Positions 1 to 37,347 of a DNA stretch of 37,347 bases are shown one piece after another. The translations under genes were made by a program, and so were the position numbers. A model generated the notes under the pieces. The model made no database searches. It saw only the letters and a program-made list of their open reading frames with translations, and was not told where the DNA came from. Origin of the DNA: Bacteroidota bacterium (GTDB lineage Bacteria > Bacteroidota > Bacteroidia > Bacteroidales > Prolixibacteraceae). Location: NCBI GenBank assembly GCA_030684645.1, contig JAUXUF010000179.1:104279-141625 (forward strand), read 5' to 3'. Position 1 is the stretch's first letter; the number at the start of each line of letters is the position of its first letter.

Positions 1-428
1 AGTGAAGTCGTATTTGGGAAGGCGGTGCAATAAAATGGCCCGAGTTTCTTTTTGCTGTCACCCGATTTTGCTATAACAACATTTACATTGGTATCCAGCT
101 TTATTTCTGCACTGGCATCCAGATATTCAGAAACAAGAACACCGGCACCACTGCCCTGCATACCAATAGTCGTATTTATTCCAAGACGAGGAATCAAATG
201 AGTATAACCGGCAAAACCAGGATTGGGTTGAATGGGCGTATTGCTCCAATCGCTATTTCCCAGCGACATGCTCACTTTCTCTTCCGGTGTCATTGCAGCA
301 ACCACATCCGCCACATTATCCTTCCCTAATTGAGGGAGCCCGCCCAATTGAGATTTTTTGCTGTAACAAGCTTGCAGAAACAGTTGTGCAATCGTTAAAA
401 ATAGCAGTACCTGGAGTTTATTTTTCAT
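1..428 (-). CDS. GH3-like glycoside hydrolase lipoprotein, N-terminal part (cut by window edge)
   Basis: The reading frame opens at the ATG complementary to 426-428 and is still open at base 1, giving about 142 residues. It starts with a lipoprotein signal peptide whose lipobox LQAC places the lipidated cysteine at residue 21. Next comes MTPEEKVSMSLGN, then GYTHLIPRLGI and FYCTAFP; in this order these match the N-terminal barrel of family 3 beta-glucosidases. The protein should be exported and anchored at the membrane, where it would cleave beta-linked glycosides. One oddity: where GH3 enzymes have a DGPAG-type loop carrying a subsite -1 aspartate, this one reads QGSGAG. The catalytic nucleophile lies beyond the window. 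It follows the phosphodiesterase gene after about 190 bp of non-coding DNA. Family assignment is fairly sure; activity is uncertain. Confidence 0.62.
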   Translation of the reverse strand, partial: MKNKLQVLLFLTIAQLFLQACYSKKSQLGGLPQLGKDNVADVVAAMTPEEKVSMSLGNSDWSNTPIQPNPGFAGYTHLIPRLGINTTIGMQGSGAGVLVSEYLDASAEIKLDTNVNVVIAKSGDSKKKLGPFYCTAFPNTTS

Positions 429-540
429 GCTCTCTTTGATGTGTAACTACTTTTTTGAAAGTCAATTTTATTTCGTCCGAATGATGGAAAAAGCCTTGCC
501 CTACCTTATTTCGCGGACGATATATTAGATTACCTCTTTT

Positions 541-600
541 CCCGGGGCGCCACTCCTTCGTCATTTGCCCCGGGCTACCAATATTTCGCCCATACTGGGC
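541..600. repeat. Intergenic tandem hairpins (CCCGGGGC and GCCC-type)
   Basis: The gap at 429-616 contains two hairpin-forming palindromes. CCCGGGGC at 541-548 pairs with GCCCCGGG at 567-574, and GCCCATACTGGGC lies at 588-600. They sit 17 bp downstream of the stop codon of the phosphodiesterase gene. They look like members of the interspersed palindromic repeats common between Bacteroidota genes, and may also help end or stabilise the upstream transcript. No gene was found in this gap. Confidence 0.55.
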
Positions 601-616
601 TAAGAAGGATTGCGAA

Positions 617-1456
617 TCAATGTCGTCGTTTCTTCAAAAATGGAACTAACTTTTCAGGATAATTGGTTTGTATTCCGTCCGTTTTCCAATCCAGAATCTG
701 ATTCCATTCCTTCTGAGTCCCTTCCTTATCATCCACGGTTACCCTTGCATGATATTGATGAGCTTTGTTGACAAACTTTTCACTCAGTTCGCCCAAATCC
801 GTTGCCAGTGCCTTTGCCGGAAACTGACTCATCAACGCGTCAATATTAATCTCCGGGCCCGGATCGGGCATCGGAATACACTCCGGGCAACAGGCTGCAA
901 TTTCCTTGATTTCCTTCATACGGGTTGCTTCCAAATACCAGAGAATATCGCGTTCCATTCCGTATTTTTTGATGATTTCAACCAGTGCCGGAACTGAAGC
1001 CGCTTTCAGATCGAGATAGATTCCGATCTTTCCCTTACATAATTGAAGTATTTCTTCAAATGTTGGAACCCGGGTATCTTTCCATTCAGGCCCAATCCGG
1101 GAACCAATGTCCAATGCTTTCATTTCAGCCAGAGTCAGATCGGTGACACTGCCGGTTTTTCCTGAAACATACGAATCGATGGTGGAGTTATGCATACTGA
1201 TAAACTTGCCGTCTTTGGTGGTCCGGACATCAATTTCAACAAAATCACAACCGAGATCAATTGCTTTCTGATAAGCTGCCAGCGAATTTTCAGGAATACC
1301 GTTGTGTGCGCCACGATGCGCAATCACATAAACACCGCCATTATTTGGTTTTCGCAAACCGTCAGTTTGATTGGTCGGTTGCTGTGAATAGGAAAAGTTA
1401 CAGCAAAACGAAAACAAAATTAAAAACGAACTACCAATCAAAAATTTAAACATCAT
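617..1456 (-). CDS. Secreted glycerophosphodiester phosphodiesterase family protein
   Basis: This 279-residue protein has a hydrophobic export signal (residues 3-24, with cysteines at 18-19 that could make it a lipoprotein) followed by one GDPD barrel domain. The family hydrolyses glycerophosphodiesters to glycerol-3-phosphate and an alcohol. Visible active-site residues are H47-R48 in AHRGAHNGIPENS, E56, the metal ligands E74 and D76 in VEIDV, and H89 in SMHN; the C-terminal end DGIQTNYPEKL is also typical. Length and motifs are normal, so it should be active in the periplasm or at the cell surface. It lies downstream of the DegT gene and the oxidoreductase fragment on the same strand, 103 bp from the latter. 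Its substrate cannot be told from sequence. Start chosen because the signal peptide follows at once. Confidence 0.9.
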   Translation of the reverse strand: MMFKFLIGSSFLILFSFCCNFSYSQQPTNQTDGLRKPNNGGVYVIAHRGAHNGIPENSLAAYQKAIDLGCDFVEIDVRTTKDGKFISMHNSTIDSYVSGKTGSVTDLTLAEMKALDIGSRIGPEWKDTRVPTFEEILQLCKGKIGIYLDLKAASVPALVEIIKKYGMERDILWYLEATRMKEIKEIAACCPECIPMPDPGPEINIDALMSQFPAKALATDLGELSEKFVNKAHQYHARVTVDDKEGTQKEWNQILDWKTDGIQTNYPEKLVPFLKKRRH

Positions 1457-1559
1457 AATTATAAATTTTACGGCCTTTTAAGCCCTGATTACTTTTTCAC
1501 TATTCTTAGAAGAAACTATTTAAATAAAACTTAATCACTTAAGAAATCCTGATTGCATA

Positions 1560-1814
1560 TCAGAGATTTACAACTTCGCCGGTTTGGGATGATTGATAGG
1601 CCGCATCAACAATGTCAAGAATCAGCTGACCTTCTGCAAATCCTGAAACAGGTTGTTTCCGAGATTGGACACATTCCATATAATGTTCCATTTGCCGGGT
1701 GTACATGCCTTGTTCGCAATGTTCGGTACGAACCGGTAATTTGGCGTCAAATTTCCCTGGAACTCCACCCACTTTGTATTTCAGGTAGGTTGGAAATACA
1801 TTGGTTTTCTTCAT
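1560..1814 (-). pseudogene. C-terminal remnant of a Gfo/Idh/MocA-family oxidoreductase
   Basis: Only 84 residues are left. The stretch from about residue 33, EQGMYTRQMEHYMECVQS, and the ending FAEGQLILDIVDAAYQSS match the C-terminal end of NAD(P)-dependent Gfo/Idh/MocA sugar or inositol oxidoreductases. Those proteins are normally 330-450 residues long. The N-terminal Rossmann fold and most of the catalytic domain are absent. The fragment begins only 25 bp after the stop codon of the DegT aminotransferase gene, so a deletion probably removed about 300 codons and joined the tail to that gene's 3' flank. Intact Gfo/Idh genes often sit beside DegT aminotransferases, which supports an original two-gene pair. 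The ATG at its start is probably accidental, and no function is expected. Confidence 0.75.
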
Positions 1815-1839
1815 AGGAAATGAGTAAATTAGTTAACAA

Positions 1840-3120
1840 CTAAATCGATTCAGCAAACTCGTAAATTTTTTTAATTGCTGAAGCCACCAAATCCATATCA
1901 GCCTTGGTTCCCATCAAAATTTTATGATGGATGCAGGCAGATCCTTCGAAATGAATACGATTGCAAACTGGTAAATCAAACCGTTCAGGATTAATTGCGG
2001 CCCAGTATTCGTCTGAAAGTTTGTGGCGTGCAGGTTTTGTCAATGGCACATACAAAGAACATTTATTCAGCGGGATATAGCTGGCTGCCACTTCAATTCC
2101 GAGTTCAGCAGTTAAAGCAGCCCTGAATTTTGCAACCGGCAAACCTTTAAATTCGGCCTGATTATATCGGAATGCAAAATTGAAATAAGCCTCTTTAGTT
2201 TCTCTTTTATCTCTTCTCATTGGCATTACGCCAGGAATAGATTCCAAAAGTGAACTGAGGTAAATACCGTTTTCATCCCGGACGCGATTTTGCTCTGGCA
2301 ACCTTTTCAGGCCTTCGACTAAAATAGCTGCCTGAAATTCAGTGATCCGGTAATTTCCGGATTGATAAAAATTTCCGGCATCAAAATAAACTCCTTCGCC
2401 TTTGTCCGCTTTTGAAGCGCTTTCAGGTTCAGGTCGTCTGCCGCAATTGCGCAGTGCATCCAGTTTCTCATACAATTCAAAATTATTGGTAATTACCGAT
2501 CCACCTTCTCCTGCAGTCAAATGTTTCGACAACTGGTAGCTGAAGCTACCAATATCACCAATACTTCCCGCTTTTTTGCCGTTCCATTCACCTCCATGTT
2601 TATGGGCACAGTCTTCGATAACCCAAAGGTTATGCTTTTTTGCAATTCGCATAATTTCATCCATATCAGCAAAACTTCCGTAGAGATGCACCGGAATAAT
2701 TGCTTTTGTCCGGGGCGTAATTGCTTTTTCAACTTTTTTGGTATCAATACACCATGTATCTTCACAAACATCCACTAAAACCGGAGTTGCATTTACATCC
2801 AGAATAGTAGCTGCGGTAGCCTGCCAGGTCAGACCCGGAAGGATCACTTCATCACCAATGCCGATACCGCAGGCTTCCAGCGCCATCTGCAAAGTAACGG
2901 TACCATTGGCTGCACAAAGAGCATATTTTGCCCCGGTATATTCAGCAAAATTTTTGTTGAACTCATTCTCTTTCGGACCGTTGTACGACCATACGCCACT
3001 ATTCAATACTTCAAGCAACGCTTTTTCTTCTTTGTCGTCCCAAACTGGCCATTTCGGCCAGGGATTCACTTTGGTGTCACGAACTGGTGAACCTCCATGG
3101 ATTGCTAATTTTGTCATCAT
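1840..3120 (-). CDS. DegT/DnrJ/EryC1/StrS-family PLP aminotransferase
   Basis: The protein has 426 residues and the fold-type I features of sugar and cyclitol aminotransferases. ANGTVTLQMAL (residues 71-81) binds the cofactor phosphate, D170 in VIEDCAH contacts the pyridine nitrogen, and K199 in SYQLSKHLTAGEGG is the Schiff-base lysine. The family moves an amino group, usually from glutamate or glutamine, onto a keto-sugar or keto-cyclitol. It lies 47 bp after the MFS permease gene on the same strand and was probably once followed by a complete Gfo/Idh dehydrogenase, of which only the tail survives. A dehydrogenase plus aminotransferase pair is the usual way to interconvert hydroxyl and amino groups on sugars or inositols, so a role in amino-sugar metabolism is a reasonable inference. 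The exact substrate is unknown. Confidence 0.88.
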   Translation of the reverse strand: MMTKLAIHGGSPVRDTKVNPWPKWPVWDDKEEKALLEVLNSGVWSYNGPKENEFNKNFAEYTGAKYALCAANGTVTLQMALEACGIGIGDEVILPGLTWQATAATILDVNATPVLVDVCEDTWCIDTKKVEKAITPRTKAIIPVHLYGSFADMDEIMRIAKKHNLWVIEDCAHKHGGEWNGKKAGSIGDIGSFSYQLSKHLTAGEGGSVITNNFELYEKLDALRNCGRRPEPESASKADKGEGVYFDAGNFYQSGNYRITEFQAAILVEGLKRLPEQNRVRDENGIYLSSLLESIPGVMPMRRDKRETKEAYFNFAFRYNQAEFKGLPVAKFRAALTAELGIEVAASYIPLNKCSLYVPLTKPARHKLSDEYWAAINPERFDLPVCNRIHFEGSACIHHKILMGTKADMDLVASAIKKIYEFAESI

Positions 3121-3167
3121 ATTAAATTTATTGATTTTAGAAATCTAATCTATTGATTTATAAATCT

Positions 3168-4442
3168 TTAAATTGCTGGCGCCTTTCTAAAAGAGAAAAT
3201 TTCTTTCAGACTAACCGTTTTGTTTTTAATCAGTGGTTTTGCCCAGAAACTAATACTTAGGATGTAACTCAGGGTAATAAAGACAAACGACATTCCACCC
3301 CTTAATCCAATTGCATCGCCAAGAACCCCAACTATAAGTGGCACTACAGCACCGCCAATGATTCCTGAACATAGAATTCCCGAAAATGCTCCATGATTGT
3401 CTTTCAATGAGTTAAGCGCCAGTGAAAAAACGACCGACCACATCACAGAAGCAAAAAAGCCAACACCGATAAATCCGTAATAGGCTGTCATTCCATTACT
3501 TGTTATTAATGCAGTAGCCAGGCAAATCATTGCTGAAACCGAAAAAATCCTTAATACCAGCTTACTGTCCATTAACTTTAATAACCCGAGTCCAAGGAAA
3601 CAACCAATGGTTAACAATCCCCAAAACCATGAAGTGGCCCCTGCTCCTTCAACTTCGGCATTCATTCCATGGTATTCTTCCAGAAATTTGGAAATCCAGC
3701 TTGCAACACCCTGCTCTGTACCAACGTAGGCAAATATTCCAAAGAAAAACAGAATCGCATATTTGTTCTTGAGCAACTCTTTGATGGTATCGAAACTACC
3801 AACTTTTTCTTCTTCGTTCAGTTCAACTTTCGGGAACCTTGAGAACATGATTACTAACACCATCGCTACTGAAATCAGGCCAAATATCCAGTACACGGAT
3901 ACCCATTTCAGATTTTCAGGAACCAGCGTATTTAAGGTTGATAAAAGAATATTGGAGGTATTGCCGGCTGACAGGTTTGTAACCAGGTATGAATACATCA
4001 GGGGACTCAAATAGGAAGCTCCCCCAAAAAATAACTGCGCAAGTACCGAAGTAAATGCAAAATTTTCTTCACCGCCTGAAACCCTGAGCAACGGATTGAT
4101 AGCTACCTGCAGTATGGCCATTCCCATTCCGATCAGAAACAGAGATACCAGGTAAACGCCGAAGCCCGGGAAGAATGAAAATAAGAAAGCTCCAATTGTT
4201 GCTAACAGGAAGGCTCCTGTAATAACTTTCTTTTCCTTATATCGTTCGGTTAATATTCCCGCAGGAATTGACATTACACCGTAAGCTATGAAGAAGGAGA
4301 AATTAAGGAGGCCAGCCATTCCTTTGCTTACACTGAAACCTTTAATAACTTCAGGAATTAAAGGACCAATTATATTGGTTAGAAACGAGATAACAAAAAA
4401 GATAAAAAAGATAAGAATGACAATGAAATAATTTTTCTTCAT
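3168..4442 (-). CDS. FHS-type (FucP/NagP-like) MFS sugar permease
   Basis: This 424-residue protein has about twelve hydrophobic segments and belongs to the major facilitator superfamily. The pattern ILTERYKEKKVI after TM2 and GMAILQVAINPLL in TM4 resemble the fucose/galactose/glucose and N-acetylglucosamine proton symporters (FHS family) common in Bacteroidota. It should move a monosaccharide across the inner membrane. It starts 11 bp after the ROK kinase gene and is followed 47 bp later by the DegT aminotransferase gene, so it is very likely in one operon with them. Given the upstream GH2 enzyme, glucosamine or a related sugar is the best guess for its substrate; this rests on context, not on recognised binding residues. 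Confidence 0.85.
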   Translation of the reverse strand: MKKNYFIVILIFFIFFVISFLTNIIGPLIPEVIKGFSVSKGMAGLLNFSFFIAYGVMSIPAGILTERYKEKKVITGAFLLATIGAFLFSFFPGFGVYLVSLFLIGMGMAILQVAINPLLRVSGGEENFAFTSVLAQLFFGGASYLSPLMYSYLVTNLSAGNTSNILLSTLNTLVPENLKWVSVYWIFGLISVAMVLVIMFSRFPKVELNEEEKVGSFDTIKELLKNKYAILFFFGIFAYVGTEQGVASWISKFLEEYHGMNAEVEGAGATSWFWGLLTIGCFLGLGLLKLMDSKLVLRIFSVSAMICLATALITSNGMTAYYGFIGVGFFASVMWSVVFSLALNSLKDNHGAFSGILCSGIIGGAVVPLIVGVLGDAIGLRGGMSFVFITLSYILSISFWAKPLIKNKTVSLKEIFSFRKAPAI

Positions 4443-4453
4443 GGTTAAGTCGG

Positions 4454-5377
4454 TTATTTTACATTTTTAAAAATCAATGATGCGGCGCCCAGGCAACCGG
4501 CGCTATTTCCAAGGGTTGCCCCAACAATATCTGTAAATTTCGAACAATCGGGCATGGAGTAACTGAAGGCCGACTTTTTGATCATGTCGATATAAAACTG
4601 GCCTGCCTCTGAAATTCCGCCACCAATAATCACTTTCTGAGGCGCAAACGTATTCATGAAGCCAGCGATGGCATGGCCCAGATAATCGGTATGCTCCTGC
4701 ATACATTCTACCGCTGCGGTTTCACCTTCCAGAAATTTTCCAACGATATAATGTCCATTGATTTCATCCGGGTTCATGCCGGAACGTTTAGCATACTGAC
4801 CGATCAATGCATTGGTTGATGCATACGCTTCGAGACAGCCCCTTCCGCCGCAATTGCAGGCTATTCCTTTATGATCGATGGTTACGTGGCCCATTTCGGT
4901 ACCCCGGTTTTTATAACCCCCATACAGTTGGCCATTCATAATGATTGCACCTCCGATACCTGTTCCGACCGTTAAAAAAATCACATCGGTACAGCCTTTT
5001 GCAGCACCGTAAACGGCTTCTCCAAGTCCCATCACATTGGCATCATTGTCAACCAGAACAGGTAACCCGAATTCAGACGAATAAAGGGCAGAAAGATTTA
5101 TATTTTCCCATCGATTCAGGTTCTCGGCTCCTCCATGAACGATTCCACCGTCAACAATGCCTGGAGAACCCAATCCAATCCCGATGACTTCGATATTTGA
5201 TTCACCAGCCTTTTGAATAACTAACCGGATGGCTTTACTTACTGTGTCGAGGATATCTTCACGTAAGGCTTTTCCTCCAATCGAAAGTTTATCATCAAAC
5301 AGAATTTCACCATTTTCAGAAACAAGGGCAAACTTCACAAATGTTCCGCCCAAATCAATTCCTGCAGCATATCTCAT
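4454..5377 (-). CDS. ROK-family sugar kinase (glucokinase / amino-sugar kinase-like)
   Basis: The protein has 307 residues, the usual size for a ROK kinase without a DNA-binding domain. The ATP phosphate-binding motif DLGGT is at residues 8-12. The likely catalytic base is D112 in VDNDANV. E161 and H164 in EMGHVTID contact sugar and zinc, and C174, C176 and C181 in CNCGGRGC complete the ROK zinc site. A second nucleotide-binding stretch is near the C-terminus (GATLGNSAGCLGAA). It would phosphorylate a hexose or aminohexose in the cytoplasm. The gene lies 23 bp after the GH2 gene and 11 bp before the permease gene. Together these suggest release, import and phosphorylation of one sugar, plausibly glucosamine, though glucose cannot be excluded. 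Confidence 0.9.
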   Translation of the reverse strand: MRYAAGIDLGGTFVKFALVSENGEILFDDKLSIGGKALREDILDTVSKAIRLVIQKAGESNIEVIGIGLGSPGIVDGGIVHGGAENLNRWENINLSALYSSEFGLPVLVDNDANVMGLGEAVYGAAKGCTDVIFLTVGTGIGGAIIMNGQLYGGYKNRGTEMGHVTIDHKGIACNCGGRGCLEAYASTNALIGQYAKRSGMNPDEINGHYIVGKFLEGETAAVECMQEHTDYLGHAIAGFMNTFAPQKVIIGGGISEAGQFYIDMIKKSAFSYSMPDCSKFTDIVGATLGNSAGCLGAASLIFKNVK

Positions 5378-5400
5378 AAATTCAACTCCTCTGCTTTTAA

Positions 5401-8100
5401 TTATTTTAATGTTATCGGTTCAACATTCCATGCATTTATTTTCAGCACCGGCTTGCTTCCGTCTGAATCAGACAAAAAGTAACTGGCATTGTAGGTTCGT
5501 TCTTCACCGGGCAAAAGCGTCACGTAATTATCATCCCAATAAACCGGTAAAATCGGCTTTTCAGTGGCTGGATCAAGCACATCGAGGAAGGTGAAGAAAG
5601 CAAGGACATCCGATGGATTTTTAACTTTCAGGCTGATCTTGCCAAACTTTTCATCCTTACTGAACTGGTATTCACACTGCAATTTCACTTTAGGTAACTG
5701 ATCCAGCGCGGTGAAATCGGCAAACTGACTGGTTGGAGTATAATACGGCCATGACAATTTTTTGTAGGCATCGTAATCAAGCACATCTTTCTTTGTTGAT
5801 AACCAGTAGATGCTGTTGTCTACCTCTTTATTTTCCTGATTGTAGATCCGTAAATCGAGGAAATATACCGGAGTAAGATTTTTAATCTCCGGAAGTTTAG
5901 ATATGAATTTCGAAATATTGGAAGGAATGCTGCCAGTCCACTGATCGGCAAAAATTTCTTTGGAGTGGATGTCGAAGATCCTGACTTTAACGGTAAGTCC
6001 TTTAGCTTCAGCTAAATCTTCGTTGGCAAGGTAAATGTCATCAAATCCGTAGCGGTAAATGGCATGAAGTGGCGTACAGGCCTTTTTAACCCCATAGAAT
6101 GAACCATTGGGTTGCATATAGGTATCGTACAATTGCCAAATCATTTTGGGCCAGGCCGAATTGAGCTGCCACTGTACCAATCCGGTACTTTTGGGTTTGT
6201 GGGCTACGAAAGCCTCGAACTGAGGGCGCATGATTTCGTAGTTGTTTACCTGTGCTTTGTAAGAAAATTCTTCAACGTTCGATGATTTTCCGTATCGGCT
6301 GTTAATCGCATTGATATCGCGATCGAGACTGACAAACTCGTTTCTTCCGGTATGATATTCCCAGTATTTTTTATCAATCGGCCATAAACTGGCTTCAGGA
6401 AGCATTTTCTTTAAGGATGCCAACGGAGGAATCGCAGCACCCGGACAGGTTTCGGTATTAAACCCCCAGGCTCCGCCAAGTTTAGTATCGGTAAACCAGT
6501 AATATGGAGGTGTCCATGCATATGGACCCATCATTTTCATACCGGTTGGGCCACTAATTTCGCTATACAGCGGAACCGCGGCAACAACATTGTTATCTTC
6601 GGTACCGGCGCCACCGGCTGATGTGGAATAAGGTCGCGAAGGATCGTATTTTTTGAAAAGGTCCACATACTTCGTTTCCAGTTTTGGCGCCGGAAGCTTG
6701 TCGCTACCCAGCATCCACACATAAATACTTGGATGGTTTCGCAGCCATAACATCTGATCTTTCCAGGATGCTGACAGCAATGAGATATCCTCATCATTTA
6801 CTGCGCCGCCATATTTTTCATGACATTCCTTATGGAGGTATTCTTTCCACTCCCACTGACAATTCCAACCAATCATGACCAAAATGCCATATTCATCGCA
6901 CAGGTCGTACAAGGTTTCATCTTTGCCCCAAAATCCTTCACAGCGAATGCTGTTCAGATTCATGTGGCGAATGTATCTCATCTGAGCTTCAACCGATTTC
7001 CGGGTGTCCCTCAGGAAAATATCATCAGCCCAACCGCCACCTTTCACCATAATGAATTTACCATTGATTTCGAATGTCCGGTCTTTATGTGCATTTAGAT
7101 AACCGCGTATTTCCCTGATTCCATATTTCTTATCTACCCGATCAATTACTTTATTGTCAGCAATAAACTCAGTTTTCAGGTTATATAGATTAGCCTTCCC
7201 CATTCCATTTGGCCACCACAATTCCACATTTTTTACCGAAAGCTGATGAAATTCTTCCGGAGTGAACCGATAATAAAAAGTATCTTTTGCATTGACGGTA
7301 ACTTTTTTCTCAACCGTACCGACTTCATAATCTACACGAAGAATACCATCAACAGGCTGATCCGAACTATTCACAATTTCAGCCTGAATATAAAGGTCAG
7401 CTGAACTTTTTGTGACTGTATCCACTTTGGAATAAACAAAAGGACTCCTGATTTTGATGCCATCATTGATTTCCAGAAAAACCTCCCTGAAAATACCCAT
7501 GCTCCGGTCTGACGGAAGCGGATTCCAATCGACAAAGCCGAGCGAATATTCACCATTTGCAAATTGGATTATTTTTAGGGCAACTGTATTTTCGCCTTCC
7601 TGTATGTAGGGGTTGATGTTAAAAGAAAACATGCGGTAAGTACCTGCAAATATTTCTTTTCCTATGACCTTTTTACCGTTGACCCATAAGTCAGCACGAT
7701 AATTTATACCATTGAAACGAAGCGAAACATTTTTCTTCAAATCAGCGCCATCAAGCTTAAATGATGTACGGTACCACCAGGGTTGTTGAAATTGAAGGGT
7801 ATCCACATTTCTCATGTTGATGCCAAAAGTTGGATCTTCGATTACCTTGTGCGATGCCAGGCTTCCCAAAACAGTACCGGGAACATCAGCTTCGTACCAG
7901 GATTTTGTATCGAATCCATTTTGAGAGATTGACTGTTCGTCGGCACCATTTAACTTGTCCTGAGGTTGCATTTTCCAGTTGGCAATTAAGCTTTCGCTTC
8001 GTGAAGTAACAGACGGGACATGCTTACTACAACTTATGAGAAAGGATAAACCTACAACCAATAGAAAAGAGTTGATTATCAAAGAAGACAGCTTATTCAT
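5401..8100 (-). CDS. GH2 lipoprotein, probable exo-beta-D-glucosaminidase
   Basis: I place the start at the ATG complementary to 8098-8100, which gives 899 residues and a normal lipoprotein signal (MNKLSS..., lipobox LISC, Cys24). An in-frame ATG 33 bp upstream would add an unlikely hydrophobic extension. The domain order is that of family 2: a jelly-roll sugar-binding domain (SWYEADVPGTV, WWYRTSF), an immunoglobulin-like domain, the barrel, and C-terminal beta domains. Instead of the usual Asn-Glu acid/base pair, the barrel has WMLGSDKLPAP with Asp467, followed by GFNTETCPGAAIPP with Glu550. This Ser-Asp plus Glu arrangement and its spacing are typical of exo-beta-D-glucosaminidases, which remove glucosamine from chitosan ends (known acid/base Asp469 and nucleophile Glu541 in the CsxA enzyme). 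It is the first gene of the kinase and permease operon. Confidence 0.85.
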   Translation of the reverse strand: MNKLSSLIINSFLLVVGLSFLISCSKHVPSVTSRSESLIANWKMQPQDKLNGADEQSISQNGFDTKSWYEADVPGTVLGSLASHKVIEDPTFGINMRNVDTLQFQQPWWYRTSFKLDGADLKKNVSLRFNGINYRADLWVNGKKVIGKEIFAGTYRMFSFNINPYIQEGENTVALKIIQFANGEYSLGFVDWNPLPSDRSMGIFREVFLEINDGIKIRSPFVYSKVDTVTKSSADLYIQAEIVNSSDQPVDGILRVDYEVGTVEKKVTVNAKDTFYYRFTPEEFHQLSVKNVELWWPNGMGKANLYNLKTEFIADNKVIDRVDKKYGIREIRGYLNAHKDRTFEINGKFIMVKGGGWADDIFLRDTRKSVEAQMRYIRHMNLNSIRCEGFWGKDETLYDLCDEYGILVMIGWNCQWEWKEYLHKECHEKYGGAVNDEDISLLSASWKDQMLWLRNHPSIYVWMLGSDKLPAPKLETKYVDLFKKYDPSRPYSTSAGGAGTEDNNVVAAVPLYSEISGPTGMKMMGPYAWTPPYYWFTDTKLGGAWGFNTETCPGAAIPPLASLKKMLPEASLWPIDKKYWEYHTGRNEFVSLDRDINAINSRYGKSSNVEEFSYKAQVNNYEIMRPQFEAFVAHKPKSTGLVQWQLNSAWPKMIWQLYDTYMQPNGSFYGVKKACTPLHAIYRYGFDDIYLANEDLAEAKGLTVKVRIFDIHSKEIFADQWTGSIPSNISKFISKLPEIKNLTPVYFLDLRIYNQENKEVDNSIYWLSTKKDVLDYDAYKKLSWPYYTPTSQFADFTALDQLPKVKLQCEYQFSKDEKFGKISLKVKNPSDVLAFFTFLDVLDPATEKPILPVYWDDNYVTLLPGEERTYNASYFLSDSDGSKPVLKINAWNVEPITLK

Positions 8101-8310
8101 GATCAAAAATAAATTAGTGAGATAAAAGGTCAAGGTACAAAATCACTCCTTACAAAAGAAAAAAATCAGGAATGAAAAAACTTCCATTATTTTATTCATT
8201 TCACATCCAATTTTAACCATTGTTTTTATTTTTTCAGTACAATCTGAAGAAATAGGTTAAAATTCTTTGGTGAAAGAAATCTTTATTGGCTTCCATCATA
8301 TCCTGAAACG

Positions 8311-8356
8311 AAACACGGGGTGACTTGGAGTCACCCCGTGTTTGGCTCAGAGCCAA
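8311..8356. terminator. Strong hairpin pair after kbl (possible terminator)
   Basis: Bases 8311-8325 and 8329-8343 form a perfect 15-bp inverted repeat around the 3-base loop 8326-8328. A second perfect 7-bp hairpin, TTGGCTC/GAGCCAA, follows at 8342-8356. They lie between the stop of kbl and the start of the GH2 gene, both on the minus strand, in a gap (8101-8385) that otherwise holds no gene. The T-run after the stem on the minus strand is short (TTT), so it may be a weak intrinsic terminator or a repeat acting on the mRNA end. Confidence 0.5.
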
Positions 8357-8385
8357 TAAGGTTAATTTCGAAATCAGGATTTACA

Positions 8386-9573
8386 TCAAATAATACCGAG
8401 AGATTTTCCGACTTTTATAAATGCATCAACGGCCTGATCAATCTGGGATTTGGTGTGAGCTGCTGACAACTGTACCCTGATTCGGGCCCGGCCTTTTGGA
8501 ACAACCGGAAATACAAATCCAATCACGTAAATACCTTCTTTAAGCAATTCATCGGCAAATCTGACAGCCAGAGGAGCATCGTAAATCATTACCGGCACAA
8601 TGGCTGTGGTACCTTTTACCAAATCAAATCCGGCAGCTTCCATTTTTCCACGGAAATAAACAGCATTTTCCATAGTCCGTGAAGGAAGTTCCGCCGATCC
8701 CGTGAGCATTTCGAGCACTTTCATTGTAGCGCCAACAGTGGCCGGAGCCAGTGTATTCGAGAATAAATAGGGTCTGGAACGTTGTCGAAGCATCTCGATA
8801 ATTTCTTTTCGACCCGAGGTACAGCCACCGTTTCCACCACCAAGCGCTTTTCCAAAGGTTGTAGTGATGATGTCAATCTTTCCGAGAAGTCCGAAATGTT
8901 CGGATGTTCCTCTTCCTGTTTTTCCGATATAACCCGATGCATGCGATTCGTCAACCATGACCAGGGCATCATATTTTTCACACAACTCAACTATTTCAGG
9001 AAGCCGGGCCAGATCGCCATCCATCGAGAAAACACCATCAGTGACCACCATTCGGTATTTCAGCGACTGCGATTCTTTCAGACAGTTTTCGAGTTCAGTC
9101 GTATCAGAATGTTTGTAACGGGCACGTTGCGCTTTGCACAACCTCACCCCATCGATGATGGAAGCATGATTGAGTTCGTCTGAAATAATAATACTGTCTT
9201 CACCAAGCAGTGGTTCGAAAACACCACCATTGGCATCAAAGGCGGCACAATATAAAATGGTATCTTCTGTACCCAAAAATTCTGACACTTTTTGTTCGAG
9301 TTCTTTATGAATTTGTTGTGTGCCACAAATAAAACGGACCGATGAAAGGCCAAAACCCCAGTTGTCCATGGTTTGCTGAGCAGCCTTAACAACTTCTGGG
9401 TGGTTGGCCAATCCAAGGTAATTGTTGGCACAAAAATTTAAAACCAGTTTATTGCCCGCAACCGTGATCTGTGAACTTTGTGACGAAGTGATAATCCGTT
9501 CGGTTTTATACAAACCTTGTTCTTTTAATTCGCGGAGTGTTTGTGCTAAATCTTGCTGTATTTTTCCGTACAT
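8386..9573 (-). CDS. kbl: Glycine C-acetyltransferase (2-amino-3-ketobutyrate CoA ligase)
   Basis: The 395-residue protein matches the alpha-oxoamine synthase family over its whole length. NFCANNYLGLANHP (46-59) is the N-terminal signature, D208, E209 and H211 in MVDESHASG hold the pyridoxal phosphate, and K242 in TTTFGKALGGGNGG is the Schiff-base lysine. The enzyme cleaves 2-amino-3-oxobutanoate with CoA into glycine and acetyl-CoA, the second step of threonine breakdown. BioF and serine palmitoyltransferase are related, but the segments NFCANNYLGLA, SVRFICGTQ and GGCTSGRKEIIE fit Kbl best. It is transcribed away from a broken alcohol-dehydrogenase-type gene, which may once have supplied or paralleled the first step. 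Length and residues are intact. Confidence 0.93.
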   Translation of the reverse strand: MYGKIQQDLAQTLRELKEQGLYKTERIITSSQSSQITVAGNKLVLNFCANNYLGLANHPEVVKAAQQTMDNWGFGLSSVRFICGTQQIHKELEQKVSEFLGTEDTILYCAAFDANGGVFEPLLGEDSIIISDELNHASIIDGVRLCKAQRARYKHSDTTELENCLKESQSLKYRMVVTDGVFSMDGDLARLPEIVELCEKYDALVMVDESHASGYIGKTGRGTSEHFGLLGKIDIITTTFGKALGGGNGGCTSGRKEIIEMLRQRSRPYLFSNTLAPATVGATMKVLEMLTGSAELPSRTMENAVYFRGKMEAAGFDLVKGTTAIVPVMIYDAPLAVRFADELLKEGIYVIGFVFPVVPKGRARIRVQLSAAHTKSQIDQAVDAFIKVGKSLGII

Positions 9574-9737
9574 GTTGCGAAGGTTATATTTTATTACAAA
9601 GTAATGGATTCATCCACGTAAAAAAAGTGATAAAAAACAGTCGCGGATATTTAAAATAAATCGGCAATTCAATCAGTATCATCATTTTTTTTCATTATTT
9701 GGCTGTTATTTTCCGGAAAATTCAAAAGAGTGATGCT

Positions 9738-10363
9738 ATGAAAACACTGGTTTTGACCGGAATCCGGAAAATTGAAATGATTAACAGGCCTCAACCGGAG
9801 GTCAGGAGTCCTGATGATGTTCTGATCAGGATAAAACCGTCGGTATTTTTGGCGCCGGACCAATCGGTCTTTCGGTATTAATGGTACTGAAAACCATGCG
9901 GCCCGGTCCTATTTTCTGTATCGAACCTTTAGAATACAGACGCGTAAAAGCACTCAAATCAGGAGCAAACTATTCCATTCATCCATTCGAGACTGACCCT
10001 TTTGAATCAATCCGTGAAATGGAACCTCAATTATTGGATATTGTTTTCGAATGCAGCGGCCAGCAGAAAGCAGTTGATGATGCCACAAAGGTTCTGAAAC
10101 CGGGAAGGAAACTGGTCTTAATCGGAATTCCTCCGGAAGGAAAATATGTTTTTGACATGGATTTGATGCGCAGGAAAGAGATTTCCATTCAAAATATCCG
10201 CAGGCAAAATCATTGTATCGAAAAAGCTATAAAACTCATTGAATCCGGATTGCAGGTTGACCTAATGGTTACCCATCATTTTCAGCCTGAAAAGACACAA
10301 CAGGCATTTGAAATAGTTGCAAATTATCAGGATAGCGCGATCAAGGCCATGATCGATTTTTGA
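9738..10363 (+). pseudogene. Zinc-type (MDR) alcohol/polyol/threonine dehydrogenase with internal deletion and frameshift
   Basis: The ATG at 9738 opens MKTLVLTGIRKIEMINRPQP...DVLIRIK, the normal N-terminus of medium-chain zinc dehydrogenases. Near 9830-9840 the sequence jumps straight to KTVGIFGAGPIGLSVLMVLK in another frame, which is the GxGxxG start of the NAD-binding domain. From there the frame runs to the stop at 10363 with family-typical text (DIVFECSGQQKAVDDA, KPGRKLVLIGIPPEGK). The zinc-binding catalytic part, roughly 130 codons including the expected GxCGSD segment, is missing. A deletion that also shifted the frame has therefore inactivated the gene. Whether the ancestor was threonine 3-dehydrogenase or a sorbitol-type enzyme cannot be settled; its position next to kbl makes threonine dehydrogenase tempting. 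An in-frame ATG at 9881 would give only 160 residues of the coenzyme domain. Confidence 0.85.
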
Positions 10364-10407
10364 TGACAATATTTTTTTACTAAGATTGCAGAAGAAAGGT
10401 CAAAATT

Positions 10408-10440
10408 ATTGCACAAAAAATAGATTTTCATTTATATTCG
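10408..10440 (+). promoter_or_regulatory. Possible Bacteroidota-type promoter for the acidic-tail gene
   Basis: ATTG at 10408-10411 and TATATTCG at 10433-10440 resemble the -33 (TTTG) and -7 (TAnnTTTG) elements of the primary Bacteroidota sigma factor, 21 bp apart. They lie 52 bp before the next start codon. The same octamer occurs before the permease gene at 17562. Only the pattern supports this. Confidence 0.35.
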
Positions 10441-10492
10441 CCATTGAAAATTTATTCATTTTTTTCATATCATTGCACTAAAATCTTTATCA

Positions 10493-10900
10493 ATGAATCC
10501 AAGTAAGCCCAGAGTAATTAAGGACTATGACAAACTTGATCCGGAAATTCAAGAGAAAATTAAACTTGAGTACCCAAGCGGATATAGTGAAAACCTAATT
10601 TATTTCAACAATAAAGAGGGCAAGCGGGTAAGTGCGTTGCCGTTCGAAACCGACGATAAATACTATCTGGTCAGGATGACCATCTATGAGGCGGAAAAAA
10701 TTATCGAGGAAGATGATGATTACGACAGTTCAGGATCACTCAAGGATAGCGCCAAAGAAGAATACAAGAGTAAATATGGCGACGATGACATCCTTGCTGA
10801 GGAGGCTGATATCAATGAAATTGACGATGTAGCTGATGATGACTTCGACGACGATGACGATTTCGATAATGACGAGGCTGGTGATGATGACGATGATTAA
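10493..10900 (+). CDS. Conserved Bacteroidota protein with a poly-acidic C-terminal tail
   Basis: This 135-residue soluble protein has two parts. Residues 1-70 form a compact conserved region (RVIKDYDKLDPEIQEKIKL, GKRVSALPFETDDKYYLVRM). From about residue 73 it becomes strongly acidic and ends in a run of aspartates. There is no signal peptide or membrane segment. I recognise the pattern from small hypothetical proteins widespread in Bacteroidota, some labelled DNA primase in databases without good reason; I see no primase motif. The tail suggests binding to basic surfaces such as ribosomal or nucleic-acid-binding proteins, but this is inference. It stands alone, convergent with rnhB, with an 84-bp gap between the two stop codons. 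Confidence 0.8.
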   Translation: MNPSKPRVIKDYDKLDPEIQEKIKLEYPSGYSENLIYFNNKEGKRVSALPFETDDKYYLVRMTIYEAEKIIEEDDDYDSSGSLKDSAKEEYKSKYGDDDILAEEADINEIDDVADDDFDDDDDFDNDEAGDDDDD

Positions 10901-10984
10901 TCGTTCAGGAATTAATCTCTAATTGTTGTTTATTTTAAAACGTTTGCAATCACAAATCTATAATCCTTAATTTTCTGGAGATAT

Positions 10985-11593
10985 TCAGAAATCGAGTCTG
11001 AATTGGTCGCCCTGATTGGAAAATGTTTTTCGGTGATAAGGCGTAATCCCGATTTCCCTGACTACTTTCCGGTGGTGTAACGTTGGATATCCCTTGTTTT
11101 TATCCCAGTCGTATTGCGGAAATTCAGAATGAATGGCATGCATGTAGTCGTCACGGTAAGTTTTAGCCAGAACTGAAGCCGCAGCGATGGATAAATATTT
11201 GCCATCTCCTTTTACAACACATGTATGCGGAATCTCTTTATAAGCTTTAAACCGGTTGCCGTCAATAATCAAATGTTCCGGCCTCAGGCTAAGTTGGTCG
11301 ATGGCATGGTGCATCGCCAAAAACGAAGCATTTAGAATATTGATCCGGTCAATCTCCTGATTATCAACAATTCCAACAGCAAAAGCCAAGGCCTGTCCTT
11401 CTATGATCGGACGAAGTGCATTCCGTTGTTTTTCTGTCAGTTTTTTTGAATCGTTCAGAATTTCATTTTCAAAATCTGGGGGAAGAATTACTGCGGCTGC
11501 ATACACAGGGCCGGCCAAACACCCGCGTCCAGCTTCATCACAACCAGCCTCAATCTTATTATCAAGCAAAAAGAGTAGAAGTTTTTCTTTCAT
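10985..11593 (-). CDS. rnhB: Ribonuclease HII
   Basis: The 202-residue protein has the complete RNase HII pattern. D19 and E20 in [22 protein letters not shown] are the first catalytic metal ligands, [11 protein letters not shown] follows at 47-57, D111 in LIIDGNRF is the third acidic residue, and [21 protein letters not shown] carries the fourth. It cuts the RNA strand of RNA-DNA hybrids, including single ribonucleotides placed in DNA. Length is normal for the family. It lies 43 bp downstream of the beta-lactamase gene on the same strand, though no functional link is expected. Confidence 0.96.
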
Positions 11594-11636
11594 AGATTTT
11601 AATTGACTACCTGAAATACGGAACTTATGTCTATTC

Positions 11637-12449
11637 TTACATCAGGCCCATCGATTTGAAAACCAATTCGGTAATTCCGCGTCGGCTTTCCTTGAATTTC
11701 TCCGTATTTTCGATTTCAGACTCCACATTGCAAACATAGAACCATACATTTCCGTTTTCTTCCAGATAACCGATATACCAACCGATATTCTTACCATCCT
11801 GAACGGTCATTCCGGTTTTTCCCCTGAAAATCCATTTATCAGTCTGTTTCAGAATGATCAGCTTCTTCACCAGATTGACATTCTCCTGTGAAAAAGGCAA
11901 TTTATTGGTATAAAAATGCAATAAAAAATTCATCTGTTCCCACGGAGTTATCCGCGAATCTCCCCAAAGCCAGAAACGATCGATCGTTTCTTTAGTGATG
12001 TTCATGCGTCCGTAATCCGAATCATCAACCATTTCTTTCATTCTATCCGGACCGATACGTCGGGCTACCTCTTGAAAATAGGGCACCACAGAGTATTGAA
12101 TGGCACTGGCAAGCGTATGGTCTCTATTCCAGGCATCTTCAGTCCTGACAACACTATCCCACGGAATGACCATGTTTTCATCGGTAATCACTCCGGTTTC
12201 GAGACCAATCAGGGCATTTAGGATTTTAAAGGTTGAGGCAGGCAGATATCCTTGTTCGCACCGGTTAGAATTGTAAATCTGGTACAAGTCATTTTTCAGG
12301 TTGTACATGATAAAACAGCCTTCCACACCATATTCTTCGAAAAAAGGCTTAAAGTTTGGAGATACATCTTTAGCAGGTTTTACAGTACAGCTCCCCATGC
12401 CGATAAATATGAACAGAAAGACTCCTAATTTATAAAGTTTCGCCTGCAT
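11637..12449 (-). CDS. Class D (OXA-type) beta-lactamase lipoprotein
   Basis: The protein has 270 residues and a lipoprotein-like signal (GMGSC, Cys21). All three class D active-site elements are present: S72-T-F-K75 in [16 protein letters not shown]120-V-V122 in YSVVPYF, and K211-T-G in [13 protein letters not shown] at 162-165 corresponds to the omega-loop tryptophan region. Class D enzymes hydrolyse penicillins and sometimes oxacillin or carbapenems through an acyl-serine and a carboxylated lysine. BlaR- or MecR-type sensors share this domain, but here there is no membrane metalloprotease part, so an enzyme is more likely. No transposon, integron or regulator flanks it, which suggests a resident chromosomal gene. 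Its drug spectrum cannot be read from sequence. Confidence 0.9.
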
Positions 12450-12478
12450 AAAAGTAATTTCGAAATTTGAACATCAAT

Positions 12479-12506
12479 AAAAAAAGGAGCAGCGAAAGCC
12501 ACTCCT
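12479..12506 (-). terminator. Intrinsic terminator of the POT transporter gene
   Basis: On the minus strand AGGAGTGGC pairs with GCTGCTCCT (two wobble pairs) around a four-base loop and is followed by a run of seven T. It lies 70 bp after the stop codon of the peptide transporter gene and just upstream of the beta-lactamase gene, so it should keep the two transcripts apart. Confidence 0.75.
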
Positions 12507-12575
12507 TCAAAAGTATATTTTTTATCGATTGGTTGTTCCAGTTATATGCAGTCGCAAAACACAAAAAACCTCAAA

Positions 12576-14126
12576 TTATTTCGCAACCCGTTCAAGCCAC
12601 TTCAACATAAATATCATGGTAAACATTGAAATAGTACAAGCAACGACAAATAAAGTCCAGGTCATCCAAATTGGAATAGTCGTATAAAGAACGGCGCCCA
12701 CAAATAATAATGAATTTCCGATTGCAGTAGCTCCAAGCCATCCACCCTGCATTACACCTTGGTATTGCGGGGGAGCAACTTTAGAAACAAACGAAATTCC
12801 AAGTGGGCTAATAAATAACTCGGCTACCGTTAGAATAAAATAAGTAAGAATTAGCAGAAATGGAGTTACTTTTAAGCTTTCGGCCAACGGAACGCCGCCT
12901 TCTTCAGGATTGATGGCAGAATGCAAAGGAAGATTGCTAAAATATGAACCAATTGCCATTACAAGGAAGGCAATTGCAGCAATGAACATACCTATAGCAA
13001 TTTTTCGGGGTGTAGAAGGTTCTTTACCATTTCTCCTCAACCAGCCAAAGAAGGCTAAAACGAGCGGAGTAAGAAATACTACAAAGAACGGATTGATGGA
13101 TTGGAAAATTTCTGCACCTTGCAAAGTCAGGCTACCTAAAGAAACTTTCATATTGCTTAAATCCGTATATTCTTTTGCAAATAATGTCAGGGTTAATCCA
13201 TTTTGATGAAATGAAAGCCAAAAGAAAATGGCAACCCCAAAAACTGCAAATAATGCGGATAAACGTTGTTTAACTTCTTTTATGTCCATTTGAATGGTAT
13301 CCGGATCAAGTGCTGCTCCTGATGTAACCACTTTTTTCGCATTTGGAAAGTTTTTCTTATTCACCATATAGATAACCAAAGAAATGGCCATGGCAAATAT
13401 GGCAACTCCAAAAGCGTAATGAAATCCTGTGGTAAATACATTCAAATAATCCTTAGCAAATACTGTCATGTCAGTAACAGGTGTGGCACTAACCTTAGTT
13501 GCCATTTGAGTAAATGATTCAGAAGCTACTGAGTTAATGGTTCCATCTAGGTGAGCATGACACAATGAAGGAAGATCGGCATTGTATTGAAAACCATGTT
13601 TCCCCAGCCACCAGTTGCGAACACCAATTGCGGCAAGCGGAGCGAAAATGGCTCCTACATTAATAAACATATAGAACAATGAAAAACCCGAGTCTCTCAT
13701 TTTTCCATATTCAGGACTATCATACATTTGTCCAACCAAAGCTTGCAAATTTCCTTTAAACAAACCATTGCCAAAAGCGATTACAAACAATCCGATACAT
13801 GTTAATGTCAGAAAAAGAACTTTGTTCGGAGTGGGTGTTGGAGAAGGAATCGCGATAAGAAAATAGCCAATTGCCATCAATACTAAACCAGTCAGAATTG
13901 TTCCTTTATAGTTTCTGGTTTTGTCGGCAATCAGCCCTCCAACAAATGCCAAAATGTAAATTGAAAAGTAAAAGATGGAATAAATAATTCCGGCATTTAC
14001 ACCTGACAAACCAAATTTAGCCTGTAAAAATAGCACGAGTATCGCCATCATGGTATAAAAACCAAAGCGTTCTCCCATATTCGCCAAAGCCGCTGCTAAT
14101 AATCCCCTTGGGTGTTGTTTAAACAT
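12576..14126 (-). CDS. POT/PTR-family proton-coupled di-/tripeptide transporter
   Basis: This 516-residue integral membrane protein has about 12-14 hydrophobic helices. The first helix carries E19-R20 in GERFGFYTMM, the proton-coupling ERF.YY signature of the family, and GGLIADKTRNYKGTI follows TM2, the conserved MFS loop. Helix 4 has GNGLFKGNLQALVGQMY, matching the GNGLFKPN family motif. The family imports di- and tripeptides with protons. A loop of about 50 residues (190-235) separates the two halves and is longer than in simple bacterial members but usual in Bacteroidota homologues. It forms its own transcription unit with a clear terminator. Peptide use is also suggested by the PepD gene further along, though the genes are not linked in an operon. 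Confidence 0.93.
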   Translation of the reverse strand: MFKQHPRGLLAAALANMGERFGFYTMMAILVLFLQAKFGLSGVNAGIIYSIFYFSIYILAFVGGLIADKTRNYKGTILTGLVLMAIGYFLIAIPSPTPTPNKVLFLTLTCIGLFVIAFGNGLFKGNLQALVGQMYDSPEYGKMRDSGFSLFYMFINVGAIFAPLAAIGVRNWWLGKHGFQYNADLPSLCHAHLDGTINSVASESFTQMATKVSATPVTDMTVFAKDYLNVFTTGFHYAFGVAIFAMAISLVIYMVNKKNFPNAKKVVTSGAALDPDTIQMDIKEVKQRLSALFAVFGVAIFFWLSFHQNGLTLTLFAKEYTDLSNMKVSLGSLTLQGAEIFQSINPFFVVFLTPLVLAFFGWLRRNGKEPSTPRKIAIGMFIAAIAFLVMAIGSYFSNLPLHSAINPEEGGVPLAESLKVTPFLLILTYFILTVAELFISPLGISFVSKVAPPQYQGVMQGGWLGATAIGNSLLFVGAVLYTTIPIWMTWTLFVVACTISMFTMIFMLKWLERVAK

Positions 14127-14260
14127 ATTCTCAATTTTTAAGATTAATAAAAGGTTTGTGTGTTGTAAGGTTTTGTAATTCTGACAAATATAATCAAGTT
14201 ATTTACCTTGCAATTGGAGATAAGTCATGTTTCGAAGCAGTTTGCTGAGATCAAATAAGC

Positions 14261-14461
14261 CTACAACGATAGTAATGAATTCTTATTACTATCAGAATAA
14301 TAGGATTTTAGAACCAGCGGAAAGTCAGGATAAGTCTCCTCGAACTTTTTATATTTTGATTTTGAAAAAGCCTTTTCGTCAAACTTACATTCGATGGCAA
14401 AACCTTTTTGGAACTCCGTACTGACAACAAAATCAACTTCATTACCATCGGCAGTTTCCAT
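14261..14461 (-). pseudogene. C-terminal remnant of a DUF4143-type AAA ATPase
   Basis: The 66 residues METADGNEVDFVVSTEF... followed by AIECKFDEKAFSKSKYKKF match the end of AAA+ ATPases with a C-terminal DUF4143 nuclease-like domain, where G-EVDFV and IE-K are the conserved strands. Those proteins normally have 380-420 residues, so the whole ATPase part is missing. An in-frame stop lies five codons upstream of the first methionine. The remnant sits in a 525-bp gap (14127-14651) between the POT and nnr genes that otherwise has only the short direct repeats described next. It is decayed and not expected to be made. Confidence 0.65.
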
Positions 14462-14473
14462 CTTAAATGAAAT

Positions 14474-14525
14474 TTATCCGATATTTTTCATTTGGCAAAT
14501 GAATATTATCCGATATTTTTCATTT
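14474..14525. repeat. 20-bp direct repeats with adjoining inverted copy
   Basis: The 20-bp sequence TTATCCGATATTTTTCATTT occurs at 14474-14493 and again at 14506-14525, a period of 32 bp. An imperfect inverted copy, GTAAAAAATATCG, follows at 14529-14543 or so. They lie immediately upstream of the DUF4143 remnant on its coding strand. They could be operator sites of the lost gene or footprints of the event that removed it. Confidence 0.6.
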
Positions 14526-14651
14526 ACGAAGTAAAAAATATCGAAAATTAAGGATTGCATTTATTGCCCTTCCGCAATTTTTTCACGTGTTCATCATCTT
14601 TATTCGCTCAGGCAAGCTATATTTTGTAATTTTAGCTCAAATCTGAGAAGC

Positions 14652-16160
14652 ATGAAACTATTTACTTGCCAGCAAATCGCAGAAATTGATCAGCTAACCA
14701 TGAAATTGGAACCCATTCCGTCGATTGACCTGATGGAACAGGCTTCGGGACAGGTGGCTGACTGGATCATTCAAAACATTGGGAACGACCGGTCCTTCTC
14801 CGTTTTTGCCGGACCGGGAAACAATGGCGGCGATGCCCTGGCTGTTGCCCGAATGCTGGCCTGGGCACACTTCAATTGCACGGTTTACCTGACCAGCTTT
14901 GGGCATGAACTGAAAGGCGATCCGGCCATCAACTGGCAACGTCTGGAAGAACAAAACAAGGTCGTATTGAAAAGAATTGATTCGGAAGATTCGATTCCGG
15001 ATATTTCGGCTGAAACTAATGTTATTGATGGATTATTCGGCTCCGGATTAAACAAGCCACTTGAAGGATTGGCGAAATTAATTGTGCAGAAAATAAATCA
15101 GTCGGGAGCAAAGGTCATTTCTATTGATATTCCAAGTGGACTTTTCGGAGAAGACAATTCTCAAAATGATTTATCCGGAGTAATCAGGGCAAGCCAAACG
15201 CTTACCTTCCAATTCCCTAAGCTGAGTTTTCTTTTTCCTGAAAACAACCAGCTCGTCGGTGATTTGGAGGTTTTGCCCATCGGATTACATCCGGAAGCCA
15301 TCAGCCTGACTGAAAGCAAGTATTTTTACCTGACCAAAGAGTTTATTTCAGGAAAAATTACAAAGCGCGATAAGTTTTCGCACAAAGGCACCTATGGACA
15401 TGCCCTGCTGATCGCCGGAAGTTATGGTAAAATGGGCGCAGCGGTTTTGGCATCAAAAGCTTGTTTACGTTCTGGCGTGGGTTTGCTAACCTCTCACGTC
15501 CCGCGCCTGAGCTACGAAATCATTCAAAATTCTGTTCCTGAAGCCATGACTTCCATCGATGCATCCGATCTGATATTTACCGGATTCCCTGATCTAAATA
15601 CCTTTTCAGCAGTTGGGATTGGTCCCGGGCTCGATAAAAAATCAGCCTCTCAGGATGCTTTTAAAAAGCTGCTCGATGCAAAACCAAATAAAATGGTTAT
15701 CGATGCCGATGCCATTAATATTTTGTCTGAAAATCAGGATTGGTATGGGCTTCTGCCTGAAAATGCCATCCTGACCCCACATCCCAAAGAATTTGAGCGA
15801 TTGGCAGGTCCATCAGCAAATTCATTTGAGCGTTTACAAATTCAGCTCCGGTTTTCAGCAAAATACAAAGTCATCGTGGTAGTAAAAGGAGCTCATACCT
15901 GCATTACTTTTCCGGACGGACGTGCCTTTTTCAACAGTACGGGTAACCCGGGAATGGCTACCGGCGGCAGTGGCGATGTGTTAACCGGTATAATCCTTGG
16001 GTTGCTGGCCCAGAATTATCCTCCGGAAGAGGCAGCACTCATTGGAGTTTACCTTCACGGGCTTGCCGGAGACCTTGCTGCGGAACAATTCGGACAACAT
16101 GCATTGATCGCCGGAGATATAATAAATCAGATCGGAACAGCTTTTCTGCGGCTCGGATAA
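14652..16160 (+). CDS. nnr: Bifunctional NAD(P)H-hydrate epimerase / ADP-dependent NAD(P)H-hydrate dehydratase
   Basis: The 502-residue protein joins two repair enzymes. Residues 1 to about 215 form the YjeF_N epimerase (VFAGPGNNGGDALAVARML, SIDIPSGLFGED). Residues from about 235 form the ribokinase-like dehydratase (KGTYGHALLIAGSYGKMGAA, VIDADAINIL, ILTPHPKEFERL, NPGMATGGSGDVLTGI). Together they turn damaged hydrated NADH and NADPH back into active cofactors, using ADP for the dehydration. Both halves look complete and the length is normal. The gene is followed after 36 bp by a large palindrome and then by the DUF4831 gene. A tract rich in A and T just upstream (TATATTTTGTAATTTTAGC) may hold its promoter. 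Confidence 0.96.
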   Translation: MKLFTCQQIAEIDQLTMKLEPIPSIDLMEQASGQVADWIIQNIGNDRSFSVFAGPGNNGGDALAVARMLAWAHFNCTVYLTSFGHELKGDPAINWQRLEEQNKVVLKRIDSEDSIPDISAETNVIDGLFGSGLNKPLEGLAKLIVQKINQSGAKVISIDIPSGLFGEDNSQNDLSGVIRASQTLTFQFPKLSFLFPENNQLVGDLEVLPIGLHPEAISLTESKYFYLTKEFISGKITKRDKFSHKGTYGHALLIAGSYGKMGAAVLASKACLRSGVGLLTSHVPRLSYEIIQNSVPEAMTSIDASDLIFTGFPDLNTFSAVGIGPGLDKKSASQDAFKKLLDAKPNKMVIDADAINILSENQDWYGLLPENAILTPHPKEFERLAGPSANSFERLQIQLRFSAKYKVIVVVKGAHTCITFPDGRAFFNSTGNPGMATGGSGDVLTGIILGLLAQNYPPEEAALIGVYLHGLAGDLAAEQFGQHALIAGDIINQIGTAFLRLG

Positions 16161-16196
16161 TATTTTGGCTATTTTTGGGTTTTTAATTACGATGAA

Positions 16197-16272
16197 AACC
16201 ACATAGTCACATAGAACACATAGAAATTATGGAATAAGGGAAAAACTATGTGACCTATGTGTCTATGTGGTT
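16197..16272. repeat. Large imperfect palindrome built of CACATAG units
   Basis: Bases 16197-16223 and 16246-16272 are inverted copies matching at 24 of 27 positions around a 22-base spacer. Each arm is itself made of three CACATAG-like units. The element fills the gap between nnr and the DUF4831 gene and would form a very stable hairpin in RNA. It may end the nnr transcript or be a remnant of an inverted-repeat cassette that lost its cargo. Confidence 0.75.
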
Positions 16273-16305
16273 CAAACAAAACAGAAACCAATTAAAATTT
16301 CGACA

Positions 16306-17418
16306 ATGAAAACATCAATATTCACAATCATTTTGCTGCTATCTACGGCAACACTTTTTGCTGCCCCAAAAGACGACAAGAAAAAAGAAGTGCCTGGTGC
16401 CGCAACGGGTCCTACCGAAGGTGTAGTTTATGCATTGCCGCAAACAGGTATTCGTGTGCATGTAAAAGCAACCCGCGAACGATTTGTTAGTGGCCCATTT
16501 TCTATGTATGCCCAGAAAATGCTTGGAATCGAAAACGTTCCTTCTGCAAGTGGCGAACGGTGGAACATCGACGAAATGCAAATCGAAACTTTCAGCGAAC
16601 CAGATCCGGAGCAAGTTCATAAAGCGCTGGGGCAGGCAGCTCAATTGGTCAGTTTAACCGAATCGGGAGTATTGGCAGGAATAAATACCGAAGTTAAAAC
16701 GGTGGAATCTGCCATTCAAACCCAGTCCTTCCTGACGAAAGACCTTGATAAACAAGTCAAATTTACAGACTTGTCTATTTGGAGCTTCTATTCCCGTGCC
16801 GACTCTACAAAGAGTTTTAAAATGGTTTCGAAAAGTATCGATCAGAAAGCCGCCGAAGCCGCAGAAACGCTTTTCAACCTGAGAAATTCACGTTTCGCCC
16901 TGCTTACCAATGCCAACGACGAACCACTTCCGGATGGAAAATCGTTTGAAGTGATGACCCAGGAATTGGGCAAAATGGAGGAAAATTACCTGGCCTTGTT
17001 TATTGGAAAATCATCCAGGCAAACCTATGACTTCAGTTTCGATTTTGTGCCCGGACAAAAAACGGTGAAGGGTGAAGTTTTCTTCCGTTTCAGTGAAGAT
17101 CGCGGTGTGTTGCCCAAATCCGATTTATCAGGCCGGCCAATAGTTATTGAAGTCAATAAAGCTGACAACCTGGCTGCAAAACAAAACGGACTGAGCGCCT
17201 CTGAAAATCCGGAAGCGGGCAAAAGTGGTTTGTATTACCGCATGCCCGGCATGGCAGAAATCCGCATTCTGGACGGAAGCACCCAACTGGCCGGTGCACG
17301 CGCTCCAATTGCACAGTTCGGAACGATTGCCCCGGTCCCGGAGAATTTGCTCGACGGGAATTACAAACTGGGATTTCACCCGGAAACAGGCGCAGTGAAA
17401 AGCATTACCGAAAAATAA
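16306..17418 (+). CDS. DUF4831 family secreted protein
   Basis: I start at the ATG at 16306, which gives 370 residues beginning with a clear signal peptide (MKTSIFTIILLLSTATLFA, cleavage near AAP). An upstream in-frame start at 16267 would lie inside the palindrome arm and bury the signal. The mature protein is soluble with many short beta-strand-like segments and no membrane span. Text such as GVVYALPQTGIRVHVKATRERFVSGPFSMYAQKMLGIE marks the DUF4831 family, known mainly from Bacteroidota and of unknown function. It should be periplasmic or outer-membrane associated. An intrinsic terminator follows at 17453, so it is probably transcribed alone or with nnr. Confidence 0.88.
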   Translation: MKTSIFTIILLLSTATLFAAPKDDKKKEVPGAATGPTEGVVYALPQTGIRVHVKATRERFVSGPFSMYAQKMLGIENVPSASGERWNIDEMQIETFSEPDPEQVHKALGQAAQLVSLTESGVLAGINTEVKTVESAIQTQSFLTKDLDKQVKFTDLSIWSFYSRADSTKSFKMVSKSIDQKAAEAAETLFNLRNSRFALLTNANDEPLPDGKSFEVMTQELGKMEENYLALFIGKSSRQTYDFSFDFVPGQKTVKGEVFFRFSEDRGVLPKSDLSGRPIVIEVNKADNLAAKQNGLSASENPEAGKSGLYYRMPGMAEIRILDGSTQLAGARAPIAQFGTIAPVPENLLDGNYKLGFHPETGAVKSITEK

Positions 17419-17452
17419 GACAACCGGCATAAAACTTGTTTTGACACATATT

Positions 17453-17482
17453 TCCCGGAAGCTATGCTTTCGGGATTTTTTC
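17453..17482 (+). terminator. Intrinsic terminator after the DUF4831 gene
   Basis: TCCCGGAAGC at 17453-17462 pairs with GCTTTCGGGA at 17466-17475 (one wobble pair) around a 3-base loop, and is followed by a run of six T. It starts 34 bp after the stop codon. Confidence 0.85.
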
Positions 17483-17497
17483 TGTTTTATATCGTCG

Positions 17498-17526
17498 TTT
17501 GACATAGTTATATTTTCTTATATTCG
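17498..17526 (+). promoter_or_regulatory. Possible Bacteroidota-type promoter for the MFSD1-like permease gene
   Basis: TTTG at 17498-17501 and TATATTCG at 17519-17526 fit the -33 and -7 elements of Bacteroidota promoters with a 17-bp gap. They lie between the upstream terminator and the start codon at 17562, leaving a leader of about 30 bases. Confidence 0.42.
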
Positions 17527-17561
17527 TGACTTCAAAAAAATACATTTTATAAAGTTTAAAT

Positions 17562-19226
17562 ATGAATGCGACTAAATCATCATTAAGGGATTCAAAGACA
17601 GCCAGATGGACTGCATTGAGCATTGTGTCATTCACCATGTTCTGCGGTTATTTTATCGCTGACGCGATGAGTCCGTTAAAACCTATGTTGGAAAGTCAAT
17701 TGTTATGGGACAATATGGATTACGGCATTTTCACCAGTGCCTACGGCTGGTTCAATGTTTTTCTTTTAATGCTTATTCTCGGTGGTATTTTACTCGATAA
17801 AACTGGAGTTCGTTTTACAGGTATTCTGTCCACTTCGGTCATGATTCTCGGAGCCTCTTTAAAGTTTTTTGCCATTTCGCGTTTCTTCCCGGAAGGAACG
17901 GGTTTAATTCTTGGTATTAAAGCACAGGTTCTGGTTGCTGCACTTGGATATGCCATTTTTGCTGTTGGGGTTGAAACTGCTGGTATTGTGGTTTCCCGCA
18001 TTACTGTCAAATGGTTTAAGGGCAAAGAAATGGCCTTAGCTATGGGTTTGCAGGTAGCAGTTGCGCGAATGGGAACCTTGTTGGCTATAGCTATCCCACT
18101 TCCAATTGCTAAATATTTTGGCGATGTATCCATCCCAATCTTGTTTGGTGTGTTATTGCTTTGCATCGGGTTGATTTCCTATTTTGTATATGTGAAAATG
18201 GACAAACAATTGGAAGCATCCGAAGCACATATTGAAAAAGAAGAAGAGCCGTTTAAAATGTCTGATGTGTTGCTTATTATCACCAACAAAGGCTTTTGGT
18301 TGATTGCACTTCTCTGCGTGCTGTTTTATTCAGCCGTTTTTCCATGGATAAAATTTGCCACCGATTTGGTCATTAATAAATACCAGGTAAATCCCGACCT
18401 TGCCGGACTGATTCCGAGCGTGTTACCTCTTGGAACACTTTTCCTTACTCCATTTTTCGGAAATCTGTACGATAAAAAAGGGAAAGGCGCTACCATAATG
18501 ATAATTGGTTCTGTCCTGCTGATTTTTGTTCACGGAATTTTCTCCATCCCATTTTTAAACAATTGGATTTTGGCCATGGCTGTTACAGTGGTTTTAGGTA
18601 TTGCATTGTCGCTCGTGCCTTCTGCCATGTGGCCTTCCGTTCCAAAAATTATTCCTGAAAAACAACTCGGAACGGCTTACGCACTGATATTCTGGATTCA
18701 AAACTGGGGCTTGATGGGAGTTCCTTTGTTAATTGGCTTTGTACTTTATACAACCAATCCTACTGTTTCGAAAGCCAAGGAAACAGTTAAAAGCGCCATT
18801 ACAGAAACTTATACGCAATTACAACCGCAACTAAGTCTCAATAAAATCGAATTCGACAAAGCTGTGGACATAACCACTACACGATTGATTAATCAGGTAT
18901 TGGTAAATACCGAATACGAAGGAGTACAAGACACCACCGGTTTTTCGGGCTTTAAAAACGAATTAGTATCGGTCAACCTTCAGGCATTAGGAACAATACA
19001 ACAAACTGAAGGCAAGAAAGTAATCCTGAAAAAAGTTGAAGACACCTGTGTTGAAGCCGGATACAATATAATTAACAAACAAGAAATAGCGTTGAGGTAC
19101 GATTACACAAAAGCCAATCTTGTTTTTATGATTTTTGGTATCCTGGCATTTATCGTAGCATTTATGCTAAAAGCCGAAGACAGGAAAAAAGGATATGGAT
19201 TGGAAAAACCAAACATTATAAGCTAA
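17562..19226 (+). CDS. MFS permease related to MFSD1 (probable dipeptide transporter)
   Basis: This 554-residue protein has about twelve membrane helices. After TM2 comes GGILLDKTGVRFTG (74-87), the MFS loop motif. The stretch IFAVGVETAGIVVSRIT then VKWFKGKEMALAMGLQVAVARMG (149-171) closely follows the pattern of animal MFSD1 (GES...WFKGKE..L..GLQ...AR.G), a lysosomal dipeptide carrier. An extra soluble loop of about 110 residues (roughly 405-515) sits before the last helix and is unusual for an MFS protein. The next gene on the same strand encodes a PepD-type dipeptidase, which fits uptake of dipeptides followed by their hydrolysis. The two genes are separated by a strong terminator, so they are neighbours rather than a tight operon. 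Substrate is inferred. Confidence 0.82.
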   Translation: MNATKSSLRDSKTARWTALSIVSFTMFCGYFIADAMSPLKPMLESQLLWDNMDYGIFTSAYGWFNVFLLMLILGGILLDKTGVRFTGILSTSVMILGASLKFFAISRFFPEGTGLILGIKAQVLVAALGYAIFAVGVETAGIVVSRITVKWFKGKEMALAMGLQVAVARMGTLLAIAIPLPIAKYFGDVSIPILFGVLLLCIGLISYFVYVKMDKQLEASEAHIEKEEEPFKMSDVLLIITNKGFWLIALLCVLFYSAVFPWIKFATDLVINKYQVNPDLAGLIPSVLPLGTLFLTPFFGNLYDKKGKGATIMIIGSVLLIFVHGIFSIPFLNNWILAMAVTVVLGIALSLVPSAMWPSVPKIIPEKQLGTAYALIFWIQNWGLMGVPLLIGFVLYTTNPTVSKAKETVKSAITETYTQLQPQLSLNKIEFDKAVDITTTRLINQVLVNTEYEGVQDTTGFSGFKNELVSVNLQALGTIQQTEGKKVILKKVEDTCVEAGYNIINKQEIALRYDYTKANLVFMIFGILAFIVAFMLKAEDRKKGYGLEKPNIIS

Positions 19227-19257
19227 ACTATATATCTGTTTTGGCACCTGAAAAAGG

Positions 19258-19293
19258 AAAACCTGCATTCTTCAAAACGAATGCAGGTTTTTT
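19258..19293 (+). terminator. Strong intrinsic terminator after the MFSD1-like gene
   Basis: A perfect 13-bp stem (19258-19270 with 19279-19291) around an 8-base loop runs into six T. It starts 32 bp after the stop codon. It also shows that an upstream in-frame ATG at 19281 cannot be the true start of pepD. Confidence 0.92.
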
Positions 19294-19382
19294 ATTGTTT
19301 CGTTTCCGAACAAACTACTTGGATTAATTGTACTTTTAGAACCAGAATTTCTTCAGGAGAACTTTATTTTAAAAACAACTAT

Positions 19383-20849
19383 ATGAACAACGAAATCTCA
19401 AAATTAATGCCCAATGAAGTTTGGGAAAACTTCCATGAGCTGACGCGAATACCGCGTCCTTCTAAACACGAAGAGCAAATCCGCCAGTTTATGGCAGACT
19501 TTGGTAAAAACCTCGGATTGGAAACCATTCAGGATGGCGCAGGGAATGTAATCATCCGCAAACCGGCCACTTCAGGAATGGAAAAATGCAAAGGCGTTAT
19601 TCTTCAGGGGCATCTCGACATGGTCCCGCAAAAAAACAGCGACAAGGATCATGATTTTGCCAAAGATCCAATTGAAACGATCATCGATGGCGAATGGGTA
19701 AGAGCCAATGGAACAACCCTTGGCGCCGACAACGGCATTGGCGTAGCGGCTGCAATGGCCATTCTGGCATCTAAAAACATTGCGCACGGACCAGTTGAAG
19801 CGTTGTTTACCGCAACCGAAGAAACCGGTATGGATGGAGCCATTGGACTGAAATCAGGCATCCTGAAAGGCGAGATCCTGATCAATATGGATTCGGAAGA
19901 CGAAGGCGAATTATATGTAGGATGCGCCGGTGGCGAAGATGCCAACATCTGTTTTAACTATACAGAAGTTCCTGTTCCGGCTGATTCAATCTCATTTCGT
20001 CTGAATGTAACCGGCTTGAAAGGTGGACATTCAGGATTAGACATCAACCTGGGCCGTGGAAATGCCAACAAAATTTTCTTTCGGTTATTGAAGGAAGCGT
20101 CTAAAGTTTGTGGATTGCGTTTATCCTCCATCCAGGGAGGAAACCTGCGGAATGCCATTCCGCGCGAAGCTTTCGGGATAGTGACCGTTCCGTATGAAAA
20201 AGCGGACAAACTGGTTGGATTACTTGCAGGCCTGACCACGGTTATCAAACGGGAGTTGACAGCAACCGAACCAACGCTAAAAATCGAGCTTTCAAAAACT
20301 GAAATGCCAACTTCGCTAATCGATGAAAAGACCCAAATCAACCTGACCCACTCCATTGTAGCATGTCCAAATGGCACTATCCGAATGAGCGACAGCATGC
20401 CCGGACTGGTTGAAACTTCCACCAACCTGGCCATTGTAAAATCAGACCATGAATCTAAAACAGTAAACGTTTCTTGCCTGATGCGCAGTTCCGTTGATAC
20501 CTCACGGGCTGAACTTGGATCAAGAATGGATTCCGTATTTTCGCTGGCCGGAGCCAAAGTAACATTGGCCGGTGGTTATCCGGGATGGAAACCCAACATG
20601 GATTCACCCATTCTGAAAACCATGCAACAGGTTTACCAGGGTAAATTTGGCCGTATTCCGGAAATCAAGGCTATTCACGCCGGCCTGGAATGCGGAATTC
20701 TGGGAGGAACGTATCCAAATTGGGATATGATTTCATTCGGGCCAACCATCCGCTTTCCACATTCTCCTGACGAAAAAGTCAACATCGAATCTGTCAGTAA
20801 ATTCTGGGATTTTCTGATTGAAACGCTGAAGAATATTCCGGCGAAATAG
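19383..20849 (+). CDS. pepD: Aminoacyl-histidine dipeptidase (peptidase D, M20C)
   Basis: With the start at 19383 the protein has 488 residues, the usual PepD size; the longer frame from 19281 begins in the terminator stem and is rejected. It is a cytosolic two-zinc peptidase. H77 and D79 in LQGHLDMVPQ, D116 in TTLGADNGIG, catalytic E146 with E147 in ATEETGMDG, and D170 in NMDSEDEGE are the expected ligands, and the C-terminal IHAGLECGILG carries the last histidine and glutamate. Residues about 180-380 form the lid/dimerisation domain. The enzyme hydrolyses Xaa-His and other unblocked dipeptides. Its place after an MFSD1-like permease suggests a joint role in dipeptide use. Confidence 0.94.
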   Translation: MNNEISKLMPNEVWENFHELTRIPRPSKHEEQIRQFMADFGKNLGLETIQDGAGNVIIRKPATSGMEKCKGVILQGHLDMVPQKNSDKDHDFAKDPIETIIDGEWVRANGTTLGADNGIGVAAAMAILASKNIAHGPVEALFTATEETGMDGAIGLKSGILKGEILINMDSEDEGELYVGCAGGEDANICFNYTEVPVPADSISFRLNVTGLKGGHSGLDINLGRGNANKIFFRLLKEASKVCGLRLSSIQGGNLRNAIPREAFGIVTVPYEKADKLVGLLAGLTTVIKRELTATEPTLKIELSKTEMPTSLIDEKTQINLTHSIVACPNGTIRMSDSMPGLVETSTNLAIVKSDHESKTVNVSCLMRSSVDTSRAELGSRMDSVFSLAGAKVTLAGGYPGWKPNMDSPILKTMQQVYQGKFGRIPEIKAIHAGLECGILGGTYPNWDMISFGPTIRFPHSPDEKVNIESVSKFWDFLIETLKNIPAK

Positions 20850-20866
20850 GTTTTCCTGAATATTTC

Positions 20867-20986
20867 AATCCCGTCAGGGATTCACGGTCGGTAAAAATGA
20901 AGGGGAAAGCCCATCTTTTGTCCCGTACGGGACAATCCTGTTGTTGGGCAATTATCTTTTCTACCGACCGTTTGTGCCTACGGCAC
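20867..20986. repeat. Dispersed palindromic element, copy 1
   Basis: Three nested hairpins lie in a row: AATCCCGTCAGGGATT (20867-20882), the exact 18-bp palindrome TTGTCCCGTACGGGACAA (20918-20935) and GTGCCTACGGCAC (20974-20986). GGTCGGTA near 20886 pairs with TACCGACC near 20962 to enclose the middle one. The same layout and the same central palindrome recur at 34277-34438. It occupies the gap between convergent pepD and citC and may serve as a two-way terminator. Confidence 0.78.
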
Positions 20987-21020
20987 ATTGCTGCGGACAA
21001 GGTCAATTAAAAACCTAAAA

Positions 21021-22106
21021 CTAATGTCTTCCCTGCCCTTCCTTTATTTTTAACCGGATATCCAGCGATGCATCCGAAAAAAGAAATTCACGGGTTGCTT
21101 CTGGTAAAAAATCGATGATCTTCTCCAATTGATCATTTTTGATTGCCTTACGAACTTTGGAAGCGCTGATATAATCAGGTAAACTGTTTACTCCGGAACC
21201 GCTTGTTTTTCGTGTAATTTCAATAATTTCAACACCATAAGCCGGCAGAATTGTTTTCATTGCCAAGTTATAAGCTTCAGTTGTTTTGCAATAATGCTCA
21301 GTTCCAACATAGCGTTTTGTAATTCCAAGAATCGGAACGACATAGTTGGCAAAAGTTTTAACATCTAATTCGGCCTGTTTCTGCATCACATCGCTGACCG
21401 TCTCATTCTTCAAAAAGTAGGAGGGGAAAATTGCTCCTGAAACAATGTACATTCCTCCACGAACCATTACAACATTTTTAAGATGTCCGATCCCTTTGCG
21501 GATCAGTTCCCAACGTACCGAAAAAGGGAATACTGAAAGATCTTCTTCTACAACAAACAGATAGACGATTTCATTTTCGGCAGATGCCTTTTCAATCAAA
21601 TATTTATGTCCGTTCGTAAAAGGGTTGCAATTGACTACAATAGCAGCAACGGCAGAGGTTTTGACTGGAACAGGCAAAGTTTTCAGATAATTCTGGTAGG
21701 TGAATATCGACTCAAAGCCAAACTCAAGCATGGTAAAAAGAGGCTCGGCAGAAGCAATTTCGGTAAAACCCAATCCGCGAAACCGGACTGAATTTTCAGG
21801 GCGGGTAAACACAAAAGTGTGTTTGTAAATCTTCAGGAGTTTCTCGGTCATGTAAGTGACAATCAATGCAAAAGCAGTGGTATCACGAAATTTGGGGTCA
21901 ACAGCCACATATTTCAAAACCCGTCCCAAATGCGAACCTGTCCCGACCAATTCACCTTTCAGATTATACACGATCATGGTGCATTCAACCTCCGACGGAT
22001 CAAACTCAAACCCAAGTCCTGAAAGAAAATCCTTTACCAGTTTGAGGTCGAATGGGTTGTCGAGATCAAGGGTCTCCTGCCGGAAATCGGTATCTTCAAA
22101 AGTCAT
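21021..22106 (-). CDS. citC: [Citrate [pro-3S]-lyase] ligase
   Basis: The 361-residue protein acetylates the thiol of the citrate lyase prosthetic group with acetate and ATP, switching the enzyme on. The N-terminal ~130 residues form a GNAT-like domain (VYNLKGELVGTGSHLGRVLKYVAVDP). The nucleotidyltransferase domain follows, with IVVNCNPFTNGHKYLIEKA (the NPxTxGH type ATP site) at about 155-173 and the ISAS.VR signature in DYISASKVRKAI near the C-terminus. It is the last gene of the cit cluster, separated from citXG by a 256-bp gap filled with short palindromes, so its expression could be adjusted separately. Confidence 0.94.
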   Translation of the reverse strand: MTFEDTDFRQETLDLDNPFDLKLVKDFLSGLGFEFDPSEVECTMIVYNLKGELVGTGSHLGRVLKYVAVDPKFRDTTAFALIVTYMTEKLLKIYKHTFVFTRPENSVRFRGLGFTEIASAEPLFTMLEFGFESIFTYQNYLKTLPVPVKTSAVAAIVVNCNPFTNGHKYLIEKASAENEIVYLFVVEEDLSVFPFSVRWELIRKGIGHLKNVVMVRGGMYIVSGAIFPSYFLKNETVSDVMQKQAELDVKTFANYVVPILGITKRYVGTEHYCKTTEAYNLAMKTILPAYGVEIIEITRKTSGSGVNSLPDYISASKVRKAIKNDQLEKIIDFLPEATREFLFSDASLDIRLKIKEGQGRH

Positions 22107-22172
22107 TTTTTTATAGATTTTGTACTGATGATATTTTAAACAAACACATTGAACCCACCGGGGTATGTTTTA

Positions 22173-22329
22173 ACGCCGAAGGCGTGACATGATTATAGTC
22201 AGAGAATTGAACCGATAAAAACCAACCCCGTGGGGGTGAAATATACATTTTAGGATAATCATGTCATCCCTTCTGGATTGGCGAAATGGTTGTTCGATCA
22301 TTTCTACAATCATATCATCCCTTCGGGAT
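22173..22329. repeat. Cluster of short palindromes between citXG and citC
   Basis: The gap at 22107-22362 has no gene. It contains ACGCCGAAGGCGT (22173-22185), CCCCGTGGGG (22226-22235), ATCCCTTCTGGAT (22266-22278) and ATCCCTTCGGGAT (22317-22329). In addition TGACATGATTAT at 22185-22196 is the exact inverse of ATAATCATGTCA at 22255-22266, so the middle part can fold into a long stem. The hairpins resemble interspersed repeats of Bacteroidota. Confidence 0.7.
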
Positions 22330-22362
22330 TAAATACCTTTATATTTTCAAATTGTTTCATTT

Positions 22363-23682
22363 TCAAATTCTCATCATTGACCACACAAAAATAGTCACCG
22401 CAAGCAAATCGGCCGAGCCACCGGGCGAAATATTTTCATTTTTGCAAAAATCAATCACTGCTGAATAATTTGCATCGTTGAAGTTTTCCAGTGCGGTATC
22501 GCACAGCTTCTTAAACCCTTCCAGAACTTCCGGATTAGTCCGGAAAAGGATATTCGTATCGTTATTGTTCGATGCAATGGCTAAAAAGCACTTAATCAGC
22601 GCTTCGTCATTGAGCTCAGCGACTCCGGTAAGTTGCGGCAATCCAAAATCAAAAACCTTAGCGAATCCGCTTTCTGCCTCGCCGCGAGCTCCGCTAAAAC
22701 CATATTTCAGGAAGATTTTCTCGCCATGACTTTTCCCCGACTGATTGATAATGCCAAGTTCCTTTTTCACAAGATCTTTACAAATGCTCCGGATGATGAA
22801 GCGGAATTCTTCTACCTGAAACTGATCACTTTGGCTAAATAGCTTTCCGCAGGCGAACAGCGAAAGGCCCATTAAAAAGATGATCCCTTTTTGGGTGTTG
22901 ATGTTCCGCGTAGCGTCAAACATCGCGGCTTCCATGCGTAATCCAATGTTCCGGATGAGTGGCAAAGCTTTGGTCAGATCATCGTCACGAAAGGAAAAAC
23001 CCTCGCGAACCAGTTCTCCAAACCAGGGAGAAATGGCTGCGGTGGAATCAACGAACATTTGATAGTTCATATCAGCATGACTCCCATTGCTGAATTTATC
23101 AACAAGTCCGGGTTTGGGGGTGAGCGATATTTCGGAAAGAATTGCCTGCTGAGCCAGTGAAGAAACCTTCTTAATGATCAGCTCTTCTTTTTGTTTCAGG
23201 CAATATCTGGCCATTTTCGAAAATAGATAGGATCTCAACTCATCGGGACCGTGGGCATTTTCGCGCCGGCATTCGATGGCCGGCCTTTCCCTACAGAAAA
23301 AACACAATTTTGATTTTCCTGAAGAAACACTATTCCCTTGCCGATCATTCAAATCCACATCAATAAACCGTCCCAGCGGATGGTTCTCTTCAAATTCTTC
23401 ACAAATTTGCTTGATTTCCGTCAGGCTGAAGTTGACTGTTGAACAGGGAACGATGAAAAAATCTCCGGCCATATCACAACCTTCAATCACCTCATTTTCA
23501 ACTACATCAATCTGGTGGGCTTTTAACGTGTATTTCAGATCGCGTAAACAATACCTGAAAAAAGTTTTTGTCGTTGAATTACTTTTGGGAAAACCGGGAA
23601 CATTCAGGCTTAAACTCAAACAAGGATGACCTTTCAGAGCAATCTGATTCTTCAGAAAAGCCCGCTGGTCACGGGCTTCCAA
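22363..23682 (-). CDS. citXG: CitX-CitG fusion: citrate lyase holo-ACP synthase / triphosphoribosyl-dephospho-CoA synthase
   Basis: The 439-residue protein makes and attaches the prosthetic group of citrate lyase. Residues 1-160 are CitX: HPLGRFIDVD at 101-110 is its hallmark, followed by a cysteine-containing stretch CFFCRERPAIECRR (127-140). Residues about 170-439 are CitG: SLTPKPGLVDKFSNGSHADM (186-205) and ARGEAESGF further on, both family signatures. CitG forms the triphosphoribosyl-dephospho-CoA precursor from ATP and dephospho-CoA, and CitX moves it onto the serine of CitD. Similar fusions are known in other bacteria. It follows citF after 93 bp that contain a short palindrome. Confidence 0.92.
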   Translation of the reverse strand: MEARDQRAFLKNQIALKGHPCLSLSLNVPGFPKSNSTTKTFFRYCLRDLKYTLKAHQIDVVENEVIEGCDMAGDFFIVPCSTVNFSLTEIKQICEEFEENHPLGRFIDVDLNDRQGNSVSSGKSKLCFFCRERPAIECRRENAHGPDELRSYLFSKMARYCLKQKEELIIKKVSSLAQQAILSEISLTPKPGLVDKFSNGSHADMNYQMFVDSTAAISPWFGELVREGFSFRDDDLTKALPLIRNIGLRMEAAMFDATRNINTQKGIIFLMGLSLFACGKLFSQSDQFQVEEFRFIIRSICKDLVKKELGIINQSGKSHGEKIFLKYGFSGARGEAESGFAKVFDFGLPQLTGVAELNDEALIKCFLAIASNNNDTNILFRTNPEVLEGFKKLCDTALENFNDANYSAVIDFCKNENISPGGSADLLAVTIFVWSMMRI

Positions 23683-23752
23683 TATGGATTGGAGTGGTTC
23701 GATGGTTGTTCTTATTAATTAGATTATATCATTCTATCTGTTGGATGGTACA

Positions 23753-23770
23753 GATGCGATTAATCGCGTC
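23753..23770. repeat. Near-perfect palindrome downstream of citF
   Basis: GATGCGATTAATCGCGTC is an 18-bp palindrome with one mismatch, 5 bp downstream of the citF stop. Its core GCGATTAATCGCG is the same as in the longer palindrome at the citE-citF junction. Confidence 0.7.
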
Positions 23771-23775
23771 TCTTC

Positions 23776-25332
23776 TTACTTCTCTTTCAGCTGATGAATC
23801 ACATCGATGATCGTACCATCACGGTATTCAACAATACCCACAATTTTATCGGTATATTCAAGTGGAGCTGGAATACCGGTAATTTTATCTACCTCGATTT
23901 CAAGGTCATGAATATCTTTTACATTTAGTCCGGCTCTTTTAAGATTTTCTTCCAACTCTTTAAATGCAGGATTAACACAAATTCCACGCTCAGTAACCAG
24001 AACATGTACCGATTCACCGGGAGTTACAATGGTGTGTACCCGTTTTTTGATGATCGGGATACGGCCACGAAACGAAGGACATACAACGACAGTCAGGTTA
24101 GCCCCAGAAGCGGTATCGGAATGTCCGCCTGATGCTCCACGAATATTACCTTCGGAGCCGGTGATCACATTCACATTAAAATCAACATCAATCTCCAGCG
24201 CCCCAAGCACTACTACATCTATTTTATTGGTGATGCAGCCACAATTGAACGGATTGGCATAGAGTGCGGCCTGAATCTCGATATGACGCCGGTTATTCAG
24301 CAATGAGTTACTGACCACTGCATCAAAGGATTGCACATCAAAAATAGTCTCGAAGAGCCCGTCATTCAGCATATCGACACAATACGAGGTGATGCCTCCC
24401 AGCATAAAACTTCCTTTAAGCCCCTTGACTTTCATCTTTTCGCGGATGAATTTGGCCACAGCCAGCGACGCGCCCCCTGCCCCAACCTGGAAAGCGAACC
24501 CCGGTTCAAAAAATCCCGAGTGTTCAATTACATCAGCGGCAAGTTTTGCAATCCTGAGATCCATGGGTGAATTGGTAATTCGGGTTGTTCCAGTCGCAAT
24601 TTTTGAAGCATCGCCAATTGAATCGACTACGACTACATGATCGATAAAATTTTGCGAGATAGAAAGCGGAATACAGGGATAATTTACCAGGTTATCTGTT
24701 ACAACAATTACCTCTTTGGCATACCTTGCATCAATGACTGCATAACCGATTGATCCAAAAGCAGATTTGCCATGTGAGCCTGTTGCATTTCCTTCGCAGT
24801 CGGCTGCAGAGGCAGCAATAATGGCCAGATCAATATGAATCTTTCCGGTATGGATACTGCGAACCCTCCCGCCATGCGAATGGATGACTACCGGAATATC
24901 GAGTATCCCTAAAGCAATGGCACGTCCCAACTGGCTCCGGATACCCGACGAAAAAATTTTCGTTATGGTTCCGTCTTTCAAATAAGTAAGGATCGGATCG
25001 TGACACTCATTGAGCGAAGATGAGGCCAGTGTAATTTCACGGATTCCCAGGTTATGCAATATTGTAAGGGTCTGAACCAAAAGAATATCCCCATTCCGAA
25101 GATGGTGATGAAACGAAACAGTCATGCCGTTGTGCGGATTACTGCGTACAATAGCCTCTTCAAGCGATGAACAAAGTTTGCTCTGGTGAGGCAAATATGC
25201 CCTGTTGGGAGCAGGAATGGTAGGCTCGTCCATCCAACCTTTACTTAGTTTTGTCAATGCACCCTGAAAAGGTTCCAATTTTCCAATTCCCTCAATATAT
25301 TCAGGAATCTCCCTGCCTAAACTGTTTAGCAT
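23776..25332 (-). CDS. citF: Citrate lyase alpha subunit (citrate CoA-transferase)
   Basis: The 518-residue protein is full length for CitF. The N-terminus (EGIGKLEPFQGALTKL) and the segments TVSFHHHLRNGD and SHGGRVRSIHTGKIHIDLAIIAASAADCEGNATG, and the later NVITGSEGNIRGASGGHSDTASGANLTVVVCPSFRGRIPIIKKRV (given here in key parts only) fit the CoA-transferase class that swaps acetyl for citryl on the carrier protein. It works with CitD and CitE in the cytoplasmic citrate lyase complex, which splits citrate into acetate and oxaloacetate. The gene follows citE after 66 bp and is flanked on both sides by palindromes with the same core. Confidence 0.95.
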   Translation of the reverse strand: MLNSLGREIPEYIEGIGKLEPFQGALTKLSKGWMDEPTIPAPNRAYLPHQSKLCSSLEEAIVRSNPHNGMTVSFHHHLRNGDILLVQTLTILHNLGIREITLASSSLNECHDPILTYLKDGTITKIFSSGIRSQLGRAIALGILDIPVVIHSHGGRVRSIHTGKIHIDLAIIAASAADCEGNATGSHGKSAFGSIGYAVIDARYAKEVIVVTDNLVNYPCIPLSISQNFIDHVVVVDSIGDASKIATGTTRITNSPMDLRIAKLAADVIEHSGFFEPGFAFQVGAGGASLAVAKFIREKMKVKGLKGSFMLGGITSYCVDMLNDGLFETIFDVQSFDAVVSNSLLNNRRHIEIQAALYANPFNCGCITNKIDVVVLGALEIDVDFNVNVITGSEGNIRGASGGHSDTASGANLTVVVCPSFRGRIPIIKKRVHTIVTPGESVHVLVTERGICVNPAFKELEENLKRAGLNVKDIHDLEIEVDKITGIPAPLEYTDKIVGIVEYRDGTIIDVIHQLKEK

Positions 25333-25371
25333 TGCAATGTTATTTTATTAATGTTGATATTTTATTTTGGT

Positions 25372-25399
25372 GTAGAGACGCGATTAATCGCGTCTCTAC
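25372..25399. repeat. Perfect 28-bp palindrome at the citE-citF junction
   Basis: Bases 25372-25385 and 25386-25399 are exact inverted copies with GCGATTAATCGC at the centre. The last base is part of the citE stop codon. In mRNA this would fold into a long stem between the two coding regions. A shorter, slightly imperfect form lies at the next junction (23753-23770). Confidence 0.9.
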
Positions 25400-26280
25400 T
25401 ATCCCACCGTCACATTAGCCAGCCTCAGGATATATTCTGCACGGGTAACAACCGGCGCGTCGATCATCTTTCCGTCGATGGCAAAAACGCCAATACCGGC
25501 CGCACTGTTAATTTTGAATTCTTTGACAATGCGGTAAGCTTTCCGGATCTCTTCTTCACTGGGAGTAAAAACCTCGTGAATAATTTCGATCTGACGCGGG
25601 TTAATCACCGCTTTCCCTGTAAATCCAATCTTTTTGGCATATTCGGTTTCTCTTCTTAGCCCTTCTTCGTCGTTCACATCCGGGAATACGGTATCAATCA
25701 CATCGATGTGGCTGGCTTTCGCGGCCATCACGATCCGTTTGCGCGCAAAATCGATTCCGGCGCCATCAGGAGTATAAACAATGTTCATGTCTGCCGTAAG
25801 ATCCTGTCCTCCAATGGTTATTGCATCCACACGATCGAACTGACTGGCAATATTGAACACATTCTGCACTCCCATTGCTGTTTCGATCATGGCGTGAAGG
25901 GTCATTTTATTATGAGGAAGGCCATGTTGGTCTTCTATTTTCTCAATAATCTGTAAAAGATTTGCCACCTCTTCGGGAGATTCTGTTTTAGGATAACGGA
26001 TTGCCGAAGGTTGCAGCGGGACAATCGCTTCGAGATCTGCCAGACCGAAAGGTGTACTCAGGTGATTCACCCTTACGCAGACTTCCGAATCGTAAAAATC
26101 GATCACCTTGATCATATTCCGGACCAAAGTACGGGCAGCGTCCTTCTGGTTCAGGGCGACGGCATCTTCCAGATCGAGCAAAATACTGTCAGCTCCGTAA
26201 ACTCCCCCCTGCTGAATCATTGCCGGATTATTTCCCGGAATGTAAAGCATCGACCGCCGTTTTTTATAATTCTTTGTCAT
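25399..26280 (-). CDS. citE: Citrate lyase beta subunit (citryl-ACP lyase)
   Basis: The 293-residue protein belongs to the HpcH/HpaI-like citryl lyases. RRSMLYIPGNNPAMIQQ at the N-terminus, DSILLDLEDAVALNQKDAAR with the metal-binding acidic residues, CVRVNHLSTPFG, MIETAMGVQNVFNIA and FTGKAVINPRQIEIIHEVF are all typical. It cleaves citryl-ACP into acetyl-ACP and oxaloacetate using magnesium. The gene begins 9 bp after citD, indicating translational coupling in one operon. Confidence 0.95.
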   Translation of the reverse strand: MTKNYKKRRSMLYIPGNNPAMIQQGGVYGADSILLDLEDAVALNQKDAARTLVRNMIKVIDFYDSEVCVRVNHLSTPFGLADLEAIVPLQPSAIRYPKTESPEEVANLLQIIEKIEDQHGLPHNKMTLHAMIETAMGVQNVFNIASQFDRVDAITIGGQDLTADMNIVYTPDGAGIDFARKRIVMAAKASHIDVIDTVFPDVNDEEGLRRETEYAKKIGFTGKAVINPRQIEIIHEVFTPSEEEIRKAYRIVKEFKINSAAGIGVFAIDGKMIDAPVVTRAEYILRLANVTVG

Positions 26281-26289
26281 AGCTCTGGA

Positions 26290-26580
26290 TTATTTTATTG
26301 TCCCTTCCTGTTCGTCAAACGAGCGTTTGATCGCTGTTTCGAGACGGGCTTTAATCGTAGGTTCAAGGGCTCCTTTATCTTTTGCAATCAAATGGATATC
26401 AGTCAGATCATACTGATCGAGCATCGCAATTACAATGCGTTTGAAACTGTCACCAAACTGTTGCATGACGGTAGAGGAGATTTCCAGTTTCCGGCCCGAA
26501 TTGTCAGGAAGAGGTTCAATGAGAAAAATCACATCACTGGATTCGAATGTGCCGGACTGAGCGGCTATTTTTGGCTTCAT
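26290..26580 (-). CDS. citD: Citrate lyase acyl carrier protein (gamma subunit)
   Basis: This 96-residue protein carries the phosphoribosyl-dephospho-CoA group. S14 in SGTFESSDV lines up with the modified serine of known CitD proteins, which have GTLESGD at the same position; S15 follows and could be an alternative. The middle section MQQFGDSFKRIVIAML and DKGALEPTIKARLETAI fit the family well. It is the first gene of the minus-strand operon citD-citE-citF-citXG-citC. The upstream gap runs to the decayed response-regulator remnant on the other strand. Confidence 0.94.
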   Translation of the reverse strand: MKPKIAAQSGTFESSDVIFLIEPLPDNSGRKLEISSTVMQQFGDSFKRIVIAMLDQYDLTDIHLIAKDKGALEPTIKARLETAIKRSFDEQEGTIK

Positions 26581-26795
26581 ACGCTATTGTTTATTATTCA
26601 CAAAAGTAGGACTTTAAATCATCGAAGTGATGAAATCAGGTAATTTTTTGACCCGATCAGAACATTGTTCGAAATTGTAGTTTTTGCTAATGGCAAAGAG
26701 AAAAAAAATAAAACCTAATTATATTAATTACCGTATATCACCAGAAATACTCAATGTGTTGATATTAAAAATATTAGGCAAGTAAGAATTTATAA

Positions 26796-27026
26796 GTAAG
26801 TTCAGGAGTTGAAGCTGATAAAGTTTGCCACAGCAATCCTGACATCAATTTGGTTCTGATGGATATTGAAATTCCTAAAATCAACGAATATGAAGCCACC
26901 CGGCAAATCCCAAAATTTAGAAAGGCTTGAATAGTAGTGCATAATACAAATTATGGAGTAATTGTTGACAGGGAAAAGAAAATAAATGATTATATTTCTA
27001 AATCCTTAGAACTTTTGGTTTATTAA
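26796..27026 (+). pseudogene. Decayed response-regulator receiver domain
   Basis: Read in one frame, this stretch gives SGVEADKVCHSNPDINLVLM, then DIEIPKINEYEATRQ, a TGA stop at 26928, and then IVVHNTNYGVIVDREKKINDYISKSLELL. This matches the second half of a CheY-like receiver: DIEIP carries the phosphorylated aspartate, and DYISK the conserved lysine. The start of the domain is lost, the frame holds a stop, and several residues before NDYISK are missing. It is a relic of a Bacteroidota-type hybrid kinase or regulator. It fills much of the 477-bp gap 26581-27057, and its end is 31 bp from the first chemotaxis gene. The remainder of that gap shows nothing recognisable. Confidence 0.82.
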
Positions 27027-27046
27027 TGGTGTTCATACAAATGTAG

Positions 27047-27052
27047 AGGAGG
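27047..27052 (+). promoter_or_regulatory. Strong Shine-Dalgarno site of the first cheW
   Basis: AGGAGG lies 5 bp before the ATG at 27058. Perfect sites of this kind also precede the MCP gene (29681-29686) and the four-helix-bundle gene (34456-34461), whereas the other genes of the window mostly lack them. Confidence 0.8.
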
Positions 27053-27057
27053 AAACG

Positions 27058-27537
27058 ATGAATGATTTAAATAGTAATGGAAATCAAACAATTGTTCTGT
27101 TCAGGCATGATGAACTACGTTACGCATTGTATTTATCCGCGGTTCAACGTGTTGTCAGTACAGTGGAAATTACCCCTTTGCCAAAGGCCCCTGAAATAGT
27201 CATGGGTATTGTTAATTTCCATGGAGAGATCATACCGGTTATTAATATCCGCAAGCGCTTTAACCTGCCTGAACGTGAAATTGAATTGGACGATCAACTC
27301 ATTATTGCACGGACATCGAAACGGCTTGTTGGTCTTTTAGTAGATTCTGTTTCAGGCGTTCATGAACTTGAACACTACCAATTAACTGCTACTGAAGGAG
27401 CGTTCCCTTATGCGGATTACCTGTCAGGTATTGCCAAGGTTGAAAATAATATTGTTTTGATACATGATCTGGAGAAATTTCTTTCTCTTGACGAACAGCA
27501 GGTAATGGATGAAGTTCTTTCAACCGGTGAAAAATGA
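27058..27537 (+). CDS. cheW: CheW-like coupling protein (first copy)
   Basis: The 159-residue protein is a single CheW domain. Expected segments are VLFRHDELRYALYLSAVQRVV at the start, ITPLPKAPEIVMGIVNFHGEIIPVINIRKRF (given by its key parts PEIVMGIVNFHGEIIPVI) in the middle and RLVGLLVDSVSGVHEL later. It links the chemoreceptor to the CheA kinase. It is the first gene of the chemosensory operon and its stop overlaps the start of cheR by four bases (ATGA). A second CheW follows after cheR, as is common in Frz-like systems where the two couplers have different partners. Confidence 0.93.
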   Translation: MNDLNSNGNQTIVLFRHDELRYALYLSAVQRVVSTVEITPLPKAPEIVMGIVNFHGEIIPVINIRKRFNLPEREIELDDQLIIARTSKRLVGLLVDSVSGVHELEHYQLTATEGAFPYADYLSGIAKVENNIVLIHDLEKFLSLDEQQVMDEVLSTGEK

Positions 27538-29027
27538 AACATACTCTTCCGGACAATATTATATTACAGCTAAGCGGGTTTATTGCATCTAATCTCGCAT
27601 TGAATTTCCCCAAAGAGCGGTGGGATGATTTGGAGCGTAATATAATATCTGCCGCAAAAGAGTTCGGATATGACGATGTGGAAAAATTTATTCTGCATAT
27701 AATGTCATCACCCCTGACCCATGAACGTATGGAAGTTTTGGCTTCTAATCTTACCATTAGCGAAACTTATTTCTGGCGTGAACCTCAAACATTCGAAGCA
27801 TTGGAACAAATTATCATTCCCGAATTGATCCGTCAGCGCCAAAAAGGAGAAAAAAGAATACGAATCTGGAGTGCAGGATGTTCAACCGGTGAAGAACCTT
27901 ATTCCATTGCAATCGCACTGAACAGATTTATCCCGGATATTAAAGATTGGAATATTTCCATTCTTGCTACTGACATTAATCCCCGGGTTTTACGCAAAGC
28001 AACAACCGGCGAATATGGTCAATGGTCTTTTCGCGGTACGCCCCAATGGTTAAAAGAGAAATACTTCCTTCAAAAAACCAATAATAAGTTAGAGATTATT
28101 CCAGAGATTAAGCGTATGGTGAACTATGAATATCTGAATCTGGCTGAAGATATCTATCCGTCATCGCTTAATAATACGAATGCAATGGATATCATTTATT
28201 GCCGGAACGTTCTGATGTATTTCACACAGGATCGTTTCAGGCAAATTGCGCGGAGATTGTATAATTCTTTAGTACAGGACGGTTATCTTGTAGTCTCGGC
28301 AAGCGAACTCTCTTTGCAGAATTTCCCGGATTTCATGCCAGTTAATATTCCGGGTATGGTAATCTATCAAAAGAGTACTAAGAAAATTAAAAATCAATAT
28401 AAATTTACGATTAAGGAAACTCCTCCTGAACCGGTCTTGTTTCAAATGCCACCGGAACCTGAGCAACCTATCGAAAGCATAAAATCCCAACCCCGGGAAA
28501 TCGAAAATGAGATTCTTAAGACAAAAGATATTTCTAAACAGATCATTTCAGTTTATGAAAAATCCTTAAAATCATATTTGCAGGGCAACTATTCGGAGGC
28601 AATTGATAAACTTCAAAAAGAGGTTCAAACAGCAGAGGAACAGCTACTTTTAATTCGGGCTTTTGCAAACCAGGGAAAACTTACCGATGCATTAAAAACA
28701 TGTGAAAAAGCAATTGCAGCCAACAAACTCGATCCACGCTTACACTATCTGTACGCAACCATTTTGCAGGAAAACAATCAGTTGGATGAAGCAGTGGCTT
28801 CACTGAAACGTGCCACATATCTGGATTCTAACTTTGTTCTCTCTTACTATTCCTTAGGGAATATCTATCAGCAACTTGGTCATGTTAAAAATGCAAAAAA
28901 ACAGTATGAAATTGTTTTATCGATCTTAAACAAGTGCAGCCAGGAGGATATTCTCTTTGAATCGGATGGACTAACCGCCGGTAGGTTCAGGGAAATTATC
29001 AATGCTTCGTTACTAGCGAGTGCCTGA
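27534..29027 (+). CDS. cheR: CheR-type receptor methyltransferase with C-terminal TPR region
   Basis: The 497-residue protein has a CheR N-terminal helical domain (1-85, ending ISETYFWREPQTFE), the S-adenosylmethionine-binding domain (WSAGCSTGEEPYS at 112-124, ATDINPRVLRKA, IIYCRNVLMYF), and a linker rich in proline and glutamate from about 295. The last ~150 residues form tetratricopeptide-like helices (YSEAIDKLQKEV, GKLTDALKTCEKAI, NQLDEAVASLKRATYLD). It methylates glutamates of the MCP. A CheR with TPRs resembles FrzF of Myxococcus, where the repeats steer methylation. The gene overlaps cheW by 4 bp and is followed by the second cheW after 32 bp. Confidence 0.93.
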   Translation: MKHTLPDNIILQLSGFIASNLALNFPKERWDDLERNIISAAKEFGYDDVEKFILHIMSSPLTHERMEVLASNLTISETYFWREPQTFEALEQIIIPELIRQRQKGEKRIRIWSAGCSTGEEPYSIAIALNRFIPDIKDWNISILATDINPRVLRKATTGEYGQWSFRGTPQWLKEKYFLQKTNNKLEIIPEIKRMVNYEYLNLAEDIYPSSLNNTNAMDIIYCRNVLMYFTQDRFRQIARRLYNSLVQDGYLVVSASELSLQNFPDFMPVNIPGMVIYQKSTKKIKNQYKFTIKETPPEPVLFQMPPEPEQPIESIKSQPREIENEILKTKDISKQIISVYEKSLKSYLQGNYSEAIDKLQKEVQTAEEQLLLIRAFANQGKLTDALKTCEKAIAANKLDPRLHYLYATILQENNQLDEAVASLKRATYLDSNFVLSYYSLGNIYQQLGHVKNAKKQYEIVLSILNKCSQEDILFESDGLTAGRFREIINASLLASA

Positions 29028-29059
29028 TTAGGAAGAAAATTCAAATTGAACGCGAACAT

Positions 29060-29665
29060 ATGCAAAAGACAAAAGTTGATTGGAACGAAATTAAACGCAG
29101 GGTTAATTCTCTGCAAGAATCGCTTGATCTGAAAATTATTCTTCCGCCGGAAGAAAAACGTACTTTATTAAAGGCAAGAGCGCAGGCTTTAGCCGTTGAA
29201 AAGAAAGATGAAACTGCACAAAAAGAATCTGTTGAAATTGTCGTGTTCAGTTTAGCATCAGAAACCTACGGAATCGGGAGCACATTCATCCGCGAGGTTT
29301 ATCCGCTGAAAGATTTTACAATTCTACCCGGTACACCAGCTTTTGTACTTGGTATTGTAAACGTGCGTGGACAGATTATTTCAGTCATCGATCTCAAAAA
29401 ATTCTTCAATCTGCCGGAAAAAGGTTTAGGAGAATTGAACAAAGTAATTATCATCCGTAACGAAAGGATGGAGTTTGGTATTCTGGCAGATATTATACAC
29501 GGCACGCGCTCAATATCAATTGAGGAAATCCAAACTCCACCCGTTTCAACAGGCGGAATTGGGGCAGGGTACTTGAAAGGGGTTACCAACGATCATATTA
29601 TCATCCTCGATGCGGAAAGGATCTTAGAGGATGAACATATTATAATAAATCAAGAATCTGAATAA
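29060..29665 (+). CDS. cheW: CheW-like coupling protein with N-terminal extension (second copy)
   Basis: This 201-residue protein has a charged helical extension of about 55 residues before a normal CheW domain (IVVFSLASETYGIGSTFIREV, FVLGIVNVRGQIISVIDLKKF, EFGILADIIHGTRSI). The extension is not present in ordinary CheW and could be a docking element. It lies between cheR and the MCP gene with short gaps (32 and 28 bp). I keep ATG 29060 as start because the frame is closed soon upstream and an AGGAAG sequence lies some way before it. Confidence 0.9.
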   Translation: MQKTKVDWNEIKRRVNSLQESLDLKIILPPEEKRTLLKARAQALAVEKKDETAQKESVEIVVFSLASETYGIGSTFIREVYPLKDFTILPGTPAFVLGIVNVRGQIISVIDLKKFFNLPEKGLGELNKVIIIRNERMEFGILADIIHGTRSISIEEIQTPPVSTGGIGAGYLKGVTNDHIIILDAERILEDEHIIINQESE

Positions 29666-29693
29666 AAACTTTTAATAATAAGGAGGAATAAAT

Positions 29694-31442
29694 ATGAAAT
29701 ACTTTAATAATCTTTTTACACGTGCTAAGCTACTGTTTAGTTTTGGCTTGATGTGGATCATGTTTTTAGTGGTGATTATTATTGCTTACCTGGGTTTAAA
29801 AGATATCACACGATCAGAAAAAGAGTTGCACGATGTTAATTTTCAAATAGCTCTTGAACTGCGTCAGTTAAGATCTCACCAGAATTACAATAGAGCTGCA
29901 ATTCTGGATATGATGCTGACCCAAAATAAAACCGAACAATCGGCCTTTGAAGGAATCATTAATGAAAGGGCACAGGCAAATGACAATATCATCGGAAAGT
30001 TGTCCAAACTTAATATGGATCCCCAATTTCAAAACCGGTTGAAAGAATTGAAAGATAATATAGAGGAATATCGTCAAACCAGGAATACGGAAATCTCTTT
30101 AATTCGGGATGGCAAAATAGAAGAAGCAAGACAGTTGGGAATTAGTGTTGGGGGTGATCAATTTGAAAAGGTTCGATCAATCTCAACCGAAATGGGAGAT
30201 AAGGCGACGAAAGATTCAGAAGACCAACTGGCGCTTAATCAACAGCAGGCAGATTCAGCAATACTTCTCTTTGTAATATTTGGCATAGCGGCACTTTTTT
30301 TCAGTATAGTAATGATAATGCTGTTGAACAGAACAATTGCCCAACCACTCAATGAGATTACAAAAATAGCTGCACGAATAAGTGAAGGAGATTTGGATGT
30401 TGAACTTTCAGTAGTTGAAAGAAAAGATGAGATCGGAATCCTTTTACTGACTTTTAGTAGAATGGTAGATGTACTTAAAAGAATGGCAACTTCTGCTCAA
30501 CAAATTGCTTCAGGTGATCTTACAGGATCAATTGTTCCGCAATCAGAGAAAGATCTTCTTGGAAATGCTTTTTTGCAGATGTTAACCAATCTGCGCCGCA
30601 TCTTGAAAGATATTCTTGAAAGTATTAATTTACTTGCCTCGTCATCCAGTGAAATACTGGCAGCCACTACACAAGTTGCATCCGGCTCGGCTGAAACTGC
30701 ATCGGCAATCAGTGAAACAACTACAACGGTTGAGGAAGTCCGCCAGGCGGCCCAACTCTCCAGCCAAAAAGCAAGCCGTGTTTCTGAGAATGCTCAGCAA
30801 GTAGCCCAGGTTACTCAGGCCGGTCAAAAAGCAATTGATGAAACGATTAGCGGAATGCATGAAATTCAAAATCAAATGGAATCCGTTGCAAATACAATTG
30901 TCCGTTTGAGTGAGCAGAGCCAGCAGATTGGAGGCATAATTGCATCGGTAACTGATGTAGCCGATCAGTCTAATTTGTTGGCTGTAAATGCAGCCATCGA
31001 AGCAGCCAAAGCAGGAGAACAAGGAAAAGGGTTTGCAGTTGTTGCGCAAGAAATAAAGAGTCTTGCACAACAGTCAAAACAAGCTACCATACAAGTGCGC
31101 AATATATTAAGCGATATACAGAAAGCAACGAGTGCGGCAGTAATGGCCACTGAACAGACCAGCAAAGCTGTGGAAATTGGAGTAAAGCAATCAACTCAAG
31201 CCGGCGAAGCAATTAAAAATTTAGCCGAAAGCAGCGGTAAAGCGGTGGATGCGACAATACAGATTGTAGCATCGAGTCAACAGCAAGTGGTTGGAATGGA
31301 TCAAATTGGGTTAGCCATGAATAACATCAATCAGGCCGGGACGGAGAACGCGGCAAGTATGGTACAAGCCGAAAAAGCGGCGAAGGGCTTAAATGAGTTA
31401 GGTCAGAAATTGAAACTTCTGGTTGAACAGTATAAAATATAA
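29694..31442 (+). CDS. Methyl-accepting chemotaxis protein with four-helix-bundle sensor
   Basis: The 582-residue receptor has a first membrane helix (about 13-34), an all-helical periplasmic sensor of about 150 residues of the 4HB_MCP type, a second membrane helix (about 189-211), a HAMP domain (212-265, [16 protein letters not shown]) and a second HAMP-like piece ([20 protein letters not shown]). A long signalling coiled coil follows. Its tip, near residues 420-450, reads [18 protein letters not shown] then [20 protein letters not shown], the region that contacts CheA and CheW. The ligand is unknown. AGGAGG at 29681 gives a strong ribosome site. It is the only receptor in the operon. An inserted cassette follows 20 bp downstream. 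Confidence 0.95.
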
Positions 31443-31462
31443 AGGTAGTTCGGGTGAAAAAT

Positions 31463-31897
31463 AAAATGCCACAGATTCACAGATTTAATATGAAATATTC
31501 CGAAGATAAATATCCATTACAAAAAGAATGCTATCAAATTATAGGGATATGTATGGAAATTCATCGCATTTTGGGAAAAGGTTTATTGGAAATAGTTTAT
31601 AAAGACGCTATTGAATATGAATTTAATCATAAAAAAATTCCTTATGAACGCGAGAAAAAATATGAAGTTGAATACAAAGGACTAATTCTGCCTCATTTTT
31701 TCTTCGCTGATTTCGTAGTGTTTGACAAAATAATATTAGAAGTAAAGGCGCAGAAAGGAATAGTCGATGAACATTATAGTTGGGTAATAAATTATTTGGC
31801 AATTTCTAAATGTCCTTTAGGATTGATTGTAAACTTTGGCGAAAATTCATTAGTAACAAAAAGAGTAATTTTATAATCTGTGAATCTGTGGCATTTT
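31463..31897. mobile_element. 435-bp cassette: GxxExxY gene between perfect 23-bp inverted repeats
   Basis: Bases 31463-31485 and 31875-31897 are exact inverted copies (start of the left arm AAAATGCCACAGATTC). The arms enclose one gene with almost no spare DNA: its start is 4 bp inside the left arm and its stop overlaps the right arm by two bases. Without the cassette, the MCP and cheA genes would be about 72 bp apart, a normal distance for this operon. There is no transposase, and I could not identify a target duplication. RNA from this stretch could fold into a long stem enclosing the gene. Confidence 0.78.
31490..31876 (+). CDS. GxxExxY family protein (nuclease-like fold)
   Basis: I choose the ATG at 31490, giving 128 residues. 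An earlier GTG at 31454 would read through the inverted-repeat arm. The name-giving motif GLLEIVY is visible in ILGKGLLEIVYKDAIEYEF, and ADFVVFDKIILEVKA has the D...ExK pattern of PD-(D/E)xK nucleases. The family is widespread in Bacteroidota and of unknown function, often found as single genes in odd places. Here it lies in a chemotaxis operon between the receptor and the kinase genes, inside an inverted-repeat cassette, and has no visible link to signalling. The frame is intact. Confidence 0.85.
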   Translation: MKYSEDKYPLQKECYQIIGICMEIHRILGKGLLEIVYKDAIEYEFNHKKIPYEREKKYEVEYKGLILPHFFFADFVVFDKIILEVKAQKGIVDEHYSWVINYLAISKCPLGLIVNFGENSLVTKRVIL

Positions 31898-31949
31898 TTT
31901 TTTAATTCATTATTACTGAGTAGATACAAATTATAAGTGGACAAACAAA

Positions 31950-34235
31950 ATGGATAAGAAAGACGAAGAATTCCATAAACGACTTCAGGCAACTTTTCGC
32001 ATTGAAGCTGAAGAGCATATTCGCGAGCTCACGTCAGGCCTGATTGAATTAGAGAAAACGCCTAAAACTGAAAAGGCCTCTAATTTGATAGAGGTTATTT
32101 TCCGCGAAGCACACAGTCTAAAGGGAGCTGCACGTTCAGTTAACAGGTATGATGTTGAATCTATTTGCCAGGTATTGGAGAGCATATTCGGGGAATTGAA
32201 AAATGAACGAATTTCTTTGACTGCCGAACAATTTGATCTTATTCATAAAGCAATTAATAACATTTCGAAAATAGTATCGGGTGGTGAAACAATAATTCCC
32301 GGGGACCACAGAGCATTAATAAACCAATTGAAATACATCACAGAAGCAGATCAATCTGGGAAAATAGCCGAAGAGCAAACAACATCCGTTAAGAACGCTT
32401 TTGAAGAAGACACAACAACTGCTTCATCACCGAATGAAAAACCTGTTGCCGCAGAATTATTAATAGAAGAAAGACCGGCGCAAATAGGAACTGTGAGAAT
32501 ACCAACGGCAAAGATAGATCCGCTTTTTTTACAGGCTGAACAAATGATTCAATCTAAAATTACAGCGACTCAAAGGACTGTTGAAATGAAGAATATGATT
32601 GATTTTATTGACTCGTGGAAAACAGAATTAAGAAAATTGAATTCACGTCGTTCTAATGAAAGCATTCTTCAGCTTAAAGAAATAAATGATTGGAACAATG
32701 AAAAATTAAATGAACTTGAAACCCAAATAGTTGCTGTTTCTCATGCATTAGAAATCGATCAGCGTTCGCTTGGACGAATGATTGACGATCACCTGGAATC
32801 GATGAAAAGCGTGTTGATGCTTCCTGTATCAACAATAATTGAAGGGTTTCCCAAATTTGTCCGGGATCTCGCCCGCAGTCAAGGTAAAGAAGCAGAGTTG
32901 ATTTTGCATGGAATCGAGATTGAAGTTGACAAACGGATTCTGGAAGAGTTGAAAGATCCATTGATTCATTTGATAAGGAATTGTATTGACCATGGAATAA
33001 AAAAACCTGATGAACGGGAACACTCAAATAAACCATCGCATGCAAAAGTAACACTAAGCTTTAACGCAACAGAGAGCCGACATTTAGAGATTATCATTTC
33101 CGACGATGGCGCAGGCATTGAGCTTGATAACATTCGCAGGGCAGTCATCAAAGCAGGCGTTATTGCCAAAGGTTCTTTGGAGAATCTCAATCCACAGGAA
33201 ACTTTGATGTTAATATTTCAGTCTGGTATCTCAACAAGCCAAATGATTACAGCCATTTCAGGACGCGGATTAGGTTTAGCTATCGTTCGTGAGAAGGTCG
33301 AAAAACTTGGCGGATCAGTTTCAGTAGAAAGCCAGCCGAATATTGGTACCACTTTCCGTCTTCTGTTACCATTGACCTTAGCAACATTCAGGGGTATTCT
33401 TGTGCGCATCGGCGAACATCTGGTTGCTGTACCTACTATTCATGTTGAACGGGCAGTAAGAGTAAGCCGGGAGGTAATCCAAACTGTTGAAAGCAGAGAG
33501 ACGATATTGATTGATGGAAAAATTCTTAAAATAGTTAAGCTTGGAAAAGTGTTGGGCTTTTTAAACGGGAACAATACTACCTCAAATAAAAAGAATGACC
33601 CTGCCACCAGTCTAAATAATATTCAATTATTGATTCTTGTACACGCTGATAAACGGATAGCTTTTATTGTGGATGAGATTTTAGAGGAGTGCCAGATACT
33701 TGTTAAAGAATTGGGCAGGCAGCTAATCCGGGTGCGGAATATAAGCGGAGCCACAGTTCTTGGTTCCGGGAAAGTTGTACCTGTAATTAATGTTTCAGAT
33801 TTAATGAAATCGGCAATGCGAACAGAAATGCCCTTAAAAGAGTCGAAAGAAAAGGAGATTGAGACTGCAAAGAGATACAAAATTTTAGTCATAGATGATT
33901 CAATTACATCGCGAACCTTAATCAAGAATATTGTGGAATCAGCAGGTTATCTGGTTGAAACTGCTGTTGACGGCATAGATGCATTTACGAAAGCGCTGAT
34001 AGGCGAATTCGATTTGATTGTATCTGATATTGATATGCCCAGGATGAACGGTTTTGAACTTACAGCAAAAATCCGCAAAGACAAAAAACTTACGGAATTG
34101 CCGGTTGTGTTAGTAACTGCTCTCGAAACGCGTGAAGACCGCGAACACGGTATTGATGTTGGCGCCAACGCTTACATTGTAAAGAGTAGTTTTGATCAAA
34201 GTGATTTGTTGGAAGTAATTAGAAAACTTTTGTAA
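31950..34235 (+). CDS. cheA: CheA-type histidine kinase with C-terminal receiver domain (FrzE-like)
   Basis: The 761-residue protein has an Hpt domain (about 10-115) with phosphorylatable H55 in REAHSLKGAA, a linker with no clear CheY-binding P2 domain, a helical dimerisation region (about 195-310), the ATPase domain (N344 in LIRNCIDHGI, DDGAG at 385-389, GRGLGLAI near 438) and a CheW-like domain (about 475-625). The receiver domain (644-761) has acidic D649-D650, phosphoacceptor D693 in VSDIDMP and the lysine in AYIVKSS. Kinase fused to receiver is the FrzE arrangement. It receives signals from the MCP through CheW and may pass phosphate to its own receiver, CheB and the final hybrid kinase. 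No good ribosome site precedes it. Confidence 0.95.
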   Translation: MDKKDEEFHKRLQATFRIEAEEHIRELTSGLIELEKTPKTEKASNLIEVIFREAHSLKGAARSVNRYDVESICQVLESIFGELKNERISLTAEQFDLIHKAINNISKIVSGGETIIPGDHRALINQLKYITEADQSGKIAEEQTTSVKNAFEEDTTTASSPNEKPVAAELLIEERPAQIGTVRIPTAKIDPLFLQAEQMIQSKITATQRTVEMKNMIDFIDSWKTELRKLNSRRSNESILQLKEINDWNNEKLNELETQIVAVSHALEIDQRSLGRMIDDHLESMKSVLMLPVSTIIEGFPKFVRDLARSQGKEAELILHGIEIEVDKRILEELKDPLIHLIRNCIDHGIKKPDEREHSNKPSHAKVTLSFNATESRHLEIIISDDGAGIELDNIRRAVIKAGVIAKGSLENLNPQETLMLIFQSGISTSQMITAISGRGLGLAIVREKVEKLGGSVSVESQPNIGTTFRLLLPLTLATFRGILVRIGEHLVAVPTIHVERAVRVSREVIQTVESRETILIDGKILKIVKLGKVLGFLNGNNTTSNKKNDPATSLNNIQLLILVHADKRIAFIVDEILEECQILVKELGRQLIRVRNISGATVLGSGKVVPVINVSDLMKSAMRTEMPLKESKEKEIETAKRYKILVIDDSITSRTLIKNIVESAGYLVETAVDGIDAFTKALIGEFDLIVSDIDMPRMNGFELTAKIRKDKKLTELPVVLVTALETREDREHGIDVGANAYIVKSSFDQSDLLEVIRKLL

Positions 34236-34237
34236 AA

Positions 34238-34687
34238 TAGGCTGTTAGGCTGTAGAAAAATAGAATAATGACATTAAGAGACTGTTTAAATTTTGATTTC
34301 TTGTTCCGTTAGGAACGAAAGGTCGGTAGAATAAATGCAGAAAAGCTTATCTTTTGTCCCGTACGGGACAATCCAATGGTCGTTAATTACCATTTCTACC
34401 GACATATTTTCCCTACGGGAAATTTTTAAACAGTCTCTAAACAGTCTATGAATATAGGAGGAAAAATGAGAGATCACACTAAGCTCAGAGCATTTGAACT
34501 TGCCGATGAAGTGGCAGTTTTAACAATACAGTTAGATAGGCTGAAGGCTTTTAGACAGTTAGTTAAAAGGTCTGAGAAAAATTTCTTAAGACGTTTTACT
34601 ATTTTTGGATTACTAAAGATTGTTGCGGTTATTGGATTTCATTTTTCTAAATACCTGACAGTCTATAGCCCACAACCTAACAGCCTA
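34238..34687. mobile_element. Second cassette-like insertion between cheA and cheB
   Basis: TAGGCTGTTAGG at 34238-34249 is exactly inverted by CCTAACAGCCTA at 34676-34687, and the inner bases pair further with a short bulge. The segment contains the palindromic element at 34277-34438 and most of a degenerate four-helix-bundle gene. Removing it would leave about 50 bp between the cheA stop and the cheB start. The right flank continues with tandem AGTCTAATAGTCTAACAGTCTA-like units, here given by the unit (T)AGTCTAA, up to about 34720. The exact borders are uncertain. Confidence 0.5.
34277..34438. repeat. 162-bp palindromic element with 14-bp terminal inverted repeats, copy 2
   Basis: AGAGACTGTTTAAA at 34277-34290 is the exact inverse of 34425-34438. 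Inside lie a GTTCC/GGAAC hairpin, GTCGGTAGAA (34322-34331) pairing with TTCTACCGAC (34394-34403), the 18-bp palindrome TTGTCCCGTACGGGACAA (34354-34371), and a TTTCCC/GGGAAA hairpin. The hairpin order and the central palindrome match the copy at 20867-20986. This size and structure fit a non-autonomous MITE-like or REP-like element. Confidence 0.75.
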
Positions 34688-34711
34688 CTGCCTAATAGTC
34701 TAATAGTCTAA
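34466..34711 (+). pseudogene. Degenerate four-helix-bundle (S23/IVS-type) protein gene
   Basis: From the ATG at 34466, preceded by AGGAGG, the first 20 residues MRDHTKLRAFELADEVAVLT match the start of the small four-helix-bundle family (about 115-125 residues). The expected middle part is missing, and KRSEKNFLRRFTIFG resembles the later RSEKDFLRFLEIA-type segment. After that the frame runs into the flanking tandem repeats and stops at 81 residues. I read this as a gene with an internal deletion and a foreign tail. The family is known from the intervening sequences of bacterial 23S rRNA genes and as stand-alone genes. A short but working protein cannot be fully excluded. Confidence 0.68.
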
Positions 34712-34735
34712 CAGTCTAAATACCTAAAAATAATA

Positions 34736-35779
34736 ATGATAAAAGTCCTGATAGTTGAAGATTCACCGGTAATGCAGCAATTGCTTGCCTACACGATTAC
34801 TAACGATCCGGTTTTAAAAGTTGTCGGAATTGCCGAAAATGGCGAAGAAGCCATTGAGGCAGTTAAGAAATTCCATCCTGATGTAATAGCAATGGATATG
34901 CATATGCCAAAATTAGATGGACTGCAGGCAACACGCATAATAATGGGAACAAACCCGATACCAATTGTAATTGTTTCCGGAAGTTCAGCAGCGAACGATG
35001 TAGCTTTTTCATTTAGCATGTTCGAAGCCGGAGCTTTAGCCATAGTTAAAAAACCACCAGGTGTTGATCACCCCGATTATAAAAAAGAGGCACAAGAGTT
35101 AATAAAAACATTAAAACTAATGTCTGAAGTGAAATTGGTCAGACGTGTCTCATACAGTACGAAAAAACAAGCGCCGGCAGAACCCGCAATCGGGAAAAAA
35201 ATTAGTACGGAACCGGAAATTCAGGTTATTGTTATCGGCGCTTCCACAGGCGGCCCTCTGGTTTTACAAAAAATTCTTTCAGGATTACCTAAAAATATTC
35301 CGGTTCCACTTTTAATTGTTCAACACATCGCACATGGGTTTACAGAGGGTTTTGTTGAATGGCTGAAGAACACAACCAATTTTCCAATCCATATTGCTAC
35401 TCATGGTGAATATCCACTTCCGGGACATGGTTATGTAGCTCCGGATAATTTTCACATGGGAGTTGAAAGAGGACCTAAAATTGTACTGAGCAACCATGAA
35501 TTGGAAAATGGCCTGAGACCGTCGGTTGCGTATCTCTTTCGTACAGCGGCACAAGCCTTCGGATCCGGAGCAGTTGGGGTATTGCTTACCGGAATGGGTC
35601 GTGATGGCGCTGAGGAATTAAAAATAATGAAAGAAAACGGGGCGATTACTTTTGCTCAGAATGAAGAAAGTTCTGTTGTGCACGGAATGCCCGGCGAAGC
35701 AATAAAACTCAATGCCGCAACGCATATTCTTTCGCCGGAGAATATAATAACGGCTCTGATTGCTTTAATTAAAAAATGA
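34736..35779 (+). CDS. cheB: CheB-type chemoreceptor methylesterase with receiver domain
   Basis: The 347-residue protein has an N-terminal receiver domain (1-125; phosphoacceptor D54 in IAMDMHMP, acidic pair E8-D9, K105) and a C-terminal methylesterase domain (about 160-347). The catalytic triad is visible as S170 in GASTGGP, H197 in VQHIAHGF and D290 in TGMGRDGAEEL. It removes methyl groups from the MCP and deamidates glutamines, working against CheR for adaptation. Length and residues are normal. It follows the second cassette and is 12 bp upstream of the final hybrid kinase gene. Confidence 0.95.
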   Translation: MIKVLIVEDSPVMQQLLAYTITNDPVLKVVGIAENGEEAIEAVKKFHPDVIAMDMHMPKLDGLQATRIIMGTNPIPIVIVSGSSAANDVAFSFSMFEAGALAIVKKPPGVDHPDYKKEAQELIKTLKLMSEVKLVRRVSYSTKKQAPAEPAIGKKISTEPEIQVIVIGASTGGPLVLQKILSGLPKNIPVPLLIVQHIAHGFTEGFVEWLKNTTNFPIHIATHGEYPLPGHGYVAPDNFHMGVERGPKIVLSNHELENGLRPSVAYLFRTAAQAFGSGAVGVLLTGMGRDGAEELKIMKENGAITFAQNEESSVVHGMPGEAIKLNAATHILSPENIITALIALIKK

Positions 35780-35791
35780 ACGGGGGTATAT

Positions 35792-37347
35792 ATGAAAAAC
35801 AAAAAGAATTCAGAAAATGAGGTTGACCAAATCTTAATAGCCGAGGACAGTCCAACTCAGGCAGAACAATTAAAATACCTTCTTGAGAAGCACAATTACA
35901 AGGTAATAGTCGCTAAAGATGGTAAAGAAGCTCTTAGGCTGGTTGGTAAACACGCACCAACATTAGTCATCAGCGATATTGTAATGCCGGAAATGAACGG
36001 GTATGAACTATGTAAAGAAATAAAATCAGATGAAAGCACTATGGACATTCCTGTTATACTGCTTACCGCTCTTACCCGTTCTGAAGATGTACTTGAAGGC
36101 ATTTCTTGCGGAGCTGATAATTTTATAACTAAACCTTATCGCGAAGATTATCTGATCGCACATATTGAACAAATCCTTGCAAACAGGAGAATCCAAAAAA
36201 ATGAGCGGGTCAGGGTTGGAGTGGAAATCATATTTGGAGGTAAAAGACGTTTTATCACAGCCTCTCAGCAGCAAATGCTTACACTGCTCATTTCAACTTA
36301 TGAAGCTGCAGTCCAGAGAAACGATGAATTAGTTCAGACACAGGAAGAATTAAAAACACTTAATGAACACCTGGAAGAAATAGTAATAAAAAGAACTGCT
36401 GAACTTTCGGCAGAAATTGTTATTCGAAAAGGCGCAGAAGAGCGGATTCTTAAACTTAATCGTATCTATGCGGTACTGAGTAATATCAATCAGGCAATTG
36501 TAAGAATTCACGATATCAATCAACTGTTTAAAGATGCTTGCACGATAGCTGTTGATGAAGGAAAGTTTCAAAGTGCATGGATTGAAATCGTAAATGATGA
36601 GACAAAGAAAATAGAGACTTCTGCAACTGCCGGCTTAGCAAACGATTTAACAGAAGTGAGCCCTGATCAAAATCCGGTTACAGGAGTGATAAGATCGGGA
36701 ACCCATTTTATATCCAATAATATTACTGACGATAACAGCATACCTGAAACTTGGAAACAGGATTCTTTGTCGTTTGGATTTAGGTCATTTGCGGTATTCC
36801 CTCTTATCGTTTTTGAGAAAGCAATTGGCGCTTTTTGTATTTATTCCAATGAGTTTGGTTTTTTTGATGAAATAGAAATAAGTCTGCTTGATGAAATTGC
36901 AAACGATATATCATTCGGACTTGAATATATTCAGAAGGAATCCGAGCGCAAGCAATCCGAACTTCTTCTCCGTGAAAAAAACAAAGAAATAGAAGTGCAA
37001 AACGAAAAGCTTAATGAGACCAATACTGAATTGATTATCGCCAAAGAACACGCCGAAGAAAGCGACCGGTTGAAATCGGCTTTCCTTGCCAATATGAGCC
37101 ATGAAATACGTACACCCATGAACGGCATCCTTGGTTTTGCCGAACTGCTTAAAGACCCTGATTTAACCGGAGAAAACCAGCAAGGTTATATCAGCATCAT
37201 TGAAAAAAGCGGTGCGCGTATGCTCAATATCATTAACGACATCATTAGCATTTCAAAAATAGAATCGGGACAAATAGGAGTTTCTATTTCAGAGACGAAC
37301 ATAAACGAGCAGACTGAATACATTTATACCTTTTTCAAGCCTGAAGT
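35792..37347 (+). CDS. Hybrid regulator: receiver - GAF - histidine kinase (cut by window edge)
   Basis: The frame starts at ATG 35792, 12 bp after cheB, and is open at the window end, giving 518 visible residues. Residues 10-130 form a receiver (E18-D19, phosphoacceptor D62 in [14 protein letters not shown]114 in ITKPY). Residues about 165-225 are a coiled coil, 225-380 a GAF-like sensor ([32 protein letters not shown]), 385-428 another coiled coil, and from 429 the kinase dimerisation domain with H437 in [17 protein letters not shown]. The ATPase domain lies beyond the window. A receiver-first kinase directly after cheB is well placed to take phosphate from CheA and relay it, in place of the missing stand-alone CheY. 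GGGGG at 35782 is a weak ribosome site. Confidence 0.9.

Follow-up and report, generated by a model that had tools for sequence, protein, structure and literature searches.

Two inverted-repeat cassettes in a chemotaxis operon and a putative class of one-gene mobile cassettes built like rRNA intervening sequences

The 37,347-nucleotide window of Bacteroidota DNA contains two inverted-repeat cassettes in gaps of a single chemotaxis operon; both are flanked by protein genes and lie outside any 23S rRNA gene. We consider it somewhat probable that both belong to a widespread class of one-gene mobile cassettes of approximately 0.4-0.6 kb that are carried in the sense orientation in operon messages and built like the intervening sequences (IVSs) of 23S rRNA. 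Judging from sequence comparison, the cassettes are almost certainly mobile units. The preliminary description had placed them in different gaps of one chemosensory operon, which was confirmed, and the same operon was found in four relatives (L026-L029), where both cassettes are absent. The features are as follows.

29694..31442, + strand: methyl-accepting chemotaxis protein, upstream host gene
31468..31892, + strand: GxxExxY cassette (cassette 1), 425 nt, from GCC to GGC, delimited by DNA matches to other loci and by copy lengths
31468..31485, + strand: left terminal repeat GCCACAGATTCACAGATT, consisting of GC and then two CACAGATT units; complementarity extends outward to 31457
31490..31876, + strand: GxxExxY gene, 128 aa, PD-(D/E)XK (PDDEXK_3) nuclease family by profile matches
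31875..31892, + strand: right terminal repeat AATCTGTGAATCTGTGGC, which is the left repeat inverted and overlaps the stop codon
31950..34235, + strand: CheA-type kinase with receiver domain, host gene separating cassettes 1 and 2
34238..34253, + strand: left arm of cassette 2, TAGGCTGTTAGGCTGT, sharing its unit with the arms of L075, an IVP cassette
34274..34441, strand not assigned: nested repeat of approximately 170 bp, located between the left arm and the gene remnant and itself bounded by terminal inverted repeats
34466..34540, + strand: 25-codon N-terminal remnant of a probable 23S_rRNA_IVP-type four-helix gene, by tblastn to the L075 protein
34655..34720, + strand: right arm of cassette 2, tandem CTAAYAGY-type units, approximately 60 nt of which align to the L075 right arm
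34736..35779, + strand: CheB methylesterase, downstream host gene

In cassette 1, the ATG of the GxxExxY gene (31490) lies 4 nt after the left arm, and the right arm begins within the stop codon (31874-31876). The full inverted repeat (31457-31485/31875-31903) is complementary at 28 of 29 positions and has a perfect 23-bp core (31463-31485/31875-31897); the gene is thus fitted between perfect 23-bp repeats (31463-31897) as originally described, with borders backed by cross-genome DNA matches. When positions 31000-32400 were used as the query, cassette 1 DNA matched 42 of 45 relatives in other genomes, and every match fell within 31456-31915. DNA similarity ends at the terminal inverted repeats, which coincide with the mobile borders of the cassette. 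The intact copies (the window and 11 others, n=12) measured 425-429 nt and a 13th copy was internally deleted (196 nt); among internally deleted copies, L169 and L170 retain both ends and L168 only the right end. The window's own genome holds 15 copies or fragments and no solo copy of the cassette 1 arm, the pattern with up to two mismatches occurring only at cassette 1. No signal of target-site duplication was detected at 13 loci (outer-flank direct-repeat score, 9.4 for the same locus vs. 9.8 across loci). Removal of cassette 1 leaves 25 + 57 = 82 bp rather than the approximately 72 bp first given, and the second gap retains 2 + 15 bp, not approximately 50 bp, if the right arm of cassette 2 extends to 34720.

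Cassette 2 is bounded by an inverted repeat (34238-34253/34672-34687) with 15 of 16 positions complementary, and its right arm forms a longer tandem array extending to about 34720. The gene remnant was 60% identical to the L075 protein over 25 aa (tblastn, E 3e-8, the search space being very small), and L075, like L011, matches PF05635 (23S_rRNA_IVP) in a profile search. Beyond these 25 codons, the four-helix gene is unrecognizable: neither Pfam nor NCBIfam gave a match for the 81-aa ORF of cassette 2, which also went undetected by a profile made from 35 IVP genes (best E, 0.15). The remnant and the sibling-like arms indicate that cassette 2 is probably a decayed 23S_rRNA_IVP cassette. Of the degenerate four-helix-bundle gene with inverted flanks originally placed at 34238-34687, the flanks stand, and the decayed IVP-type gene stands for the 25 codons that match L075. 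The nested 170-bp repeat, which was absent from the preliminary description, has 41 matching pieces in its own genome, itself included.

Inverted flanks above the null recurred across genomes, in 62 of 75 genus GxxExxY genes (cross-locus null, 7.3%), 44 of 68 phylum GxxExxY genes (3.9%) and 27 of 35 IVP genes (5.5%). The corresponding counts for control ORFs were 2/97 and 2/44; both strands were scanned for the former, and its two positives proved to be further cassette genes. A clear inverted repeat was absent from 13/75 genus, 24/68 phylum and 8/35 IVP loci. The genus set represents 76 of 106 matches, taken mostly from those with higher scores and greater completeness, of which 75 had enough flank for the test, and excludes the contig-end fragments L009 and L010. 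The phylum set represents 68 of 148 matches outside the window's own genome, with a RecQ-fusion locus (L261) kept apart. The IVP set (35 of 197 matches) consists of the best-scoring ones plus seven of the nine from the own genome; it excludes L018 and L019, weak hits with no clear inverted repeat, and with both the count becomes 27/37. From a named set of 45 loci, partial L162 and L168-L171 were excluded and 37 of the remaining 40 had enough flank, three of the 40 being edge loci in the context count; the arms that its members have in common raise its cross-locus null to 36%.

A chance inverted repeat was rejected, because cassette 1 aligns to unrelated loci with its borders at the repeats and because the flanking repeats far exceed the cross-locus nulls and control ORFs. 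Most of the tested genus and phylum GxxExxY genes carry inverted repeats at their ends rather than lacking them in general, which supports the earlier proposal that GxxExxY genes belong to an IVS-like cassette class. The unit, a gene plus two inverted arms, is found as such at unrelated loci in different genera and, as labelled, phyla. GxxExxY genes were present in 23/23 genus genomes and the cassette class in 46/90 genomes sampled from the window's phylum (Bacteroidota, going by record titles), carriers including, as titled, the culturable Flavobacterium, Chryseobacterium and Cloacibacterium. Outside the phylum, the generality of the architecture is weak, because only Bernardetia passed the threshold among five plasmid loci (Treponema, Fusobacteria, Persicobacter, Bernardetia and Sphingomonas; five of six records, with a Prevotella record left out). 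Carriage by phage was rejected, with no phage record among the matches and no confirmed relative on viral contigs.

The arms are tandem units of 7-10 nt that are common to both arms of one element and differ between elements, and this iterated composition is new here. Periodicity was found at lag 7 in the IVP arms (match, 0.497; z 17.9), at lags 8-10 in the genus GxxExxY arms (z 7.4-9.2) and at lag 9 in the phylum set (z 10.4). Predicted RNA folds pair the arms in both cassettes (z -4.9 and -7.9); we put the chance of a functionally consequential pairing of the arms in the message at about even. In ortholog groups picked by hand for the arm-change and dN/dS analyses, arm substitutions at orthologous sites were 0.112 vs. 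0.381 at four-fold sites, except in the L052/L118/L123 group, where change in the arms equalled or exceeded that at four-fold sites. The median dN/dS of cassette genes was 0.073 (29/37 pairs) and 0.129 (13/18 pairs, the rest having saturated dS). The genes, and the arms in most groups, are therefore constrained once in place. Changes in the arms at orthologous sites were one-sided in 553 cases and matched double in 50, the latter against approximately 16 by a rough expectation (counted as ordered pairs), and G-U was not visibly favoured among the one-sided changes (109/553). The one-sided changes and G-U counts would argue against selection on pairing itself, though the matched doubles exceed the rough expectation. 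Among five gene-less hairpins, a matched double change occurred in 2/21 pairs, several pairs were broken and the covariation term was unfavourable (+2.64).

The cassettes are found in tight gaps whose flanking genes run in one direction, and nearly all of them are in sense; this orientation would also be expected of an ordinary operon gene. By flank cluster, the GxxExxY cassettes were oriented ++ in 54, -- in three, mixed in seven and at an edge in one, and the IVP cassettes ++ in 15 and +- in one. Both neighbours were reversed at 1/71 genus, 2/37 named, 2/67 phylum and 0/34 IVP loci, the neighbours being ORFs of 90 aa or more that were called mechanically rather than taken from annotation. 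Among ++ loci with an inverted-repeat score of at least 30, to which gap distances were confined, close insertion in the genus lay behind a stop codon at 34/45 and on the start side at 13/45; stop-codon targeting was rejected, since despite this signal it was absent from the phylum set (18/34 vs. 17/34).

One gap compared in 21 genomes was empty in two, held a gene-less hairpin in five, a full cassette in six and something else in eight, and the hairpins were built from the same units as the full cassette. A cassette was nested within the loop of another at L129, L133, L135, L138 and L180 only; at L131, the outer repeat was clear on the left side only. The gene can be absent, with only an arm hairpin in its place, and a cassette can sit in another's loop. 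General insertion into pre-existing palindromes was rejected, as the outer flanks of 14 loci were not complementary position by position above cross-locus pairs (permutation p 0.41-0.82); with gaps allowed, the scores were 14.6 vs. 12.5, the higher value being due to a small number of loci, among them L133, L134, L135 and L138.

The GxxExxY protein of the window matched TIGR04256 (E 4e-36) and PF13366 PDDEXK_3 (E 5e-32). Among 53 GxxExxY proteins, E34, Y37, D74, E84 and N115 were invariant and K86 was conserved in at least 90%. The profile match is thus accompanied by a conserved E...D...ExK motif, which we take to play the role of the PD-(D/E)XK nuclease residues. GxxExxY is fused to a RecQ helicase in one of the scanned genomes, and frame lengths make three such genomes probable. 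The PD-(D/E)XK nuclease family and the RecQ fusion point to DNA, not RNA. PADLOC gave no match and assigned no defence family, no credible PDB relative was found by sequence, and no description of the flanking repeats of GxxExxY genes was found in the open-licence literature.

In the mechanism that we propose, translation of the ORF would take place on the message of the host operon, and the arms would form a closed stem around the ORF. This stem would render the insertion harmless, either because it isolates the ORF or because, as in rRNA IVSs, RNase III can cut it out. The iterated units would be recognized by the GxxExxY nuclease in one class and by the IVP protein in the other, and this protein would make or maintain the insertion. 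That GxxExxY acts on its own arms is a possibility we rate a little below even, and excision by RNase III, as in rRNA IVSs, is more tentative. Equally tentatively, stems of iterated short words, which also occur by themselves in operon gaps, may be the durable unit, in whose loops genes enter, leave and replace each other; rRNA IVSs would then be the rRNA-resident minority of a large message-resident class, and protein and word set would co-evolve, so that each lineage has its own address, with operon messages as the habitat. The anatomy fits the earlier idea of a messenger-RNA counterpart of the rRNA IVS (mobile units, the IVP family, sense placement in operon gaps and predicted arm pairing). 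The view of small selfish elements tolerated in operons holds as regards discrete mobile units, but "merely tolerated" fits less well because the genes and most arms are constrained at orthologous sites.

Sharp borders, internally deleted copies (L169 and L170 with both ends, L168 with the right end) and gene-less hairpins are also what would be expected of an element like a DNA transposon, bounded by terminal repeats and having hairpins as its non-autonomous derivatives. Such an element would be mobilized as DNA, either by the GxxExxY nuclease or in trans by some unrelated enzyme, its RNA stem would be irrelevant and its sense bias would come from selection for operon expression; the conserved nuclease residues, the RecQ fusion and the one-sided arm changes agree with this. 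However, a target duplication signal is absent, no recognized transposase was found in the window cassettes (PDDEXK_3 being the only family detected by profile searches), the unrelated IVP family shares the architecture without a nuclease and few copies have both neighbours reversed. We regard this explanation as rather unlikely. Low dN/dS at orthologous sites, mostly constrained arms and presence in 23/23 genus genomes could instead indicate non-selfish operon genes of benefit to the host (as regulators, in genome maintenance or in defence) that carry their own processing or attenuation stem, but this is improbable given that the same gap is found empty, solo and filled among relatives within a single genus, that 15 copies or fragments occur in one genome, that gene-less hairpins persist and that PADLOC found no match. 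Ordinary small operon genes with inverted flanks by chance can practically be dismissed: their sense orientation alone would be unremarkable, but the cassette-only homology bordered by repeats, the flank repeats above nulls and controls, the arm periodicity and the same-gap gene-less hairpins contradict it.

Among known systems, MITEs and IS ends have terminal repeats and internally deleted copies, as do the present cassettes, which differ in their lack of a target duplication signal or recognized transposase, their sense bias and their iterated arm units. The REP/RAYT systems comprise hairpins beside genes, solo copies and a Y1 transposase; the hairpins and solo copies are similar here, whereas the arms enclose a gene and no Y1 transposase gene was found in the window cassettes, to which that search was confined. 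In 31300-34900, Rfam gave no match up to E 1, and no group I or II intron fold was found.

The message-resident cassettes share with 23S rRNA IVSs a size of approximately 0.4 kb, an ORF within a terminal inverted repeat (18-28 bp), sporadic spread and, in the second class, the 23S_rRNA_IVP/S23 protein family. Cassette 1 has the size and stem of an IVS (425 nt, 18-29-bp arms) and an ORF of the PDDEXK_3, not the IVP, family; cassette 2 has a 25-codon remnant like L075 (PF05635). The cassettes differ from IVSs in lying in protein operons, in the GxxExxY nuclease of the first class, in their iterated 7-10-nt units and gene-less hairpins, and in that any excision is putative. PMC4990558 describes a Coxiella rRNA IVS of 428 nt with a 28-bp terminal stem and states that the function and origin of rRNA IVSs stay unclear after 25 years. 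This question becomes testable because a class of the same anatomy offers natural empty, solo and filled sites in protein operons of culturable genera. GxxExxY and four-helix "hypothetical" genes also gain a shared context, and such small operon genes should not be assigned to the pathway of the host operon. In CPR bacteria, IVP- and homing-endonuclease-bearing insertions occur in rRNA genes, with IVP in both 16S and 23S insertions (PMC11270868). As there described, these are likewise small gene-bearing insertions in transcribed units, but they are mostly LAGLIDADG or GIY-type and lie in rRNA, whereas the cassettes here encode PD-(D/E)XK or IVP proteins and lie in messages. Avd of diversity-generating retroelements belongs to the same four-helix family, according to PMC10053308, and the bAvd model also matched L011 and L075, below its cut-off.

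The window carries a chemotaxis operon with one cassette in each of two gaps. As the preliminary description had proposed, these are separate cassettes closed by inverted repeats in a single chemosensory operon, and they are located between the MCP and CheA genes and between the CheA and CheB genes:

to 31442: MCP gene, upstream neighbour of cassette 1
31468-31892: cassette 1, a GxxExxY gene (31490-31876) enclosed by inverted repeats (arms)
31950-34235: CheA gene, between cassettes 1 and 2
34238-34720: cassette 2, decayed four-helix cassette
34268-34447: repeat of about 170 bp nested inside cassette 2, found also at about 20886-20989 and at fetched loci L262-L291
from 34736: CheB gene, downstream neighbour of cassette 2

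The cassette 1 protein matched the TIGR04256 and PF13366 profiles. Among 53 GxxExxY proteins, E34, Y37, D74, E84, and N115 were invariant and K86 was at least 90% conserved; these residues correspond to the signature of PD-(D/E)XK nucleases, in whose fold they would be catalytic. Cassette 2 retains 25 codons of a four-helix gene, which are 60% like the start of the gene at locus L075, a member of PF05635 (23S_rRNA_IVP; hereafter IVP), and its arms are built of the same TAGGCTGT-type unit as the L075 arms. The nested repeat is bounded by inverted repeats of its own and encloses three hairpins (GTTCCGTTAGGAAC, GTCCCGTACGGGAC, and TTTCCCTACGGGAAA); it had 41 matching pieces in its own genome, itself counted.

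The same operon was also found without the cassettes, a state that the preliminary description had suggested looking for to define exact borders: neither cassette gene was found in four relatives (L026-L029), in which the gaps ranged from less than 15 to about 180 bp. Since the IVP query was the decayed remnant, the gap sizes carry the argument for absence. The arm sequence of the window had no second occurrence elsewhere in its own genome; thus, its GxxExxY cassette looks like a single arrival.

A pattern scan with the window protein of contigs from 84,980 species genomes yielded 45 loci (the named set) titled Bacteroidales, Methylococcales, Chitinophaga, Vicingaceae, Ignavibacteria, Flavobacterium, and others, single labels of which may be wrong because most are metagenome bins. 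With an E limit of 1e-10, a plus-strand search using positions 31000-32400 as the query matched 42 of the 45 loci, always within 31456-31915, and no flank match outside the cassette was detected in any of the 45. Eleven loci matched from 31456-31463 to 31891-31902 with 79.8-90.4% identity; in more distant loci only parts of the gene matched (67-72%). The intact unit was 425-429 nt in the 12 loci measured, the window among them. L169 and L170 were internal deletions retaining both ends, and L168 was a deleted copy retaining the right end. Three bins titled Methylococcales, together with another deleted copy, have an outer repeat, AACTACTC-G-AGC, that was absent from the other fetched loci; its exact pattern was confined to L131, L133, L135, and L168 among 291 loci scanned, and L129, titled Bacteroidetes, had a one-base variant. 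The Methylococcales-bin copies adjoin or sit within the outer repeat TAACTACTC-G-AGC, possibly a repeat in its own right that belongs to that group.

Two gaps were found in different states within the genus. Gap A was represented by 14 loci from 13 of the 23 genomes. It measured 21-31 nt between the last aligned codon and the next gene in four loci, held a GxxExxY cassette with one of two arm families in six, an IVP gene in two (L186 only partly on its contig), and other sequence in two. In L180, a leftover CACGGATTA hairpin encloses the IVP cassette in its loop. Gap B, identified in 21 of the 23 genomes and followed by a gene that resembles a D-Ala-D-Ala ligase, was 22-23 bp in two genomes, contained a complete GxxExxY cassette built of CACATAG words in six, a gene-less hairpin of such words in five (two of them with further sequence), and other sequence in eight. 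The five hairpins had predicted folds of -15.4 to -33.7 kcal/mol, compared with mononucleotide-shuffle means of -4.0 to -7.4; matched double changes occurred at 2 of 21 consensus pairs, several pairs were broken, and the covariation term was unfavourable. Gap B of L296 and L299 contained inserts of approximately 820 bp with a different ORF, beginning MNKEQFD, which may represent a gene of another kind at this landing site. At L138, a GxxExxY cassette lies within arms (AATTTAGGATTTAGGATTTTAGATTT) resembling the four-helix type, forming a nested pair.

Inverted repeats reaching a local alignment score of 26 or more flanked 62 of 75 genus GxxExxY genes (cross-locus null, 7.3%), 32 of 37 named loci (36%, arms being shared among members), 44 of 68 in a separate phylum sample (3.9%), and 27 of 35 IVP genes (5.5%), bearing out the expectation of the preliminary description for both gene types. 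Control ORFs had them in 2 of 97 cases at the same loci, both being further cassette genes, and in 2 of 44 in the phylum sample, one of which we take to resemble an IS200-type transposase. GxxExxY was present in all 23 genus genomes, as was IVP; across the phylum, GxxExxY occurred in 46 of the 90 genomes, representing 34 of 54 genera. Outside the phylum the evidence for the repeats is thin: one of five plasmid loci examined, from Bernardetia, passed the threshold. A Sphingomonas plasmid record (L192), with GxxExxY annotated between fabD and fabG, has CGCGAAG-type tandem words on the left side and no clear flanking inverted repeat (score 22); on a Fusobacteria plasmid (L189), direct instead of inverted repeats seem to flank the gene, with ATCAGTGAAAAT...AATCCGTGTACC on the left and nearly the same sequence, equally oriented, on the right. 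Two GxxExxY genes of the window's own genome (L006 and L008, contig C109) lie about 1.2 kb apart and are 82% alike over 473 bp.

Both neighbouring ORFs were co-directional with the cassette gene in 63/71 genus, 29/37 named, 56/67 phylum, and 33/34 IVP scorable loci, and both were opposed in 1, 2, 2, and 0, respectively. After loci with related flanks were collapsed, GxxExxY was sense in 54 and opposed in 3 (7 mixed, 1 edge), and IVP in 15 and 0 (1 mixed). With the cassette taken out of co-directional loci with clear arms, the median residual gap was 13 bp in the genus (45 loci), 55 in the named set (23), 22 in the phylum sample (34), and 19 for IVP (21). The upstream-stop side was tighter in the genus (34/45 within 12 bp versus 13/45 on the start side); the phylum sample had no such tightness (18/34 versus 17/34).

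The arms consist of iterated words (CACAGATT, CACAAAG, CACATAG, CACAGAG, GCGAATT, and TGATT for GxxExxY; TTAGGCT, GGAGACC, AAGTTTC, and AATTACG for IVP), common to both arms of one element and unlike between elements. Autocorrelation of IVP arms peaked at lag 7 (0.497, z 17.9), with a z of 10.8 at lag 14, and that of GxxExxY arms at lags 8-10 in the genus (z 7.4, 7.5, and 9.2), lag 8 in the named set (z 11.3), and lag 9 in the phylum set (z 10.4). Arm similarity tracked protein similarity among unrelated loci (7,814 pairs, rho 0.27), which is what joint movement of arms and gene would predict; arm scores of at least 30 were reached by 44% of pairs with protein scores above 0.65, 7% at 0.5-0.65, and 1-3% below.

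Median dN/dS at orthologous sites was 0.073 for GxxExxY (29 of 37 pairs, those with unsaturated dS) and 0.129 for IVP (13 of 18); the window gene gave 0.076 against 20 of 22 copies elsewhere. Difference rates in GxxExxY pairs were 0.071 at codon positions 1+2, 0.112 in arms, 0.176 in spacers, and 0.381 at four-fold sites; IVP pairs ranked in the same order, from which the L052/L118/L123 group departs. Thus, the gene, and in most cases the arms, are conserved once resident. Selection on pairing itself appears less clear: 50 matched double changes were counted against about 16 expected, with 553 one-sided changes, 109 of them to G-U, all in ordered pairs that are not independent.

IVS, IVP, and GxxExxY are already named families, and PF05635 is treated in the passages found of work on retroelements (PMC10053308). 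The passages found by our literature search gave no account of GxxExxY gene flanks, and the search did not find a message-resident class, iterated words, gene-less hairpins, or gap polymorphism.

The earlier proposal of a messenger-RNA counterpart of rRNA intervening sequences (IVSs) fits the anatomy, in that the arms are predicted to pair around the ORF in the message of both cassettes. The rRNA IVS has the same anatomy; that of Coxiella is described in the passages found as 428 nt long, closed by a terminal stem of 28 bp, and cut by RNase III in vitro (PMC4990558). The operon would most likely bear the insertion in an IVS-like manner, and the encoded protein would most likely recognise the iterated arm words, whereby the cassette spreads or is kept. 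One architecture shared by two unrelated proteins suggests a class defined by its stem and not by its protein. The 878-aa product of L261 (798-3434, minus strand) joins a GxxExxY nuclease domain to a RecQ helicase, and GxxExxY also matches frames of equal length, candidate fusions, in genomes G114 and G098; the L261 fusion suggests that the nuclease acts on DNA.
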